Below are positions 1 through 64,000 of a DNA stretch of 64,000 bases, piece after piece. Every line of letters starts with the position of its first letter. Position 1 is the first letter of the stretch. Where the stretch lies: assembly GCF_001684955.1 (NCBI RefSeq), contig NZ_MAYF01000312.1, forward strand, positions 1-64,000, in the 5' to 3' direction. A model generated the notes under the pieces. That model made no database searches and was not told where the DNA came from. It saw only the letters and a list, made by a program, of their open reading frames with translations. Source of the DNA: Chryseobacterium contaminans. GTDB taxonomy: Bacteria; Bacteroidota; Bacteroidia; Flavobacteriales; Weeksellaceae. A program made the translations under genes and the position numbers.

Positions 1-343
1 AAAAATATTTATACACCTGAACATTCCCGAAATAGTCTGAAAAAGATAATGTACTCACCAGGCACAGGAGCGTAGTACAGAGAAATACAACCAGTAAATA
101 AGCAGGCACGATCCTGTTAAACCTTTTCTTTGAATAGCTTTTCAGACTGGAAGACCTTTCATAGCTTCTTGCAATTAAGAAACCACTCACAATAAAAAAC
201 GAGAAAACAGCAACTTCAACAGGGCTATGCGTTAAAAAAGAAAGCTTTTCAGAAGCACTTAAAGCGCCCAAATGTCCCACAAAGACAATAAAAGCGAGGA
301 GAACACGGATGAAGTCAAAATTGTTTTTCGTTATATCTTGCAT
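1..343 (-). CDS. Acyltransferase family 3 membrane protein, 5' part only
   Basis: Reading the minus strand from the ATG at 343 gives 114 open codons that run off the left edge of the window, so the C-terminal two thirds are missing. The N-terminus carries the family's R-x10-H signature: Arg13 and His24 in DFIRVLLAFIVFVGHLG. A second hydrophobic segment around residues 45-60 contains FSFFIVSGFLIARS, typical of OafA/WecH-type O-acyltransferases, which move acyl groups onto surface sugars in the inner membrane. A -7 element TATTTTTG lies at 366-359. The substrate cannot be told from this fragment. The family assignment is firm. Confidence 0.85.
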   Translation of the reverse strand, partial: MQDITKNNFDFIRVLLAFIVFVGHLGALSASEKLSFLTHSPVEVAVFSFFIVSGFLIARSYERSSSLKSYSKKRFNRIVPAYLLVVFLCTTLLCLVSTLSFSDYFGNVQVYKYF

Positions 344-358
344 TTTTTTTCTTTCCTA

Positions 359-366
359 CAAAAATA
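359..366 (-). promoter_or_regulatory. -7 promoter element for the acyltransferase gene
   Basis: On the minus strand the sequence reads TATTTTTG, a full match to the Bacteroidota -7 consensus TAnnTTTG, and ends 15 bases before the ATG. No clear -33 TTG was identified. Confidence 0.5.
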
Positions 367-541
367 ACTTTTTTAATAAAACAGAGGGGGCTTAGCATGT
401 TCAATATTTGTTAAATAAAGGCAATATGGCCTCTTACTGTTTTAAAATATGTATAAATAAAAGCCGATAAAATAATTTTTCACAAAAAATAGTAATATAA
501 ATCAAAAAAATTATAATTTTAGCGTTTGAAAAAATTGATCT

Positions 542-1021
542 ATGAAGAAATTAGCACTACTATTTTTTGGTTTATCATTATTGGTAACCACCGGATGTAA
601 CAATAGCAACGATATTGTTATTGATGAACCGATTATTGGATTCTGGCAACCGCAAAAAGAGGTGGTTACTACTGTTGAGGTAGGAGAGCAGCCCACTTCA
701 GATGTGATTACTTATACAGAGTGTCAGAAACTATCCAGATGGTGGTTTAGTACTGAAACAACCGGGAAAAGAATAGATGTGGAAGATCCTGTTACAGGAA
801 CAGACTGTAATATTTTGCCAGATAAAAATTTCACTTACTCATATGATAAGAGCAGCAAAGCTCTTCAAATAAAATATCAGGGAGTGGTAGCGCCAGAGAA
901 TACAAAAGTTGTTACGCTGGATGCCACTACGCTCAATTTATCAATAAGAGTAGAAACCGAAGATCCTTCGATATATAAAACAAGAACTATTACATTTAAA
1001 AGGGTAAACCCTCAACATTAA
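542..1021 (+). CDS. Lipocalin-like lipoprotein
   Basis: This 159-residue protein begins with a signal peptide that ends in a lipobox (LVTTGC, Cys19), so it should be a lipid-anchored envelope protein. The mature part starts with IIGFWQPQKEV, a G-x-W motif at the head of a small beta-barrel, as in the lipocalin-like domains common in flavobacterial lipoproteins. Two internal cysteines (CQK and DCN) could form a disulfide. It stands alone and is followed by a strong hairpin terminator. No ligand can be inferred. The lipoprotein call is firm and the lipocalin-like call is tentative. Confidence 0.7.
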   Translation: MKKLALLFFGLSLLVTTGCNNSNDIVIDEPIIGFWQPQKEVVTTVEVGEQPTSDVITYTECQKLSRWWFSTETTGKRIDVEDPVTGTDCNILPDKNFTYSYDKSSKALQIKYQGVVAPENTKVVTLDATTLNLSIRVETEDPSIYKTRTITFKRVNPQH

Positions 1022-1043
1022 TAGTGTACTTCAAGATATAATA

Positions 1044-1076
1044 AAGGTCTCATCTTCGGATGAGACCTTCTGTTTA
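1044..1076 (+). terminator. Hairpin terminator after the lipoprotein gene
   Basis: A perfect 11-bp stem (1044-1054 with 1059-1069) closes on a TTCG tetraloop and is followed by a short T-rich stretch. Confidence 0.85.
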
Positions 1077-1128
1077 ATAGGGATTTGCAATTCATTATAA
1101 ATTAAATTTCTATTTCCTTTAAAATCAT

Positions 1129-1136
1129 TATTTTTG
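1129..1136 (+). promoter_or_regulatory. -7 promoter element for leuS
   Basis: TATTTTTG matches TAnnTTTG and lies about 60 bases upstream of the leuS GTG start. A weak TTTC sits about 18 bases upstream, where a -33 TTTG would be expected. Confidence 0.5.
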
Positions 1137-1198
1137 TGAATCTTGTTTAAAAGAAAAACAATTCAATACTAAAGTCTAACATATAACATATATATAAA

Positions 1199-4012
1199 GT
1201 GTTTTACGATCATCAGCAGATAGAAAAAAAGTGGCAGAAATACTGGGAGGACAATCAAACCTATAAAACCTCCAACAATACCGATAAACCTAAATTTTAT
1301 GTACTCGATATGTTTCCGTATCCATCCGGAGCGGGACTTCACGTAGGGCATCCACTTGGATATATTGCGTCAGATATCTATGCAAGATATAAAAGACATC
1401 AAGGGTTTAACGTTCTCCACCCGGTAGGTTATGACAGCTTTGGCCTTCCTGCTGAGCAGTATGCAATCCAGACAGGGCAGCATCCTGCAATCACTACAGA
1501 ACAAAACATCAACAGATACGAAGAACAGTTAAGAAAAATTGGATTCTCTTTCGATTGGAGCAGAGAAGTAAGAACTTCTGATGCCTCTTATTATAAATGG
1601 ACGCAGTGGATCTTTATCGAGCTGTATCACTCTTGGTATAATAAAAATACAGACAAGGCAGAATCTATTGATACCTTAATCAAACATTTTGAAGAAAAAG
1701 GAACGGAAGGATTAAATGCCAATCAAAATGATGAATTGAATTTTACTGCAGAAGAATGGGCTAATGCATCAGATCTTGATAAAGAAGATATCTTATTAAA
1801 CTATCGTCTTGCGTACAGAGCAGAAACTACTGTAAACTGGTGTCCTGCACTTGGAACAGTTTTAGCCAATGATGAGGTGAAAGACGGGAAATCTGAAAGA
1901 GGAGGATTCCCTGTATTTCAAAAGAAAATGATGCAGTGGAGCATGAGAATTTCAGCTTACTCTGAAAGATTATTGCAAGGTCTTTCTAAACTAGACTGGC
2001 CGCAGCCATTGAAAGATTCTCAGGAATACTGGATTGGAAAATCTCAGGGAGCACAGGTTCAGTTTCAGGTAGAAGGACATGACGAAGTGGTTGAAGTTTT
2101 CACTACAAGACCTGATACCATCTTTGGCGCAACCTTTATGGTATTGGCACCGGAGAATCCTTTAGTAGATACAATTACTACAGCTGCTCAGAAAGCAGAA
2201 GTAGATACTTATATAGAAGAAACTTCCAAAAAGACCGAAAGAGACAGAATGTCTGACGTGAAAAACGTGAGCGGAGCTTTCACAGGAAGTTATGCAATTA
2301 ATCCGTTCAGCGGAGAGAAAATGCCAATCTATATTTCAGATTATGTATTGATGGGATATGGTACAGGAGCTGTAATGGCCGTCCCTGCACATGATGAGCG
2401 TGACCATAGATTTGCAAAGAAATTTAATTTAGAAATTAAAAAAGTTGTAGAAACGGAAGAAGACGTTCAGGAAAACTCTTTTGATTCTAAAGATTCTGTT
2501 TGCGTAAACTCAGATTTCTTAAATGGATTAAATTATAATGATGCGAAATCCAAGATCATTTCAGAAATTGAAATGAAAGGTATCGGTCATGGAACGACGA
2601 ACTACAGACAGCGTGATGCCATTTTCTCAAGACAGCGTTATTGGGGAGAGCCTGTTCCTATATATTATAAGGAAGGAATGCCATACACATTGCCTGTTTC
2701 TGCTTTACCATTAGAACTTCCTGAAGTTGAAAAATATTTACCAACTGAAGATGGAGATCCACCATTAGGAAATGCTAAAACATTTGCATGGGATGAGGTA
2801 AACCAGAAAGTTGTAGCTACAGATTTAATTGATGACCAAACAGTATTCCCGTTAGAATTATCTACAATGCCTGGTTGGGCTGGAAGCTCATGGTATTTCC
2901 TTAGATATATGGACCCACAAAATGATGGAGAGTTCTGTGCAAAGAATCTTTCAGATTATTGGGGACAGGTAGATTTATATATAGGAGGTAGCGAGCATGC
3001 AACCGGTCACTTATTATATTCACGTTTCTGGAATATGTTCTTAAAAGACAGAGGATATATCAGTCATGATGAACCTTTCCAGAAATTAATCAACCAGGGA
3101 ATGATCCTTGGAATGAGTGCTTTCGTATATAGAATTGATGGTACTAATAAATATGTATCTAAAAATTTAGCGAGCGAATATCAAACTCAGCAGATCCACG
3201 TTGATGTATCCTTATTAAAAGGAACATCTGATGAATTGGATACTGAAGCATTCAAAGCCTGGAGACCAGACTACGCTAATGCAGAATTTATTTTGGAAGA
3301 TGGAAAATACATCACAGACCGTGAAGTAGAAAAAATGTCCAAGTCTAAATATAATGTAGTAAATCCTGATGATATCTGTGAAGAATACGGAGCAGACGGA
3401 TTAAGACTATATGAAATGTTCCTAGGTCCATTAGAGCAATCCAAGCCTTGGAATACACAAGGACTAAGCGGAGTGTATGGTTTCCTTAAAAAATTCTGGA
3501 ACCTTTATTTCAATGGAGATGTATTTGAAGTTTCTGATGAAGAACCTACAAAAGCAGAATATAAAGTTTTACATACCTTAATAAAGAAAGTAGTTTACGA
3601 TATTGAAAACTTCTCTTTCAATACTTCAGTATCATCATTCATGATCGCTGTAAACGAACTTCAGAAATTAAAATGTAACAAGCGCAATATTTTAGAACCG
3701 CTAGCCGTTATCATCTCTCCATATGCACCGCACATCTGTGAAGAACTGTGGAGTTTATTAGGACATAACGAATCTATCGAATTCGAGAAGTTTCCGGCAT
3801 TAAACGAAGATTATCTGATTGAGGATGAAATTGAATATCCGGTAAGCGTAAATGGTAAAATGAAGTTCAAAATTTCTCTTTCAGCTCAATTATCTGCTAA
3901 GGAGGTAGAAGATTTGGTGATTTCAAATGAGAAAATGCAACAGATTTTGGAGGGTAAAACCCCTAAAAAAATCATTGTAGTCCCTCACCGTATTGTGAAT
4001 ATCGTAATTTAA
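1199..4012 (+). CDS. leuS: Leucyl-tRNA synthetase
   Basis: A cytoplasmic class I synthetase that charges tRNA-Leu. The 937-residue product has the HIGH motif as HVGH (48-51) and KMSKS at 712-716. Between them is the CP1 editing domain with [12 protein letters not shown], the threonine-rich site that hydrolyses mischarged tRNA. The C-terminal anticodon-binding helices and the small terminal domain are complete. It is somewhat longer than the roughly 860 residues of E. coli LeuRS, as is usual in Bacteroidota. The start is GTG at 1199; [15 protein letters not shown] directly after it is the conserved N-terminus, so no upstream start is needed. It is monocistronic, with no clear hairpin terminator downstream. 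Confidence 0.98.
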
Positions 4013-4194
4013 AAAAAAATTAACATTGGGAAATTAAAAAAAATGGGTGTTTTATTTTTTTGATTTTTTAACTCAAATGTTAAATTTGGAAAAAATAAAT
4101 AAAATATTTAAGAATAATTGTTATATCGAAATCGTATTAAATTTTCTTTATCAAAAAAAAGCAAAATGTTTAATTAAGACTCTTGCATTTTAAT

Positions 4195-4202
4195 TAATTT
4201 TG
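4195..4202 (+). promoter_or_regulatory. -7 promoter element for the exbB-tonB operon
   Basis: TAATTTTG matches the TAnnTTTG consensus and lies 50 bases before the exbB ATG in an AT-rich 240-base intergenic region. No convincing -33 TTG was found at the usual distance. Confidence 0.45.
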
Positions 4203-4252
4203 CCTTTAATTTACACCCTGTAAAATTTTAAAACAATATAATTTAGTTAAAT

Positions 4253-5116
4253 ATGGAAATGAATGTTTCAAAAAATGATGAGCAAGTAGTTGCTAGAAAG
4301 GCAGGAGGTTTAAATCCAGCTGTTATTATTCCTATTCTATTTGCTATAGGAGTATGTATTTATTTATTCGTTCTTGGTAGCCCAGGAAACTTTAAAGACG
4401 CAGACAAACTGGGAAGTGGATCTGTTGCTTTTTCAAGTGTTGAAGGAAAAGACATTCACCCAGAGTCGTTTTTAGGTATTATCTACAAAGGAGGGGTTAT
4501 TGTACCAATCTTGATTACTTTCATGATCACAGTAATCGTTTTCTCTTTCGAAAGATATTTCGTTCTTGGTAAAGCTGCTGGAAAAGGAAACTTAGACAAC
4601 TTCGTAGTACAAGTAAGAAGCTTACTAAACCAAAACAAAATCGACGAAGCTATTGAAGAGTGCGACAGACAACAAGGTTCTGTAGGAAACGTAGTAAAAG
4701 AAGGTCTTACTACTTATAAAGCTCTAGCTCACGACAACACATTAAATAAAGAGCAGAAAATGGTAGCACTTAACAAAGCTATCGAAGAAGCTACAACTCT
4801 TGAGATGCCAATGCTTGAGAAAAACATGATGATCCTTTCTACTTTAGGTACAGTTGCAACGTTAGTAGCACTACTAGGAACGGTAATCGGGATGATCAAG
4901 GCATTCTTCGCATTAGGTTCAGGAGGAGGTACTCCAGATGCTGCTGCTCTATCTACTGGTATCTCTGAAGCATTGATCAACACTGCATTAGGTATTGGTA
5001 CTTCAGCAATCGCTATTATCCTTTATAACTTCTTTACATCTAAAATTGACGGATTAACTTATAAGATCGATGAGATCTCTATGAGCATCCAGCAGTCTTT
5101 CGCTGAATTCAACTAA
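4253..5116 (+). CDS. exbB: MotA/TolQ/ExbB proton channel protein
   Basis: A 287-residue inner-membrane protein that forms the proton-conducting pentamer energising TonB. It has a first transmembrane segment at about 22-41, a second at about 82-98 (VPILITFMITVIVFSFERYF), a cytoplasmic loop, and paired C-terminal segments with the conserved TLGTVATLVALLGTVIGMIKAF and ALGIGTSAIAIILYNFF regions. It is the first gene of exbB-exbD-exbD-tonB, with 61 bases to the next gene. The family call is firm; the partners are inferred from the operon. Confidence 0.95.
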   Translation: MEMNVSKNDEQVVARKAGGLNPAVIIPILFAIGVCIYLFVLGSPGNFKDADKLGSGSVAFSSVEGKDIHPESFLGIIYKGGVIVPILITFMITVIVFSFERYFVLGKAAGKGNLDNFVVQVRSLLNQNKIDEAIEECDRQQGSVGNVVKEGLTTYKALAHDNTLNKEQKMVALNKAIEEATTLEMPMLEKNMMILSTLGTVATLVALLGTVIGMIKAFFALGSGGGTPDAAALSTGISEALINTALGIGTSAIAIILYNFFTSKIDGLTYKIDEISMSIQQSFAEFN

Positions 5117-5177
5117 GAATTAGCAAGAAATTTGCATTAGCAATTAAAAGAAGTTTAATTAAAAATATTTTATAATA

Positions 5178-5786
5178 ATGGCGAGAGTCAAACCTAAAAG
5201 ACATGGAGTAGTGACGGACATGACCGCAATGTGTGACGTTGCGTTCCTACTTCTTACGTTCTTTATCTTGACCACTCAGTTTAAAAAACCTGACGTGGAG
5301 CAGATCAAACCGCCATCTTCAATTTCGGAAAAATTGCTTCCTGATGCTAGTTTAATGACTATCAACGCTACTCCGGACGGAAAATTCTATTTCCAGCCAG
5401 TAGAAAACGCATCAGAAAGAGTTGCTCTTTTGGATAAAATGGGACAAAAGTATGGAATTACTTTTGACAATAACCAAAAAGCTGCTTTCCAGAAAGTTCA
5501 GGCAATCGGAGTTCCAATGAACCAACTTAAAGGGTATTTGGATATGCCTGCAGATGAGCAGAAAAATTATAAGAGTCCTACAGGTATTCCTATGGACAGT
5601 ACAAATAAGCAATTAATTGACTGGGTAAAAGAAAGTTTGAGCGTTAACCCTGACTACAAGTTAGCGATTAAAGGTGACGTTACAACTCAGTACCCTAAAG
5701 TTAAAGGCCTGTTTGAGGGTTTAAGAGATATTGATTTTCTTAAATTTTGGTTGATTACATCACAAGAAGGTAAACCTAACGAATAA
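5178..5786 (+). CDS. exbD: ExbD/TolR biopolymer transport protein (first copy)
   Basis: A 202-residue protein with a short cytoplasmic N-terminus, one transmembrane helix at about 20-38 carrying the essential aspartate (Asp20 in TDMTAMCDVAFLLLTFFIL), and a periplasmic domain. That aspartate is the proton-relay residue in ExbD/TolR proteins. The periplasmic part is longer than in E. coli ExbD (141 residues). The second ExbD follows after 11 bases, so the two are co-transcribed and probably both sit in the ExbB pore. Confidence 0.93.
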   Translation: MARVKPKRHGVVTDMTAMCDVAFLLLTFFILTTQFKKPDVEQIKPPSSISEKLLPDASLMTINATPDGKFYFQPVENASERVALLDKMGQKYGITFDNNQKAAFQKVQAIGVPMNQLKGYLDMPADEQKNYKSPTGIPMDSTNKQLIDWVKESLSVNPDYKLAIKGDVTTQYPKVKGLFEGLRDIDFLKFWLITSQEGKPNE

Positions 5787-5797
5787 TATCGATAGAA

Positions 5798-6364
5798 ATG
5801 GCAGAAGTACAAGTACAAGAGAAAGGCGGCAAGGGCGGCAAGGTCCGTTCCAAGAAGCAAAGTACCAGAGTCGACATGACTCCGATGGTGGACTTGGGTT
5901 TTCTATTGATTACCTTCTTTATGTTCACAACTACATTCAGTAAACCGAATGTTATGGACTTAGGTCTTCCGGCTAAACCGAAAAAGGATCAGCCGAAACC
6001 TCCTCCAACCGAAATTAAACTTTCTAACTCAATTTCTATCCTATTAGGAAAAGACAATAGAGTGTTCTGGCACCAGCAGGATGCTACATCTTTGAATGAC
6101 CAGACTCTTATGGAAACTACTCTTGATAGAGAAGGAATTAGAAAAGTAATTCAGCAGGCAAAATCTAGAGCTGCAGATCAGGCGAAATTTACCGTGATCA
6201 TTAAGCCAACTGACGATGCTGTATATAAGAACTTTGTTGATATTCTTGACGAAATGGCAATTACTAAGAGTGAGCAATACGGTGTTACCGATGTGAAGCC
6301 TTGGGAGAAAGCTGTTTATGATAAGAAAGTAGGAGGTGCTGCTGCACCAGCCGCTACAAAGTAA
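5798..6364 (+). CDS. exbD: ExbD/TolR biopolymer transport protein (second copy)
   Basis: A 188-residue protein with a glycine/lysine-rich cytoplasmic tail, then the transmembrane helix with the conserved aspartate (Asp32 in VDMTPMVDLGFLLITFFMF), then a periplasmic domain. It differs clearly from the first copy in the periplasmic part, so this is an old paralogous pair and not a recent duplication. tonB follows after 28 bases. Paired ExbD genes between exbB and tonB are the usual Bacteroidota arrangement. Confidence 0.93.
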   Translation: MAEVQVQEKGGKGGKVRSKKQSTRVDMTPMVDLGFLLITFFMFTTTFSKPNVMDLGLPAKPKKDQPKPPPTEIKLSNSISILLGKDNRVFWHQQDATSLNDQTLMETTLDREGIRKVIQQAKSRAADQAKFTVIIKPTDDAVYKNFVDILDEMAITKSEQYGVTDVKPWEKAVYDKKVGGAAAPAATK

Positions 6365-6392
6365 TTTAACCATAAAATTGTATATCTAATCT

Positions 6393-7235
6393 ATGGCAGA
6401 TGAAAATGTATACGGTCAGAATCTTACCCTAGACGAAATCGTATTTGAAAATAGAAACAAGGAATATGGTGCCTATGATCTTAGACATCAGTATCCGAGA
6501 CTTTTAACAAAGTCATTTATTATCGGAACAGCTTTATTCCTTTTGGCAGCTTTGTCTCCGTTCATCTATCTTACGATTAAGAATCTTACAGCTCCGCCTA
6601 AGCAAGAAGTAAAGGCAGATCTAGTAGATATTATCGAAGAAGATCCGATTATTGAGCAGCCTAAAGAAGAAGAACCACCTCCACCACCTCCACCACCAAA
6701 AGAAGAGGAGAAAATTGAGGTAATTCAGAACGTTGTTCCTGAGCCTGTAAAAGCTCCGAAGATTGAAACTCCACCACCACCAATTTCTAAGCAGTTGGAA
6801 ACTACAACTGGTTTGAATAATCAGGAAGGAGTTAAAGCTCCGGCTTATACACCACCGCCACCACCACCATCTACAGGTACAAAAACTGCAACTGTAGAAG
6901 TGAAAGCGAATAACCCTAACGAAATCTATAAAGATGTAGACCAGTCTGCAGAATATCCTGGAGGTATGGGTGCATTAAGAAAATTCTTAGGAGAAAACTT
7001 CGATACTTCATTAATGGAAGGAGGTGAAGGTACCCTTAAAGCTAAGCTTAAGTTCGTTGTAGAAAAAGACGGAACTGTTTCCGGAGTTACTATTGAAGAG
7101 AAATCTCCAAATAATGACTTCAATAATGAAGCAATTCGTGTAGTTAAGAAACTTAAAAAGTGGACTCCTGCTAAGAGAAACGGAGAAAGCGTTAGATCTT
7201 ACTATAGCGTACCATTTACTATGAACTTTGAATAA
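6393..7235 (+). CDS. tonB: Energy transducer TonB
   Basis: A 280-residue protein that couples the ExbB/ExbD proton channel to outer-membrane TonB-dependent receptors. It has a cytoplasmic segment with the NRNKEYGAYDLR motif seen in Bacteroidota TonB, a transmembrane helix at about 41-63, and a periplasm-spanning region rich in Pro and Glu with runs of five to seven prolines. The TonB C-terminal domain occupies about 180-280 (YPGGMGALRKFL and AIRVVKKLKKWTPAKRNG). It ends the operon, directly before a strong terminator. Confidence 0.96.
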   Translation: MADENVYGQNLTLDEIVFENRNKEYGAYDLRHQYPRLLTKSFIIGTALFLLAALSPFIYLTIKNLTAPPKQEVKADLVDIIEEDPIIEQPKEEEPPPPPPPPKEEEKIEVIQNVVPEPVKAPKIETPPPPISKQLETTTGLNNQEGVKAPAYTPPPPPPSTGTKTATVEVKANNPNEIYKDVDQSAEYPGGMGALRKFLGENFDTSLMEGGEGTLKAKLKFVVEKDGTVSGVTIEEKSPNNDFNNEAIRVVKKLKKWTPAKRNGESVRSYYSVPFTMNFE

Positions 7236-7262
7236 TTAGACTTATTTATTCAGAATATAAAT

Positions 7263-7298
7263 AAAAAGAGAGGCATATGCTTCTCTTTTTATTTTTTT
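7263..7298 (+). terminator. Terminator of the exbB-tonB operon
   Basis: A 12-bp stem with one G-T pair (7263-7274 with 7279-7290) closes on ATAT. Its 3' arm runs into a T-rich tract. Confidence 0.85.
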
Positions 7299-7301
7299 TG
7301 G

Positions 7302-7309
7302 TATTTTTG
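7302..7309 (+). promoter_or_regulatory. -7 promoter element just before the small membrane gene
   Basis: TATTTTTG matches TAnnTTTG and ends only 4 bases before the ATG at 7314, so the transcript would have almost no leader. It directly abuts the upstream terminator. Confidence 0.5.
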
Positions 7310-7313
7310 TTAC

Positions 7314-7511
7314 ATGATGTTCAATTGGTTATCCCTGGTTACGGGATTGTTTTATATCGTTTTAGGAATTGTAGTCATTATCTATAAATTCTTCTTTACT
7401 ATTTTGGAACCTGCTATTGCGTATGCCTTAGGAGCAGTGTTGATTATCTATGGTATATTCAGAATCTATAGAGCCGTTTCTAAAATCAAACAATCGAGAG
7501 ATGAAGAATAG
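7314..7511 (+). CDS. Small two-helix membrane protein
   Basis: A 65-residue protein with two hydrophobic segments (about 4-28 and 32-50) and a basic C-terminal tail. I recognise no family. It starts 4 bases after a -7 promoter box and overlaps the next gene (PstS-like lipoprotein) by 11 bases, so the two are translationally coupled. The start could be either of two adjacent ATG codons (7314 or 7317). Its place in front of a binding lipoprotein may mean a linked envelope role, but the sequence does not show one. Confidence 0.75.
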   Translation: MMFNWLSLVTGLFYIVLGIVVIIYKFFFTILEPAIAYALGAVLIIYGIFRIYRAVSKIKQSRDEE

Positions 7512-8373
7512 TTTTAAAATTGCACTTGTCTTTGTAATAAGCATGATAATGACAAGCTGCAAAAAAGAGGAGAAATCTCCTTCCTATAATAAAGGTGATC
7601 TTACGATTTTTACAGATGAATCTTTTCAAAGCGTTACAGAGGCATTAGCCGATGGCTATATGATCAATTATCCTGAAACGCGTATCAAAGTAGAGACTAA
7701 AAAAGAAGATTTAGGCTTTCTGGATCTGTTGCATGGAAATGCCAAAGTAATTGTGATGTCTAGAAACCTTAATCCTGAAGAAATAAAAACATACGAAGAA
7801 AGAACAGACCTGAAGTTTCTTCCTGCTAAATTCGCAGCAGACGCCGTAGTTTTTGTAGTTCCAAAAGACTCTCCAAAGGAAAGCATTTCAATGGATGAGA
7901 TCAATAGCGGACTTCTTTCAGATAATAAAGAATTTATTTTCGACGGAACAAACTCCAGTAATCTGAACTTTGTAGCTGAGAAATTAAAAAAACAACCTAA
8001 AGATCTTAAATATTCCATTATTCCCGGAAATCAGAAGATTATAGAAGAATTAGGAAAATACCCTAATAAAATAGGCGTTATTGGGCTTAATACTTTTAGC
8101 CGTCCTTATGATAAAGCTTCTGAGAAACTAAGAGAAATGGTTAAAGTTCTTCCGGTAATTGATAAAGGAAAATCATATAACGCCGATTTTGAAGGACTTC
8201 GCACAATGGAATATCCGTTTACAAGAGTGCTTTATTTCCTTGAAAATGAAGGTAATTTCAATATTGCTAACGGATTTATAAGATTTTCATGTACTCACTT
8301 AGGACAGAAAATTGTTCAAAAAGAAGGATTACAGCCCTATAACCTGTACAAAAGGGAGGTACAGATGCGTTAA
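7501..8373 (+). CDS. PstS-like substrate-binding lipoprotein
   Basis: The ATG at 7501 gives a 290-residue protein with a signal peptide and lipobox (MIMTSC, then KKEE). An upstream in-frame ATG at 7450 would remove the signal peptide's N-terminal position and is rejected. The mature region (LTIFTDESFQSVTEALADGY, DAVVFVVP, FDGTNSSN) has the layout of periplasmic phosphate-binding proteins of the PstS type. No pstCAB permease genes are nearby, so it is an orphan binding protein next to the TonB cluster. Phosphate is an inference from the family; the ligand may differ. Confidence 0.75.
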   Translation: MKNSFKIALVFVISMIMTSCKKEEKSPSYNKGDLTIFTDESFQSVTEALADGYMINYPETRIKVETKKEDLGFLDLLHGNAKVIVMSRNLNPEEIKTYEERTDLKFLPAKFAADAVVFVVPKDSPKESISMDEINSGLLSDNKEFIFDGTNSSNLNFVAEKLKKQPKDLKYSIIPGNQKIIEELGKYPNKIGVIGLNTFSRPYDKASEKLREMVKVLPVIDKGKSYNADFEGLRTMEYPFTRVLYFLENEGNFNIANGFIRFSCTHLGQKIVQKEGLQPYNLYKREVQMR

Positions 8374-8460
8374 AAATTATTAAATTCACAATTTACCCTT
8401 AAATAAAATATTTTGGTCTGAAAATTGTGTAGAATATAACTCAATTATTAGAAATATAAA

Positions 8461-10113
8461 ATGAAAGATATAATGAATATGAATGTAAAGAAGATTGCTT
8501 TTGGAGCAGCCGTGGTATTTTTTACCGGTTTTGCCACTGCACAGACATTGCAGGATGGTATTAACAGTATAGACAGTGATAAATTTGCTCAGGCAAAAAC
8601 AAACTTCACTGATATGATCGCTAAAGAGCCTACAGCTGAAAACTACTTCTATTTAGGAAATACTTTCTTGAAGCAAGGAGAACCAGATTATGCAAAGGCT
8701 ACTGAAAACTTTAATAAAGGATTAGCAGCAGACGCTAAAAGCTTTGTTAACAAAATTGGTTTAGCTACAGTAAAACTTGGAAAAGGCGATAAAAGTGCTG
8801 TTGCTGAAATTCAGAAGATCGTAACTGATTCTAAAGAAAAAGATGCTGAAGTACTATTCAGAGCAGCAGAAGCTTTAACTTTATTTGAAAAGAACAGTTC
8901 TCCTGATCTTGCGATTCAATTCTTGACAAAAGCAATTGAAAAAGCGGAGAAAAAAGGAGTGCCTGCACATTATTATTATACATTAGGAGATGCTTACAGA
9001 TTGAAGAGAGCACCAGGTGAAGCAATGTCTGCCTATGATAAAGCATTGCCACTAGCAAAAAATAAAGCTTCCGTTTACACAAGAATGGCAACTTTATGGA
9101 TGGCAGCTCAACAATGGCAACAGGCAAAACAAAATATTGATAAAGCAATTGCAGTAGACCCTACTTATGCACCTGCATATAAAGCAATGGCTGGATATGA
9201 TATCAGATATCAGCAAAATGCTAAGGCTACACAAGACCTTATCAACTATACAAAATATGCTGATGAAGATCCATATACTCAATTAGAAATTGCAAAATTA
9301 TACTTCACTAACGAAGATTATGCGAACTCTAAAACTGTATTGGATAAAATTTTTGATAAGATTGACGACCCTATTAAGTTCAAATTAAGAGCTTATCAGG
9401 CATATGCGGACAGAAACTATGCTGAAGCAAAACAGAATATGGAAACTTTCGTTGCTCAGGCTGATAAATCAAGAGTATTACCTGCTGACCAAGGTTTACA
9501 AGGACTTATCGCTGCAGGATTGGCAAAAGACGAAAAAGATGCTGCTAAAAAATCTGCTCTAACAACAGAATCTCAGCAAAAAATCGCTATTGCTAAAGCT
9601 GCTAAAGATGAAACAATGAAGTGGGATTTAGAGTTGGCAAACATCGCTGGAGGTGGTGGTGCTTCTCAGGCTGAAGCGGATAAAGGGCCTACTAACCCTA
9701 CTATCGAAGCATTAAAGAAACAAGTTGCTGCTAACAGTCAGGATTCTGATGCTTTATTCAAATTAGCAACAGCTTACCAGGATGCTAAAAACTGGAACGG
9801 AGCAATCCTTACATGGCAGAAAATGTCTGCGCTTCTTCCTGATTGGGCACCTGCTTATTATAGCCAGGGGTATTCTTACCAACAGGCAGGAAATAACGAA
9901 GCTGCGAAGATTGCTTATGAAAAGTTCATCAGTACTGTAAAGCCGGCTGACCAGGAAGCTAACAAACAGACTTTAGCTTATGCTTACTTTGCAGTAGCTT
10001 ATATGAGCAAAGACTCTGATGTTGCAAAAGCAAAAGAATATGTTGCTAAATCTTTACAGTTAGATCCTACATACCAGGATGCTGTAAAATTAAATGCAGA
10101 GATCAACAAGTAA
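8461..10113 (+). CDS. Periplasmic tetratricopeptide-repeat protein
   Basis: A 550-residue protein with an N-terminal signal peptide (MNVKKIAFGAAVVFFTGFATAQ; the ATG at 8461 is seven codons upstream of this methionine). It is followed by many TPR-like helix pairs, such as AENYFYLGNTFLKQGEPDYA, AHYYYTLGDAYRLKRAPGEA and APAYYSQGYSYQQAGNNEAA. TPR arrays bind proteins, so a scaffold role in the envelope is likely. It follows the TonB cluster and the PstS-like gene in the same direction and ends at a strong terminator. Confidence 0.85.
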   Translation: MKDIMNMNVKKIAFGAAVVFFTGFATAQTLQDGINSIDSDKFAQAKTNFTDMIAKEPTAENYFYLGNTFLKQGEPDYAKATENFNKGLAADAKSFVNKIGLATVKLGKGDKSAVAEIQKIVTDSKEKDAEVLFRAAEALTLFEKNSSPDLAIQFLTKAIEKAEKKGVPAHYYYTLGDAYRLKRAPGEAMSAYDKALPLAKNKASVYTRMATLWMAAQQWQQAKQNIDKAIAVDPTYAPAYKAMAGYDIRYQQNAKATQDLINYTKYADEDPYTQLEIAKLYFTNEDYANSKTVLDKIFDKIDDPIKFKLRAYQAYADRNYAEAKQNMETFVAQADKSRVLPADQGLQGLIAAGLAKDEKDAAKKSALTTESQQKIAIAKAAKDETMKWDLELANIAGGGGASQAEADKGPTNPTIEALKKQVAANSQDSDALFKLATAYQDAKNWNGAILTWQKMSALLPDWAPAYYSQGYSYQQAGNNEAAKIAYEKFISTVKPADQEANKQTLAYAYFAVAYMSKDSDVAKAKEYVAKSLQLDPTYQDAVKLNAEINK

Positions 10114-10137
10114 TTTAAAATTTAAATTATAGATATT

Positions 10138-10175
10138 AAAACTTCCCATTCGTAATGTTTGGGAAGTTTTTGTTT
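10138..10175 (+). terminator. Terminator after the TPR gene
   Basis: An 11-bp perfect stem (10138-10148 with 10160-10170) is followed by TTGTTTT. The next promoter's presumed -33 bases fall inside its 3' arm. Confidence 0.85.
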
Positions 10176-10190
10176 TAAAGCTTATCTTTG
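10158..10190 (+). promoter_or_regulatory. Promoter of bshB1
   Basis: TTTG at 10158-10161 and TATCTTTG at 10183-10190 are 21 bases apart, matching the Bacteroidota TTTG/TAnnTTTG pattern. The box ends 5 bases before the ATG, implying a leaderless or near-leaderless mRNA. Confidence 0.55.
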
Positions 10191-10195
10191 ATACT

Positions 10196-10915
10196 ATGAA
10201 AACAGATATACTTGCTTTTGGTGCCCATCCTGACGATGTAGAACTGGGATGTGGCGGAACGATTGCCAAATTGGTTGCTGAAGGAAAAAAATGTGTTGTA
10301 GTAGATCTTACCAGGGGAGAACTGGGGACAAGAGGTACTGACGAAACAAGAAAAGCAGAAGCAGCAGATGCTGCAAAAATTCTTGGACTCTCCGCAAGAG
10401 AGAATCTGGGAATGAAAGATGGCTTTTTGGTAAATTCCGAGGAATACCAAATGAGGATCGTGAAAATGATTCGCAAATACAGGCCAGAAATCGTCTTAGC
10501 CAATGCAATTGATGATAGACATCCAGATCATGCAAAAGGAGCAAAATTAGTATCGGATGCGTGCTTTTTGTCCGGACTGAGAAAAATTGAGACTGTAATG
10601 GATGGGGAGGCCCAGGAAGTATGGAGACCCAAGCATGTTTTTCATTATATTCAATGGAAAGATATCAAACCTGAGTTTGTGATTGACATTTCAGAATTCC
10701 TGGATAAGAAGATTGCATCATGTATGGCTTATAAAACTCAGTTTTATGATCCGACTTCTACGGAACCTGAGACTCCAATTACCACAAAAGACTTTTATGA
10801 GAGCTTAACTTACCGCGCACAGGATTTGGGACGATTATCGGGAGTTGCTTACGCTGAGGGCTTTACGTCAGAAAGATTAATTTCTTTGAAAAATTTTGAT
10901 GGAATTGTTTGGTAG
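10196..10915 (+). CDS. bshB1: Bacillithiol biosynthesis deacetylase BshB1
   Basis: A 239-residue zinc enzyme of the PIG-L/LmbE family. BshB1 removes the acetyl group from N-acetylglucosaminyl-malate, the second step in making the thiol bacillithiol. The zinc-site motif is GAHPDDVELGCGG (His11, Pro12, Asp13, Asp14), the second site is DRHPDHAKG, and LTRGELGTRGT is typical of the BshB1 group. Bacteroidota make bacillithiol, which fits. bshA and bshC are not in the window. The gene is monocistronic and ends 35 bases before tRNA-His. Confidence 0.93.
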   Translation: MKTDILAFGAHPDDVELGCGGTIAKLVAEGKKCVVVDLTRGELGTRGTDETRKAEAADAAKILGLSARENLGMKDGFLVNSEEYQMRIVKMIRKYRPEIVLANAIDDRHPDHAKGAKLVSDACFLSGLRKIETVMDGEAQEVWRPKHVFHYIQWKDIKPEFVIDISEFLDKKIASCMAYKTQFYDPTSTEPETPITTKDFYESLTYRAQDLGRLSGVAYAEGFTSERLISLKNFDGIVW

Positions 10916-10938
10916 TTGAGAAAATTGTCCTATATTTG
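10908..10938 (+). promoter_or_regulatory. Promoter of the tRNA-His gene
   Basis: TTTG at 10908-10911 and TATATTTG at 10931-10938 are separated by 19 bases, an excellent match to the Bacteroidota consensus. The -33 part overlaps the last codons of bshB1. Confidence 0.75.
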
Positions 10939-10950
10939 CACTCAGAAAAC

Positions 10951-11025
<75 letters not shown>

Positions 11026-11030
11026 CAAAG

Positions 11031-11062
11031 AAAGTACACTTTTTGAAAGTGTACTTTTTTAT
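11031..11062 (+). terminator. Terminator of the tRNA-His unit
   Basis: A perfect 12-bp stem (11031-11042 with 11046-11057) with a three-base loop is followed by a T run. Confidence 0.9.
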
Positions 11063-11530
11063 TTTATATCATTTTCAAAAGTGAAATAATATCCTTTTTT
11101 TATTTTTTTCCAGAAGCTTTTTTCCACTATTATCTCATACTTCTTATGCTGACAGCTAAAAATGGTGTCATCTGTTGTGAGGTAACATTTCTATTAGGCT
11201 AATTTCATGAGTGTAAGCAATAGTATTGGTCTCTCTTTCATTAAGGATTAAATCAAGAGATCTGGTCCTATTATTCTAATCAAAATGAGTAATGCTATGG
11301 AAAAAATAAAGGAACGAGTGTAAAATGTGAGGGTGTAAAAAATAGTAAGTAGTATTCTTAAGATAAGTATTTTATTATTTGCTTGTTTTGAATTATACTT
11401 TGTATTTTCTTAGGATAAACTTATATTTATTTTCATATTTTATTTTCATTAGCAAAGGAGAGCGATCTTGTTGCTGAAAAATTATATGGTTATTTGTCTG
11501 ATTAGAAAGAGCGATAGCCAGTTTCAGGGC
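11063..11530. other. Intergenic stretch without a recognisable gene
   Basis: About 470 AT-rich bases between tRNA-His and the DUF3276 gene. Only very short open frames are present on either strand (for example 13-16 codons near 11146 and 11206), with no homology I recognise. No hairpin, repeat or transposon end is evident. It may be decayed sequence beside the tRNA. Confidence 0.5.
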
Positions 11531-11558
11531 ATAAAAAAAGCATCCTTTTCAGATGCTT
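11531..11558 (-). terminator. Terminator of the DUF3276 gene
   Basis: Read on the minus strand, a 7-bp stem (11552-11558 with 11538-11544) is followed by seven T, just downstream of the DUF3276 stop codon. Confidence 0.8.
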
Positions 11559-11579
11559 GTGTTTTTAGATATTCTTTTT

Positions 11580-11915
11580 TTAAACTTCGTCGTCAGAATC
11601 TATTGTGTAAGATCTGCTTTTGAAGTCTTTGTCATGTTTTTCTGAAATTACATCCTCACCCTTTTCGTTAATGATGAAATCTGTGGACTCATTAAACATC
11701 TCCTGAAAACTCTTAAAATCCTCCTTGTAAAGATAAATTTTATGCTTCTCGAATGTAGCTTCCCCATTCTCTCCGAAATTCTTCTTACTCTCAGTAATTG
11801 TAAGATAATAATCTCCCGCTTTCGTCTCGCGCACATCAAAGAAATAAGTTCTTCTCCCTGCTTTTAACACCTTCGTGAAAATCTCATTTTCATGGCGTTC
11901 CTTGTATTCACTCAT
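11580..11915 (-). CDS. DUF3276 family (Pur-alpha-like nucleic-acid-binding) protein
   Basis: A 111-residue protein with RRTYFFDVRETKAGDYYLTITESKK in the N-terminal half and an acidic tail ending DSDDEV. This matches the DUF3276 family of Bacteroidota and spirochaetes, which adopts the PUR fold and binds single-stranded DNA or RNA. The specific role in flavobacteria is unknown. It has its own promoter (TATATTFG-like box at 11945-11952, exact sequence TATATTTG) and its own terminator. Confidence 0.85.
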   Translation of the reverse strand: MSEYKERHENEIFTKVLKAGRRTYFFDVRETKAGDYYLTITESKKNFGENGEATFEKHKIYLYKEDFKSFQEMFNESTDFIINEKGEDVISEKHDKDFKSRSYTIDSDDEV

Positions 11916-11944
11916 TGTTAGATATTTTTTAATCTTGTTAAGAA

Positions 11945-11952
11945 CAAATATA
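11945..11952 (-). promoter_or_regulatory. -7 promoter element for the DUF3276 gene
   Basis: TATATTTG on the minus strand is a full consensus match, 29 bases before the ATG. Confidence 0.6.
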
Positions 11953-12014
11953 AAAGAATTCTTTTAATCACAAAATTTTTTTTATGATTTATTTAACAAT
12001 TAGGAATGAAACAG

Positions 12015-13676
12015 CTATGCGGTTACAGAATTGGTAATTTCGGTAAGGTTGATAATCTGGTCTGCTTTTTGAGCGCTAGACTCTCTGTGTGTGATAATTA
12101 TGGATGTCGCATTACTGATTTTTCGATCAATATTTTCGAGAATATTCTGCTCTGTTTCGGTATCTAAAGCAGACAGAGAATCGTCAAAAATGATGATATT
12201 TGGGTCCTTAATCAGTGCTCTGGCAATGCAAATTCTTTGCTTCTGACCTCCCGAAAGCATCACCCCGCGTTCACCTACCAGTGTTTTATATTGCTCTTTA
12301 AACTCCACGATATTTTTGTGAACATCTGCAATCCGGGCATACTCAATTACTTTTTCTTGCGATGGATGATCTATGGCAAATCCAATATTATTTTCAATGG
12401 AATCTGAGAATAAATAGCTCTCCTGAGGAATGTATCCGATAAAGTTTCTGTAGTTCTCCAGATTATGCTCTTTCAAGTTTTTTCCATCAATCAGAATTTC
12501 TCCTTCAGTAGGGTCAATCAATCTGCATAAAAGTAAAGCAATCGTAGACTTTCCACTTCCTGTTTTTCCCATGATAGCAAGAGATTCTCCTGCTTTGATC
12601 TTAAAACTTAAATTCTCCAGTGCTTTAATGCCTGTATTCGGATAAACATAAGATACGTTCCTGAATTCTATATCTCCTTTAATAGGATAGGTTTCAAAAT
12701 TGGTATTGATGATCTCTGATTTTTTATCCATAAATTCATTGATCCTTTGCATAGATGCTTCAGCTCTCTGATTTACAGAAGTTACCCAGCCTACCATAGA
12801 GAATGGGAAAATTAAGGTATTAATATACATGAAGAAATCAGCAATTTTACCAATACTTAACTCTCCTGCAATATATTTTGTTCCTCCAATCCAGATAATA
12901 GCAACATTCAACAGCCCAATTACGAACAGGATAATGGTAAAGAAATAAGCTTCTGTTTTGGCAAGATCCAATGCTTTATTCTGATAATCGGTTACTTTAG
13001 CTCCGTAGTTTTTTTCAATATATTTTTCCCTTGCGAAGAATTTTACCACACGGATTCCCGAGAAGCTGTCCTGTACAAAAGTTGAAATCGCAGACTGGCT
13101 TTTCTGCATGATTTTCGATTTCTTATTGATAATGGAGCTTACCTTATAAATAGCAAAAGATAAAATAGGAAGCGGGAGCAGAGTCCATAAGGTCATGGAA
13201 GCATCCGTTTTTACCATATAAATGGCCGTAATCAGAACCAGAACAATAAGGTTGGCCACATACATGACGCCTGGTCCCAGGTACATTCTTACAGCTACGA
13301 CATCTTCACTTAATCTGTTCATTAAGTCACCAATAGTAGTTTGTTTATAATCTGTTAAAGATAAATCCTGGTAATGTCTGTAAATTTTATTTTTCAGTTC
13401 ATATTCAATTCTTCTGGATGCAACAATAATGGTTTGGCGCATCATAAAAGTAAAGAATCCGGTTAAAAGAGAACAGCCTACAATAATTCCTACATAAATC
13501 AGTACCTGTTGATTGAATCCGAGGTTTCCGCTTTTCGTAAGTTCATCTACAGATTTTCCAACAAACTGAACTTTATATATATTAAAAAAATTACTGGCAA
13601 TGATGAATAATACCCCCCAAAACAAAAGTATTTTGTGTTTCCAAAAATAGGGGTTTAAGGTTTTTAGCGCTTTCAT
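12015..13676 (-). CDS. ABC exporter half-transporter with a degenerate Walker B residue
   Basis: A 553-residue fusion of six transmembrane helices (about 1-310) and a nucleotide-binding domain. The domain has Walker A GKTGSGKST (about 366-374), the signature LSGGQKQR (about 470) and Walker B NIIIFDDSLSALD (about 490). The catalytic glutamate after Walker B is Asp here, as in the degenerate-site subunit of heterodimeric exporters such as BmrC or TM287. No partner half-transporter is adjacent. The likely role is export of lipids or drugs across the inner membrane; the substrate is unknown. Confidence 0.88.
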   Translation of the reverse strand: MKALKTLNPYFWKHKILLFWGVLFIIASNFFNIYKVQFVGKSVDELTKSGNLGFNQQVLIYVGIIVGCSLLTGFFTFMMRQTIIVASRRIEYELKNKIYRHYQDLSLTDYKQTTIGDLMNRLSEDVVAVRMYLGPGVMYVANLIVLVLITAIYMVKTDASMTLWTLLPLPILSFAIYKVSSIINKKSKIMQKSQSAISTFVQDSFSGIRVVKFFAREKYIEKNYGAKVTDYQNKALDLAKTEAYFFTIILFVIGLLNVAIIWIGGTKYIAGELSIGKIADFFMYINTLIFPFSMVGWVTSVNQRAEASMQRINEFMDKKSEIINTNFETYPIKGDIEFRNVSYVYPNTGIKALENLSFKIKAGESLAIMGKTGSGKSTIALLLCRLIDPTEGEILIDGKNLKEHNLENYRNFIGYIPQESYLFSDSIENNIGFAIDHPSQEKVIEYARIADVHKNIVEFKEQYKTLVGERGVMLSGGQKQRICIARALIKDPNIIIFDDSLSALDTETEQNILENIDRKISNATSIIITHRESSAQKADQIINLTEITNSVTA

Positions 13677-13737
13677 ATAGTTTTACAAAATTACAAAAAT
13701 GTCATCAGACTACGAATCTCATCAATTTTAAATTTTG

Positions 13738-13745
13738 TATCTTTG
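13738..13745 (+). promoter_or_regulatory. -7 promoter element for the nusB operon
   Basis: TATCTTTG is a full match to TAnnTTTG, 22 bases before the nusB ATG. A matching -33 TTG was not seen. Confidence 0.55.
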
Positions 13746-13767
13746 CACTCATTAAAAAGCTCTTTGA

Positions 13768-14673
13768 ATGTTAGGAAGACGACAAATCCGTGAAAAAGTA
13801 GTACAGGCAGTGTATTCATACTATCAGAATCCTGTAAAATTTGATGTTTTAGAGAAAAACATGTTCGCTGGAATAGAGAAAATCTATTATCTCTATATCT
13901 ATCAGCTTAACTTTTTAGTAGGTCTGAAAGAATTGGCTGAGCATCAAATTGAAATCGGTAAGAATAAATATCTTAAAACCGATGCTGATATTAATCCTAA
14001 CCAAAAATTCATCAACAACCAGGTATTGCTTAAGCTGGAGGAAAATCCGGAAAGATTATTCTTCACAGGCCAGCACAAGCAGCTGAAGTGGGATATGCAT
14101 GATGATTTATTGGTAAAGACTTTCCAAAGAATTACTGCTGGAAAACGTTATCAGGATTTCATGAAAGAAGAAGGATATTCTTTTGAGGATGATCAGAAGT
14201 TTATCGGGAAATTGTTTTTAAGATATATTGCTGAAAATGATGATTTCCACGACTATCTTGGAGATAAGGAACTTTCATGGTATGATGACATCCATATTGC
14301 CAATTCCATGGTACAAAAAACAATCGGATTCCTGAGAGAAGATGAAGAAAGCAGAACTTTAATCAAAATGATTAAAGATGAGGATGATAAAACTTTCGCC
14401 GCTAAATTATTGAAAGATACCCTTAACAACTGGGAAAACAACGAGAAAAAGCTGGAAGAAAGATTGGAAAACTGGGATCTTGAAAGAATTTCCCTGATGG
14501 ACAAAGTAATCCTGTCAACGGCCATTGCAGAGCTAGACAACTTCGCCTTCACGCCTTCAAGAGTCATTATTAATGAATATATCGAGATTGCAAAAGTGTT
14601 TGCTACAGATCGTTCGAATATCTTCATTAATGGTATTTTAGATAAATATTGTAAAGATCAAAATAGAATATAA
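13768..14673 (+). CDS. nusB: Transcription antitermination factor NusB (long form)
   Basis: NusB binds boxA RNA with S10 (NusE) to prevent early termination in rRNA operons. The start MLGRRQIREKVVQAVYSYYQ is the conserved NusB head, and the helical RNA-binding fold closes at about 190-301 (LERISLMDKVILSTAIAELDNF and INEYIEIAKVFA). The 301 residues are about twice the E. coli length (139). The extra 120-150 residues sit between helix one and the rest, as in other Bacteroidota. One base separates it from the next gene, so it starts a three-gene operon. Confidence 0.92.
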   Translation: MLGRRQIREKVVQAVYSYYQNPVKFDVLEKNMFAGIEKIYYLYIYQLNFLVGLKELAEHQIEIGKNKYLKTDADINPNQKFINNQVLLKLEENPERLFFTGQHKQLKWDMHDDLLVKTFQRITAGKRYQDFMKEEGYSFEDDQKFIGKLFLRYIAENDDFHDYLGDKELSWYDDIHIANSMVQKTIGFLREDEESRTLIKMIKDEDDKTFAAKLLKDTLNNWENNEKKLEERLENWDLERISLMDKVILSTAIAELDNFAFTPSRVIINEYIEIAKVFATDRSNIFINGILDKYCKDQNRI

Positions 14674-14674
14674 A

Positions 14675-15184
14675 ATGAAAAAGACGTTATCAATTATCGC
14701 CTTGTCAATTATAGGCTTTGGATTAGTTTCGTGTAAAAAAGAAAACAAAGAAACTCAAAGCGCTGAAGCTGTAACTGCTGATTCTACTGCTGCCGGAACT
14801 TCTGCAACAACTGATTCTGCCGCAGCATCTGTAACAGGAGAAGCTCCTGCTGCACCGGTTTCTAATGAGCCATCTACTTCTATCGCTTTATCTGAAAGCA
14901 ACTTTGATTTCGGAAAAATTAAAAAAGGAGATAAAGTAGAGCACGTATACGAAATTACCAATACAGGAAAAAATCCGTTGGTTATTTCTGAAGTGAAGCC
15001 AGGATGTGGATGTACTGCCCCTGACTTTACAAAAGAGCCTATTATGCCAGGTAAAAAAGGAAAAATTACATTGCATTTTGACTCTTCAAACTTTGATGGA
15101 AACGTTCAGAAGTATGCAGATGTTTTTGCAAACGTAGAGAAGTCTCCAATCAAATTAACGTTCACTGCGGACATTCAACCATAA
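14675..15184 (+). CDS. DUF1573 lipoprotein
   Basis: A 169-residue protein with a signal peptide and lipobox (GLVSC, Cys20), a linker of about 45 residues rich in Ala, Thr and Ser, and a DUF1573 domain at about 70-169. The domain is an Ig-like fold with FDFGKIKKGDKVEHVYEITN and the hallmark PGCGCTAPDF. It is probably anchored in the inner or outer membrane. The order nusB-DUF1573-yajC is conserved in Bacteroidota. Its function is unknown. Confidence 0.88.
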   Translation: MKKTLSIIALSIIGFGLVSCKKENKETQSAEAVTADSTAAGTSATTDSAAASVTGEAPAAPVSNEPSTSIALSESNFDFGKIKKGDKVEHVYEITNTGKNPLVISEVKPGCGCTAPDFTKEPIMPGKKGKITLHFDSSNFDGNVQKYADVFANVEKSPIKLTFTADIQP

Positions 15185-15194
15185 TTAAAAAAAT

Positions 15195-15548
15195 ATGTTG
15201 ACATTATTTTTACAGGCACAGCCACAGGGTTCTTCATCTATGATGCTGATCATGATGGGTGTGATGTTTGTAGGGTTTTATTTCCTGATGATCAGACCTC
15301 AGATGAAAAAGCAAAAACAGGAAAAAAACTTTCAGGAAAACCTTAAAGTAGGAACCAGAGTAGTCCTTACTTCTGGTCTTCACGGAAGAATTGCTCAGGT
15401 TCAGGATGACGGTTTTGTCATTGAAACATTATCCGGAAAACTAAAGTTTGAAAAAGCAGCAGTTTCCAGAGAAATGACAGAAAGCCGTTTCGGAGATAAA
15501 GCAAAAACTGCTGACAAAAAAGAAACAGAAACTGAAGAAAAGAAATAA
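15195..15548 (+). CDS. yajC: Preprotein translocase subunit YajC
   Basis: A 117-residue protein with one N-terminal transmembrane helix (about 14-34, MLIMMGVMFVGFYFLMIRPQ) and the conserved RPQMKKQK. A small cytoplasmic domain follows with VGTRVVLTSGLHGRI. YajC associates with SecDF at the Sec translocon. The charged tail after residue 95 is low-complexity Lys/Glu. It closes the nusB operon; coaE, often the next gene in relatives, is instead at 50.4 kb. Confidence 0.93.
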   Translation: MLTLFLQAQPQGSSSMMLIMMGVMFVGFYFLMIRPQMKKQKQEKNFQENLKVGTRVVLTSGLHGRIAQVQDDGFVIETLSGKLKFEKAAVSREMTESRFGDKAKTADKKETETEEKK

Positions 15549-15572
15549 TTTTATTCAGTCTGAAAATATTGC

Positions 15573-15610
15573 TGCGGCGGGTGAACGAAGTTCACCCGCG
15601 GCATTTTTTA
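15573..15610 (+). terminator. Terminator of the nusB-yajC operon
   Basis: A 10-bp GC-rich perfect stem (15577-15586 with 15590-15599) has a GAA loop. It extends by three more pairs past one mismatch and ends in seven T. Confidence 0.93.
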
Positions 15611-15679
15611 CATACTAGATAAATATATTAATTTGTGACTGGGTATTGGCGGAAGACTATTACTTTTTAATGCAGATGT

Positions 15680-15730
15680 TGTCATTGACTACGTCGACTC
15701 TTCGATTTCTGAACGAAGTCAAGAATCTCA
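15680..15730. repeat. Degenerate dispersed intergenic repeat
   Basis: The segment contains CTGAACGAAGTCAAGAATCTCA. Its core GAAGTSAAGAATCTCA recurs in reverse orientation at about 61575-61590. It resembles the dispersed intergenic repeats found in many flavobacterial genomes. Confidence 0.5.
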
Positions 15731-15806
15731 TAAACCACCTCTTCATTTCTCAAAATTTGATTTATAACCAAAACCTTTATGCTCATTTGTGAAAGCATCA
15801 GTAAAA

Positions 15807-15833
15807 TTGATATTCAATAAAAAATTATCTTTG
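15807..15833 (+). promoter_or_regulatory. Promoter of the SDR gene
   Basis: TTG at 15807-15809 and TATCTTTG at 15826-15833 are 16 bases apart. The -7 box ends 4 bases before the ATG, implying a leaderless transcript. Confidence 0.6.
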
Positions 15834-15837
15834 TCGT

Positions 15838-16572
15838 ATGAATCAAAACACAAGCAAAACTGTTCTCATTTTAGGAGCCAATTCAGATGTAGCCAAACAA
15901 TGCATTATCCAATATCTTGAAAAAGGATTTTCTGTAATGGCGGCTTCCAGAAATACAAAATCATTGGAGGACTTTATAGCATCCAATAATCTGGATCAGA
16001 ATAAAGTGACGGTGTTGTATTTTGATGCTGCAGATTTTGATTCTCATCAACAATTTTATAACGGTCTTGCTGTAAAACCTCATATTGCGGTGTATTCAGC
16101 GGGCTTTTTGGTAGATAATCAAAAAGCCTTGAGAGATTTTAAAGGGGCTAAACAAATGATGGAGGTTAATTATATGGGTGGAGTTTCTATTCTGAGCATC
16201 ATCGCGATGGATGAAAGTAATAGAAATCTGGAAAGAATCATAGGGCTTTCTTCATTATCCGGAGTAAGAGGAAGGAAAAGCAATTTTGTATACGGAAGTA
16301 CTAAGGCTGCTTTCACTCAGTATCTGGCAGGGTTAAGACAGGAGCTTGCCTCCAGAAAAATAACAGTTAATGCCTTAGTTATTGGGTATATTAGAACTAA
16401 GATTAATGATGGCCTGAAATTGAATGAATCTTTAATCATGGAGCCGGAGTATGTAGCGAAATTTATTGTAAATGCCGGAAACTCCTTTACCATTGTTCCT
16501 AATTTTAAATGGAAAATTATTTATCATATCTTAAGACTTTTACCAGAAAGCCTGGCCGCAAAATTGCCATAA
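15838..16572 (+). CDS. Short-chain dehydrogenase/reductase, DprE2-like
   Basis: A 244-residue NAD(P)-dependent oxidoreductase of the classical SDR fold. The nucleotide-binding start is VLILGANSDVAKQC, the NAG-like motif is YSAGFLVDN, and the catalytic YxxxK is YGSTK with the preceding Ser in LSSLSG. The GANSDVA start and C-terminal shape resemble DprE2-type reductases that act on polyprenyl-phosphate sugars, but no DprE1-type oxidase is adjacent. The SDR assignment is firm; the substrate is unproven. Confidence 0.85.
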   Translation: MNQNTSKTVLILGANSDVAKQCIIQYLEKGFSVMAASRNTKSLEDFIASNNLDQNKVTVLYFDAADFDSHQQFYNGLAVKPHIAVYSAGFLVDNQKALRDFKGAKQMMEVNYMGGVSILSIIAMDESNRNLERIIGLSSLSGVRGRKSNFVYGSTKAAFTQYLAGLRQELASRKITVNALVIGYIRTKINDGLKLNESLIMEPEYVAKFIVNAGNSFTIVPNFKWKIIYHILRLLPESLAAKLP

Positions 16573-16885
16573 TTCTTTAATTTTTACTGTTCGGTATTTA
16601 TTTTTAGAAAATATTTTTCTCTGAAAAGAGACTTCGGTATTTTTTTTGTAATGATAGCCCCGAATTATTCTTCCTCGCAAGATTCGGATTCTAAAAATGA
16701 TCATTGAGTAAGCTGGAACTATCTGTTCAGCTGCCAATCTACTGTAATGTATATCATCATTGATTTTAACTTCCCAAGAGTTAAGGTTACATTGTATTGT
16801 AAAGAATTATTCAAAATTCATTTTTAAAGTCTTGTGTAAATAGGGATAAATATCTGTTATGATATATAAAAATAAGTAGTATAAA
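16573..16885. other. Intergenic stretch between the SDR gene and mscS
   Basis: About 310 AT-rich bases. A 65-codon minus-strand frame overlaps the SDR 3' end but resembles no known family and is treated as chance. No hairpin terminator for the SDR gene and no consensus -7 box were found. Confidence 0.5.
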
Positions 16886-17731
16886 ATGGACGAGTTACAA
16901 TTGAACAACATTCAAAAGCATTGGGATACCTTAATATCTTCTGCCATTTCATGGGCACCGAGAATCTTTACAGCAGTGGTTTCTGCATTACTGATTTATC
17001 TGATCGGATCATGGATGATAAGGATGATTAAGAAACTTGTTGAGAAAGGTTTCAAAAAACGTAATATGGAAGCATCTTTACAGCACTTCCTTCTTAATAT
17101 TATCAATTGGGGACTTAATATTCTTCTCTTCATTGTAGTGGTTACCCAATTAGGAGTACAGACTTCAGCCTTTGTAGCGATGATTGGTGCGGCAGGCTTA
17201 GCCGTAGGCCTGGCTTTGCAGGGATCTTTGACAAACTTTGCTGGGGGAATCCTTATTCTGTTATTAAAACCTTTTAAAATAGGAGATTTTATTTCCACTA
17301 ATTCCGGGGTTTCCGGGACGGTACAGGCTATTGATATTTTTCATACAAAGCTGATTACTCCACAAAATCAATTAATCATTATTCCTAATGGAGTGGTTTC
17401 CAATAACAGCATCACCAATTTTACCCAGTTAGGGACAAGAAGAACCTCTTTGGATATAGGAATTGCTTATGATGCTGATCTTAAACAGACGAAAGAAGTT
17501 CTGATGAGAGTGATTCAAAAGAATCAGTATGCTCTTGCTGAGCCGGCACCTCAGGTAATGGTAACAGCGCTTGGTGACAGTGCAATTAATCTGTCAGTGA
17601 GAGTGAGTGCTACTACAGAAAACTTCTGGAAATTAAATGAAGAGCTTATCATTGATTGTAAAGAAGCCTTAGACCAGGCCGGAATAGGAATCCCTTTTCC
17701 GCAGAGAGATATTCATGTTTACAATAAATAA
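16886..17731 (+). CDS. mscS: Small-conductance mechanosensitive channel MscS
   Basis: A 281-residue channel that opens under membrane tension to release solutes during hypo-osmotic shock. Three transmembrane segments occupy about 25-120. The pore helix is rich in Gly and Ala (AFVAMIGAAGLAVGLALQGSLTNFAGG), and the beta domain starts at KPFKIGDFI. The C-terminal alpha/beta domain is complete to QRDIHVYNK. The length matches E. coli MscS (286). It is monocistronic, with a hairpin terminator after it. Confidence 0.95.
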   Translation: MDELQLNNIQKHWDTLISSAISWAPRIFTAVVSALLIYLIGSWMIRMIKKLVEKGFKKRNMEASLQHFLLNIINWGLNILLFIVVVTQLGVQTSAFVAMIGAAGLAVGLALQGSLTNFAGGILILLLKPFKIGDFISTNSGVSGTVQAIDIFHTKLITPQNQLIIIPNGVVSNNSITNFTQLGTRRTSLDIGIAYDADLKQTKEVLMRVIQKNQYALAEPAPQVMVTALGDSAINLSVRVSATTENFWKLNEELIIDCKEALDQAGIGIPFPQRDIHVYNK

Positions 17732-17760
17732 TTATTGGCCACAATTTAAAATTATCATAG

Positions 17761-17798
17761 AAACTCCTGCATTAGAATTGACGCAGGAGTTTTTTATT
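17761..17798 (+). terminator. Terminator between convergent mscS and ligD
   Basis: A 10-bp stem (17761-17770 with 17783-17792) is followed by TTTTATTTAT on the plus strand. The minus-strand tail is weaker, so it mainly serves mscS. Confidence 0.8.
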
Positions 17799-19677
17799 TA
17801 TCCATGTTTTGCAATAATTCCAGTGCCTTCATCATATCAATTCCTTTACCCAAAACAGGTTTAAACAGATCTCCTTTTTCTTTAATTCTTTCAAGGGCAT
17901 TTTCAATATTGTAATCTGTAGGTAAAAGTCCCGGTTTTAATTCATCCCAATCCAAAGGCATAGAAACGGAGGCTCCTGGTTTTGGACGGAGGCTGTAGGC
18001 ACTTGCCAGTGTCTGTCCGGTTCTGTTCTGCAGATAATCAAGGTATATTTTACTGGAATCTCTTTTTTGAAGGCTTCTTTCCAATGTTGTAATTTCAGGA
18101 AGTTTTTCATGAACCTGTTTCATCAGAATATGGGCGAAGTCTTTCACCTGGTCAAAATCATATTTGCCACCCATCGGAATGTAAATATGAATCCCTGTAC
18201 TTCCGGAAGTTTTGCAATATCCTTTAATTTTGATAGCTTTTAAAACTTCATTAACCTGAAGGGCCGTTTCAATAACCTCATCAAAAGTATTTTTCTTTGA
18301 AGGATCAAGGTCCAAAACAAGATAATCGGGATGCTCAAGATCAGGAAGAGAGCTGTTCCAGGGATTAAGGTCAATACATCCGAGATTGTTCAGGTAAGCT
18401 AAAGTTGCCTTGTCATTACAGTAGATATAATCAATATATTTATCATTAGATTCAGAGTAAACCTGTGTCGTTTTTATCCAGTCAGGAATATGATCTCCGG
18501 CATCTTTCTGATAAAATCCCTGCTTTTCAATACCATTTGGAAAACGGTTCAGAGATAAAGGACGGTTTTTAAGGTATGGCAGGATATATTCTGCTACCGA
18601 CTGATAATAATCTATTACATCCCCTTTAGTAATTCCATCTTTTGGAAAATAGACTTTATCCTGATTGGTCAGTTTCACAACATGCCTGTTGAGCGTGATT
18701 TCCTGTTCTTTTTCCGAATTTTCTTTTTTAGAAGGTGCTTTAGCGTTCATTGTTTTGGATTTTTTAGGTTGAATAGTCAGATCTGTTGCGTCCTTTACTT
18801 CTTCGGGTTCTTTATCTTCACGAATGCCAACAAAAACAGGATGGCGGAAAATACCGTCTTTGGTAATTTCTGAGTATTTGATTTCGCAAACCAATTCCGG
18901 CTTTACCCAGGTTACGGGCATATTGGTTTTTGGAATGGTTTCAAATGGGGAAGATTTTACCATCAACTTCCTAAGCTTTTGATAAAGCTCTTTCAGTAAA
19001 TTATTATTGAAACCTGTTCCGGTATGGCCACAATATATCAATTCATTATTCACATATTTCCCCAGAATCAAAGCTCCGAAACTTTCCCGTGAACCTCTGG
19101 GTTCTGTAAATCCACAAATAATAGCTTCTTCCGTATTGGAAAATTTAATCTTAAGCCAGTCCGTGGTTCGGTAATTTTCTACATATTGACTATCTGCTCT
19201 TTTTGCAATCATTCCTTCCAGTTTCATCTTTTTCATTTGGTCAAAAAAAGCAATGCCTTTTTCAGGGATGTGATCGCAATATTTAATTGTATCTGTTTCA
19301 ATTAACGCTTCTTTTAAAAGCTCTTTCCGTTGAACAAGCGGAAGTTCTTCTGTAGAATGACCATTGAGCCAAAGAAGGTCAAAAACCTGATAGACTAAAG
19401 CGAGATTGGGATTATCTCCAATTTGTTGTAAAAGCTGAAAACTAGGTTTCCCCTGATCGTCATATGCTACGATTTCTCCATCAAGGATCATTTGATATTT
19501 TTGCCGAACAAAATCCTGAGCTACTGCATCGAATTTTGATAAAAATGAAATTCCGTTTCTGGAATAGAAGAGAGGTTCATCATGGCTGAGATCGGCAATA
19601 GCTCTGTAACCGTCCCATTTTATTTCAAAAAGCCAGTCTTTATCATCAAATGCTTTATCAAAAGGTTTGGCCAGCAT
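17794..19677 (-). CDS. ligD: DNA ligase D, ligase and polymerase domains (downstream frame of split ligD)
   Basis: This 627-residue frame holds the ATP-dependent ligase domain first (nucleotidyl-lysine motif EIKWDGYRA near residue 19-27, then the OB fold to about 300). The primase-like polymerase domain follows (about 335-627) with the metal-binding LDLDPS and the TSGSTGIHIYIP motif. Together these trim, fill and seal broken ends in Ku-dependent end joining. The frame stays open for over 100 bases upstream of this ATG, encoding a normal linker ending FIKPMLAKPF. It therefore belongs to the same protein as the phosphoesterase frame at 19749-20354, separated by one base in a run of nine A. Confidence 0.93.
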   Translation of the reverse strand: MLAKPFDKAFDDKDWLFEIKWDGYRAIADLSHDEPLFYSRNGISFLSKFDAVAQDFVRQKYQMILDGEIVAYDDQGKPSFQLLQQIGDNPNLALVYQVFDLLWLNGHSTEELPLVQRKELLKEALIETDTIKYCDHIPEKGIAFFDQMKKMKLEGMIAKRADSQYVENYRTTDWLKIKFSNTEEAIICGFTEPRGSRESFGALILGKYVNNELIYCGHTGTGFNNNLLKELYQKLRKLMVKSSPFETIPKTNMPVTWVKPELVCEIKYSEITKDGIFRHPVFVGIREDKEPEEVKDATDLTIQPKKSKTMNAKAPSKKENSEKEQEITLNRHVVKLTNQDKVYFPKDGITKGDVIDYYQSVAEYILPYLKNRPLSLNRFPNGIEKQGFYQKDAGDHIPDWIKTTQVYSESNDKYIDYIYCNDKATLAYLNNLGCIDLNPWNSSLPDLEHPDYLVLDLDPSKKNTFDEVIETALQVNEVLKAIKIKGYCKTSGSTGIHIYIPMGGKYDFDQVKDFAHILMKQVHEKLPEITTLERSLQKRDSSKIYLDYLQNRTGQTLASAYSLRPKPGASVSMPLDWDELKPGLLPTDYNIENALERIKEKGDLFKPVLGKGIDMMKALELLQNMDK

Positions 19678-19748
19678 AGGCTTAATGAAAGATTTAAGTT
19701 TTTTCTCATTCGTTAAAGCATTAAAGCTCCTGAATCTTTTTTCTGAAG

Positions 19749-20354
19749 TTATGACTTCTTTTTTCTGTTTGTTTTTAGGCTTTTTTTTTCCTCCAGAAAT
19801 TTTGTAACCAAAGATTTGGAGGATGTATTTTCTTCCGCATTATAAGGGCTTTCGGCAAATTCATCTTTATGTTTAATGAGCAGCCATGCATTGTCTTCCG
19901 AATTTTTCATTTTCACCAGTGCAAATTCACCTTTCAGTTTTTTACCGTGTAAGATAAATTTTATGGAACCGGCATGAAGTTCTTTCAACAATTCCTGTTC
20001 ATCAGAAATTTTGTTATTTTCTTCCAGAGGTTCATAAGTTCCGCTATCCCACACTTCTACTTGCCCCGCTCCGTAATTACCTTCAGGAATATTCCCTTCA
20101 AAATCTTTATAATCGTAAGGATGATCTTCTACCATCATAGCCAGGCGTTTGTCCTGAGGGTCCAATGAAGGGCCTTTCGGAACAGCCCAGCTTTTTAGTA
20201 CGCCTTCCATTTCTAATCGGAAATCATAGTGAAGACGCGTTGCCGCATGTCTTTGGACAACAAAAACCAGTTTATTTTTACTCCTTTTTGCTTTTCCTTT
20301 GGGTTCACTTGTTTCGTTGAACTTACGTTTCTGTTGATAATCTTTAAGAGCCAT
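19749..20354 (-). CDS. ligD: DNA ligase D, 3'-phosphoesterase domain (upstream frame of split ligD)
   Basis: A 201-residue frame with the LigD phosphoesterase domain: VQRHAATRLHYDFRLEMEG, WAVPKGPS and VEDHPYDYKDFEGNIPEGNYG, including the catalytic histidines. This domain trims 3' ends before ligation. Its ATG overlaps the Ku stop codon by one base (TAATG), so it is translationally coupled to ku. After the run of nine A at 19781-19789 the frame continues only 11 codons to a stop, while the ligase domain continues in the -1 frame. The whole gene would be 17794-20354, about 865 residues, in the order phosphoesterase-ligase-polymerase. Confidence 0.93.
   Translation of the reverse strand: MALKDYQQKRKFNETSEPKGKAKRSKNKLVFVVQRHAATRLHYDFRLEMEGVLKSWAVPKGPSLDPQDKRLAMMVEDHPYDYKDFEGNIPEGNYGAGQVEVWDSGTYEPLEENNKISDEQELLKELHAGSIKFILHGKKLKGEFALVKMKNSEDNAWLLIKHKDEFAESPYNAEENTSSKSLVTKFLEEKKSLKTNRKKKS
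19781..19789 (-). other. Run of nine A at the ligD frame junction
   Basis: On the minus strand the codons are GAA AAA AAA AGC in the phosphoesterase frame. A single extra A, or a -1 ribosomal slip on A-AAA-AAA, yields GAA AAA AAA AAG CCT and joins the ligase frame without a stop. Confidence 0.85.
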
Positions 20355-21139
20355 TACGATGCAGATTTGGATTTGGAATTATTCAGGCTGGCTTTTAACT
20401 GAGCCATAAGATCAATTACTTTACCTTCTTTAGCAGCCGGTGCTTTTCTGGTTTTAATATTCTTACCTTTTGCTTTCTGCTTGATAATTTTCAGCAGGTC
20501 ATCAGAATAGGTATCTTTATACATAGCGGGATCAAACTCCTGGGAAAGCTGTTCAATAAGATTTACAGCCATTTTCAGCTCAGCAGGTTTTGGAGCCTTA
20601 TGAGCAGGGATTTTTAAATCCGAATAATCTCTTATTTCCTGATCAAACCTAAGACGGTTTAAAATCAATATATCGTTATTGTAGGGCCGTATCATCCCAA
20701 TAGCCTCACTTTCACGAAGCACAAATGTACCGATGCCTACCATTCCTGTTTTTTCAAGAGCTTTTAATAGAAGCCTATAGGCATTTTCACCATTTTTTTG
20801 CGGTTCAAGATAGTAAGGGGTTTCAAAATAAACACTGTCTACTTCTTCTTCCTTTACAAACTGATCAATGGAAAGTATTTTTGTCTTTTCCGGGCTTGCT
20901 GCTTCATAATCTTCTTCATCAAGGACGATATATTTATCATCCATAAGATAGCCTTTAACAATGTTTTCCCACTTTACTTCTTTTCCTGTATTTTCATTAA
21001 CTCTCTTAAACCGAATGTTGGAAAAATCGGATTTATCGAGCATATCAAGGTCCAGTTTGCTGGTCTCCGTTGCTGAGTAAATTTTAACAGGGATATTTAC
21101 TAAACCGAAGCCAATGGCGCCATTCCAAATTGCTTTCAT
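20354..21139 (-). CDS. ku: Non-homologous end joining protein Ku
   Basis: A 261-residue protein that binds DNA double-strand ends as a homodimer and recruits LigD. The N-terminus MKAIWNGAIGFGLVNIPVKIYSAT is the bacterial Ku signature. The core beta-barrel extends to about 200, including YFETPYYLEP and the GIGTFVLRESE region. The C-terminal tail is Lys/Ser-rich and probably contacts LigD. It is the first gene of ku-ligD and is divergent from the Crp/Fnr-type regulator, sharing 143 intergenic bases with a palindromic site. Confidence 0.96.
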   Translation of the reverse strand: MKAIWNGAIGFGLVNIPVKIYSATETSKLDLDMLDKSDFSNIRFKRVNENTGKEVKWENIVKGYLMDDKYIVLDEEDYEAASPEKTKILSIDQFVKEEEVDSVYFETPYYLEPQKNGENAYRLLLKALEKTGMVGIGTFVLRESEAIGMIRPYNNDILILNRLRFDQEIRDYSDLKIPAHKAPKPAELKMAVNLIEQLSQEFDPAMYKDTYSDDLLKIIKQKAKGKNIKTRKAPAAKEGKVIDLMAQLKASLNNSKSKSAS

Positions 21140-21210
21140 TGTCTTACGTTTTTAAAAATCAAGCAATTAACATGCCGATGGAGAACCGTGTGGTATGTGT
21201 TTGACGCTTT

Positions 21211-21224
21211 TTGTCAAATGACAA
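21211..21224. promoter_or_regulatory. FNR-geometry palindrome between ku and the Crp/Fnr regulator
   Basis: TTGTCAAATGACAA is a perfect inverted repeat with 5-4-5 spacing (TTGTC-N4-GACAA), the layout of FNR-family operators. It lies 58 bases before the regulator's ATG and 72 bases before the ku ATG. A near-identical copy stands in front of the purA paralogue. Confidence 0.55.
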
Positions 21225-21282
21225 TTGTTTTTATATTCTACTTTTATATCTTTATATTTCCGCAATCTGTGGATAAAATAAC

Positions 21283-21855
21283 ATGGAAGAGCTTTTTAAT
21301 TACATCAAAAAATTTGGATTGCTAAATGCACAGGATGAGCTTCTGATTACAGAGGGAATCCAGGAAATTTCAGTGAAGAAGGGGGAAATTTTCGTAGAGG
21401 CAGGAAAAGTAAGCCAAAAGATCGCTTTTGTGAAGAAAGGAGTGTTCAGATCTTTGTATTATAATAAAGATGGTGATGATTTTACCCGTTATTTTATTTA
21501 TGAAGGCCGCTTCATTGGAGATTTTCAAGGGTTTACCGATCAACTTCCTGCCCATGAATATATAGAAGCAATTACAGATGCTGTTTTACTTGTTATAGAC
21601 CTCAATCATTTTAAAGTATTGGAGGAAAAAATTGCGATATGGCCTGTTTTATTTGCCCGAATTCACGGATTTGTTGCTGAAAATAAACTTAAAGTGGCGA
21701 GTATCATGCTTAATCAGGATGCAAAATCAAGATATATTCACTTTCTTAACCATTATCCAGGGCTTGCCAATAGGGTTCCACAGTCTATGTTGGCCTCTTA
21801 TCTTGGAGTAACACCCTCATCGTTGAGCAGGATCAGGAGGAATATTAATGAGTAA
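21283..21855 (+). CDS. Crp/Fnr family transcriptional regulator
   Basis: A 190-residue protein with a cyclic-nucleotide-binding-type beta roll (about 25-120; ISVKKGEIFVEAG, FVKKGVFRSLYY), a dimer helix, and a C-terminal helix-turn-helix (about 160-188; VPQSMLASYLGVTPSSLSRIRR). There are no cysteines, so it cannot carry an FNR iron-sulfur cluster. The recognition helix keeps the Ser-Arg pair of FNR/CRP proteins but has Ser in place of the usual Glu. A palindrome of FNR geometry lies upstream, which suggests self-regulation. The effector is unknown. Confidence 0.88.
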   Translation: MEELFNYIKKFGLLNAQDELLITEGIQEISVKKGEIFVEAGKVSQKIAFVKKGVFRSLYYNKDGDDFTRYFIYEGRFIGDFQGFTDQLPAHEYIEAITDAVLLVIDLNHFKVLEEKIAIWPVLFARIHGFVAENKLKVASIMLNQDAKSRYIHFLNHYPGLANRVPQSMLASYLGVTPSSLSRIRRNINE

Positions 21856-21961
21856 TGCAGTTGTTAAAGTTGAAGAAAGCTTATTAATCAAAAAATTATA
21901 GATCTTATTATTTTTCTGTAAAATAAATGATTCATATGAATTGTAAATATTCAATAGGGAT

Positions 21962-22015
21962 GGGCTTTAGCGCGTCCTATCATTTTAAAAACCTTCCATT
22001 GGCTTTAGCCAAAAC
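21962..22015. repeat. Dispersed CTTTAGC-type intergenic repeat
   Basis: GGGCTTTAGCGCG at 21962-21974 and the palindrome GGCTTTAGCC followed by AAAAC at 22001-22015 bracket about 26 bases. From general knowledge of Chryseobacterium intergenic DNA this looks like a dispersed repeat, but only one copy is in the window. Confidence 0.35.
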
Positions 22016-22046
22016 TTAATCAACACGATTTAGATTAAAAATAGAC

Positions 22047-22073
22047 TTGAAACCAATTTCTGTTTTATACTTG
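22047..22073 (+). promoter_or_regulatory. Possible promoter of the purA paralogue
   Basis: TTG at 22047-22049 and TATACTTG (7 of 8 to consensus) at 22066-22073 are 16 bases apart. The FNR-like palindrome at 22110-22123 would then lie downstream of the transcription start. Confidence 0.4.
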
Positions 22074-22109
22074 TAATAAAACTCTTGTACATTCACATAA
22101 ATACGTTTT

Positions 22110-22123
22110 TTGTCAAATGGCAA
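22110..22123. promoter_or_regulatory. FNR-geometry palindrome upstream of the purA paralogue
   Basis: TTGTCAAATGGCAA differs from the site at 21211-21224 at one base. The similarity extends upstream through ACG(C/T)TTT, so the two sites are probably related operators. It rules out the longer open frame starting at 22085 as the real coding start. Confidence 0.5.
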
Positions 22124-22171
22124 TGGTCTCCTTTTCAAGCTGCCATAGTTTTGCATCATAAAAATAATGAT

Positions 22172-23440
22172 ATGGATATTGTATTAGGACTTCAGTGGGG
22201 AGATGAAGGAAAAGGAAAGTTTATAGATCTTATCAGTGAAAATTATGATATTGCAGCCCGTTTCAATGGCGGCTCGAATGCAGGACATAGCATTGAAAGA
22301 AACAGAAAAAGAATTACCCTTAAAATGATTCCCTCAGGAATTTTTATGCAAGGGGTACAAAATGTTATCGGGACTGGAACTGTTCTGGATCCGGTAAGCT
22401 TTAAAAACGAAATTCTGAATTTAAAAAAGTTCGACGAAACACTTCAGCCAGAGAAGAATCTGATTATTTCTAAAAAGGCTCATTTTGTATTGCCTACTTA
22501 TAAGCTTATGGATGTTTTCATGGAAGAAAATCCTGCTTACACAACCATAGGAACAACGAAGAACGGTATTGCTCAGGCATATTCAAATAAAATTTTAAGA
22601 CAAAATGTAAGAATTGGGGATATGTATTCGCCGGATTTCCAAGAGAGGGTAGAACGTATTCTGGAAAGGGATTATCAGTTTTTGTCTGAGGGAGGCATGG
22701 AATTACCCTCTTTAGAGTCAATTCGTGAAGAGTTCTTTGATGCAGTGGAATTTTTAAAACAATTCAATTGTACCGAAACTGAATTATTTCTGAACAAATC
22801 GTTATCTGAAGGAAAAACCATATTGGCCGAGGGGTCTCAGGCTGCATTACTGGATATTGATCACGGCACTTATCCTTATGTGACGTCTTCATCAACTACA
22901 GCTTCAGGAGCCTGCAGCGGATTAGGGATTTCTCCTAAAAAGATTGGTGAGATCTATGGAATTGCCAAAGCGTATTGTACAAGAGTAGGAAACGGAATAT
23001 TTCCTACTGAGCTCCTGGATGAAATGGGAGAAGAGATTAGAACGAAAGGAAATGAGTTTGGTTCCAATACAGGACGTCCAAGAAGAACAGGCTGGCTGGA
23101 TCTTCCGGCTTTACGATATGCAGTAATGATTAATGGAGTTACTCAGCTGGTTTTAACTAAAGCTGATGTGCTGAGCGGATTAAAATCTGTAGCAGTATGT
23201 ACTCATTATGAACTGAAAGACGGAACTATTGAAACCAATGCTGGAACACTTCCTGAAAATGCAAAACCCATATTCAAATGGCTGGATGGCTGGGACGCTG
23301 ATTTTTCAGTGATTAAAGAGTCTTCTGCACTTCCAAAAGAGCTAAATGATTTTATTGTTTTTTTGGAAACAGAATTGGATATTCCTGTAGGATATCTATC
23401 TACCGGTCCGGGAAGAGAGCAGATTTTAAAAATTAAATAA
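22172..23440 (+). CDS. purA: Adenylosuccinate synthetase, divergent paralogue
   Basis: A 422-residue protein joining IMP and aspartate with GTP to make adenylosuccinate. The catalytic Asp11 is in WGDEGKGK, and His39 in GGSNAGH is present. IGTT, TSSSTTASG, TGRPRRTGWLDLPALR and the GTP-site STGPGREQ are recognisable. It departs from the usual GRGIGPAY loop (KNGIAQAY here), and the IMP/GTP loop before GLGISP is shorter, so it is probably not the housekeeping copy. The start is taken at 22172 because a longer frame from 22085 covers the palindrome and lacks homology. A hairpin terminator follows. Confidence 0.85.
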   Translation: MDIVLGLQWGDEGKGKFIDLISENYDIAARFNGGSNAGHSIERNRKRITLKMIPSGIFMQGVQNVIGTGTVLDPVSFKNEILNLKKFDETLQPEKNLIISKKAHFVLPTYKLMDVFMEENPAYTTIGTTKNGIAQAYSNKILRQNVRIGDMYSPDFQERVERILERDYQFLSEGGMELPSLESIREEFFDAVEFLKQFNCTETELFLNKSLSEGKTILAEGSQAALLDIDHGTYPYVTSSSTTASGACSGLGISPKKIGEIYGIAKAYCTRVGNGIFPTELLDEMGEEIRTKGNEFGSNTGRPRRTGWLDLPALRYAVMINGVTQLVLTKADVLSGLKSVAVCTHYELKDGTIETNAGTLPENAKPIFKWLDGWDADFSVIKESSALPKELNDFIVFLETELDIPVGYLSTGPGREQILKIK

Positions 23441-23455
23441 GACTTTATAAAGAAG

Positions 23456-23480
23456 AAGCGGGATCATTTCCCGCTTTTAT
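23456..23480 (+). terminator. Terminator of the purA paralogue
   Basis: An 8-bp stem (23456-23463 with 23469-23476) is followed by TTATTTTG. Confidence 0.85.
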
Positions 23481-23499
23481 TTTGTTTCATAATAAAAAG

Positions 23500-23681
23500 C
23501 AGGGCAAATACCCCACTTTAAATTTATGCTTTTAAATCTAATTTTAATATCTAACTCATCGAGCTGTGCATAAACAATGGATTGCTGTGCATCAATCATG
23601 ACATCACGCCCGGAATTGTTCTTAGGGAAGGTAATATAATCTCTGATTACTTCATTTCATTCATTCAGGATCGCTACCAAA
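23500..23681 (-). pseudogene. Decayed duplicate of the aspS 3' end
   Basis: On the minus strand this reads LVAILNE[12 protein letters not shown] followed by [14 protein letters not shown] and AQLDELD, matching the last 50 or so residues of the intact aspS product (24265-26019). It carries one in-frame stop and, near its end, a one-base frameshift. The DNA match, by eye well over 80 percent, continues past the stop through the aspS terminator (compare 23491-23520 with 24232-24261). It is not translated as a useful product. The two copies are direct repeats bracketing the 178-residue gene at 23693-24229. Confidence 0.85.
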
Positions 23682-23692
23682 TTTTCCAAGGA

Positions 23693-24229
23693 CTATTGTT
23701 GGTCTGTGGAAGAATTATTATTTTTTATATGATTGAATTTTGAAGTCGTTATGATTCCAATGGTAACATCAGTTGAATACTGCCTGGAGACAATAATATA
23801 TTTGTTTTCCTCATAACAATGTTGAATAACTTCGATAGGAATAGACTCATTATTTTCAAAAGTAATATACCCTAAATAAGATTCACAATAAAAACGTCCG
23901 GGATCTTCTTCAAATTTTGTAAAAAGGTCAGCGGCATCTTCCTGAGCGAAGGGAAATCCGTTGACTTCTACTAAGAGAATCTTATTTTCTTTCAGCATTT
24001 TTTGGAAATCATGTTTTATAAGTTTTTTGCTGCCTACAATACAAGCAATGCTTAATGAAATGGATAAACCTAATATAGACTGGTATTTTGAAGATTTTTC
24101 TTTAGCTTGATCTAGTGTGTTGGGAGGATGATATATTATTTTTTTTAATAGAATCAGTATTATAAATATTGCAATTCCCAAAAATGATACATACTTAATT
24201 AAAGTAAGTATCTGAATAAAAATTTCCAT
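23693..24229 (-). CDS. Small membrane protein of unknown function
   Basis: A 178-residue protein with two hydrophobic segments (about 8-28, and a weaker one at about 52-67) and a C-terminal soluble part containing VEVNGFPFAQEDAADLFTKF. I do not recognise the family. It begins only a few bases after the T tract of the aspS terminator, so there is little room for a promoter of its own. It is bracketed by the intact aspS end and a decayed copy of the same end, which suggests it arrived by duplication or insertion. Confidence 0.65.
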   Translation of the reverse strand: MEIFIQILTLIKYVSFLGIAIFIILILLKKIIYHPPNTLDQAKEKSSKYQSILGLSISLSIACIVGSKKLIKHDFQKMLKENKILLVEVNGFPFAQEDAADLFTKFEEDPGRFYCESYLGYITFENNESIPIEVIQHCYEENKYIIVSRQYSTDVTIGIITTSKFNHIKNNNSSTDQQ

Positions 24230-24232
24230 AGT

Positions 24233-24260
24233 ATAAAAAAGCGGGGCAAATACCCCGCTT
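24233..24260 (-). terminator. Terminator of aspS
   Basis: On the minus strand an 8-bp GC-rich stem (24253-24260 with 24239-24246) is followed by six T. A decayed copy of this hairpin follows the aspS remnant at about 23496-23517. Confidence 0.85.
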
Positions 24261-24264
24261 AAAT

Positions 24265-26019
24265 TTATGCTTTTAAATCTAATTTTAATTCTAGTTCATC
24301 GAGCTGTGCATCAGCAATGGATGCAGGTGCATCAATCATGACATCACGTCCGGAATTATTCTTAGGGAATGCAATATAATCTCTGATGACTTCGTTTCCA
24401 TCCAGGATTGCTACCAAACGGTCAAATCCGAATGCTAAACCACCATGTGGCGGTGCTCCGTACTTAAATGCGTTCATTAAGAATCCGAACTGAGCTTCTG
24501 CTTCTTCTTTTGAGAATCCTAACAGGTCAAACATTTTAGATTGAAGGTCCTTGTCAAAAATTCTGATAGATCCTCCTCCAATTTCATTTCCGTTAAGTAC
24601 CATGTCGTAAGCGTTAGCTCTTGCTTTACCCGGATCAGTTTCCAGTAAATGAATATCTTCAGGTTTTGGAGAGGTGAAAGGGTGGTGCATGGCGTGGTAT
24701 CTTTCAGTATCTTCATCCCATTCCAATAGAGGGAAGTCAACAACCCAAAGCGGTGCAAATACATTTCCTTTTCTTAATCCTAAACGGTTACCAAGCTCCA
24801 TTCTCAAGGCAGAAAGCTGAGCTCTTACTTTATTTTCATTTCCGGAAAGAATCAACATTAAGTCTCCTTCTTTAGCTCCGAATTTTTCAATGATCTTCGC
24901 TAAATCTTCTTCGTTATAGAATTTGTTTACAGATGAGGTTTTCACTCCATCATTCTGGAATTTAACCCAAACCATTCCTGAAGCTCCGATCTGTGGACGT
25001 TTTACCCAATCCACAAGCTCATCAATCTGCTTTCTTGTATAGTCTGCACATCCTTCTACATTGATTCCGACAACAAGTTCTGCTTCATCAAATATTTTAA
25101 AGTCTTTTCCTTTTACAAGCTCGTTAAGTTCTACGAATTCCATTCCGAAACGGATGTCCGGTTTGTCATTTCCGTACTTTCTCATTGCATCAGCAAAAGT
25201 CATTCTTGGGAAATCTCCGAATTCCTGACCTGTAATATCTTTTAAAAGAGTTTTAGTCATTCCTTCAAAAACGTTCATTACGTCTTCCTGCTCTACAAAC
25301 GCCATTTCACAATCGATTTGTGTAAATTCGGGCTGTCTGTCGGCTCTTAAATCCTCATCACGGAAACATTTTACAATCTGGAAATATTTATCCATTCCAC
25401 CTACCATCAAAAGCTGTTTGAAAGTCTGTGGAGACTGTGGCAATGCATAAAATTGTCCAGGGTTCATTCTGCTTGGAACAACAAAGTCTCTGGCTCCCTC
25501 GGGAGTAGATTTAATCAAAACAGGAGTTTCCACTTCAATGAAACCTTCATCAGATAAATAATTTCTTACTTTCTGAGCCATTTTATGACGGAAGATCAAT
25601 TTATCTTTTACCGGATTTCTTCTGATATCCAGATAACGGTATTTCATTCTTAATTCCTCTCCACCGTCGGTTTCATCTTCAATTGTGAAAGGAGGAAGTT
25701 GAGAATCGTTCAGGATTGTTAGCTTTTCAACTAAAATTTCAATTTCTCCTGTAGGGATATTAGGATTCTTACTTACTCTTTCAATAACTTTTCCGGTAGC
25801 CTGGATAACAAATTCACGGCCTAATTTTTTAGCTTCTTCCATCAGCTGGGCAGAAGAACGTTCCTGATCAAAAACCAGCTGGGTAATTCCGTAACGATCT
25901 CGAAGATCTACCCAAATCATAAATCCTTTATCACGGATAGTCTGTACCCATCCAGATAGTGTAACTTCTTCATTCAGATTTTTCAGAGATAGCTCTCCAT
26001 TGGTGTGTGATCGAAACAT
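24265..26019 (-). CDS. aspS: Aspartyl-tRNA synthetase
   Basis: A class II synthetase of 584 residues. The N-terminal OB-fold anticodon domain starts [14 protein letters not shown]. Motif 2 is [17 protein letters not shown]. The bacterial GAD insertion lies at about 280-420, and motif 3 is [13 protein letters not shown]. The start is placed at 26019 because bacterial AspRS begins with this M(Y/F)R-HT-GEL pattern; an ATG seven codons upstream is less likely. The TATCTTTG box at 26087-26080 supports this. Its 3' end exists twice in the window. Confidence 0.96.
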
Positions 26020-26079
26020 AATTATTTGTTTAAAGTTCAATGTTTAAGGCTCAGTCCTGAACCTTGATTTTTTCGTTGG

Positions 26080-26087
26080 CAAAGATA
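26080..26087 (-). promoter_or_regulatory. -7 promoter element for aspS
   Basis: TATCTTTG on the minus strand is a full consensus match, 60 bases before the chosen ATG. Confidence 0.55.
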
Positions 26088-26169
26088 AGATTTTTGCAGG
26101 TTTTATAAATAAAAAAACTTCTGATTAATTTTATTGTCAATTGCTAAGACTTACTACAAACCAGATTTG

Positions 26170-26177
26170 TACTTTTG
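26170..26177 (+). promoter_or_regulatory. -7 promoter element for the MATE transporter
   Basis: TACTTTTG is a full match to TAnnTTTG, 26 bases before the ATG. Confidence 0.5.
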
Positions 26178-26203
26178 AGGATATATAAATTATAACCATA
26201 ACA

Positions 26204-27598
26204 ATGACTAAATATATTGACTTTTTAAAAAAAGCTTTCAGTGGAGAAGAAACTGATTTTACGAAGGTAAACATTAGAAGTGCAGTTTTACTTCTTGCAA
26301 TCCCTATGATGCTGGAAATGGCTATGGAATCAGTATTTGCACTGGTTGACCTGTATTTTGTAGGGCATCTGAAGGAGAGCGGTTTCGCTATTCAGACTGT
26401 TGGGCTTACAGAGTCTGTACTTTCCGTAATGTATTCTATTGCCATTGGGATGAGTATGGCAGCAACAGCGATGGTAGCGAGAAGAATAGGTGAAAAAAAT
26501 CCGGAACAGGCTTCCCGAAGTGCAGCACAGGTCTTATTGGTTTCATTTGGAATAACACTTATTTTAAGTGTTTTAGGAGTTGTGTATGCCGAAGAAATTC
26601 TGATTCTGATGGGATCAAGACCGGAAGCTGCTGCTTATGGGAAAAACTTTACAAGAATTATGATGGGAAGCAGCACGGTAATTATGCTTCTATTCCTTAT
26701 TAATGGAATCTTTAGAGGAGCTGGAAATGCTATGATTGCTATGAAGAGCTTATGGATTGCAAATATTGCAAATATTATTCTCTGTCCTCTGCTGATTAAA
26801 GGCCTAGGGCCTGTTCCTGCAATGGGGCTTACAGGAGCGGCTTTGGCAACTACTATTGGAAGAAGCATCGGGGTAATTTACCAGTTGTATCATCTTTTAG
26901 TGGCAGATACACAGATCAGAATTAAATTATCTTATTTTAAGCCCGATTCTGAATTAATTAAATCTATTATCAAAATAGCCACTCCCGGAATTTTCCAGTT
27001 TGTGATTGCTTCATGCAGCTGGATCTTCCTTGCGGAGCTGGTGGCGACTACGGGTGGTGAGAATGCATCAGCCGGGTATCAGACCGCTTTAAGATTAATG
27101 ATGTTTTTTATGCTTCCGGCTTGGGGGCTTAGCAATGCAGCATCCACTTTGGTGGGACAGAATATGGGAGCTCATGAAATGTTGAGAGCTGAACAGTCTG
27201 TAATGAAAACAGTAAAATACAATGTGATTTTTATGGTGATTGTAAGTTTGATCTTTGTCCTTTTCGGTAATTTCTTAGTGAGTTTCTTTACTCAGGAAGC
27301 AGAGATCAAGGATTTTGCTAAAAACGCACTTCACATTATGAGTATTGGCTTTGTTTTCTATGGTATAGGAATGGTAATGATTAATGCATTCAATGGAGCT
27401 GGTGATACGTGGACGCCAACCTGGATTAATCTTTTTGGGTTCTGGTTATTCCAGATTCCTTTAGCCTATATTCTTTCCAAACATATGGAATTAGGACCGA
27501 AAGGAGTATTTATTTCAATTCCTGCAGCAGAAACTTTAATAACCATTGTTGCTTTTATTCTGTTTAGAAAAGGAAAATGGAAAACAGTTAAGGTATAA
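26204..27598 (+). CDS. MATE family efflux transporter
   Basis: A 464-residue inner-membrane protein with about 12 hydrophobic helices in two similar halves (for example VLLLAIPMMLEMAMESVFAL near 30 and AAGLA-like repeats later). The helix 1-2 region contains VDLYFVGHL, typical of the MATE/NorM family, which exports cationic drugs in exchange for sodium or protons. It is monocistronic and divergent from aspS. The substrate is unknown. Confidence 0.9.
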   Translation: MTKYIDFLKKAFSGEETDFTKVNIRSAVLLLAIPMMLEMAMESVFALVDLYFVGHLKESGFAIQTVGLTESVLSVMYSIAIGMSMAATAMVARRIGEKNPEQASRSAAQVLLVSFGITLILSVLGVVYAEEILILMGSRPEAAAYGKNFTRIMMGSSTVIMLLFLINGIFRGAGNAMIAMKSLWIANIANIILCPLLIKGLGPVPAMGLTGAALATTIGRSIGVIYQLYHLLVADTQIRIKLSYFKPDSELIKSIIKIATPGIFQFVIASCSWIFLAELVATTGGENASAGYQTALRLMMFFMLPAWGLSNAASTLVGQNMGAHEMLRAEQSVMKTVKYNVIFMVIVSLIFVLFGNFLVSFFTQEAEIKDFAKNALHIMSIGFVFYGIGMVMINAFNGAGDTWTPTWINLFGFWLFQIPLAYILSKHMELGPKGVFISIPAAETLITIVAFILFRKGKWKTVKV

Positions 27599-27686
27599 GA
27601 AAAGGAAACAGTGATTTAATTAGGTCAATAAACCTTTTGCAGACTCTATCTTCTTGCTTTTTATAAAACTTTAATTAGGTTAAGTG

Positions 27687-27718
27687 TTTGTATTTTAGTG
27701 ATGTATTTCTTAAATTCG
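27687..27718 (+). promoter_or_regulatory. Promoter of the THX ribosomal protein gene
   Basis: TTTG at 27687-27690 and TAAATTCG (7 of 8 to consensus) at 27711-27718 are 20 bases apart, 24 bases before the ATG. Confidence 0.5.
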
Positions 27719-27742
27719 TAATGACAACAAATATTTATTACT

Positions 27743-27862
27743 ATGGGAAAAGGAGACAAAAAATCAAGAAGAGGTAAGATCAATTCCGGAAGTTACGGAA
27801 AAAGAAGGCCCAGAAAGGCGTCAAAATCTTTTGTAGCAGCCGCAGAAAAATCTAAAAAGTAA
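27743..27862 (+). CDS. 30S ribosomal protein THX (bTHX)
   Basis: A 39-codon gene whose product starts MGKGDKKSRRGKINSGSYGK and continues RRPRKASKSF to KSKK. This very basic peptide matches the small THX protein that sits in the head of the 30S subunit and is widespread in Bacteroidota. It has its own promoter and a strong bidirectional terminator. It is too short for most gene callers, but the sequence match and flanking signals make it convincing. Confidence 0.9.
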   Translation: MGKGDKKSRRGKINSGSYGKRRPRKASKSFVAAAEKSKK

Positions 27863-27870
27863 GAACAATA

Positions 27871-27904
27871 AAAAAGACCGGAGAAATTTTCTCCGGTCTT
27901 TTAC
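27871..27904. terminator. Bidirectional terminator between THX and the DUF937 gene
   Basis: A 14-bp perfect stem (27872-27885 with 27889-27902) has T-rich tails on both strands and lies between two convergent genes. Confidence 0.92.
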
Positions 27905-27922
27905 TATGACAAATTAAATTAA

Positions 27923-28576
27923 TTATTTTCCGAAAATATTTCCCAGGATACTTCCTAAACCGCCTCCTTGTTGCTGTTGGTTTCCGCCGCCGCCAAGTAC
28001 ACTTCCTAGGATATCGTTCAAAGGATTTCCTGATGACTGAGCCTGTCCGCCACCCAGAACACTTCCAAGAATGTCATTTAACGGACTGGATTGTTGGGAT
28101 TGTGCCTGATTGGAAGCATTTCCTAAGATTCCTCCTAAAAGGTCTCCCAGACCTCCCGCTCCAACATTACTTTGCTGTTTTTGCTGGCCAATGTATCCCA
28201 TAACAACTGGTGCTAACATGGCAAGAATTGGTCCTATTTTATCAATTGAAATTCCTGTATTTTGAGATAATTGGTTTTCTACGGTACTCTTTTGTCCGCC
28301 AAAAATATGGTCAAGAATAGAACCACCTTCAGCCTGTCTGGCTTCAATTTGTGAAGGATCGTTTAAGATACTTCCATTGTGATCCTTGTCTAAAGCATTG
28401 TTAAGTGCTTCAGCTTCTTTTGCATCCTGAGATTTATTTCTAAGATAAGAAATGATAAGAGGAGTAGCTACTGCCAATAAAGCAATCACCTGGTTTCTAT
28501 TGATTCCGAATTTATTTTCAGCCTGTTCAGCAACCTGGTTGCTTGTGTTTCCTGTAAGGAGATCTATTAAGCTCAT
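27923..28576 (-). CDS. DUF937 domain-containing protein
   Basis: A 217-residue protein whose N-terminal two thirds (MSLIDLLTGNTSNQVAEQ; FGINRNQVIALLAVATPLII) match the DUF937 family, with a helical YidB-like fold. The last third is low-complexity Gly/Gln/Ser with repeats of NDILGSVLGGG and a GLGSILGNIFGK end. There is no signal peptide. The function is unknown. It is monocistronic, ending at a shared bidirectional terminator. Confidence 0.85.
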   Translation of the reverse strand: MSLIDLLTGNTSNQVAEQAENKFGINRNQVIALLAVATPLIISYLRNKSQDAKEAEALNNALDKDHNGSILNDPSQIEARQAEGGSILDHIFGGQKSTVENQLSQNTGISIDKIGPILAMLAPVVMGYIGQQKQQSNVGAGGLGDLLGGILGNASNQAQSQQSSPLNDILGSVLGGGQAQSSGNPLNDILGSVLGGGGNQQQQGGGLGSILGNIFGK

Positions 28577-28658
28577 TTTTTGTGTTTATTAAAGTATTAA
28601 TTGGCTCAAAGTTATCAAAAAATATGCCCCACAAAATAGTTCTTATTCATAATTATTG

Positions 28659-29915
28659 TTAAAGTTTTCTGATTTCATCATCCGTGTATCCTTTACTTTT
28701 TAATATCTGGATGTACTCTTTAGCACTTTCCGTCATCCAATCAATCGGTTCAGGGGCAATTTTATGATCAACAGTAAATTCCAGAATTCCCACATTATCA
28801 TTCATCCATGGAAGTAGATAGTAGTTCATTCCACCCTTATATTTTTTAAAATTATCTGCTTCTTTACCTTTTTCTGTGAGTAAAACAGTATGATACGCAA
28901 AAATGTAGCCTAAAGGAATAAGCAGGCAAACCCATGAAAATTTTTTAAATGAAGCATATTTTACAGAAGAAAGCCCATATCCGATTGAGAGTGCAAAAAT
29001 GATGTTAAAAGGAAGGAAAAATACATAATTATCAGGAACAAGGTAGAATGTGGAAAACCCATAAACCATTAATGCTGCTATAAAAAAAACAGTAAACATC
29101 TTTCGGTTGGTCTTATACAACAAACTTATTCCTGCTATTCCGAAGAATATAAAAATATTAAAGTTGTAGATGAGGTATATGAATGATTGGAAAAAATCTT
29201 TTATCAGTTGCAGCGGAGGTTGTTTTAATGAATCTTTAACCCAGCTCTGACCAGAGGAATAGAAGGCATTGAATGGTAATCCCTGAGACATATTAAGGAT
29301 AGGTAGAGATGAAAAAAGTAATATAAAAAGAATAAACGAAGGGTAAACATATTGTTTTTCCATTCTGAAATAAAACAGGAAAAGAAAAAGCGCCGGAATT
29401 AACAGAATATTCTCAATATGTACCCATAGAGCAATTCCTAAAAATAAACTACTGAGTATAATATAAAAATTTTTCTTTTCAATAAATGTATTTACTATTG
29501 AAAAGAAAAAAAGGCTTATCCATAAACAGTTATAGGTATATACTTCTACAATTTCCGCGTTCCTCCAGAAAGAGAAGCTAAAGCCAAATACGAATGCCGT
29601 AGTAATAGCCGTCCACTGTGTTTTCGTGATGGCATTTACAATTAAATATATAAGGGCAACTGTTGCAGCACCGGAAGCCACTACAAGGAATCGGCTAGCC
29701 TCAATGGCATGAAGACCAGTCAGGTCTTTAATGAAAATTCCTGTATTGATATACAAAAAGTGAGAGAGTGGTGTAGCTACCGTTTCATACTCACCTTTTT
29801 CTATAGATAGAACAAAACCTATACAATCCGCAAAAGGTATTTTTGTAAAACTCCCTAAATAATAAATAGCTGAAAAAATAAAGAAGAGCATTATTGCGGA
29901 TAGATACTTCTTCAT
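28659..29915 (-). CDS. Polytopic membrane protein, DUF2723/GT-C glycosyltransferase-like
   Basis: A 418-residue protein with about 10 transmembrane helices. An early loop (FADCIGFVLSIEKGEYET, then PLSHFLYINTG) resembles the periplasmic catalytic loop of GT-C glycosyltransferases. FGFSFSFWRNAEIVEVYTYN recalls DUF2723 proteins of Bacteroidota, which may transfer sugars to exported proteins. It is much shorter than full DUF2723 proteins. It lies 2 bases after the DUF2480 gene, so both are in one operon. The family call is moderate; donor and acceptor are unknown. Confidence 0.65.
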   Translation of the reverse strand: MKKYLSAIMLFFIFSAIYYLGSFTKIPFADCIGFVLSIEKGEYETVATPLSHFLYINTGIFIKDLTGLHAIEASRFLVVASGAATVALIYLIVNAITKTQWTAITTAFVFGFSFSFWRNAEIVEVYTYNCLWISLFFFSIVNTFIEKKNFYIILSSLFLGIALWVHIENILLIPALFLFLFYFRMEKQYVYPSFILFILLFSSLPILNMSQGLPFNAFYSSGQSWVKDSLKQPPLQLIKDFFQSFIYLIYNFNIFIFFGIAGISLLYKTNRKMFTVFFIAALMVYGFSTFYLVPDNYVFFLPFNIIFALSIGYGLSSVKYASFKKFSWVCLLIPLGYIFAYHTVLLTEKGKEADNFKKYKGGMNYYLLPWMNDNVGILEFTVDHKIAPEPIDWMTESAKEYIQILKSKGYTDDEIRKL

Positions 29916-29917
29916 TC

Positions 29918-30427
29918 CTAGTTCTTTACAATAGGAACATTAGAGCATGCTTCTCCAAACATCAGAGACTTTACAATAGGTTTTAACTGTTCTACCAGCT
30001 CTATATAAGCATTTTCAGGCATTTCCTTATCTGAACATCCTTTTACCAGAACTCTTTTCCCCCTCATATCTCCAAAATCATACGTCTGGATAGCGTTATG
30101 CATCAGAATAACCTCCAGATCCTCACGATTCCCAAACACAATCTTTTTGGCTACATCAGTAAGTTTGGCTGTTAATACAAAATAAGCCCAAAGCGGAATA
30201 ATCGTATCCACAGAATTGTATATATAGATATAAGAATCTCTATATTGTTCAACATCAATGGCCTCCACTTTTTCACGGAAATCTTTTTCCTTCAGAATCA
30301 TTTCCTGAAAAAGAAAATCCTTAAGGTCTATACCTTTTCTCTCTCCCTTTGGAAGTAAAGTGGTGAGGTCAAAATTAACAAGGCCGCTTTCAGCAACTTT
30401 ATTTCGGATTTCAAATTCTTCTGACAT
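29918..30427 (-). CDS. DUF2480 family protein
   Basis: A soluble protein of 169 residues from the ATG at 30427 (an ATG three codons upstream at 30436 is also possible). It contains FDLTTLLPKGERKGIDLKDF, IIPLWAYFVLTAKL and LVKGCSDKEMPENAY, which I associate with the DUF2480 family of Bacteroidota. The cysteine near the C-terminus (VKGCSD) recalls NifU/SufE-linked small proteins, but no function is shown. It is first in a two-gene operon and divergent from lpxB. Confidence 0.75.
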   Translation of the reverse strand: MSEEFEIRNKVAESGLVNFDLTTLLPKGERKGIDLKDFLFQEMILKEKDFREKVEAIDVEQYRDSYIYIYNSVDTIIPLWAYFVLTAKLTDVAKKIVFGNREDLEVILMHNAIQTYDFGDMRGKRVLVKGCSDKEMPENAYIELVEQLKPIVKSLMFGEACSNVPIVKN

Positions 30428-30436
30428 TTTTATCAT

Positions 30437-30454
30437 TATCTTTGAACAAATTTA
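30437..30454. promoter_or_regulatory. Back-to-back divergent -7 boxes (lpxB and the DUF2480 operon)
   Basis: TATCTTTG at 30437-30444 on the plus strand faces lpxB with a 130-base leader. TAAATTTG at 30454-30447 on the minus strand faces the DUF2480 gene. The two boxes lie side by side, so polymerase at one should block the other. Confidence 0.45.
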
Positions 30455-30573
30455 CGAATTAAGATCAATATACATTTTAATTTGTTCTCTATCCTTACTA
30501 TAGAGATAGCCCATGATCCAAAAAGGACAGGCTATTTCTTACAGTTTTTAAACAAATAAAGATTTCGGAAGAA

Positions 30574-31677
30574 ATGAAATATTATATTATTGCAGGAGAA
30601 GCTTCCGGTGATCTTCATGGAAGCAATTTGATGAAAGCTCTTAAACAAAAGGATCCTAATGCAGAATTCAGATTTTGGGGCGGTGACCTGATGAAAGCCC
30701 AGGGTGGGACATTGGTAAAACATTACCGTGATCTTGCATTCATGGGATTCCTTGAAGTAGTCATGAATCTGAGAACAATTTTAAATAATATTAAATTCTG
30801 TAAAGAAGATATTCAGAATAACAGACCTGATGTTTTAATTTTGGTGGATTACCCTGGCTTTAATTTAAGAATTGCCAGATTTGCCAAAGAATTGGGCATT
30901 AAGGTTATCTATTATATTTCACCACAGCTTTGGGCCTGGAAAGAAGGCAGGGTAGAGATTATCAAAAAATATGTAGATGAAATGATGGTCATCCTTCCGT
31001 TCGAGGAAGATTTTTACAGAAAACATGGTGTTCATTCACATTTTGTTGGCCATCCTTTGCTGGATGCAATTTCAGATTTAAAAGAAATCAGTATTGATGA
31101 ATTTAAAAAAGAAAATGGACTGAATGAAAAAGAAATCATTGCGCTTTTACCAGGCTCAAGAAAACAAGAAGTGGAGAAGATGCTGGAGATTATGCTTTCC
31201 GTAAGGCCATACTTTAAAAATTATCAGTTTGTGATTGCCGGAGCACCAAGTCTTCCTAAGGAATTTTATCAAAAATATGTGGATGATAATGTACATTTTG
31301 TTTCAAACAAAACGTATGATCTGCTGAGATGTTCCAAAGCAGCTCTGGTAACTTCCGGAACCGCTACCTTAGAAACCGCTCTGCTGAATATTCCTGAAGT
31401 GGTTTGTTACCGTGGAAGCGCCGTTTCTTATGCGATAGCGAAAAGACTGGTGAAAAATATCAATTACATCTCTTTGGTGAATCTCATTATGGATAGGGAA
31501 GTCGTGAGAGAGCTTATCCAGAACGATCTGAATACTAGGAATCTGGTTGATGAGCTTAATAAAATTTTAGAAGGAGAAAAAAGAGATCAGGTCCTGGATG
31601 ACTACATTCTTTTGAGAGAAAAGCTTGGGGGTAAAGGGGCCAGTGATCATGCCGCTGAGGTGATCTTAAAAGTCTAA
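30574..31677 (+). CDS. lpxB: Lipid-A-disaccharide synthase
   Basis: A 367-residue GT-B glycosyltransferase (family 19) that condenses lipid X with UDP-diacylglucosamine to make the lipid A disaccharide at the inner face of the membrane. Signature segments are the start YYIIAGEASGDLHGS, SPQLWAWKEGR, VGHPLLD, LLPGSRKQEVEKML and TSGTATLETALL. The length is close to E. coli LpxB (382). The 5' leader contains a small imperfect hairpin (ATAGCC...GGCTAT, 30506-30535). A GH99 gene follows after 33 bases. Confidence 0.96.
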   Translation: MKYYIIAGEASGDLHGSNLMKALKQKDPNAEFRFWGGDLMKAQGGTLVKHYRDLAFMGFLEVVMNLRTILNNIKFCKEDIQNNRPDVLILVDYPGFNLRIARFAKELGIKVIYYISPQLWAWKEGRVEIIKKYVDEMMVILPFEEDFYRKHGVHSHFVGHPLLDAISDLKEISIDEFKKENGLNEKEIIALLPGSRKQEVEKMLEIMLSVRPYFKNYQFVIAGAPSLPKEFYQKYVDDNVHFVSNKTYDLLRCSKAALVTSGTATLETALLNIPEVVCYRGSAVSYAIAKRLVKNINYISLVNLIMDREVVRELIQNDLNTRNLVDELNKILEGEKRDQVLDDYILLREKLGGKGASDHAAEVILKV

Positions 31678-31710
31678 GTTAAAGCCCGGAAATATAACTT
31701 CTCTATTACC

Positions 31711-32802
31711 ATGAAACATATAAAGAATCTTTTATTATTAATTGCCTGTACAATTTTTTCAATAAGTTTTGCCCAAAAAGAAGTACCATCGAGAGATAAA
31801 ATTCAGATATTCTATTATGGCTGGTACGGTAACCAAAAAACTGACGGTAGCCTTCAGCATTGGAATCATGAAATTATCCCGCATTGGAGTAATCCTAAAT
31901 GGAATAATCTAGGACATTACAAAGGCGGTGATGATATTGGAGCCAATTTTTATCCGGAACTGGGAAATTACAGCTCCAATGATAAAACGATCATAGAGAA
32001 ACATATGAAGATGATCAAAGATTCAGGCGTTGGTGTTGTGGTTGTAAGCTGGTTGGGGAAAGATTCATTTACTGATAAAAGTTTAATAAAGTATCTTGAT
32101 ATTGCAGACCGCTTCAACCTGAAAGTCGCTTTTCATATAGAACCGTTTTACAAATCCGTTACAGAACTCAGAGATCAGCTTTCGTACCTTGTTAAAACAT
32201 ATGCTCAACATCCTGCTTTTTACAAAAAGGACAAAAAACCTTTGTTTTACGTCTATGATAGTTATAAAATAGCTCCGGAAGAGTGGTCAAAGCTACTTTC
32301 CGAAAACGGTGAAAAGACAGTGCGTAATACAGAATTAGATGCCTTGTACATTGGTTTATGGGTTGAAGAAAAGGATTCTGTGTTTTTCAATACTGCTGGA
32401 TTTGATGGCTTTTACACTTACTTTGCCAGTGAAGGGTTTGTTTTTGGAAGTACAACTTCCCATTGGAAATATATGGCCCGGTATGCAAAAGATCACCATC
32501 TTATTTTTATCCCATGTGTGGGGCCTGGCTATTCTGATACCAGAATCAGACCTTGGAATGAAGCTAATTTCAAAAACAGGGAAAATGGTAAATATTATGA
32601 AAGAATGTTTGATGCAGCCACTAAAGTCAATCCTGAATTTATTGGAATTACATCATTTAATGAATGGCATGAAGGAACTCAGATAGAGCCTGCAATTCCT
32701 AAAAAAGTAGGTGATTTTATCTACGAAGACTATGGGAAAGATCCATGGATGTATATCAAAGAAACAAAACGTTTAACAGATAAATTCTTGAAGAGAAAAT
32801 AA
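31711..32802 (+). CDS. Glycoside hydrolase family 99, endo-alpha-1,2-mannosidase type
   Basis: A 363-residue protein with a signal peptide cleaved after about residue 21 (ISFAQ) and no lipobox, so it is periplasmic or exported. It has YYGWYGN near the start, HIEPFY in the middle, and the catalytic segment SFNEWHEGTQIEPA with Glu318 and Glu321. This matches GH99 enzymes, which cut alpha-1,2-linked mannose inside glycans using a 1,2-anhydro-sugar intermediate. It follows lpxB in the same direction. No polysaccharide-utilisation SusC/D genes are close by. Confidence 0.88.
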   Translation: MKHIKNLLLLIACTIFSISFAQKEVPSRDKIQIFYYGWYGNQKTDGSLQHWNHEIIPHWSNPKWNNLGHYKGGDDIGANFYPELGNYSSNDKTIIEKHMKMIKDSGVGVVVVSWLGKDSFTDKSLIKYLDIADRFNLKVAFHIEPFYKSVTELRDQLSYLVKTYAQHPAFYKKDKKPLFYVYDSYKIAPEEWSKLLSENGEKTVRNTELDALYIGLWVEEKDSVFFNTAGFDGFYTYFASEGFVFGSTTSHWKYMARYAKDHHLIFIPCVGPGYSDTRIRPWNEANFKNRENGKYYERMFDAATKVNPEFIGITSFNEWHEGTQIEPAIPKKVGDFIYEDYGKDPWMYIKETKRLTDKFLKRK

Positions 32803-32844
32803 ACCCTTTTTCGTAAAAACTTAATTTCATAGCAAAAAAATAAG

Positions 32845-32884
32845 CGCCCTGTTAATCTTTTTAAAGATAGCAGGGTGTTTTATT
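32845..32884 (+). terminator. Terminator after the GH99 gene
   Basis: A nested hairpin: outer stem 32845-32851 with 32871-32877 (one G-T pair), inner stem 32855-32860 with 32863-32868, then a T-rich tail. Confidence 0.8.
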
Positions 32885-32943
32885 TAGTAATTGCAGTGAT
32901 AACAAATTAAGTATTCAATTTCTTACATTGGTAATATAATTAA

Positions 32944-34722
32944 TTGGAATTGAATAAAGAACCTCTGTTGATATTAGTAATATGTTTTATCCTTGGAATT
33001 TTTTTTCAGGACCAGTTTTTATTGGGAAAAGAATGGGTTATTAGCTGTGCCGTATTAATTATAGCAATTTTAGTTTCTCTTTTCCTTACTACTTATTTTC
33101 TCCATAAAATCAAGATGATTTTGCTTGGCTTACTGTTCTTTGGAATAGGAATAATTCTTCATTTTTATAATTCTTTGCCTCAAAAGATGATAATACCTGT
33201 GAATAAGAATGAAACGATTATTTTTAAGATTTCCCAGAAATTAAATTCAACAGAAAAATATAAAAAATATGAAGGAATAGGGCAGCTTGATAAAAACCAT
33301 TTCAATTCTGTTTTTTATATTCCGAAAAATGCTGAAGACTTAGATTTTAAGCACTATTATAAAACTAAAGCCTATATCACTCAGCCCAGACAGCCTCAAT
33401 ATGATTTTCAGTTCAATTATGCACAATACCTGAAACGAAGAGGTATCTATTATCAAACTTATATTTCGGAAAAAATTTCCTCTGCAGAAAGAAATGATCT
33501 GGGTTTTACAGAGCAGATCAGGCAATACAGGCTCAATGTTCTTAAGAAAATAGACAAAACGGAAATGAATGTAAGTACAAAAGAATTTTTGAAAGGAATT
33601 ATCCTGGCAGACCGCACAGAGATGGATGCGGTTACCGTAAAAGATTTCAACAGATCCGGGTTGGTTCACTTATTAGCGATTTCCGGTACTCATATCGTGA
33701 TTATTTTTGGGCTTTTTTATTTTTTAATGATTCACAGTATTCCTTTACAGTTCAGAAAATATGCTGTTATTTTAAGTTTGGTTTTTATTTGGCTGTTTGC
33801 TTTATTCATTGGTTTTGGAAATTCGGTGCTGAGGTCATGCATCATGTTGAGTGTGTACTTTATATTTATTCTATTACAAAGAAAGCCGGATTTACTGCAC
33901 TCACTGGCGCTGTCAGCATTTATTATTCTGATTATCGATACCCAGCAGCTTTTTGATGTGGGATTTCAGCTTAGCTTTCTGGCGGTTTTAGGAATCTTTT
34001 GGTTAAATCAGCCACTTTTGAAATACTTTCCAAGAGCTGATAATTATTTTAAAAAATTAATCTTTAGTACCATTACAATATCTTTGTCTGCACAGTTGGC
34101 AACACTTCCGCTGGTTCTGTATTACTTTCACCAGTTTTCATGGGTTTCAATTGTGGCCAATTTCATCATTGTTCCGTTTTCTGAGGTGATTATTGTTTTT
34201 TCATTTCTGATGGTACTTCTTATTACCTTTGGCTTTGATTTAAGCTTTGTTGATAAGGTGTATGATATTGTTACACAATTGCTTCTTAAGGTTATTCATT
34301 GGTTTGCAGGAGCGGATGTGGTATTTATTGAAAGTATTCCTATGAATCTGATTGAAGTTTTATCTGTATCAATAGCAATATATATGTTGAGAGCATTGAT
34401 TTTAAAAATAAACTTTAAAAATTCAATGAATTTCACAATTGCTGTTTTGGCTTTTTTAATAGTAAGAATTGGGTGTAATATTATTGTAAATCAAAAAGAA
34501 GAGGTGCTTGTTCACTCTTTGAGTAAAAGTAAAATACTTTCAATAAAAAAGGGAAATAAAGTCTGTTTTTGGATTCCGGATAGCGTAGTACGTGAGAAGG
34601 TTTTACAATTTATTATCGAACCTTATTGTTCTTCCAGAAGAATAGATCATTTTGAAATAAAACAGATTCCTTTTTCAACTAAAAAAATAGTTTTTGAAGA
34701 TCAGATTTATGAGATGAAATAG
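32944..34722 (+). CDS. comEC: ComEC/Rec2 family competence protein
   Basis: A 592-residue polytopic membrane protein. It has an N-terminal DUF4131 region with transmembrane helices (about 5-70). The ComEC competence domain follows, with KGIILADRTEMDAVTVKDFNRSGLVHLLAISGTHI, the family signature, and many helices to about 510. ComEC forms the inner-membrane channel for incoming single-stranded DNA. No metallo-beta-lactamase domain is present, as is usual in Bacteroidota. The start is a TTG at 32944 directly after a stop codon; TTG at 32950 is the alternative. Confidence 0.92.
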   Translation: MELNKEPLLILVICFILGIFFQDQFLLGKEWVISCAVLIIAILVSLFLTTYFLHKIKMILLGLLFFGIGIILHFYNSLPQKMIIPVNKNETIIFKISQKLNSTEKYKKYEGIGQLDKNHFNSVFYIPKNAEDLDFKHYYKTKAYITQPRQPQYDFQFNYAQYLKRRGIYYQTYISEKISSAERNDLGFTEQIRQYRLNVLKKIDKTEMNVSTKEFLKGIILADRTEMDAVTVKDFNRSGLVHLLAISGTHIVIIFGLFYFLMIHSIPLQFRKYAVILSLVFIWLFALFIGFGNSVLRSCIMLSVYFIFILLQRKPDLLHSLALSAFIILIIDTQQLFDVGFQLSFLAVLGIFWLNQPLLKYFPRADNYFKKLIFSTITISLSAQLATLPLVLYYFHQFSWVSIVANFIIVPFSEVIIVFSFLMVLLITFGFDLSFVDKVYDIVTQLLLKVIHWFAGADVVFIESIPMNLIEVLSVSIAIYMLRALILKINFKNSMNFTIAVLAFLIVRIGCNIIVNQKEEVLVHSLSKSKILSIKKGNKVCFWIPDSVVREKVLQFIIEPYCSSRRIDHFEIKQIPFSTKKIVFEDQIYEMK

Positions 34723-34836
34723 GGATTTTTGATTTTTCCATTTTCCTTTATTTATAACATATTAAGCTCTTATTTAGAAAGATTACAAACTGTCTAATTG
34801 TGAGATTTCTCACTTTTCGATATTGTTAACATTTCT

Positions 34837-34844
34837 TAATTTTG
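34837..34844 (+). promoter_or_regulatory. -7 promoter element for sdhCAB
   Basis: TAATTTTG is a full consensus match, 24 bases before the sdhC ATG. Confidence 0.5.
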
Positions 34845-34868
34845 TGGGAAATTCAAATTTAAACTTAT

Positions 34869-35531
34869 ATGGCAGGTTTAACGAGTTCTACGATAGGTAG
34901 AAAATACGCTATGGCATTATCAGCTATGTTTTTGCTGATTTTTCTTATACTGCATTTGACAACCAATTTGTTATCAGTTCTAAACAGAGATGCTTTCAAT
35001 ACAGCATCTGAGTTTATGGGCTATAATCCTTTTGTGCAGTTCTTAATGCAGCCTATTCTTGGTTTTGCAGTAATTTTCCATTTTATAATGGGATTTGTAT
35101 TGGAGATCAAGAATAATAAAGCGCGTCCAGTAAAGTATGCATCTAACAATGCTGCTGTAAATTCTACATGGATGTCCAGAAATATGATTATTTCTGGGGC
35201 AGTTGTGTTGGCTTTCTTGGCGCTTCACTTATATGATTTCTGGTTACATGAAATGAACTATAAGTATTTAGAGGGAATAGCTCCTGATTCAGAACGTTTC
35301 TGGCCAGAGCTTCATGAGAAGTTTGCTGACCTTTGGAGAGTCGCTTTATATGTGATTTCTTTTGTACTATTGGGCTTACACTTAGCTCACGGATTTCAGT
35401 CTTCATTCCAGTCTATCGGAGCAAGACATCCAAAATATACGCCAGTGATTAAGGCTTTCGGAACTTGGTATTCTATCCTTATTCCAGCAGGATTTATCAT
35501 CGTGGCAGTTTTTCATTTTATAACTCAATAA
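34869..35531 (+). CDS. sdhC: Succinate dehydrogenase cytochrome b558 subunit
   Basis: A 220-residue membrane anchor with five hydrophobic helices and several conserved histidines (HLTTN, FHFIMG, HLYDFW, HLAHGFQSSF, HFITQ) that should hold two haems. This is the single-subunit type B anchor of Bacteroidota and Bacillus, so no SdhD is expected. It passes electrons to or from menaquinone. It is first in sdhCAB, 15 bases before sdhA. Confidence 0.95.
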   Translation: MAGLTSSTIGRKYAMALSAMFLLIFLILHLTTNLLSVLNRDAFNTASEFMGYNPFVQFLMQPILGFAVIFHFIMGFVLEIKNNKARPVKYASNNAAVNSTWMSRNMIISGAVVLAFLALHLYDFWLHEMNYKYLEGIAPDSERFWPELHEKFADLWRVALYVISFVLLGLHLAHGFQSSFQSIGARHPKYTPVIKAFGTWYSILIPAGFIIVAVFHFITQ

Positions 35532-35546
35532 TATCAATATACTAGT

Positions 35547-37559
35547 ATGAGTAAATTAGATTCAAGAATTCCAGCGGGTCCTCTTAAAGACAAGTGGAAA
35601 AATCATAAAGATCATATGAACCTTGTTGCACCAAACAACAGAGATAAGATTGATATTATTGTTGTAGGTACAGGTTTGGCAGGAGGTTCTGCTGCAGCTA
35701 CTCTAGCTGAGCAAGGATACAACGTAAAAGCATTCTGCTACCAGGATTCTCCAAGAAGAGCGCACTCTATTGCAGCTCAGGGAGGAATTAACGCAGCTAA
35801 GAATTACCAGGGTGATGGTGACTCTACTTACAGATTGTTCTACGATACCATCAAAGGTGGTGACTACAGAGCAAGAGAGGCTAACGTTTACAGATTAGCT
35901 GAAGTTTCTGCTAATATTATTGACCAGTGTGTAGCACAAGGTGTTCCTTTCGGAAGAGAATACGGAGGTCAGCTAGATAACCGTTCATTTGGTGGGGTTC
36001 AGGTAAAAAGAACCTTCTATGCAAAAGGACAAACAGGGCAACAGTTATTATTAGGTGCATATTCTGCAATGAGCCGTCAGATTGGTAAAGGTAGAATCAA
36101 AATGTACAACCGTCATGAAATGATGGATCTTGTAATTGTTGACGGAAAAGCAAGAGGAATTATCGCAAGAAACCTTGTAACAGGTGAAATCGAAAGACAT
36201 TCTGCACACGCAGTGGTAATTGCATCAGGAGGATACGGAAACGTATATTTCCTTTCTACGAATGCGATGGGATCAAACGTTTCTGCAGCTTGGAAAATCC
36301 ACAAAAAAGGGGCTTACTTTGCAAATCCTTGTTATGTACAGATTCACCCAACTTGTATTCCGGTTCACGGAACTCAGCAGTCTAAATTAACTTTGATGTC
36401 TGAATCATTAAGAAACTCCGGAAGAATCTGGGTTCCTAAAAAGATTGAAGATTCAGTAGCCATCAGAGAAGGTAAATTAAGACCTGAAAACATTAAAGAA
36501 GAAGATAGAGATTATTATTTAGAAAGAAGATACCCTGCATTCGGTAACCTTGTACCAAGAGACGTTGCTTCAAGAGCCGCTAAAGAAAGATGTGATGCAG
36601 GATTCGGAATCGAAAATAACGATACTAAGGAAGGAGTATACCTTGATTTCTCTACAGAGATCATGAAAAAAGGTAAAGAAGCTGCTATTGAAAAGCATAT
36701 CCACAATCCTACAGATCAACAGATTTATGATCTTGGTAAAAAATGGGTTGAGGAAAAATATGGTAACTTATTCGTAATGTACGAAAAAATTACAGCTGAT
36801 GATCCTTACAAAACTCCAATGAAGATTTATCCTGCAGTTCACTATACAATGGGTGGTGTATGGGTTGATTATAATCTTCAGTCTACAATCCCGGGATGTT
36901 TCGTAATTGGAGAAGCTAACTTCTCAGATCACGGAGCAAACAGACTTGGAGCATCTGCGTTGATGCAAGGTCTTGCGGACGGATACTTCGTACTTCCTTA
37001 CACGATTGCAGATTATCTTTCTGCAGACATCAGAACAGGAGCAATTCCTACCAATTCAGGAGCGTTTGACGAAGCTGAAAAAGGAATTAAAGATAAAGTT
37101 GATTTCTTTATCAATAATAAAGGAACTCACTCAGTAGACTACTTCCACAAGAAATTAGGACACATTATGTGGAATAAAGTAGGAATGGGAAGAACTCCTG
37201 AAGGATTGAAAGAAGCAATCAAAGAAATTGAAGAAGTAAGAAACGACTTCTGGAAGAACGTAAAAGTTCCTGGTGAAGGAGAAGGAATGAACACTGAGCT
37301 TGAAAAAGCATTCAGAGTAGCAGACTTCCTTGAACTAGGACAATTAATGGCTATCGATGCGCTAAACAGAGAAGAGTCTTGTGGTGGTCACTTCCGTTGG
37401 GATCACGCAACTCCGGATGGGGAAGCGGAAAGAGACGACGTAAACTTCAAATACGTTGGAGCTTGGGAATATCAGGGACCAGATATCAACGCGGAAGTGT
37501 TACATAAAGAAGAACTGATTTACGAGAACATCGAGGTTAAAACTAGAAGTTACAAATAA
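35547..37559 (+). CDS. sdhA: Succinate dehydrogenase flavoprotein subunit
   Basis: A 670-residue FAD enzyme that oxidises succinate to fumarate in the TCA cycle on the cytoplasmic face. The dinucleotide motif is [19 protein letters not shown]. The covalent-flavin histidine is in [15 protein letters not shown], and the substrate-site residues are in HTMGG-type [11 protein letters not shown] and [17 protein letters not shown]. Type B enzymes of this form are longer than E. coli SdhA (588). 24 bases separate it from sdhB. Confidence 0.97.
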
Positions 37560-37583
37560 TCTCCAACCTATAAATATAACATT

Positions 37584-38351
37584 ATGAGTGCAAAAAAAGG
37601 CTTACATCTTACGCTGAAAATTTGGAGACAAAAAAATAATAAATCTAAAGGTCAGTTTGAGACCTACAAAATATCAGATGTATCTACAGATTCTTCATTT
37701 TTGGAGATGCTGGATATCCTGAACGAAAATTTAATTAACGAAGGTAAAGAACCTATCGCTTTCGATCACGACTGTCGTGAAGGGATCTGCGGAATGTGTT
37801 CTCTTTACATCAATGGTAGAGCTCATGGTCCTGATACGGGTATTACTACTTGTCAGCTTCACATGAGAATGTTCAAAGATGGAGAAACGATCGTTATTGA
37901 ACCTTGGAGAAGTGCCGCTTTCCCTGTTATCAAAGACTTAATGGTAGACAGAAGCGCATTCGACAGAGTAATGGCAGCAGGTGGTTTCATTTCTGTAAAC
38001 ACTTCCGGTAATACATTGGATGCTAACGCAATTCCTGTTCCTAAAGAGGATGCAGACAGAGCGATGGATGCTGCTGCTTGTATCGGATGTGGAGCTTGTG
38101 TAGCTACATGTAAAAACGGATCTGCAATGCTGTTCGTGGGAGCAAAAGTTTCTCAGTATGCATTACTTCCTCAAGGTAGAGTAGAAGCGAAGAGAAGAGT
38201 TCTGAACATGGTGAAGGCTATGGACGAAGAAGGATTCGGAAACTGTTCAAACACCGGTGCTTGTGAAGTTGAGTGCCCTAAAGGTATTTCTCTTGAGAAT
38301 ATCGCAAGAATGAACAGAGAATATATGTCTGCTCTTGTAGATCAAGGATAG
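37584..38351 (+). CDS. sdhB: Succinate dehydrogenase iron-sulfur subunit
   Basis: A 255-residue protein with three clusters. The [2Fe-2S] ligands are Cys64, Cys69, Cys72 and Cys90 ([10 protein letters not shown]). The [4Fe-4S] and [3Fe-4S] ligands are in [11 protein letters not shown] and [15 protein letters not shown]. It carries electrons from SdhA to the SdhC haems. It is last in the operon, followed by a strong terminator. Confidence 0.97.
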
Positions 38352-38369
38352 AATTGATTCAAAATACTT

Positions 38370-38404
38370 AAAAATCGCTCTCGTTCCGGGGGCGATTTTT
38401 TTTA
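38370..38404 (+). terminator. Terminator of sdhCAB
   Basis: A 9-bp stem (38370-38378 with 38392-38400) with extra inner pairs is followed by a T tract. Confidence 0.88.
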
Positions 38405-38634
38405 TACAAACCTTTTAGCTGTTAAAGTTTGTTAACTTATCGGTAGACTGTAGGTTTACTTTGATGAATAAGTATATATTTGGAGAGCAGTTGTATGATA
38501 TAAACCTATAGCATTCTTCTGTTTTTTACCATTAAAAAATGGATAAAGAAAGCAATTGAAATATCCTCTTTTATTGATGGTAATAAAATTTTTAAAAAAA
38601 ATTATCCGTGTGAATTAACATGCCCTAAAAAGCG
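38405..38634. other. Intergenic stretch between sdhB and the thioredoxin-fold gene
   Basis: About 230 AT-rich bases with no open frame of note. No repeat was recognised. The only clear signal is the -7 box at its right end. Confidence 0.5.
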
Positions 38635-38642
38635 TATTTTTG
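38635..38642 (+). promoter_or_regulatory. -7 promoter element for the thioredoxin-fold lipoprotein gene
   Basis: TATTTTTG is a full consensus match, 19 bases before the ATG. Confidence 0.55.
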
Positions 38643-38661
38643 TGTAATATTAAAAATTGAA

Positions 38662-40191
38662 ATGAAAAAATATCTTTTATTGTTTATCATCGCGATTTTC
38701 GTGATGTCTTGTTCAAAAAAAGTAGAAGTAAAAGGAAAAATTACAGGTAGCTCACCATTAGAAAGAATCGAATTTGTAGAAGCTTCCGGAGTTGGAACAT
38801 TACCTTTAATTAACATCGGTCTTGATAAAGATGGTAACTTTTCAGGAAGCTTTGAAGCTCCTAAAGACGGAATGTATGTTATAAATTATGCTAACAAGCA
38901 AAACCTGATCTACCTTGAAGGAGGACAAAAAGTAAATATCTCTGGAAATGCAATGACATTCCCGAATGAATATGTAATTACAGGAGATGCTAAAAAGAAT
39001 AACGATTTCCTTGCTGCAACCCAAAAGTTTTTAGGAGAATATGGTAATAAAATAGACCTAAGACAGCTAATGGCAGGAGATGAAGCTGCATTTGTTAAAG
39101 GAATGCAGAAAGTAGAAGCAGACATTAATAAGAATGTTGATGATCTTGCTGCTAAAAACAATCCTAGCAAAGCACTTTTAGAATGGAAGAAAAACGATGT
39201 TAAGGTAACTATCCTTAACCTTCTTGCCAATTATGAAATGTCTCACGGTGCAATGGCAGGAAACCCTTCTTATAAAGCTTCCAAGGCTTTAAAAGATTAT
39301 GAAGCTAAACTGGATAACGATAAAGAGGCAATGGTAAAAACCATTCCGCTTTACAGACAGTATCTTCTTGTAAAAATGACTCCTGATTTCCAGAAATATG
39401 CAGAAGCGAACAGTAAAAATAAAACTGGAATTACCACTTCAGAAATGTTTGCTAAATATTTAAGCACTAAAAAAGATATCTCACAAACTGCAAAAGACTA
39501 TCTTTTGGCATTTGTTATGGCTCAGGCGGATATTCACCCAACTTCTCCAACAGCTAATATTGACAAGATCAAAAAATTGATTGATACTGATATTAAAGAT
39601 GCTACCATTAAAAGTGACCTGTTAAAAATGCAGATGGCAATTACAGGTCTTAAAATAGGAGAAGTAGCTCCTGAAGCTGCTTTAGTGAAGCAGGATGGAA
39701 AAGCATACAAGCTTTCTGAAAACAAAGGAAAACCTTATATGTTATTTTTCTACGCTTCATGGAATCCTTATATCGGCGAAGCTACTGTACCGGTTTTAAA
39801 AGAAGTTGTTAACTTCTACAAATCTAAAATGAACTTTGTTTTTGTAAACGTAGATGATACAAAAGATCAGTTTATCAAAACAAGCAATTCATTATTAAAA
39901 GGTGTTCAGGGAGTAAATGTATATGGAGAAAAAGGAATGGAATCTGATATTGCTAAAAAATATGGTGTATACGGATTTAAATTACCTTGCTTTGTAATCA
40001 TTGACAAAGATGGTAAAATTGCCAGCAGATCATTTGTAAACCTTGGTGAGCAGGAATTGGTAACCATTTTGGATAAACTTACAGGACTTTCAGCTCCAAA
40101 AGTAGATCCGAATGCACAGATGCAGCCACAATTGCAGATTGATCCTACTGCACCTCAGCCGGCAAATCCTCAGCCAGCACCTACAAAATAA
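38662..40191 (+). CDS. Thioredoxin-fold lipoprotein lacking the CxxC motif
   Basis: A 509-residue protein with a signal peptide and lipobox (IFVMSC, Cys17) and a DUF4369-like beta domain (about 20-110; VEVKGKITGSSPLERIEF). A helical middle follows, then a TlpA/ResA-like thioredoxin domain (about 330-480; GEVAPEAALVKQDGKAYKLS, IIDKDGKIASRSFVNLG). Where TlpA proteins have WCxxC, this one reads ASWNPYIGE (365-373), so the redox pair is gone. The tail is Pro/Gln-rich. A non-redox binding role in the envelope is likely; the partner is unknown. Confidence 0.85.
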   Translation: MKKYLLLFIIAIFVMSCSKKVEVKGKITGSSPLERIEFVEASGVGTLPLINIGLDKDGNFSGSFEAPKDGMYVINYANKQNLIYLEGGQKVNISGNAMTFPNEYVITGDAKKNNDFLAATQKFLGEYGNKIDLRQLMAGDEAAFVKGMQKVEADINKNVDDLAAKNNPSKALLEWKKNDVKVTILNLLANYEMSHGAMAGNPSYKASKALKDYEAKLDNDKEAMVKTIPLYRQYLLVKMTPDFQKYAEANSKNKTGITTSEMFAKYLSTKKDISQTAKDYLLAFVMAQADIHPTSPTANIDKIKKLIDTDIKDATIKSDLLKMQMAITGLKIGEVAPEAALVKQDGKAYKLSENKGKPYMLFFYASWNPYIGEATVPVLKEVVNFYKSKMNFVFVNVDDTKDQFIKTSNSLLKGVQGVNVYGEKGMESDIAKKYGVYGFKLPCFVIIDKDGKIASRSFVNLGEQELVTILDKLTGLSAPKVDPNAQMQPQLQIDPTAPQPANPQPAPTK

Positions 40192-40211
40192 TAAAGTTTA
40201 ATATAGATCAG

Positions 40212-40239
40212 AACCTTATCTTCGGATAAGGTTTTTTTT
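40212..40239 (+). terminator. Terminator after the thioredoxin-fold gene
   Basis: A 9-bp stem (40212-40220 with 40225-40233) closes on a TTCG tetraloop and is followed by a T tract. Confidence 0.9.
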
Positions 40240-40243
40240 ATTG

Positions 40244-40251
40244 TATTTTTG
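40244..40251 (+). promoter_or_regulatory. -7 promoter element for rlmD
   Basis: TATTTTTG is a full consensus match just after the upstream terminator. It overlaps a TTG that would otherwise extend the rlmD frame, which argues for the start at 40300. Confidence 0.55.
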
Positions 40252-40299
40252 CAAGGTGAAACTTTAAAAGTTTCGATTAGGAAAATAGAAAATTTTAGA

Positions 40300-41712
40300 A
40301 TGAGCAGAAAGAATAAGAAAAATTTAGTTCTTGAAAATATAAAGTTGTTAACTGCCGGAGCAAAAGGAGTGGCAATTGGGAAAACAGAAGATGGTAAAAC
40401 AGTATTGGTTTCGGGGGCGATTCCTGGAGATATTGTGAATGTAAGAGTGAAAAAAGCCAAATCCAAATATTATGAGGGCGAGGCAGTAGACGTTTTGGAA
40501 AAGTCTCCCTTCAGAACGGAGCCAAGATGTGTTCACTTTGGAACTTGTGGTGGATGTAAATGGCAAAATATGAGCTATGAAAAGCAGCTTGATTTCAAAC
40601 AGGAAGAAGTGTATAACAATATCAAAAGAATTGGAGGTATTGAAGATTTTGAAACTATGCCTATCCTGGGTTCGGAAGCACAGTATTTTTATAGAAATAA
40701 AATGGAGTTTTCTTTCTCCAATGCAAGATGGCTTACTCAATATGAGATCAGTTCTGAAGAGAACTTCGGAAGTAAAGACGCGCTAGGATTCCATATTCCG
40801 GGAATGTGGAGTAAGATCTTAGACCTTAAAGAATGTTTCCTGCAAGAAGACCCTTCAAACGCGATCAGACTGGCAGTGAAAGAATATGCTGTTGAAAACG
40901 GTTTGGATTTCTTTGATGTTAAAAATCATGAAGGTTTTCTGAGAACCTTAATGATGAGACAAAACTCTAAAGGAGAATGGATGGTATTATTCCAGCTGTT
41001 CAGAGAAGAAAAAGAAAATAGAGAGAAGCTTTTTGCGTTCATATTAGAAAAGTTTCCACAAATTAAAACATTGGTGTATGCTATTAATCCGAAAGCCAAT
41101 GATTCTATCTATGATCTGGATATCAATGTGTATTTTGGTGAAGGGTATTTAATGGAGGAAATGGACGGGCTGAAGTTTAAAATCGGGCCTAAATCATTCT
41201 TCCAGACCAACTACAAACAAGCTTTGGAATTATATAGAAAAACACTGGAATTTGCAGACCTGAAAGGGGATGAAGTAGTGTATGACTTATATACCGGAAC
41301 AGGAACAATTGCTCAATATGTGGCAAGAAATGCAAAACAGGTAATTGGAATAGAGTCTGTTCAGGAAGCTATTGATGCAGCAATTGAACATGCTGAACTT
41401 AATGGTCTTACCAATACAACTTTCTATTGTGGAGATATGAAGAATGTCTTTAATGATGAATTTATGGAAAACCATCCAAAAGCAGACGTACTGATTACCG
41501 ATCCGCCAAGAGATGGGATGCATCAGAAAGTTGTTGAGCAGATATTGAAATTAGCTCCGGAAAAAGTAGTGTATGTAAGCTGTAACTCAGCAACACAGGC
41601 CAGAGATCTTGCGTTGATGAAAGAGCAGTATACTGTAGAGAAAATATTACCGGTAGATATGTTCCCACAAACTCATCACGTTGAAAATATTGCTTTACTG
41701 ATTAAAAAATAA
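40300..41712 (+). CDS. rlmD: 23S rRNA (uracil-C5)-methyltransferase RlmD
   Basis: A 470-residue RumA-type enzyme that methylates a uracil in 23S rRNA (U1939 in E. coli). It has an N-terminal TRAM domain (about 5-65), then a [4Fe-4S] site with cysteines in CVHFGTCGGCKWQ. The SAM-binding motif is YDLYTGTGTIAQYVA, and the catalytic cysteine is in VYVSCNSATQARDL. The start is set at the ATG 40300, since the upstream TTG at 40249 lies inside the promoter box. Bacterial relatives can be RlmCD-like, so the exact target base is inferred. Confidence 0.9.
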   Translation: MSRKNKKNLVLENIKLLTAGAKGVAIGKTEDGKTVLVSGAIPGDIVNVRVKKAKSKYYEGEAVDVLEKSPFRTEPRCVHFGTCGGCKWQNMSYEKQLDFKQEEVYNNIKRIGGIEDFETMPILGSEAQYFYRNKMEFSFSNARWLTQYEISSEENFGSKDALGFHIPGMWSKILDLKECFLQEDPSNAIRLAVKEYAVENGLDFFDVKNHEGFLRTLMMRQNSKGEWMVLFQLFREEKENREKLFAFILEKFPQIKTLVYAINPKANDSIYDLDINVYFGEGYLMEEMDGLKFKIGPKSFFQTNYKQALELYRKTLEFADLKGDEVVYDLYTGTGTIAQYVARNAKQVIGIESVQEAIDAAIEHAELNGLTNTTFYCGDMKNVFNDEFMENHPKADVLITDPPRDGMHQKVVEQILKLAPEKVVYVSCNSATQARDLALMKEQYTVEKILPVDMFPQTHHVENIALLIKK

Positions 41713-41741
41713 TTTAATTAAATTTGAGTTTAAATCTTATT

Positions 41742-42218
41742 ATGAAGTATTTTAAATTTCTCATAATGCTCTGCTTGGTGGGAATGTTCTATTCCTGCGG
41801 AAGTGATGATGATATCTGTGAAAGCGGAGAAGGAACTCCAAGAATGAAAGTTGCCTTCAAATCAGCAGAATCCGGTAAAGAAAGAGCGCTTGATTCATTA
41901 TCTGTAGCTGTAGATTATGGTTCTGGAAAAGTAGATTTGGGATGGCAGAAAAATATAGACTCAAGACTTATTCCTTTAAGAGTAGATGACTCGCCTTATA
42001 CAGAAATTTATTTTAAAACCTCTACTAAAAGCAAGGAATCAAAAGTAAGAGTTAAATATACTACCAAGGCAACCTATGTATCTCCCGGATGTGGTGCTAA
42101 AAAAACATATGAGAATGTAAGCTCAGAATTAATAACTGCTGATCCCGTTAAAAGCGTGGAAAACGGACAAAATCAAATATTGAATGAAGACAAGACTAAT
42201 CTTTACCTTGTTTTGTAG
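41742..42218 (+). CDS. DUF6452 family lipoprotein
   Basis: A 158-residue protein from the ATG at 41742 (a TTG at 41724 is the only longer option), with a signal peptide and lipobox (GMFYSC). The mature part is a beta-rich domain with EGTPRMKVAFKS and a Cys pair (DDICESG and PGCGAKK). The order rlmD-this gene-outer-membrane-like protein is one I associate with DUF6452 and DUF6048 in flavobacteria. The function is unknown. Its 3' end overlaps the next gene by 35 bases. Confidence 0.75.
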   Translation: MKYFKFLIMLCLVGMFYSCGSDDDICESGEGTPRMKVAFKSAESGKERALDSLSVAVDYGSGKVDLGWQKNIDSRLIPLRVDDSPYTEIYFKTSTKSKESKVRVKYTTKATYVSPGCGAKKTYENVSSELITADPVKSVENGQNQILNEDKTNLYLVL

Positions 42219-42849
42219 CCTCTTTGGAGTGCTGATTGGAGCTCAGGAGGGAAAAAAAGAAGAAGAAAAAAAGACACATTGGAAATATCAACCGAATTTT
42301 ATGGTGGGGTTTGATGCTTTGAATGCCGGAGTTGGATTTTTTTCAGACAGAAAGCTATATCAGGGATTTGTTTCCTCAAAAATTAATGAAAATGTTCATG
42401 CCATTGCTGAAGCCGGTTTTGAAAAAAATATATATCAGAAAAACGGTTATGATGCTAAAGCAAATGGACCGTTTATTAAACTTGGTGCATTTTATATGTT
42501 GGCTAAGGACAGAGAAAATGAATTCAATGGATTTTATGCAGGTGGAAAAATAGCCGGATCATTTTATAACCAGGAATATATGGCCATCCCTGTCAGGGGA
42601 TATGGAGGAAGCAATTCTTCAGTAGCTTTTCCTGCCTCATCACAGTCTTCTTTCTGGCTGGAGGGTACTTTGGGAGGAAGAGTACAGTTATTCGATTCAA
42701 ATTTCTATATAGATGTAAATTTACAGCCTCGTTATTTAGCATATACTTCCAAACAGGATGATATTTCTCCAATGATAATTCCTGGATTCGGAAAAAGCTC
42801 TTCAAAATTCAATATGGGATTTGCATGGAATATTGCTTATAAATTTTAG
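42184..42849 (+). CDS. DUF6048 family outer-membrane-type protein
   Basis: A 221-residue protein with a signal peptide (cleavage after about residue 20, IGAQ), a charged EGKKEEEKK linker, and alternating hydrophobic strands ending in an aromatic residue (FAWNIAYKF). This is typical of an outer-membrane beta-barrel of 8-10 strands. It overlaps the upstream lipoprotein gene by 35 bases in another frame, so the pair is translationally coupled and probably acts together. The function is unknown. Confidence 0.75.
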   Translation: MKTRLIFTLFCSLFGVLIGAQEGKKEEEKKTHWKYQPNFMVGFDALNAGVGFFSDRKLYQGFVSSKINENVHAIAEAGFEKNIYQKNGYDAKANGPFIKLGAFYMLAKDRENEFNGFYAGGKIAGSFYNQEYMAIPVRGYGGSNSSVAFPASSQSSFWLEGTLGGRVQLFDSNFYIDVNLQPRYLAYTSKQDDISPMIIPGFGKSSSKFNMGFAWNIAYKF

Positions 42850-42883
42850 CAGGTATTTATTAAAAAATTCGTTTTATCATATC

Positions 42884-42920
42884 AATAAGCCTTGGGAAAC
42901 TTCCCAAGGCTTATTTGTTT
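42884..42920 (+). terminator. Terminator of the rlmD operon
   Basis: A perfect 14- to 15-bp stem (42884-42898 with 42901-42915) is followed by TGTTTT. Confidence 0.92.
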
Positions 42921-43170
42921 TATAGGTTCATCATTAAAGAAATAATAGCATTTATAAGGGGTTATTCACGAGAAATATAAAGAGAAAGTGGTTTCAGAAC
43001 GGACCTTAAATTCTAAAATACAATCGTAAATATTATAAGGATTCATCGTGAAAAATATTTATTATAGATGATGTCCTAGATTACATCATAAAAAAAATGA
43101 TATTGATAATAATAATATAAATGCTTCCTAAACGTTAAAAGTAAAAGAGAGTATTGTTGTAAAATATAAT

Positions 43171-43193
43171 AATATTTCATGAAATGAAATATT
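43171..43193. repeat. Perfect 10-bp inverted repeat with GAA loop
   Basis: AATATTTCAT, then GAA, then the exact reverse complement. It lies about 140 bases upstream of the candidate -7 box of the 1713-residue gene and could be an operator or only AT-rich chance. Confidence 0.4.
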
Positions 43194-43334
43194 CATTAAA
43201 AATTAATAATATAGCTAAAATGTGGTGGATTTATATTATTTTGTTTGGTTTTTTATTTTCAATCATATAGAGTAATATTGTTTTGTATTTTCAAAAAAAA
43301 CATTTTAATGAATATATTATAATGAAAAAATGAT

Positions 43335-43342
43335 TAGATTTG
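43335..43342 (+). promoter_or_regulatory. Candidate -7 box for the giant T9SS gene
   Basis: TAGATTTG matches TAnnTTTG. No -33 TTG at the right distance. It would leave a 150-base untranslated leader. Confidence 0.35.
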
Positions 43343-43496
43343 TGTAAATATTAAAATATTAGCTTATGGAATAAAATTATTTTTTTTACTACAGATCTTC
43401 TGTAAAGTGTGAGGTTTCAGAATTATGAACTGGCCTCATGAAATTGGAAATACTATAATTCTTAATTATCGTTATCATTATTAAATTTTAAAAAAT

Positions 43497-46400
43497 ATGA
43501 GTGGACTTTTACTCTGTAAAATGAGCCGGCCTTTTAAGGTGCTCATTGCATTGCTCTGTATGGTCATAGGATTGTCCATACAGGCACAAACCATTACAAT
43601 TGGTACCGGAACGTCAACCCAGAAGTATCCTTTAGGGGCTAGCTGGGGGTTTGAGCGATCTGCGTCTATTTACACGGCCGCTGAAATTGGAACCGCTGGA
43701 AGTATTTTGTCCCTTGGATGGAATTCTACCGGAACTTCAAATATTGGTATGCCGGTGAAAATTTATATAAAACCAGTAGGAACTACAACAACCCTTACAG
43801 CACAAAGCTGGAATACTCTAACTACTGGAGCTACTTTATTATATAGTGGATCAGTAGGACTTATTCCACCAGGATGGTATACTATTCCTTTACAGTTGCC
43901 TTATACTTATAATGGAATAGATAACCTAATGGTTCTTGTTGAGACTAATTATGGTGGTTCCGGATCATTTGCTACAGGAGCGAAACTTACTTATTCTAAT
44001 GTTCCATCCGGACATATGTATATTGAGAAGGATAGTACGCCTCCTACCACCCAAACAGGAACAGTTACGGCTAACAGACCTAATATCCAGATGACTTTTG
44101 GTACACCTCCGGCATGTCTGCCTATGCCTCCTGGAGGAACTTTAAGTACAGGAACCGTTAATGCAACAGATGCCCAAATTAACTGGACTGCGTATGTACC
44201 GGCTCCTGCACAAGGTTATGATATATTTTATAACACAACGAATGTCCCGCCAGTAGCAGGATCTGTACCTAATTTAACAGTTCCGCCAGGAGCTCCTACA
44301 GCTAATATTGGCCCTTTAACCCCATCAACAACATATTATGTTTGGGTAAGAGCCAGATGTAGTGCAACTGAGCAAAGTACATGGTCTACATCATTAGCCT
44401 TTGCTACGCCAGCAACATGTCCGGCGATGCCTACTTCCGGAACAATTACAACGGGAACAATCACACCTACAACTGCAGTGATTAACTGGACTTCATTTGG
44501 TTATACGCCAGCAGAAGGATATGATATCTATTATAATACAACAGGGGCGGCTCCAAATGGAACTACATTACCAATGAAAAATGTGCCATCTGGAACATCA
44601 ACAACAATAAGCCCTTTACTTCCAGATACCACTTACTATGTATGGGTAAGAGCGAGATGTAGTGCTACAGATCAAAGTACATGGAATATTTATCCAAAAT
44701 CATTCGTAACACCACCTACATGTGTGCCGGTTCCGTCAGGTGGAGGCTCATTAACAGTAGGAGCAATGACATCTAACAGTGCTAGTGTTAGCTGGCAACC
44801 GTCACCTTCTGCACCAGCAGGTGGATATGAAATTTATTTCAGCACTTCCAGTACTCCACCAACAGCTACTACCACAGGATTTGTTGTGTCAGGAACAACG
44901 GGTAATTTATCCCCATTAGTACCAGGAACTACCTATTACTGGTGGGTAAGAGCAATTTGTACCCCTACAGATAAAAGTGCATGGGTTGAAGGACCTCAAT
45001 TTCAACTAGGACAAATAGGATTTGGAACTAGTACAAGTACCGAAATGCCTGTAAATTCAAACTGGGGATACAATTATTCTCAGCAAATTTATAAAGCTTC
45101 GGAAGTATCAGCAGCTGTAGGGACAGCTAAATTTATTACTGAACTTCAATTCTATGTAGAAAAACCTGCTCCTGATCAGACTAAATACAATGAATGGGTG
45201 GTTTACATGGGGAATACAACACAGAATAATTTTACATCCACTTCAAACTGGGTACCATTCTCTTCATTGAAACAGGTTTGGTCAGGGACTTTACCAACAA
45301 TGACAGCTGGAACTTGGGTTACTATACCATTGACAAGTCCTTTACTTTGGGATGGAACAAGTAATATTGTGGTTGGTGTAGATGAAAATGTACCAGGCTA
45401 TTCATCAACTCCATATGCTACTTGGAAAGCTTTTGCCGGAGGAACTCCTGAAAGAGGATTACAGTATAGAAGTGATGGTACTAATCCTGATCCTGCTTCT
45501 CCACCATCAGGTACAAGACAGGCAAACATTCCTCAGATTATTCTTAAAGCTATAGAATTGGTAGCTTGTACAACAGCACCTCCTACTAATATTAAAGTAA
45601 ACAGTATTACAGCGAGTACGGCTATTGTTTCTTGGACACCTGCAATAGGAGCAACTTATAAATTACAATATAGACCATCTTCGGGAGGACCATGGAAAGT
45701 AATTGATATTACAACTCCATTAACAAGCAGCTGGCCATTGTATAATTTAACGGATGCAACTCAGTATGATGTTCAGATTGCAACAATTTGTAGTGGAACT
45801 CAGGGAGCATTTTCTCCTAGTACTCAGTTCACGACATTACCTCTTACTTATTGTGCTAATGTACCTCCTGCAGGTACTCCAAGTGGGTATATTGGTAAAG
45901 TAGTTGTTACGCCTACAAATGGCCCGTTAATGGTAAGCAATTCAGGGTATGATGGATATAAAGATTACTCTGCCGATCCTACAAGATTAGTTACATTGGT
46001 TAGAGGTACAACAGGTAATAAAATCAGTATTACTAAGTTCTGGCCTGGAAGTTCATCCAGCTATGGAGTAGGAGTATGGATTGACCTGAATAGAAATGGT
46101 ATTTTTGAGGCAAGTGAAAGAGTAGTTAATGCTACCAGCAGTACTACAAACCCTGTAGGAACTGCAGCAGCCGGATTTACAATAGCACTCCCTCCTGATA
46201 TTGCTACTTATGATGGTACTCTTCTTACCCGTATGCGTGTAGTAATGATGGATGGTACTGTTTCTTCTCCATGTTCATCATTTGGAACATATAATGAAGG
46301 AGAAGTAGAAGATTATGCAGTAAGATTAATTGATCAGCCAGCATGTACAACGAATCCTCCAACAAACATTACTGTTTCAAACATTACCGATATAAGTGCA

Positions 46401-48638
46401 ACATTCTCATGGTTGGCGGCTACTGGTGCTACCTATCAGTTGAGATATAGAGAAGTTGGGACTGCTACTTGGACAACAATTAATACTATACCTGCACCAG
46501 GGAACGTTTATACTGTTCCTGCTACGTCTCCTTTAAAAGAGCAAACAAAATATGAAGTACAGGTATCAACGAAATGTACTACTACTTTCGGAGCTTGGTC
46601 AACTTCAGTGCTGTTTACAACATTACCATTACAGTATTGCCCTGTAACAGGTAGTGGAGATAATGACCACATTTCAAATGTTACGGTTATTTCTTCTAAC
46701 GCAGGAGTGCCGCCTATGAGCAACACTACTGTTCAGAACTCTTATACTAGCTATACAACACCAGCTACCCTTATTACTTTAGATGCAGGATCTAGTGACA
46801 ATAAAATTGTTGTTGCAAAAGGATGGACCGGATCAACAGGTAATGATGCTGTAGCAGTTTGGATTGACTTTGACAGAAACGGACAGTTTGATGCTACTGA
46901 AAGAATTCTTGGTTCTGCAGCCAGTACTACTACACCGGTTACTGCTCTGTTTAGTGTTCCTAGTACAGCTTATGTAGGACCATATACAACTACAATGAGA
47001 GTTGTATTGAAACGTTCATCAGGTACAACTATTCCTACGGCATGTGCCAATGCTATTGATGGAGAAGTTGAAGATTACGCTGTAAGAATCAGACCATGTA
47101 GTAATGTAGCTCCAAATGCACCTACCTTTAATACAATAACACATACAACAGCTGTTGTTAATTTGACTGGTGGCGCTAATACAGTAACCTATCTTGTACG
47201 TTACAGAGTAGCAGGTACTAGTACATGGACGCAAATATATGCTTCTGCAGTATTAGGAAACGTTCCGCTTACTCTTACAGGATTAAGCCCGGCAACAACT
47301 TATGAAGTTGAGGTAGCTGCGGTTTGTGGAGGTACAACAGGTACGGCTACAGCAATTAAAACATTTACAACGAGATGTGATCCTACGCCTCCAACAATTA
47401 CAATAAGTAATATTACTGCTACAAGTGCATTGATTACTTGGAACCCGGTAGTAAATAGTGCAACTTATAAAATGAGATGGAGAAAAGTTGGTGCCACAAC
47501 TTGGGAACCGGAGATTCCTCTTACTACTCCTAATACATATACATTGAATAATTTGGATTCATTTGTAACTTATGAGGTTCAGATTGCTAATCAATGTGCT
47601 GGAGAAACAACTTGGAATAATTATTCAAATTCTAAAGTATTTACAACGGTAAGAATATGTGAAATTGCCCCTCCGGGATTAACAATTACTCAGTTATTGC
47701 CTACATCTGCAGAGGTTACATGGGATCCATATCCAGGTGCAACATATCTTCTTAGATACAGAAAAGTAGGTATTCCAAGCTGGACTGAAGTTCCTATAGC
47801 GGTTAATACTATTATCCTGAATGGACTTGTAGAAATGACGAAGTATGAAATGCAGGTAGTCAATATCTGTAGCGGAAAACCAGGAAACTTTACTCCGCCT
47901 TACTACTTTACAACACCTACAGTAATTTACTGTAAGATGAAATCAGAAAATTCAGCGAGTGAGTATATTTCTAAAGTTTCGGTTATTCCTAATGGAAAAC
48001 CAAAAATGGAAAATGAGTCAAAAGGATCAAGTTATACCGATTATACAGGAGTTCCTAAAACATTTATAGAGCTAATCCAGGGATCTACAGATAACGAGAT
48101 TATCATCGAGAAGAAATGGTTAGGAAAAACTTATAACGAAGGAATTGCAGTTTGGATCGATTTCGATAGAAACGGGGAGTTTGATATTTATGAGAAAATA
48201 TTTACTTCAGCTCCAAATACTACAACTCCGGTATCAGGCAAATTTAATGTGCCGGCAGATGCTTTTGTAAGTACAACAGATTACAAATATGTTGTAATGA
48301 GAGTGGCCATGGAAAGAGATGGTGTTCCTGTGAACTGTGTTAATGTTAAGAATGGAGAAGTTGAGGACTATACGGTAAGAATTTCTAAACCGGGAGTTCC
48401 TAATCCAATTAACCAGACAGATATCCTGATCTATCCTAACCCAGTAAGCTCAGTATTGTATGTGAAAAATATCAGCAAAAAAGCTAAATATAAAATTTAC
48501 AATGCTGCAGGGCAAATCATAGTAGAAGGTATTTTATTAAATAACGAAATTAATGTAACCAAACTGATTAATGGAGTTTATGTAATAGATATTGACGACA
48601 ATGGTAATACTGCTCAAAAGAAATTTATCAAAGAATAA
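43497..48638 (+). CDS. Giant secreted FN3/GEVED protein with T9SS type A sorting domain
   Basis: A 1713-residue exported protein. A signal peptide ends near residue 31 (LSIQAQ). It is followed by a jelly-roll-like module (31-203; FGT- and WGF-type motifs), three fibronectin III domains (204-502), and a second copy of the first module (503-690). Next come one FN3, GEVED domain 1 (about 782-950), FN3, GEVED 2 (about 1043-1200), three FN3 and GEVED 3 (about 1480-1635). Each GEVED domain ends in (G/E)GEVEDY(A/T)VR(L/I). The T9SS C-terminal sorting domain (about 1640-1713; ILIYPNPVSSVLYVKN to KKFIKE) directs export and surface anchoring. No catalytic domain is visible, so adhesion is the likeliest role. 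ATG 43521 is an alternative start. Confidence 0.9.
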   Translation: MSGLLLCKMSRPFKVLIALLCMVIGLSIQAQTITIGTGTSTQKYPLGASWGFERSASIYTAAEIGTAGSILSLGWNSTGTSNIGMPVKIYIKPVGTTTTLTAQSWNTLTTGATLLYSGSVGLIPPGWYTIPLQLPYTYNGIDNLMVLVETNYGGSGSFATGAKLTYSNVPSGHMYIEKDSTPPTTQTGTVTANRPNIQMTFGTPPACLPMPPGGTLSTGTVNATDAQINWTAYVPAPAQGYDIFYNTTNVPPVAGSVPNLTVPPGAPTANIGPLTPSTTYYVWVRARCSATEQSTWSTSLAFATPATCPAMPTSGTITTGTITPTTAVINWTSFGYTPAEGYDIYYNTTGAAPNGTTLPMKNVPSGTSTTISPLLPDTTYYVWVRARCSATDQSTWNIYPKSFVTPPTCVPVPSGGGSLTVGAMTSNSASVSWQPSPSAPAGGYEIYFSTSSTPPTATTTGFVVSGTTGNLSPLVPGTTYYWWVRAICTPTDKSAWVEGPQFQLGQIGFGTSTSTEMPVNSNWGYNYSQQIYKASEVSAAVGTAKFITELQFYVEKPAPDQTKYNEWVVYMGNTTQNNFTSTSNWVPFSSLKQVWSGTLPTMTAGTWVTIPLTSPLLWDGTSNIVVGVDENVPGYSSTPYATWKAFAGGTPERGLQYRSDGTNPDPASPPSGTRQANIPQIILKAIELVACTTAPPTNIKVNSITASTAIVSWTPAIGATYKLQYRPSSGGPWKVIDITTPLTSSWPLYNLTDATQYDVQIATICSGTQGAFSPSTQFTTLPLTYCANVPPAGTPSGYIGKVVVTPTNGPLMVSNSGYDGYKDYSADPTRLVTLVRGTTGNKISITKFWPGSSSSYGVGVWIDLNRNGIFEASERVVNATSSTTNPVGTAAAGFTIALPPDIATYDGTLLTRMRVVMMDGTVSSPCSSFGTYNEGEVEDYAVRLIDQPACTTNPPTNITVSNITDISATFSWLAATGATYQLRYREVGTATWTTINTIPAPGNVYTVPATSPLKEQTKYEVQVSTKCTTTFGAWSTSVLFTTLPLQYCPVTGSGDNDHISNVTVISSNAGVPPMSNTTVQNSYTSYTTPATLITLDAGSSDNKIVVAKGWTGSTGNDAVAVWIDFDRNGQFDATERILGSAASTTTPVTALFSVPSTAYVGPYTTTMRVVLKRSSGTTIPTACANAIDGEVEDYAVRIRPCSNVAPNAPTFNTITHTTAVVNLTGGANTVTYLVRYRVAGTSTWTQIYASAVLGNVPLTLTGLSPATTYEVEVAAVCGGTTGTATAIKTFTTRCDPTPPTITISNITATSALITWNPVVNSATYKMRWRKVGATTWEPEIPLTTPNTYTLNNLDSFVTYEVQIANQCAGETTWNNYSNSKVFTTVRICEIAPPGLTITQLLPTSAEVTWDPYPGATYLLRYRKVGIPSWTEVPIAVNTIILNGLVEMTKYEMQVVNICSGKPGNFTPPYYFTTPTVIYCKMKSENSASEYISKVSVIPNGKPKMENESKGSSYTDYTGVPKTFIELIQGSTDNEIIIEKKWLGKTYNEGIAVWIDFDRNGEFDIYEKIFTSAPNTTTPVSGKFNVPADAFVSTTDYKYVVMRVAMERDGVPVNCVNVKNGEVEDYTVRISKPGVPNPINQTDILIYPNPVSSVLYVKNISKKAKYKIYNAAGQIIVEGILLNNEINVTKLINGVYVIDIDDNGNTAQKKFIKE

Positions 48639-48658
48639 ATAATCTAAATTTTAAATAG

Positions 48659-48690
48659 AATAAGCCTTCAGAAATGAAGGCTTATTTTTT
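48659..48690 (+). terminator. Terminator of the giant T9SS gene
   Basis: A perfect 12-bp stem (48659-48670 with 48675-48686) with a GAAA loop is followed by a T tract. Confidence 0.92.
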
Positions 48691-48887
48691 TGTTCAAATT
48701 TTGTTAAGTGTTAGCAGAATAAATCAACAAATGTTGAAATTTTAATTAAAATAAGCGTTAATTGTTTAATTTTTTCAATTAGTATGATGTTTTATTAGTG
48801 ATTTGATATCTAATAGGTACTAGTGTGTTGTTTATTGTTAATAAAGTGAGTGGGTTTGTGAGATTATACAAAGTTTTGAAAAATATT

Positions 48888-50333
48888 ATGAAGAAAATTT
48901 TTACTTCTTTCTTTTTCCTTGGCTTATTGGTAATGTTTCATGCCCAATGGACTTCCGTAACATTCAAAGGGAAAACAATTCGGGAAAGATCACAAGCCAA
49001 AAGCTTTTATTCTTTGGACATTTCACTGTTAAGGTTTCAACTAGAGAGAGCTCAGGAAACAGGGCACAGAATTGCAACAAACACTTACAGCTAATGTAGG
49101 AAATGCTAATTATGATATAGGGCATTTATTTGGAGATTCAGGAGGAGGAGGAATGGCTGGCTGTATTGGCTGTATTTGTTTAGATCCGGAGTCCTCAAAT
49201 CCATCAACAGGAAATGGGAAAGGTTCAGGATATACATCTCCCTCCAATAGAATATCGCAGGGAGATACATTTGATATCGATTTTGTTGCTCATGAAATGG
49301 GACACCCATTAAGAGGAAATCATACTTTCATGTATCAATATCAAACACCTAATGTACAATTTGAACCAGGATCGGGAACTACCATTATGGGATATGCCGG
49401 TGTAGCCAACGGAAATGCTGCAGGAGCTGGTATTACCCCTTCTCCTGGAGGTACATTTGATATACAGCCCAATAGTGATGCCTATTTTCTAAGAAATAGT
49501 ATTAATCAGGTTCAGACTGTTTTAGTGGCTAGAACGTGTGATATTGAAACAACGGTCACCAATACTCCTCCGGTAATTGGAGCTCTTCCAACTTATACTA
49601 TTCCAAAGGGGACAGCCTTTGTTTTAACGGCTTCTGCTACAGATGCGGAAAACGATCCAATGACATATACCTGGGAACAGGCAGATGCCATGATTAGCGG
49701 TGGGCCTTCTATTGATAATATCAATTTAGGAAATACAATTTCTGGAGTATCGTTTAGATCCTTAATGCCTTCTACAATATAGAGTACAGGGAAATCCTGC
49801 ATCGACTGATGTTTATGTTACCAGTATTCCGTATACATTGAATAATCTGCAGCCTTCTACCACCTACGAAGTACAGGTTGCCGCAAATTGAGGAAAAACA
49901 CCGGGAATATTTACTCCTGTGTGGACATTTATTACAAGATGTGATCCTAGCCCACCAAGTGTTACAGTTGGTAATATTACGACCAATTCCGCAGTAGTTG
50001 CCTGGAACTTGGGGTGGTATTCCCGTAAATTGTCTGAAATTTAATAATGGGGAAGGAGAAGATTATTCTGTAAGGATATCAAGAAAATATAGTCCTAACC
50101 CTCTGAATCAGACAGATGTTCTCATCTATCCTAATCCGGTAAACTCAGTGTTATATGTGAAAAATATCAGCAAGAGAGCAAAATATAAGATTTATGATAC
50201 AGCCGGACAGATTGCTGTAGAAGGTATAATATTGAATAATCAGCTTAATGTAAGCAGGCTTGTCAATGGTGTTTATATAATAGATATTGATGATAATGGA
50301 AACACGGCTCAAAAGAAGCTTATTAAGGAATGA
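48888..50333 (+). pseudogene. Deleted and frameshifted T9SS reprolysin-like metalloprotease
   Basis: Pieces of one secreted protease lie in order but in different frames. They are a signal peptide and start of the propeptide (48888-49075), then the zinc-protease core with YDIGHLFGDSGGGG and the zinc site VAHEMGHPLRGNHTF (49072-49782). Part of an FN3 domain with an internal TGA follows (about 49780-50005), then the end of a GEVED domain (NNGEGEDYSVRI) and a T9SS sorting domain (to 50333). The missing middle of the propeptide, of the FN3 array and of the GEVED domain points to at least three internal deletions. Its last 80 residues nearly repeat those of the upstream giant protein. Confidence 0.9.
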
Positions 50334-50342
50334 TATATATTG

Positions 50343-50372
50343 AAAAAGCCCTCATTTCTGAGGGCTTTTTTG
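50343..50372. terminator. Terminator between the protease pseudogene and coaE
   Basis: An 11-bp stem (50344-50354 with 50359-50369) has T-rich tails on both strands, between convergent units. It is still intact although the pseudogene is decayed. Confidence 0.85.
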
Positions 50373-50403
50373 TATTTAAGTCAGCTGAATTTCTAATGAT
50401 TTT

Positions 50404-51030
50404 TTATTCAATAGCAAAGATCACCTTTTCAGTCTGTTCCTTTAGCTCTTCCAGATTTGTATTATTATAAATGATACAGTCTGCCATTTTTATTTTATCC
50501 TTTTCAGGCATTTGTTTTTCCATAACAGCTTCTACCTCACGGTAGGTTTTATTATCCCTGTCCATTACCCTTTTGATCCGGATATTATCCTCTGCAGTTA
50601 CCAAGAGAGACTTATAGCATTGTCTGTTAAGTCTTAATTCAAATAATAATGCAGTTTCTTTAAAAACAAGATATTTGGTTTGTTGCTTTACCCATTGCTC
50701 AAAATCAATACGTACGGCAGGATGAATGATCTCATTTAACTGAAGAAGAAGATCATTATTGTTGAAAACCTTAGCTGCTACAAACTTTCTGTCGTATAGG
50801 CCATTTGCATCATAAGACTCTTCACCCAGAAGTTCTTTGATCTTAATTTTCAACTCTTCATTGTCATTAACAATATCCTTCGCCCGGTCATCAGAATAAT
50901 AAACCGGAAAACCGAATTCTTCAATAAATTTAGCAACTGTAGTTTTTCCTGAACCAATTCCCCCGGTTAGCCCAATAATCTTGGGTGCGGGTGGCTCGGC
51001 CTGTTGGCCCTCTGAATGTAATTCCTCCAT
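50404..51030 (-). CDS. coaE: Dephospho-CoA kinase
   Basis: A 208-residue P-loop kinase that adds the 3'-phosphate to dephospho-CoA, the last step of coenzyme A synthesis. Walker A is GLTGGIGSGKTTVAK (residues 20-34), and DDRAKDIV and HPAVR are conserved substrate-site segments. An N-terminal extension of about 17 residues (EELHSEGQQAEPPAP) precedes the core. It lies 9 bases after the MBL hydrolase gene, as the last gene of paiB-MBL-coaE. Confidence 0.95.
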   Translation of the reverse strand: MEELHSEGQQAEPPAPKIIGLTGGIGSGKTTVAKFIEEFGFPVYYSDDRAKDIVNDNEELKIKIKELLGEESYDANGLYDRKFVAAKVFNNNDLLLQLNEIIHPAVRIDFEQWVKQQTKYLVFKETALLFELRLNRQCYKSLLVTAEDNIRIKRVMDRDNKTYREVEAVMEKQMPEKDKIKMADCIIYNNTNLEELKEQTEKVIFAIE

Positions 51031-51039
51031 AATTAAATA

Positions 51040-51906
51040 TTAATACCCAAAAACATCATTAAAACTGAACGTTTCGTCAAGTCTTACTCCTTTTTCAGTC
51101 ATTTTAAGGCTAGCGAGCTCATTGTGAGCATCATGTTCAAAGAATAATAAGTACTCATTATCCACACACTGTTTAAGGAATTTTCCCTTTTCTTCCAGTG
51201 TTAAAAGTGGTCTTGTATCATATCCCATCACATATACCTGATTGATGTGGCCAGCAGTAGGGATAAGGTCTGCTGCAAAGACAACCGTCTTTTCCTGATA
51301 CTGAATCACCGGAAGCATCTGTTTTTCCGTATGTCCGTCTACAAAGATGACATCCATTTTCAGATCCGGAGCAAAACCATAATTTCCTGTAGTTGGAAGC
51401 GGCAAAAAGTTGAGCTGCCCACTTTCCTGCATAGGCATAATGTTTTCCTTCAGGAAGCTTGCTTTTTCTCTTGCGTTGGGTTCTGTTGCCCATTGCCAGT
51501 GGTTTTCATTTGTCCAGAATTGAGCATTCTTAAAAGCAGGTCTGTATCCTGTTCTGTCATCATTCCATTCTATAGCGCCACCACAGTGGTCAAAGTGAAG
51601 GTGAGTAAGGAACACATCGGTGATATCTTCCTTCACAAAACCATATTTTTTTAAATTTTTATCTAAAGTATCATCTCCCCAAAGCGAATAATGCCCGAAG
51701 AATTTATCATCCTGTTTGTTGCCCAGACCGCAGTCTACAAGGATAAGTTTTTTTCCATCCTCTATAAGCAGGGAACGGGTTCCCAGTTCAATTAAGTTTT
51801 TTTCGTCTGCCGGATTGGTTTTTTCCCACAAACTCTTTGGGACGACACCAAACATAGCACCGCCGTCCAGTTTAAATTTTCCACATTGTATTGGATATAA
51901 CTTCAT
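51040..51906 (-). CDS. MBL-fold metallo-hydrolase
   Basis: A 288-residue zinc hydrolase with the metallo-beta-lactamase motif THLHFDHCGG, further ligands in VDGHTEKQM and AADLIPTAGH, and HDAHNE near the C-terminus. It has no signal peptide. The overall shape (VDCGLGNK early, then the HxHxDH) resembles the lactonase-like branch, some members of which open homoserine lactones, but the substrate is not evident. It lies between paiB (12 bases) and coaE (9 bases). Confidence 0.88.
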   Translation of the reverse strand: MKLYPIQCGKFKLDGGAMFGVVPKSLWEKTNPADEKNLIELGTRSLLIEDGKKLILVDCGLGNKQDDKFFGHYSLWGDDTLDKNLKKYGFVKEDITDVFLTHLHFDHCGGAIEWNDDRTGYRPAFKNAQFWTNENHWQWATEPNAREKASFLKENIMPMQESGQLNFLPLPTTGNYGFAPDLKMDVIFVDGHTEKQMLPVIQYQEKTVVFAADLIPTAGHINQVYVMGYDTRPLLTLEEKGKFLKQCVDNEYLLFFEHDAHNELASLKMTEKGVRLDETFSFNDVFGY

Positions 51907-51918
51907 ATATATTTTGAT

Positions 51919-52530
51919 TTATTTCTTTATTAATTTCATTTTCTCAGCAATTTTCTGAGCTTGTGCATCTGATTGCTCCAGATGAGAAATGATATTGTTA
52001 AAATCATTCTCCTTTCTGTTCTGAGACAGTTTTTGCTTGATAAATATTTCCGTTGGAATCACTTTGATCCCAAAAGCACCTTTCATTTCCTTTTCCACAA
52101 ACTCTCTTCCCATATCTTTTACCATCATGGGACATTGCTGAAAATTTTCATATTTTGAGGTTAATTTCTCCAGATGAGTATACAGCTCATCCTGATTCAT
52201 CAGCTCTACTTTTCCATAGATCTGTACCGCTTCATAGTTCCAGGTAGAAACATTGATGTGGTCATACCAGCTGCTGGAAATATAAGTATGAGCTCCCAAA
52301 AAGTCACATAACACTTCATCACCATTTTTCAGGATTTTGGCCTGTGGATTAGCTCTGGAAATATGAGTTTCAATATAAGGATTTTCCGGATCACTTTCAT
52401 TCAGCATCATCATGGAATGTGTGGCACGGATTTTATCAACAGAAGAAATGAGTAATGCAAAGGAATTTTCTTTGATAATCTCTCTCATCACTTCCAGATC
52501 TTCACTTCTGTACAATTTAGGAACAAACAT
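51919..52530 (-). CDS. PaiB family FMN-binding negative transcriptional regulator
   Basis: A 203-residue protein starting MFVPKLYRSEDLEVM, with LISSVDKIRATHSMMML, THISRANPQAK and HTYISSSWYDHINVSTWNYEAVQIYG. This closely follows the PaiB/Protease synthase and sporulation regulator family, which has a split-barrel flavin-binding fold. The Bacillus member acts in sporulation control; in flavobacteria the role is unknown, and it could be an FMN enzyme. It is first of a three-gene unit. Confidence 0.9.
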   Translation of the reverse strand: MFVPKLYRSEDLEVMREIIKENSFALLISSVDKIRATHSMMMLNESDPENPYIETHISRANPQAKILKNGDEVLCDFLGAHTYISSSWYDHINVSTWNYEAVQIYGKVELMNQDELYTHLEKLTSKYENFQQCPMMVKDMGREFVEKEMKGAFGIKVIPTEIFIKQKLSQNRKENDFNNIISHLEQSDAQAQKIAEKMKLIKK

Positions 52531-52592
52531 AAATTAGCAACTCTCTTTATAATATTAAACTCAAAGCATTTAACCAAAATATTGAACCTTCA

Positions 52593-53615
52593 CTAAAAAA
52601 GTTCTCCTGGATTTCTTGGCCTTGAAATATTTAAATGCTGATAAGCTTTATCAGTAACCTCTCTACCTCTCGGAGTTCTGATAATAAACCCTTCCTGAAT
52701 CAAAAACGGTTCATAAACCTCTTCCAGAGTCTCCGGATTTTCTCCTATAGATGTAGCCAAAGCAGAAATTCCTACGGGTTTTCCCTTAAAATTTTCAATC
52801 ATGACGCGCATGATCTTATTATCCATTTCATCCAATCCAAACTCATCTACATTAAGAGAATCCAAGGCATATTTGGTAATCTTGATCTCAATTTCTCCAT
52901 TTCCTTTAATCTCAGCAAAATCACGTACCCTTCTCAGTAATGCATTTGCAATTCTTGGAGTTCCACGGCTTCTCCTGGCAATTTCAATCGCAGCATCTTC
53001 ATAAATCACTACTCCTAAAACTCTGGCGCTTCTTTGAATAATGGTTGATAAAAGTTCAATAGAGTAGTACTCCAGTCTGCTTTGAATTCCGAATCTGGCA
53101 AGCATCGGTTTGGTAAGCATACCGCTTCTGGTAGTTGCGCCCACTAACGTAAAAGGATTCAGCCCAATTTGTACACTTCTTGCGTTAGGTCCTGTTTCCA
53201 GCATGATATCAATCTTATAATCTTCCATTGCTGAATACAGGTATTCTTCCACAACAGGAGACAAACGGTGAATTTCATCAATGAAAAGTACGTCATTTTC
53301 TTCCAGATTGGTTAATAAACCAGCTAAACTTCCCGGTTTATCCAATACAGGACCGGAAGTAATCTTACAGTTTACTCCAAGTTCATTGGCAATAATATTG
53401 GCTAAAGTTGTTTTCCCTAAACCTGGAGGACCATGCAAAAGGACATGATCAAGGGCACCACCACGTCTTTTGGCGGCTGTCACAAAAACCTCAAGATTTT
53501 CCAGCGTCTTTCTCTGTCCCGCAAAATCTTTAAAGCTTTGGGGACGAATTTGTTCTTCCTGCATCAACTCCTCCCGGGAGTAGTTTTCCTTATCTGGATG
53601 TAAAAAATCTGGCAT
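52593..53615 (-). CDS. ruvB: Holliday junction branch migration ATPase RuvB
   Basis: A 340-residue AAA+ motor that drives branch migration with RuvA. It has Walker [13 protein letters not shown] (about 63-74), Walker [12 protein letters not shown], the RuvB-specific [19 protein letters not shown], sensor 2 [20 protein letters not shown], and a winged-helix C-terminus ending [12 protein letters not shown]. The length equals the usual RuvB. It is monocistronic here; ruvA and ruvC are not in the window. Confidence 0.97.
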
Positions 53616-53866
53616 TAATTCATTTCATTTACCTCAAAGATAGCAAATTTAGACTAAGATTGAAATGAAGATTGAGAAAAGGTGGATTTGAAACAGAGAT
53701 TACTTTGAAAGCTGAGGTTTAGACTGAGATTAAGAACAAAATTGAGATATTTTAAGTATTTTTGAGAGGAAAATTAAAATTTGAATGATTTGATTTTGAG
53801 CATATCCTTTACTTGATTGGAATCGCAGACAGAAATCATTCACTTTCTAACCTTTAACCTAAATAA

Positions 53867-55093
53867 ATGAAATTAATAGGCCCATTTAAGCAGGTTGTAA
53901 CACTTGCCAATCTTCCGTTAAGAGGAAAACTTACTGATGAGCAGTTAGAAATTATTGTTGATGGAGGAATACTAATTGAAAATAATACCATTCAGAGAAC
54001 TGGTGATTTTGAAACTTTAAAAAATGAAAACCCAACAATAGAAATAGAAACCATTGAAGGAGAACAGGTAGTTCTTCCTGCTTTTGTAGATTCACATACC
54101 CATATTTGCTTTGGGGGAAACCGTGCTAACGATTTCGCTATGCGTAATGCAGGAAAGACATATCTGGAAATTGCTGAAAGTGGTGGTGGAATCTGGAGTT
54201 CAGTACAGCACACAAGAAATGCTTCAGAAGAAGAATTATTGAAAACATTGTTGGAAAGAATCAATTTCCTTGTAAAACTTGGAATTACAACCATTGAAGT
54301 AAAAAGCGGCTATGGATTAGATGTGGAAAACGAACTGAAAATGCTTCGTATTATCAAAAAAGCTCAGGAATCCACAAAGGCAACTTTAGTTCCTACCTGT
54401 CTTTCCGCTCACTTAAAGCCAAGAGATTTTGAAGGCAGTAATCCGGAATACCTGAATTATATTCTTACTGAAATTCTTCCGAAAGTAAAAGAAGAGAACC
54501 TGGCAAAGCGTGTAGATATTTTTATTGAGAAATCAGCCTTCCAGCCTGAAGAAAGTAAAGAGTTTTTGCTTAAAACTAAAGATTTAGGTTTTGAAATAAC
54601 CGTTCATGCAGACCAGTTTACACCTGGAAGCTCAAGAATTGCAGTAGAAGTGGGAGCTAAATCAGCAGACCATTTGGAGGCAACCATTGATGAAGATATA
54701 GACTTCCTTGCACAATCCAATACTGTAGCAACAGCGCTTCCGGGAGCAAGTTTAGGATTGGGTGAAAAATTTACACCTGCAAGAAAATTATTGGATGCAG
54801 GCGCTATTGTAGCCATCGCAAGTGACTGGAATCCGGGATCAGCACCTATGGGGAATTTAATTACTCAGGCTTCGATTTTAGCTACATTCCAAAAGTTAAC
54901 AACCGCTGAGGTATTAGCTGGAATGACTTATCGTGCAGCCTATGCACTTAACTTAGAAGACAGAGGAAAGCTTGAAGCAGGAAAGAAAGCCGATTTTGTG
55001 ACTTTTAAAACCAATAATTTCCAGAATGTTTTATATAATCAGGGAAGCCTGAAGGCTGAACACGTTTATATTGATGGAAAACAGGTTGATTAA
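53867..55093 (+). CDS. hutI: Imidazolonepropionase
   Basis: A 408-residue amidohydrolase that opens 4-imidazolone-5-propionate to N-formimidoyl-glutamate, the third step of histidine breakdown. Metal ligands are in VDSHTHICFGGNRANDFAMR, the HADQF motif (VHADQFTPGSS) and the late Asp in IASDWNPGSAPMGNL. GYGLDVENELKMLR is also conserved. The length matches HutI. The DUF695-like gene starts 18 bases later. hutG is 4 kb downstream. Confidence 0.96.
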   Translation: MKLIGPFKQVVTLANLPLRGKLTDEQLEIIVDGGILIENNTIQRTGDFETLKNENPTIEIETIEGEQVVLPAFVDSHTHICFGGNRANDFAMRNAGKTYLEIAESGGGIWSSVQHTRNASEEELLKTLLERINFLVKLGITTIEVKSGYGLDVENELKMLRIIKKAQESTKATLVPTCLSAHLKPRDFEGSNPEYLNYILTEILPKVKEENLAKRVDIFIEKSAFQPEESKEFLLKTKDLGFEITVHADQFTPGSSRIAVEVGAKSADHLEATIDEDIDFLAQSNTVATALPGASLGLGEKFTPARKLLDAGAIVAIASDWNPGSAPMGNLITQASILATFQKLTTAEVLAGMTYRAAYALNLEDRGKLEAGKKADFVTFKTNNFQNVLYNQGSLKAEHVYIDGKQVD

Positions 55094-55111
55094 AACATAA
55101 AGCTTATCAAA

Positions 55112-56188
55112 ATGGAAGGAAAGCAATTGGAAGAAAAGCTTGATTATAGAGGTTTTTGGAATTGGTTTTTAACAAAGGAACAAGATTTCTATAAAATTGT
55201 TGAACAAGGTGACCAGGATGCTATCGAAAAAGACTTTTTTGATGAGATTGGTCCAAGGCTTAACCAAATCAATAAAGGTTATTATTTTCTGACCGGAATG
55301 AGTGATGATTCCATCGCAGAATTAATTCTTACAGCAGACGGAGAAATTAGTAATATTGTTTTTATTGAAGAACTTATTGCGGCAGCTCCTCAATTGGATC
55401 ATTGGAAATTTACTTCTTTAAAACCAGCTCAGGATATAGAAAAAGTAAATGTTACAATGGGCGAATACCAATTTACAAAAGAGAATATTTTTTTCTATTC
55501 CAATGAACAGGAAGAATATCCTGATGAGATTGACCTGGTTTTTGTGTACGATGGTAATGTTGAAAATAAAGATGCTGTCACTACAGGAATCTGTATTTTC
55601 TTAGATAGTTTTTTAGGAGAATTGAATTTCGCCACGCAGATTGATACTTTTACTGTAGTGGGAAGAGATCAGGCTCAAAAAGAGCTTGTTCCTATTGAAA
55701 AGCTGAAAGATTTCCTTTTGTGGAGGGAAAGAGAATTTACAGAAAAGTATAAAAGTGTAAAGAGAGCTGATATGGAAGAACAGTTTTCAATTCTCAGAGC
55801 TTCTTTGAACAATGAAAAGCCTCTTATCGCCTGTATGAATCTTCCTCTACTGAATTATGATGCAAAAGCTTCCTATCCATGGATCTCAGTGCTGAAATTT
55901 CATTATAACGGAGAGAACAATGATGGTCTTCCTGAAAAAGAAGACTTTGAAAAACTAGGTGAGATTGAAGATAGAGCTATTGAAGATCTGAAAGAGAAAG
56001 GATATCTGTATATAGGCCGTGAAACAGCAGATAACATCAAAGAAAGCTATTTTGCAGGGAAAGACTTCAGAGAGATCTCTAAAGTTTTTAAAACCATAAA
56101 AGATAATCATCCTGAATACAACACCTCATTCAGAATCTTTAAAGATAAATACTGGCAGTATTTTAAGTATTACAACAATGCTGTTTAA
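55112..56188 (+). CDS. DUF695-like protein
   Basis: A soluble, acidic 358-residue protein with no signal peptide. It starts FWNWFLTKEQDFYKIVEQGD and has WKFTSLKPA at about 100. The C-terminal half contains YPWISVLKFHYNGENNDGLP and ends SFRIFKDKYWQYFKYY. These segments resemble DUF695 proteins, whose function is unknown. It is co-directional with hutI (18 bases), so it is probably transcribed with it, and is followed by a strong terminator. The family call is tentative. Confidence 0.6.
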   Translation: MEGKQLEEKLDYRGFWNWFLTKEQDFYKIVEQGDQDAIEKDFFDEIGPRLNQINKGYYFLTGMSDDSIAELILTADGEISNIVFIEELIAAAPQLDHWKFTSLKPAQDIEKVNVTMGEYQFTKENIFFYSNEQEEYPDEIDLVFVYDGNVENKDAVTTGICIFLDSFLGELNFATQIDTFTVVGRDQAQKELVPIEKLKDFLLWREREFTEKYKSVKRADMEEQFSILRASLNNEKPLIACMNLPLLNYDAKASYPWISVLKFHYNGENNDGLPEKEDFEKLGEIEDRAIEDLKEKGYLYIGRETADNIKESYFAGKDFREISKVFKTIKDNHPEYNTSFRIFKDKYWQYFKYYNNAV

Positions 56189-56195
56189 AAAATAG

Positions 56196-56232
56196 AAAAT
56201 GTGGATAAGAATAAAGTTATCCACATTTTTTA
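56196..56232 (+). terminator. Terminator after the DUF695-like gene
   Basis: A perfect 13-bp stem (56196-56208 with 56217-56229) is followed by TTT. Confidence 0.9.
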
Positions 56233-56659
56233 TGAATGAATATCCATCCGCTTAGAAAGAATCAATGAAATTGATTCCATCTTTGCTCCTAAAATCATAG
56301 ATATAAAAGCTAGAAACTTTGCGTTTTAAAAAAATCATAATGTTTTCAATCATCTGTGTAATCAGCGAAATCTGCGGGAAAATTTACCATTTTTTAAAGT
56401 AAAAACATTTCCAATAATAAACTTGAATTGGAGGAAGTCAAAATCATAAAGTCCTTCATATTTTTCATATTCTCTATAAGTTTTCTTATCTTGCGCTTCA
56501 ATTAGCGTTGATTTTTAGATCAATAACGCATTTTTCTATAGTTCTTAAGTGCACCGGAGAATCCGGAAAACCTGGATATTTTCTTTTTTCTCAGTACTTT
56601 TTTACAGCTATATCCCGTACCAGGAAGACTTGTCAATACTATAAACGAAAATATAAAAG
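56233..56659. other. Repeat-containing intergenic region before the BCCT gene
   Basis: About 430 bases without a gene. It holds a REP-like palindrome (56253-56290), the string CTTTGCG(T)TTTAAAAAAATC at about 56318-56336 that partly recurs near 58977, and AATCAGCGAAATCTGCGGGA at about 56360, which looks like further dispersed repeat material. No promoter of the TAnnTTTG form was found close to the BCCT start. Confidence 0.5.
56253..56290. repeat. REP-like palindromic element, copy A
   Basis: GAATCAATGAAATTGATTC is a palindrome of 8 bp with a GAA loop, flanked by CATCTTTGCTCC. The reverse complement of the whole unit matches copy B at 58858-58900. Confidence 0.65.
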
Positions 56660-58672
56660 ATGAATTTTCAAAATGTTAGATCTACTTTTAACAAAGGGGT
56701 CACTATTCCGAGTTTGATATTTATTATAGGTACCTGTTTTCTCTCAGCAGTGTATCCCAAACCGACTGAAAATATCCTGAATGAGATTAAACAATTCATA
56801 TTTATCAATTTAAATTGGGTATATGTATGGTCTGTAACGCTGTTTGTTATTTTCCTGGTATATCTGCTGTTCAGTAAATATGCCAATATAAAGCTGGGTG
56901 CTAATGACAGTAAACCTGAATATTCTTTTTTCTCCTGGATTTCTATGCTCTTTGCGGCAGGAATGGGGATTGGATTGATTTATTTCAGCGTAGCAGAACC
57001 TATGCAGCATTATTCCTCAGAAGTTTTTGCAGATAATCATTATGTAAGTCGGGCAAAGCAGGCGCAGCTCTATACCTTTTTCCATTGGGGAATTCACGCG
57101 TGGGCTATTTATGGAGTAGTGGGGCTGTCTTTGTCTTATTTTGCCTACCGTTACAGGCTGCCACTTTCTTTAAGAAGCTGCTTTTATCCATTGTTAAAGA
57201 ATAAAATCAATGGGAGATGGGGAAATGCCATCGATGTTTTTGCACTTTGCTGTACGTTCTTTGGGATCACAACAACTTTAGGTTTTGGAGTGGTACAGAT
57301 TAGTTCCGGACTGAATATTCTCCATATTACGCCCGAAAATAGCTTTACCTATCAGATCATCATTGTAGTTACTTTGGTTGCTCTTTCTGTTATATCTGCC
57401 ATTTCCGGAGTGGGGAAAGGAGTGAAAATTTTAAGTAATATCAATGTCATCAGTGTAATTGGTCTTTTACTTTTTGTTTTGATATTGGGACCAACAGTTT
57501 ATTTGATTGGAAGTTTTACAGAAGGACTGGGAAATTATATCAACAATTTTTTTAACCTTACTTTCAATACCCATGTCTATGAGAAAAATGCTTTACCATG
57601 GTTTTATGACTGGACGATTTTATATTGGGCATGGTGGATCTCATGGTCTCCTTATGTAGGATTGTTTATTGCAAGAATATCAAAAGGAAGAACTATTAAA
57701 GAATTTATCTTAGCGGTTTTAATACTTCCAACACTGTTCAACTTTATCTGGATGTCCGTATTTGGAAACAGTGCGATCTGGTTTGATTTAAATATTGCCA
57801 ACGGGCAGTTAAGTCAGTTTGCATCAGATCCGGATGCTTTAATGTTCCGTTTCCTGGATTATCTGCCTTTATCCGAATTTACTGGATTCTTTGTTATTTT
57901 GATTATCCTGATATTTTTTGTGACTTCAGCAGATTCAGGGATTTTTGTGATGAACAGCATTGCTACTAAAAATGCGAGCAAATCTCCCAAATGGCAAATT
58001 GTTTTCTGGGGTGTTTTACTTGCTGTCCTTTCTCTTCTATTGTTAAACGTAGGTGGTTTGAAGGCGCTTCAAAGTATGACTCTAATTACAGCGTTGCCGT
58101 TTTCTATCGTAGTGATCCTGTTTATTGTAAGTTTGATGAAAGGATTATCCATTGATCAGAAATATTATGAGAGGAGCTTTTCAGAATCTACAGTGCCGTG
58201 GTCGGGTGAATTCTGGAAAGAACGCTTAAAAAATATCGTTTCTTTTAAAGATAATGCCTCTGTAGACCGTTTTATCAAGGTGAAGGCAAAAGAAGCCTTT
58301 ACGGATCTCCAGCAGGAATTTGCAGCTAACGGAATTGAAGCCAAAATCAATCATCATGAAAATTCTGTCAGAATAGAAATAGAAATTCATCAGGGAGTTG
58401 TTAATAACTTTGTATATGGTGTGGAGAATAAAATAAAAACAGTTTCTGAATATATCATCAATGAAGAAAACCTTCCGGATCTGAATGATAATAAAATCCA
58501 TTATCCAAGATCCTATTTCGGGGATGGAAGAGAAGGATATGATGTGCAGTATTTTACCAAAAATGAGTTAATCTCCGACGTTCTGAAACATTACGAACGC
58601 TTTTTGGAAATTATTTCTGAAGAACAAAATGAAATGTTTATCAGCAGCAATGCGAATGAAAATAAAGCCTAA
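56660..58672 (+). CDS. BCCT family betaine/choline/carnitine-type transporter
   Basis: A 670-residue inner-membrane symporter with 12 helices. Family signatures are FAAGMGIGLIYFSVAEPMQHY and the tryptophan-rich substrate site ILYWAWWISWSPYVGLFIARIS. FFVTSADSGIFVMNSIATKN is also typical. A cytoplasmic C-terminal domain of about 150 residues follows, as in BetT-type members, which may sense osmotic state. BCCT proteins move quaternary amines with sodium or protons. It lies between hutI and hutG and is flanked by inverted copies of a palindromic repeat. The substrate is unproven. Confidence 0.93.
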   Translation: MNFQNVRSTFNKGVTIPSLIFIIGTCFLSAVYPKPTENILNEIKQFIFINLNWVYVWSVTLFVIFLVYLLFSKYANIKLGANDSKPEYSFFSWISMLFAAGMGIGLIYFSVAEPMQHYSSEVFADNHYVSRAKQAQLYTFFHWGIHAWAIYGVVGLSLSYFAYRYRLPLSLRSCFYPLLKNKINGRWGNAIDVFALCCTFFGITTTLGFGVVQISSGLNILHITPENSFTYQIIIVVTLVALSVISAISGVGKGVKILSNINVISVIGLLLFVLILGPTVYLIGSFTEGLGNYINNFFNLTFNTHVYEKNALPWFYDWTILYWAWWISWSPYVGLFIARISKGRTIKEFILAVLILPTLFNFIWMSVFGNSAIWFDLNIANGQLSQFASDPDALMFRFLDYLPLSEFTGFFVILIILIFFVTSADSGIFVMNSIATKNASKSPKWQIVFWGVLLAVLSLLLLNVGGLKALQSMTLITALPFSIVVILFIVSLMKGLSIDQKYYERSFSESTVPWSGEFWKERLKNIVSFKDNASVDRFIKVKAKEAFTDLQQEFAANGIEAKINHHENSVRIEIEIHQGVVNNFVYGVENKIKTVSEYIINEENLPDLNDNKIHYPRSYFGDGREGYDVQYFTKNELISDVLKHYERFLEIISEEQNEMFISSNANENKA

Positions 58673-59191
58673 AAAAGGACTATTATCTGGAACAGTTCAA
58701 AACGTAAAGCGGATAGTTAGCCATCGAATTATTATTCCTTTCGTCACAAAAAGAATATCTACTAAATATTATATCAAAATAAATTAGTGAATTCGTAGTA
58801 AAAAATAAGTGTTTTTTATAAACGCGAAGTTCTATTTTTATACTGTGGTATTTTTAGGGAGCAAAGAAGTGAATCAATGAAATTGATTCTTACGAAGCGT
58901 TTGTATTACCATAAAGCTTCATCAGCAACGAAGTCGAGATTATTAGCTTCCTTAAGATATAAGCATTTTATAATAAATCTTTGCGTTAAAAAAAATGAAA
59001 ATGTAATTTAAAAAGAGTAAATTATAAGATTATTTTTCTCTTCAGATGGGCTGTTTTTTTATATAGCTCCCATGTTTTGTAACTGATCCTAAATTCTTTG
59101 TAGAATGTATAAAAGGAGTTTTTTTATCTAAACAATATTAATTAGCTTTACTGGATAGAATGATGTGACTAAAATTGAATTTTAAAGGATT
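58673..59191. other. Repeat-containing intergenic region before hutG
   Basis: About 520 bases without a gene. It holds REP-like copy B (58858-58900) and CTTTGCGTTAAAAAAAATG near 58977-58996, a partial repeat of 56318-56336. No terminator after the BCCT gene and no full-consensus promoter before hutG were found. Confidence 0.5.
58858..58900. repeat. REP-like palindromic element, copy B
   Basis: GGGAGCAAAGAAGT is followed by GAATCAATGAAATTGATTC and TTACGAAG. It is inverted relative to copy A at 56253-56290, with nearly every position conserved. Confidence 0.65.
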
Positions 59192-60115
59192 ATGTTTCAA
59201 AATATTTGGCAGGGTAGATTAGATGGGGAAGAGCTTCTTTTCCACAGGCTATTTCAGAGAGTACAAGAAGAACAGAATTACGACAATATTTTACCGAATG
59301 ATTTCGTTTTGCATGGCTTTGCCGTGGACGAAGGAGTCAGAAGGAATAAAGGCCGTCAGGGCGCTAAGGATGCTCCCGATGTGATACGGAAGAATATGTC
59401 TAATTTTCCTGTGATTCTTCCTGATTTCTCTATGCTGGATTTTGGAAACGTCACCTGTGAGGATGGTAATCTGGAGAATACTCAGAATAACCTGGCGAAG
59501 AATGTTTCAAAAGTTCTTTTAAAGGGCGGAAAATCTCTTGTTTTGGGAGGAGGGCATGAAGTGACCTATGCTCATTATTTAGGCATTAAAACAGCCTTTC
59601 CGGAACAAAAAATAGGAATTATCAATATAGATGCCCACTTTGATAACAGACAGCCGGAAAAAGGAATAGGGCCAAGCTCAGGAACAGGGTTCTGGCAAAT
59701 TGCTCAGGAAGGGCCTATCAATTCACTGCACATCGGGATTCAGAGAAATTCCAATACCTTAAAACTTTTTGATACCGCCCATCAATATGGAATGAAATAT
59801 ATCCTTTCTGATGAATTGTTCTTTGAAAATCTTCCATCTGTCTATCAGCGTATTGATGACCTGCTGGAGAATGTAGATTTTGCCTATCTCACTATTTGTA
59901 TGGATGTTTTTAACGCATCTATCGCTCCGGGGGTTTCAGCTTCAGCATATAATGGTATCTTTGCAGATGCAACCTTTATGCATTTTTACAGGCATATCTT
60001 AAAAAACAAAAAACTGGTTGCACTGGACGTAGCAGAAGTTAACCCGTCGTTCGATATTCAGGACAGAACGGCAAGACTGGCAGCTTGTCTGGTGAATGAA
60101 TGGCTAATGATTTAA
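59192..60115 (+). CDS. hutG: Formimidoylglutamase
   Basis: A 307-residue arginase-family enzyme that hydrolyses N-formimidoyl-glutamate to glutamate and formamide, the last step of one form of histidine breakdown. Manganese-site motifs are LGGGHEVTYAH and IINIDAHFDNR. The third motif reads ICMDVFNASIAPGVSA, with Cys236 where most arginase-like enzymes have the first Asp of DxD; Asp238 is kept. KGRQGAKDAPDVIR is also typical. hutI lies upstream at 53.9 kb. Confidence 0.9.
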   Translation: MFQNIWQGRLDGEELLFHRLFQRVQEEQNYDNILPNDFVLHGFAVDEGVRRNKGRQGAKDAPDVIRKNMSNFPVILPDFSMLDFGNVTCEDGNLENTQNNLAKNVSKVLLKGGKSLVLGGGHEVTYAHYLGIKTAFPEQKIGIINIDAHFDNRQPEKGIGPSSGTGFWQIAQEGPINSLHIGIQRNSNTLKLFDTAHQYGMKYILSDELFFENLPSVYQRIDDLLENVDFAYLTICMDVFNASIAPGVSASAYNGIFADATFMHFYRHILKNKKLVALDVAEVNPSFDIQDRTARLAACLVNEWLMI

Positions 60116-60252
60116 GATAAAGCTATATTCTTCCGATAGAGAAAATCATTCTTTTATTGACCCTTAAGGAATAGAATTTGCTGACCTTATCGTGCTTTTA
60201 AAATAAAAGCGCTCATAAATTCATTAGCTGAATTTAAAACAGAAATTATATT

Positions 60253-61545
60253 ATGGAACAATTAATTGAAAACAAGCTTATTAAAGCAGACGAAGTGTTT
60301 TCAGTGTGGCGAAAAGTGCCGTTTGAAGAAAAGCAGAAGTTAATCGCAAAAGCCGCAGAAATATTAAAGAATAATTCAGAGAAATTTGGAAGGATCATTA
60401 CTACTGAAATGAATAAGCCCATTTCGGAATCTATTGCTGAGGTGGAGAAATGTGCTTTAATGATGAATTATTATGCTGATGCTGAAAATATCTTAAAGCC
60501 TGAAAAAATACAATCCGAATTTACTTATTCTGAAGTTCATTACGCTCCAAAAGGAGTAATCTTAGGAGTAATGCCCTGGAATTTCCCTTTCTGGCAAGTG
60601 TTGAGGTTTGCAGTTCCTGCAATATTGGCAGGTAATACGGTGGTTTTAAAACATGCCTCAATTTGTTTCGGAAGTGGAAATGCTATTGAAGAAGTTCTTT
60701 TGGAAGCAGGCTTCCCGGAAGGAGTGTTCCAGAATCTTGAAGTAGGCCACAAAGCTGTAAAAGAAATTCTTGAGCATGATGCTGTAAAAGGAGTAAGCCT
60801 TACAGGAAGTGGAAAAGCAGGAGGAGAAGTGGCTTCTATCGCTGGATTGAATATCAAAAAATCTTTGCTTGAGCTTGGAGGTAGTGATGCATTTATCATT
60901 TTTGAAGATGGAGACCTTGAAGAAGCAGCAAAAGCCGGAGCAAAATCAAGACTTCAAAACTGTGGACAAACCTGTACAGCAGCGAAAAGATTTATTATTG
61001 ACGAAAAAATCGAGGAACAGTTTTTACCCATCTTCATCGAAGAATATAAAAAATACGAAATCGGAGACCCTTTCAATAAAGAAACAAAGTTAGCAGGAAT
61101 GGCAAGACCAGATCTGGCTGATGAATTGGAAGCTCAGTTCAACAGAGCGTTGGAAAATGGAGCGGAAATCATTCTTCCTTTGGAAAGGGTTTCAGACAAT
61201 GAGTTTAAACCTGGTTTAATCAGGGTTCAGAAAGGTAATCCAATTTTAAAAGAGGAGCTTTTTGGTCCTCTTGGAATGGTGATGGTTGCTAAAACTGCAG
61301 AAGAAGCATTACAAATTGCTAATGATATCCCTTTCGGACTTTCAAACTCAGTCTGGACTCAAGATAAAGACCGTCAGTTATTCTTTATTGAAAACCTTGA
61401 ATCAGGAACGGTTAATATCAACAGAATGACAAGTTCTGATCCGCGTTTTCCATTTGGTGGTTCTAAGGCTTCAGGATATGGAACAGAGCTGTCTTTACAT
61501 GCTTTAAAAGAGTTTGTAACCGCAAAAACCATTATAGGGAATTAA
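60253..61545 (+). CDS. NAD(P)-dependent aldehyde dehydrogenase, succinate-semialdehyde type
   Basis: A 430-residue member of the aldehyde dehydrogenase superfamily. It has the cofactor-site MPWNFPFWQVLRFAVPAI, the general base in LLELGGSDAF, and the catalytic Cys in NCGQTCTAAKRF. EELFGPLGMV and the ending NRMTSSDPRFPFGGSKASGYG are also present. It resembles the GabD1/YneI group that oxidises succinate semialdehyde. The first 20-25 residues usual in the family are absent, but no upstream start restores them. It follows hutG by 137 bases. Confidence 0.85.
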   Translation: MEQLIENKLIKADEVFSVWRKVPFEEKQKLIAKAAEILKNNSEKFGRIITTEMNKPISESIAEVEKCALMMNYYADAENILKPEKIQSEFTYSEVHYAPKGVILGVMPWNFPFWQVLRFAVPAILAGNTVVLKHASICFGSGNAIEEVLLEAGFPEGVFQNLEVGHKAVKEILEHDAVKGVSLTGSGKAGGEVASIAGLNIKKSLLELGGSDAFIIFEDGDLEEAAKAGAKSRLQNCGQTCTAAKRFIIDEKIEEQFLPIFIEEYKKYEIGDPFNKETKLAGMARPDLADELEAQFNRALENGAEIILPLERVSDNEFKPGLIRVQKGNPILKEELFGPLGMVMVAKTAEEALQIANDIPFGLSNSVWTQDKDRQLFFIENLESGTVNINRMTSSDPRFPFGGSKASGYGTELSLHALKEFVTAKTIIGN

Positions 61546-61555
61546 ATTCTCTCAA

Positions 61556-61613
61556 TGTTATTCTGAGGAACCTCTGAGATTCTTCACTTCACTAAGTTTC
61601 ATTAAGAATAGCA
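61556..61613. repeat. Degenerate inverted-repeat intergenic element
   Basis: TGTTATTCTG at the left and AAGAATAGCA at the right are imperfect inverted ends of a 58-base unit. Inside is TGAGATTCTTCACTTC, whose reverse complement matches the element near 15705-15730. Confidence 0.5.
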
Positions 61614-61665
61614 TACTGCCTTTATTAGATATATCGAGTTAACTCTTTATGCATTATAATAAATA

Positions 61666-61700
61666 AAAACTCCCGGAAATTGATTTCCGGGAGTTTTTTA
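61666..61700. terminator. Bidirectional terminator between the aldehyde dehydrogenase gene and pyk
   Basis: A perfect 14-bp stem (61666-61679 with 61684-61697) has T-rich tails on both strands, between convergent genes. Confidence 0.92.
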
Positions 61701-61731
61701 TGCTTTGACAAAAAGTAATTTTGCTTATTGC

Positions 61732-63177
61732 TTATACTGTGGTTAATCTCAACGTATTAGTCTTACCACCTTCGTATGATGGTGTTGCGTTGATATTGAT
61801 TACGAAATCGCCTGTTTCGATATACCCGTAGTTATGTGTTAACATATTTACCTGGATAATCGTTTCATCAGTAGACTTCTTCATATCGTAATAATAAGCG
61901 TGAACACCCCAAAGAAGGTTCAGCATTGTAATTACTCTTCTGTTACCACTGTATACAATGATGTGAGAATTTGGTCTGTGTGCTGCAAGCTGGAAAGCTG
62001 TATATCCTGAATGTGTCAACGTAACAATAGCAGAAACATTAGTAGTTTTTGCAATTCTTACCGCTGCAAGACATACCCTGTTTGTAATGAATCTCTCATC
62101 GATACAGTTATAGTCCTTTTCAATAGGTTCGTTCTTGTGCTGGTAGAAATGAGTGGTTTCAATGTTTTTCACAATTTTAGCCATATTTTCTACTACCTGT
62201 ACCGGGTATCTACCTACAGAAGTTTCTCCTGAAAGCATTACCGCGTCAGCACCATCCAATACAGAGTTCGCAACGTCATTTACTTCCGCTCTGGTTGGCG
62301 TTAAGCTGTTGATCATTGTTTCCATCATCTGAGTAGCAATGATTACTGGTTTAGAGTAGAATCTTGCTTTCTCTACCAGGTTTTTCTGGATCGCAGGAAC
62401 TTCTTCCATTGGAACTTCAACACCTAGATCACCACGGGCAACCATTAGTCCGTCACATTCCAATAAGATTTCTTCAATATTTTTAACTCCTTCTGGTTTT
62501 TCAATCTTCGCAATAATCGGAGTTTTGAATTTACCATTTGGATGTTTTGCAATTAATTCTTTCAGGTCAATAATATCCTGTGCATGACGTACGAAAGAAA
62601 GTGCAATCCAGTCTACCTCCATATCAAGCATGAAATTAGCATCCTGAATATCCTTCTCTGTTAATGCAGGAAGAGATACCTGAGTATTAGGAAGGTTAAC
62701 TCCTTTCTTTGAACTTAGAGGTCCCCCTTGAATGGTTTTAGCCTTTACAGTGTCCACTTCATTAGTCTCAGTAACCTCTAATACAAGCTTACCATCGTCA
62801 ATAAGGATTCTTTCACCTACTTTTACGTCTTGTGGAAACTGTTGGTAAGTCATGTAAACCTTGGTAGAATCTCCCTCCATCTTTTCATTCGTGAAGGTAA
62901 GAATGTCTCCTGGATTCAGGTAAGATCCTTCTTTTACGACACCTACTCTTAGTTTAGGACCCTGAAGGTCTCCTAAAATACCCACTGAATAACCGTACTC
63001 GCTGTTTAGTTCTCTAATTATTTCAATATTCTTTCGAACTAAGTCGTAATCTGCATGGGAAAAATTTATTCTGAAAATATCAACACCCGCCTTCATCAGA
63101 TCTAACATTACCTCCTTCGATGATGAAGCAGGCCCTAGTGTTGCAATAATTTTTGTCTTCTTTAAATACTTATTCAT
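61732..63177 (-). CDS. pyk: Pyruvate kinase
   Basis: A 481-residue glycolytic enzyme that makes ATP and pyruvate from phosphoenolpyruvate. N-terminal TKIIATLGPASSS and RINFSHADY are the start of the barrel. The active-site lysine is in IIAKIEKPEGV, and MVARGDLGVEVPMEEVPAIQK and MLSGETSVGRYPV are signature segments. The C-terminal domain ends GGKTNTLRLTTV. The start overlaps the stop of the IPExxxVDY gene by 8 bases, so it is translated with it. It is last in rnc-IPExxxVDY-pyk. Confidence 0.97.
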   Translation of the reverse strand: MNKYLKKTKIIATLGPASSSKEVMLDLMKAGVDIFRINFSHADYDLVRKNIEIIRELNSEYGYSVGILGDLQGPKLRVGVVKEGSYLNPGDILTFTNEKMEGDSTKVYMTYQQFPQDVKVGERILIDDGKLVLEVTETNEVDTVKAKTIQGGPLSSKKGVNLPNTQVSLPALTEKDIQDANFMLDMEVDWIALSFVRHAQDIIDLKELIAKHPNGKFKTPIIAKIEKPEGVKNIEEILLECDGLMVARGDLGVEVPMEEVPAIQKNLVEKARFYSKPVIIATQMMETMINSLTPTRAEVNDVANSVLDGADAVMLSGETSVGRYPVQVVENMAKIVKNIETTHFYQHKNEPIEKDYNCIDERFITNRVCLAAVRIAKTTNVSAIVTLTHSGYTAFQLAAHRPNSHIIVYSGNRRVITMLNLLWGVHAYYYDMKKSTDETIIQVNMLTHNYGYIETGDFVININATPSYEGGKTNTLRLTTV

Positions 63178-63643
63178 AATACTGGATAATTTGATAAAGT
63201 TCCTCTTCAGAACTCAGTGTATAATCTTGAATTGGAAAAACAAGATTTTCAGGGAGCAAAATTACGGAAAAATCAGGAAACTGTTCCGAACTATGCAGAA
63301 TATATTCTACATCTACCTGATTATTTAATAAAAATTTAATGTTTTCTTCTTCTGTAAAGAGCTCGGTTTGAACTTTTTTTTGTTTACTTTCGGAAGATTT
63401 ATTGGAAATAAAGGTGAAACAGGTCTTGGAAAACTTGTGATAGGCCTCAAATCTTGGAAAAAAATAATCATAATAATCCCCATGAAAGACCAGGTCTTTT
63501 TTTCTTGAAAAACTGAGATTGTTAAGTTGATTGATTTTATAGAAAAACTCGTGAGCGGGTATATCTTTTGCTAATCTTACCAATCCTATGGCAATATCTT
63601 CAAATTCTATATCATCCAGATCATAAAGTTTTTGAATTTCCAA
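63170..63643 (-). CDS. IPExxxVDY family protein
   Basis: A soluble 157-residue protein with IPAHEFFYKINQLNNLSF at about 28-45, where relatives show IPExxxVDY-like residues. It also has KDLVFHGDYYDYFFPRFEAY and ILLPENLVFPIQDY. The family is restricted to Bacteroidota and lies between rnc and pyk, as here. It overlaps rnc by 23 bases and pyk by 8. The function is unknown; the tight overlaps suggest dosage linked to its neighbours. Confidence 0.78.
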   Translation of the reverse strand: MEIQKLYDLDDIEFEDIAIGLVRLAKDIPAHEFFYKINQLNNLSFSRKKDLVFHGDYYDYFFPRFEAYHKFSKTCFTFISNKSSESKQKKVQTELFTEEENIKFLLNNQVDVEYILHSSEQFPDFSVILLPENLVFPIQDYTLSSEEELYQIIQYYE

Positions 63644-64000
63644 GTATATTTTCTTTTTTATTTAAAATATAAAAAGCCCTCTGTGCTGCTTTTTCTTCAG
63701 CTTTTTTCTTGGAGGTTTCTGTAGCATTAGCAATTTTTTCATCTCCCAGCCATACATGACAACGGAACATGACTGCCTTGTTGGCCTGTATTTCCTCGCA
63801 GGTTTCGTACTTTATATTTACCTTCTTCTTCTGGCTCCATTCGAGCAGGAGACCTTTGTAGCTGACAATTTTGTTCTCAAGTTTGTTAATCTCGGAAGGC
63901 GTCAGAAGTTTTTCCAGAATGATCTTTCTACAAGTTTCATAATGAAAGTCCAGATAAACGGCACCGATAAGGGCCTCAAACAAATTACCGGAGATATTCT
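63621..64000 (-). CDS. rnc: Ribonuclease III, 3' part only
   Basis: The minus strand is open from the window edge (NISGNLFEALIGAVYLD) to the stop at 63621, so the first half of the gene is missing. GNLFEALIGAVYLD contains the second acidic cluster of the RNase III catalytic domain. The double-stranded RNA-binding domain follows (YKGLLLEWSQKKK ... KKKAEEKAAQRAF). The enzyme cuts double-stranded rRNA precursors and regulatory RNA. An apparent TTG start at 63983 is internal to the gene. Confidence 0.95.
   Translation of the reverse strand, partial: NISGNLFEALIGAVYLDFHYETCRKIILEKLLTPSEINKLENKIVSYKGLLLEWSQKKKVNIKYETCEEIQANKAVMFRCHVWLGDEKIANATETSKKKAEEKAAQRAFYILNKKENILGNSKTL

Follow-up and report, generated by a model that had tools for sequence, protein, structure and literature searches.

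What does Chryseobacterium contaminans make from a ligD gene whose domains lie in two reading frames? The window analysed here is a 64,000-nucleotide stretch of one contig of this organism, and on its minus strand a 3'-phosphoesterase (PE) frame and a ligase-polymerase frame meet at a run of nine A's (Table 1). The first-pass annotation had described the run, a PE stop 11 codons after it and a ligase frame open through it, and all three points were confirmed: the stop is the 11th codon past the run, and the ligase-polymerase open frame, 681 codons long, extends upstream through the run. The PE frame runs on into the ligase frame if one A is added or if a -1 slip takes place on A-AAA-AAA. The resulting single protein would have the standard domain order, as had been proposed, but its length counted from the open reading frames is 191 + 35 + 627 = 853 aa instead of the suggested 865 or so.

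Table 1. Features of the ligD locus (positions in the window)
Feature	Position	Strand	Evidence or remark
Ku gene	20354..21139	-	PF02735 5.3e-48; TIGR02772 1e-89
LigD 3'-phosphoesterase (PE) with short basic tail, zero-frame ORF, 201 aa	19749..20354	-	LigD_N 1e-45, residues 34-148 (Pfam)
Putative recoding site GAG GAA AAA AAA AGC	19779..19793	-	A9 = 19781-19789; A_AAA_AAA heptamer in phase
Linker, -1 (ligase) frame, upstream of first ATG	19678..19782	-	no stop in 127/127 aligned loci
Zero-frame stop TAA	19749..19751	-	inside -1 codon ATA (19750-19752); conserved
Ligase + polymerase in the -1 frame (627 aa counted from the KPMLAK ATG)	17794..19677	-	PF01068, PF04679, PF21686; TIGR02776 DNA ligase D 1.1e-162

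The locus carries the PE, ligase and primase-polymerase domains of LigD (the ligase-polymerase frame matched DNA_ligase_A_M, DNA_ligase_A_C and LigD_Prim-Pol of Pfam) together with the link to Ku. It shares these domains, their order and the adjoining Ku gene with three-domain bacterial LigD (NCBIfam TIGR02776/02777/02778), from which it differs in being spread over two frames. It gave the single LigD match in the host genome at E ≤ 1e-30 (a 365-contig draft of 4.7 Mb), and GGAAAAAAAAAG occurred once in the 4.7-Mb assembly, at ligD. Ku lies immediately upstream of PE on the same strand in all 80 named loci. In the window the Ku stop overlaps the PE start as TAATG (20352-20356), and a TAATG or TGATG junction was present in at least 60 of the 80; because of this overlap, Ku and PE are probably translationally coupled. 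When PE was matched to five solved PE sequences, the best aligned stretches ended at residue 184 or earlier. The slip site falls at about residue 190, and the PE product extends beyond all stretches aligned to solved PE structures.

A protein search of 173 genomes of the genus returned a match in 144, whereas 29 had no ligD match at the cut-off of E ≤ 1e-30. In most genomes with a match, the ligase open frame spanned about 650-700 codons, not about 850. The genus set comprised 136 main-type loci among the matches listed, from 134 genomes. Left out of the analysis were a partial match (G128), a match in two pieces (G303) and three duplicates (L238, L241, and L244). The sequence context of L025 was taken from a direct view of the site, and that of L212 from L091, assumed to be the same species. 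L228, a second, truncated ligD copy in genome G119, was kept outside the tree; it again has nine A's and the -1 frame. Among the 136 loci, 130 had the ligase frame at -1, five were fused and one was in the third frame. Comparison of tract length in relatives, which the first-pass annotation had advised, gave nine A's with the -1 break in 127 of the 136. The other three -1 loci had ten A's through an edge substitution that retained the -1 frame, three of the fused loci had A10, the other two had A9 with a differing downstream linker, and one locus of the 136 had A8. Because the identical -1 break stands at one place in 130 of 136 loci, both a sequencing or assembly error and a fresh mutation, which the first-pass annotation had offered as explanations, are excluded.

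Third-base changes were counted on a tree of the ligase-polymerase proteins of these 136 loci, which were not chosen by the site. For the 473 conserved degenerate codons taken from PE and from the ligase-polymerase, the median was 28 changes, and only the codons GAG, GAA, AAA, and AAA of the site showed zero (136-tip tree). GAG preceded the run in 134 of 134 genus loci, compared with 16% of Glu codons in these genes, and AGC followed it in 127 of the 130 -1 loci. The codon AAG makes up 18% of Lys codons, and it interrupted the run in none of the 136 genus loci and none of 31 Epilithonimonas-type loci. A slippery sequence is conserved here beyond coding need. We regard the recoding site in ligD as real, old and selected.

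The break also recurs outside the genus. The family set contained 208 ligD1-type loci among the matches listed (215 rows minus seven paralogues, which stay in the tree), of which 164 were at -1, 42 were fused and two, both isolated tips, were in the third frame; the -1 sign was thus found in 164 of 166 out-of-frame loci. The linker of every one of the 164 -1 loci had an A-run of nine or longer, as did that of 30 of the 42 fused loci. Fused and split states changed at least 18 times on the family tree, and the -1 loci fell by eye into about seven to eight groups in this FastTree phylogeny, whose support values were not weighed and in which gain and loss are inseparable. Since five of 136 genus loci and 34 of the 62 family loci outside the genus are fused, the break is not essential. 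A search of 296 genomes of the order gave a match in 54, 15 of them outside the family, where the open frame of the best match was 800-906 codons and two secondary hits had 764 and 686 codons. All seven paralogue loci (44-47% identity to the query) were fused, and two of them contained an in-frame A9, so linkers of this kind acquire long A-runs even where the frame is unbroken. Further paralogue hits were present in G033, with 727 open codons, and in G284, with an internal TAA. In addition, the ligD of ten genus loci (L218-L227) is of the Epilithonimonas type and shares about 61-64% identity with that of the window; it replaces or accompanies the usual ligD, which suggests gene exchange between genera.

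Runs of this length are rare in other genes. For a relative, G011, we took 400 kb of the 5.3-Mb genome and compared the 331 kb of coding sequence in it with synonymous shuffles: sense A-runs of nine or more occurred twice against about 45 expected, about 22-fold rarer, and A8 runs 42 times against 65 expected, and KKK was spelled as nine A's in one of 72 cases. The window itself had one run of at least nine A's versus about 2.3 expected, which are small numbers, and its A/T runs of at least eight lay mostly outside ORFs (16 outside, three within). Judged by these counts, ligD retains a nine-A run that the genes of G011 avoid, although the avoidance may come partly from DNA instability. The sense A9 runs of G011 fall in just two of the 313 ORFs in the 400 kb (C1 ~1096991-1098889 and 1205737-1206921, within L304-L323), and these two ORFs are possible further recoding candidates.

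How, then, would the ligase frame be reached? Transcriptional slippage by one added A is the likeliest mechanism: RNA polymerase would add one A while the RNA:DNA hybrid lies wholly inside the run, giving mixed mRNAs. The -1 loci keep an uninterrupted run of at least nine A's without exception (164 of 164), and runs of this length are selected against elsewhere in the coding sequence of G011. Nine A's is also the length reported, in the available portion of PMC1088944, for a large share of bacteria. Transcriptome data in the available portion of PMC5574713 indicate that single insertions prevail in A/T runs and that deletions are seldom, and therefore -1 states would persist and third-frame states would not; that study itself did not observe a restored reading frame in its data.

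The alternative is a faithful mRNA on which ribosomes, by programmed -1 frameshifting at A_AAA_AAA, produce the full-length LigD. An X_XXY_YYZ heptamer stands in the zero frame, GA(A_AAA_AAA)AGC, and the nearly uniform -1 sign of the out-of-frame loci agrees with it; every nine-A run contains A_AAA_AAA, so that ribosomal slipping fits equally well on phase. A Shine-Dalgarno-like GAGG directly adjoins the run, and the last G of GAG (window 19791-19793) is invariant in the genus, even though Glu is more commonly written as GAA; it is missing from most of the other -1 lineages. The invariant GAG is left unexplained by slippage. However, GAGG lies two bases before the first AAA, closer than in dnaX, and this spacing is wrong for -1 stimulation. 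We rejected it as a Shine-Dalgarno stimulator because it adjoins the run and is absent in most other -1 lineages. A conserved RNA fold was not found either: the RNAalifold structure of 130 sequences was empty, and mean shuffle z values were -0.46 to -0.56 in four stretches (30 sampled loci, 40 shuffles each), the value for a fifth stretch, down5-50, being meaningless since some shuffles were without variance. In a small downstream hairpin, GAAGU-CAUA-ACUUC, each base pair can form in 83-115 of 126-127 loci; its common broken states, however, have no compensating partner, and it too was rejected as a conserved stimulator. The locus thus shows neither the downstream structure nor the suitably spaced Shine-Dalgarno sequence that is usual, if not obligatory, at such sites. 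The missing structure weighs little by itself, because a proven ribosomal frameshift without an established stimulator exists (PMC4066793, available portion).

The form of the run speaks for transcription. Ribosomal slipping needs about seven A's, yet every -1 locus keeps at least nine; AAG never breaks the run, though A_AAA_AAG would still let ribosomes slip; and the avoidance of A-runs steepens sharply from eight to nine. For these reasons, and because a conserved stimulator was not found, transcription is favored, and we regard purely ribosomal frameshifting as rather unlikely, although a -1 slip of the ribosome would yield the same protein and may contribute. The first-pass annotation had named programmed frameshifting among its possibilities, which holds for recoding in the broad sense; transcriptional slippage, which fits best, it had not considered, and the conservation of the PE stop had escaped it as well.

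A second question is whether the short PE product matters or is simply what a broken gene leaves behind. The linker and stop positions were examined in 127 loci chosen by a pattern containing the site, with all tested columns outside that pattern. The zero-frame stop falls in one -1 codon column in 117 of the 127 loci and up to three columns earlier in the remaining ten. Whether this column encodes Ile, Val or Leu in the ligase frame, its codon nearly always supplies the stop: Ile is ATA in 100 of 102 cases (ATA makes up 13.6% of Ile codons), all 13 Val codons are GTA, and the six Leu codons are all TTA or CTA. The column has undergone 17 first-base and five third-base changes, the opposite of ordinary codons. 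The same is seen in the Epilithonimonas-type clade, whose tract sits a few codons further on than that of Chryseobacterium: in all 25 of its -1 loci the stop stands at codon 10 counted from the start of the run, with ATA for Ile (10/10), GTA for Val (4/4) and TTA, CTA or CTG for Leu (11/11). In the corresponding frame of 34 fused relatives, by comparison, the distance to a stop varies widely, between 0 and 62 codons. The PE ORF is longer in two further -1 loci, L256 (244 aa) and L229 (212 aa), and a near stop is therefore not universal among -1 lineages. Selection on the stop suggests that the short PE product is itself selected, and free PE would then have a job of its own.

These data bear directly on a neutral reading, in which slippage at an inherited tract rescues a frameshift while the break and free PE are unselected. 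Frameshifts at poly-A tracts are reportedly rescued in this way in insect endosymbionts, and both the repeated change between fused and split states and the long PE ORFs of L256 and L229 would suit it. It does not account for a site with zero synonymous change when A9 is avoided in the genes of G011, nor for a PE stop held by ATA, GTA, TTA and CTA while the amino acid changes, and this twice, in separate clades. We consider the neutral reading very unlikely.

Coding selection on the ligase frame is evident even before its first ATG. In all 127 loci the 34-36 codons that separate the run from this ATG lack any stop when read in the ligase frame. Past the overlap, pairwise differences in a sample of 60 of the 127 loci amount to 0.26/0.22/0.53 for the three codon positions, as in coding sequence, and a block L-x-x-EKKL-x-x-FI-x-P is conserved. 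The linker contained no ATG in any of the 127 loci, TTG in 21 and GTG in 10. Because the downstream frame is under coding selection ahead of its first ATG, a joined protein is indicated, and selection argues that full-length LigD is made. If instead the gene had been divided in two, with PE on its own and the ligase-polymerase beginning at the internal ATG, selection on the upstream linker would be needless. PE and ligase do exist as separate polypeptides elsewhere, and 126 of the 127 loci possess the internal ATG; however, it encodes the methionine of the conserved KPMLAK motif in the ligase domain and is TTG in the remaining locus, which makes a separate start there unlikely. Relatives with two separately started genes, which the first-pass annotation would have taken as evidence against a slip, did not emerge in view of this selected linker, and we give a split gene hardly any credence. 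Least credible of all is phase variation by replication slippage between A9 (off) and A10 (on), the on/off switch of the first-pass annotation: the three fused A10 loci and the single A8 locus would fit it, but tract length is nearly fixed between species, and seven changes, edge substitutions counted and all of them between species, suffice over 136 tips.

Poly-A recoding is known in other bacteria. The nearest precedent by analogy is tssM, as described in the available portion of PMC4256274. Citrobacter rodentium tssM1 and Yersinia pseudotuberculosis tssM3 have a poly-A tract within the coding gene and a stop just after it, like ligD, and occur as two length variants; one species makes mostly the short and the other mostly the full-length form, and both make two products. 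In the A11 tract of C. rodentium, slippage amounts to 20-25%, and both forms are needed. The differences are that tssM encodes a secretion protein with protein evidence in two species, whereas ligD encodes a DNA-repair enzyme, has the arrangement in 130 of 136 genus loci and is known here from sequence alone. Thermus thermophilus dnaX resembles ligD in its nine A's, its role in DNA metabolism and its two product lengths, but there the gene itself is in frame and slippage yields a shorter product (PMC1088944, available portion); in ligD, whose DNA is out of frame, slippage would make the product longer. The magnesium chelatase family shares -1 recoding at poly-A and fused homologues in other genomes; it is a different gene, and the available portion of PMC3711429 does not describe a selected upstream stop. 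Its frameshifting in E. coli rises with the run, from 10% at 7 A to 40% at 9 A and 63% at 11 A. Frameshifting or slippage in ligD and transcriptional slippage in Chryseobacterium were both not found in the open-access papers searched, most subscription papers lying outside this scope, and neither ligase nor LigD occurs in the first 300,000 characters of the recoding review PMC5009743. To the extent of this search, the ligD case was not found described.

Taking these results together, we consider it probable that a selected recoding site in ligD yields both PE and full-length LigD, with transcriptional slippage as the likeliest route; on the sequence evidence, one gene most likely makes both, and recoding as such has strong sequence support. 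Ordinary decoding would end at the stop 8-11 codons past A9 and give PE alone with its short basic tail, while a fraction of decoding events would pass into the -1 frame and give the full-length PE-ligase-polymerase. We infer the occurrence of slippage, its level and its placement at transcription from the patterns of conservation described above. The frame of the DNA would set which product is in excess, with A9 at -1 here and A10 or A11 in frame in some relatives.

More tentatively, the A-tract in the linker may serve across the family as a dial for end joining that works in either frame. PE and LigD would both be made by in-frame (A10/A11) as well as by out-of-frame (A9/A10) alleles, with opposite excess, and lineages would retune the PE/LigD ratio by one-base changes of the tract. 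The NHEJ operon would then have free PE as a second product under selection, with a level tied to RNA polymerase behavior; this combination as a whole is possible rather than expected. An annotation pipeline would probably call such a ligD broken. If the proposed recoding is true, a large bacterial genus relies on it for end joining, and a tract of nine bases sets how much end-trimming enzyme is made relative to the ligase-polymerase. The gene would then be a cellular example of poly-A recoding that is well conserved and in which the sequence speaks for selection of both products.
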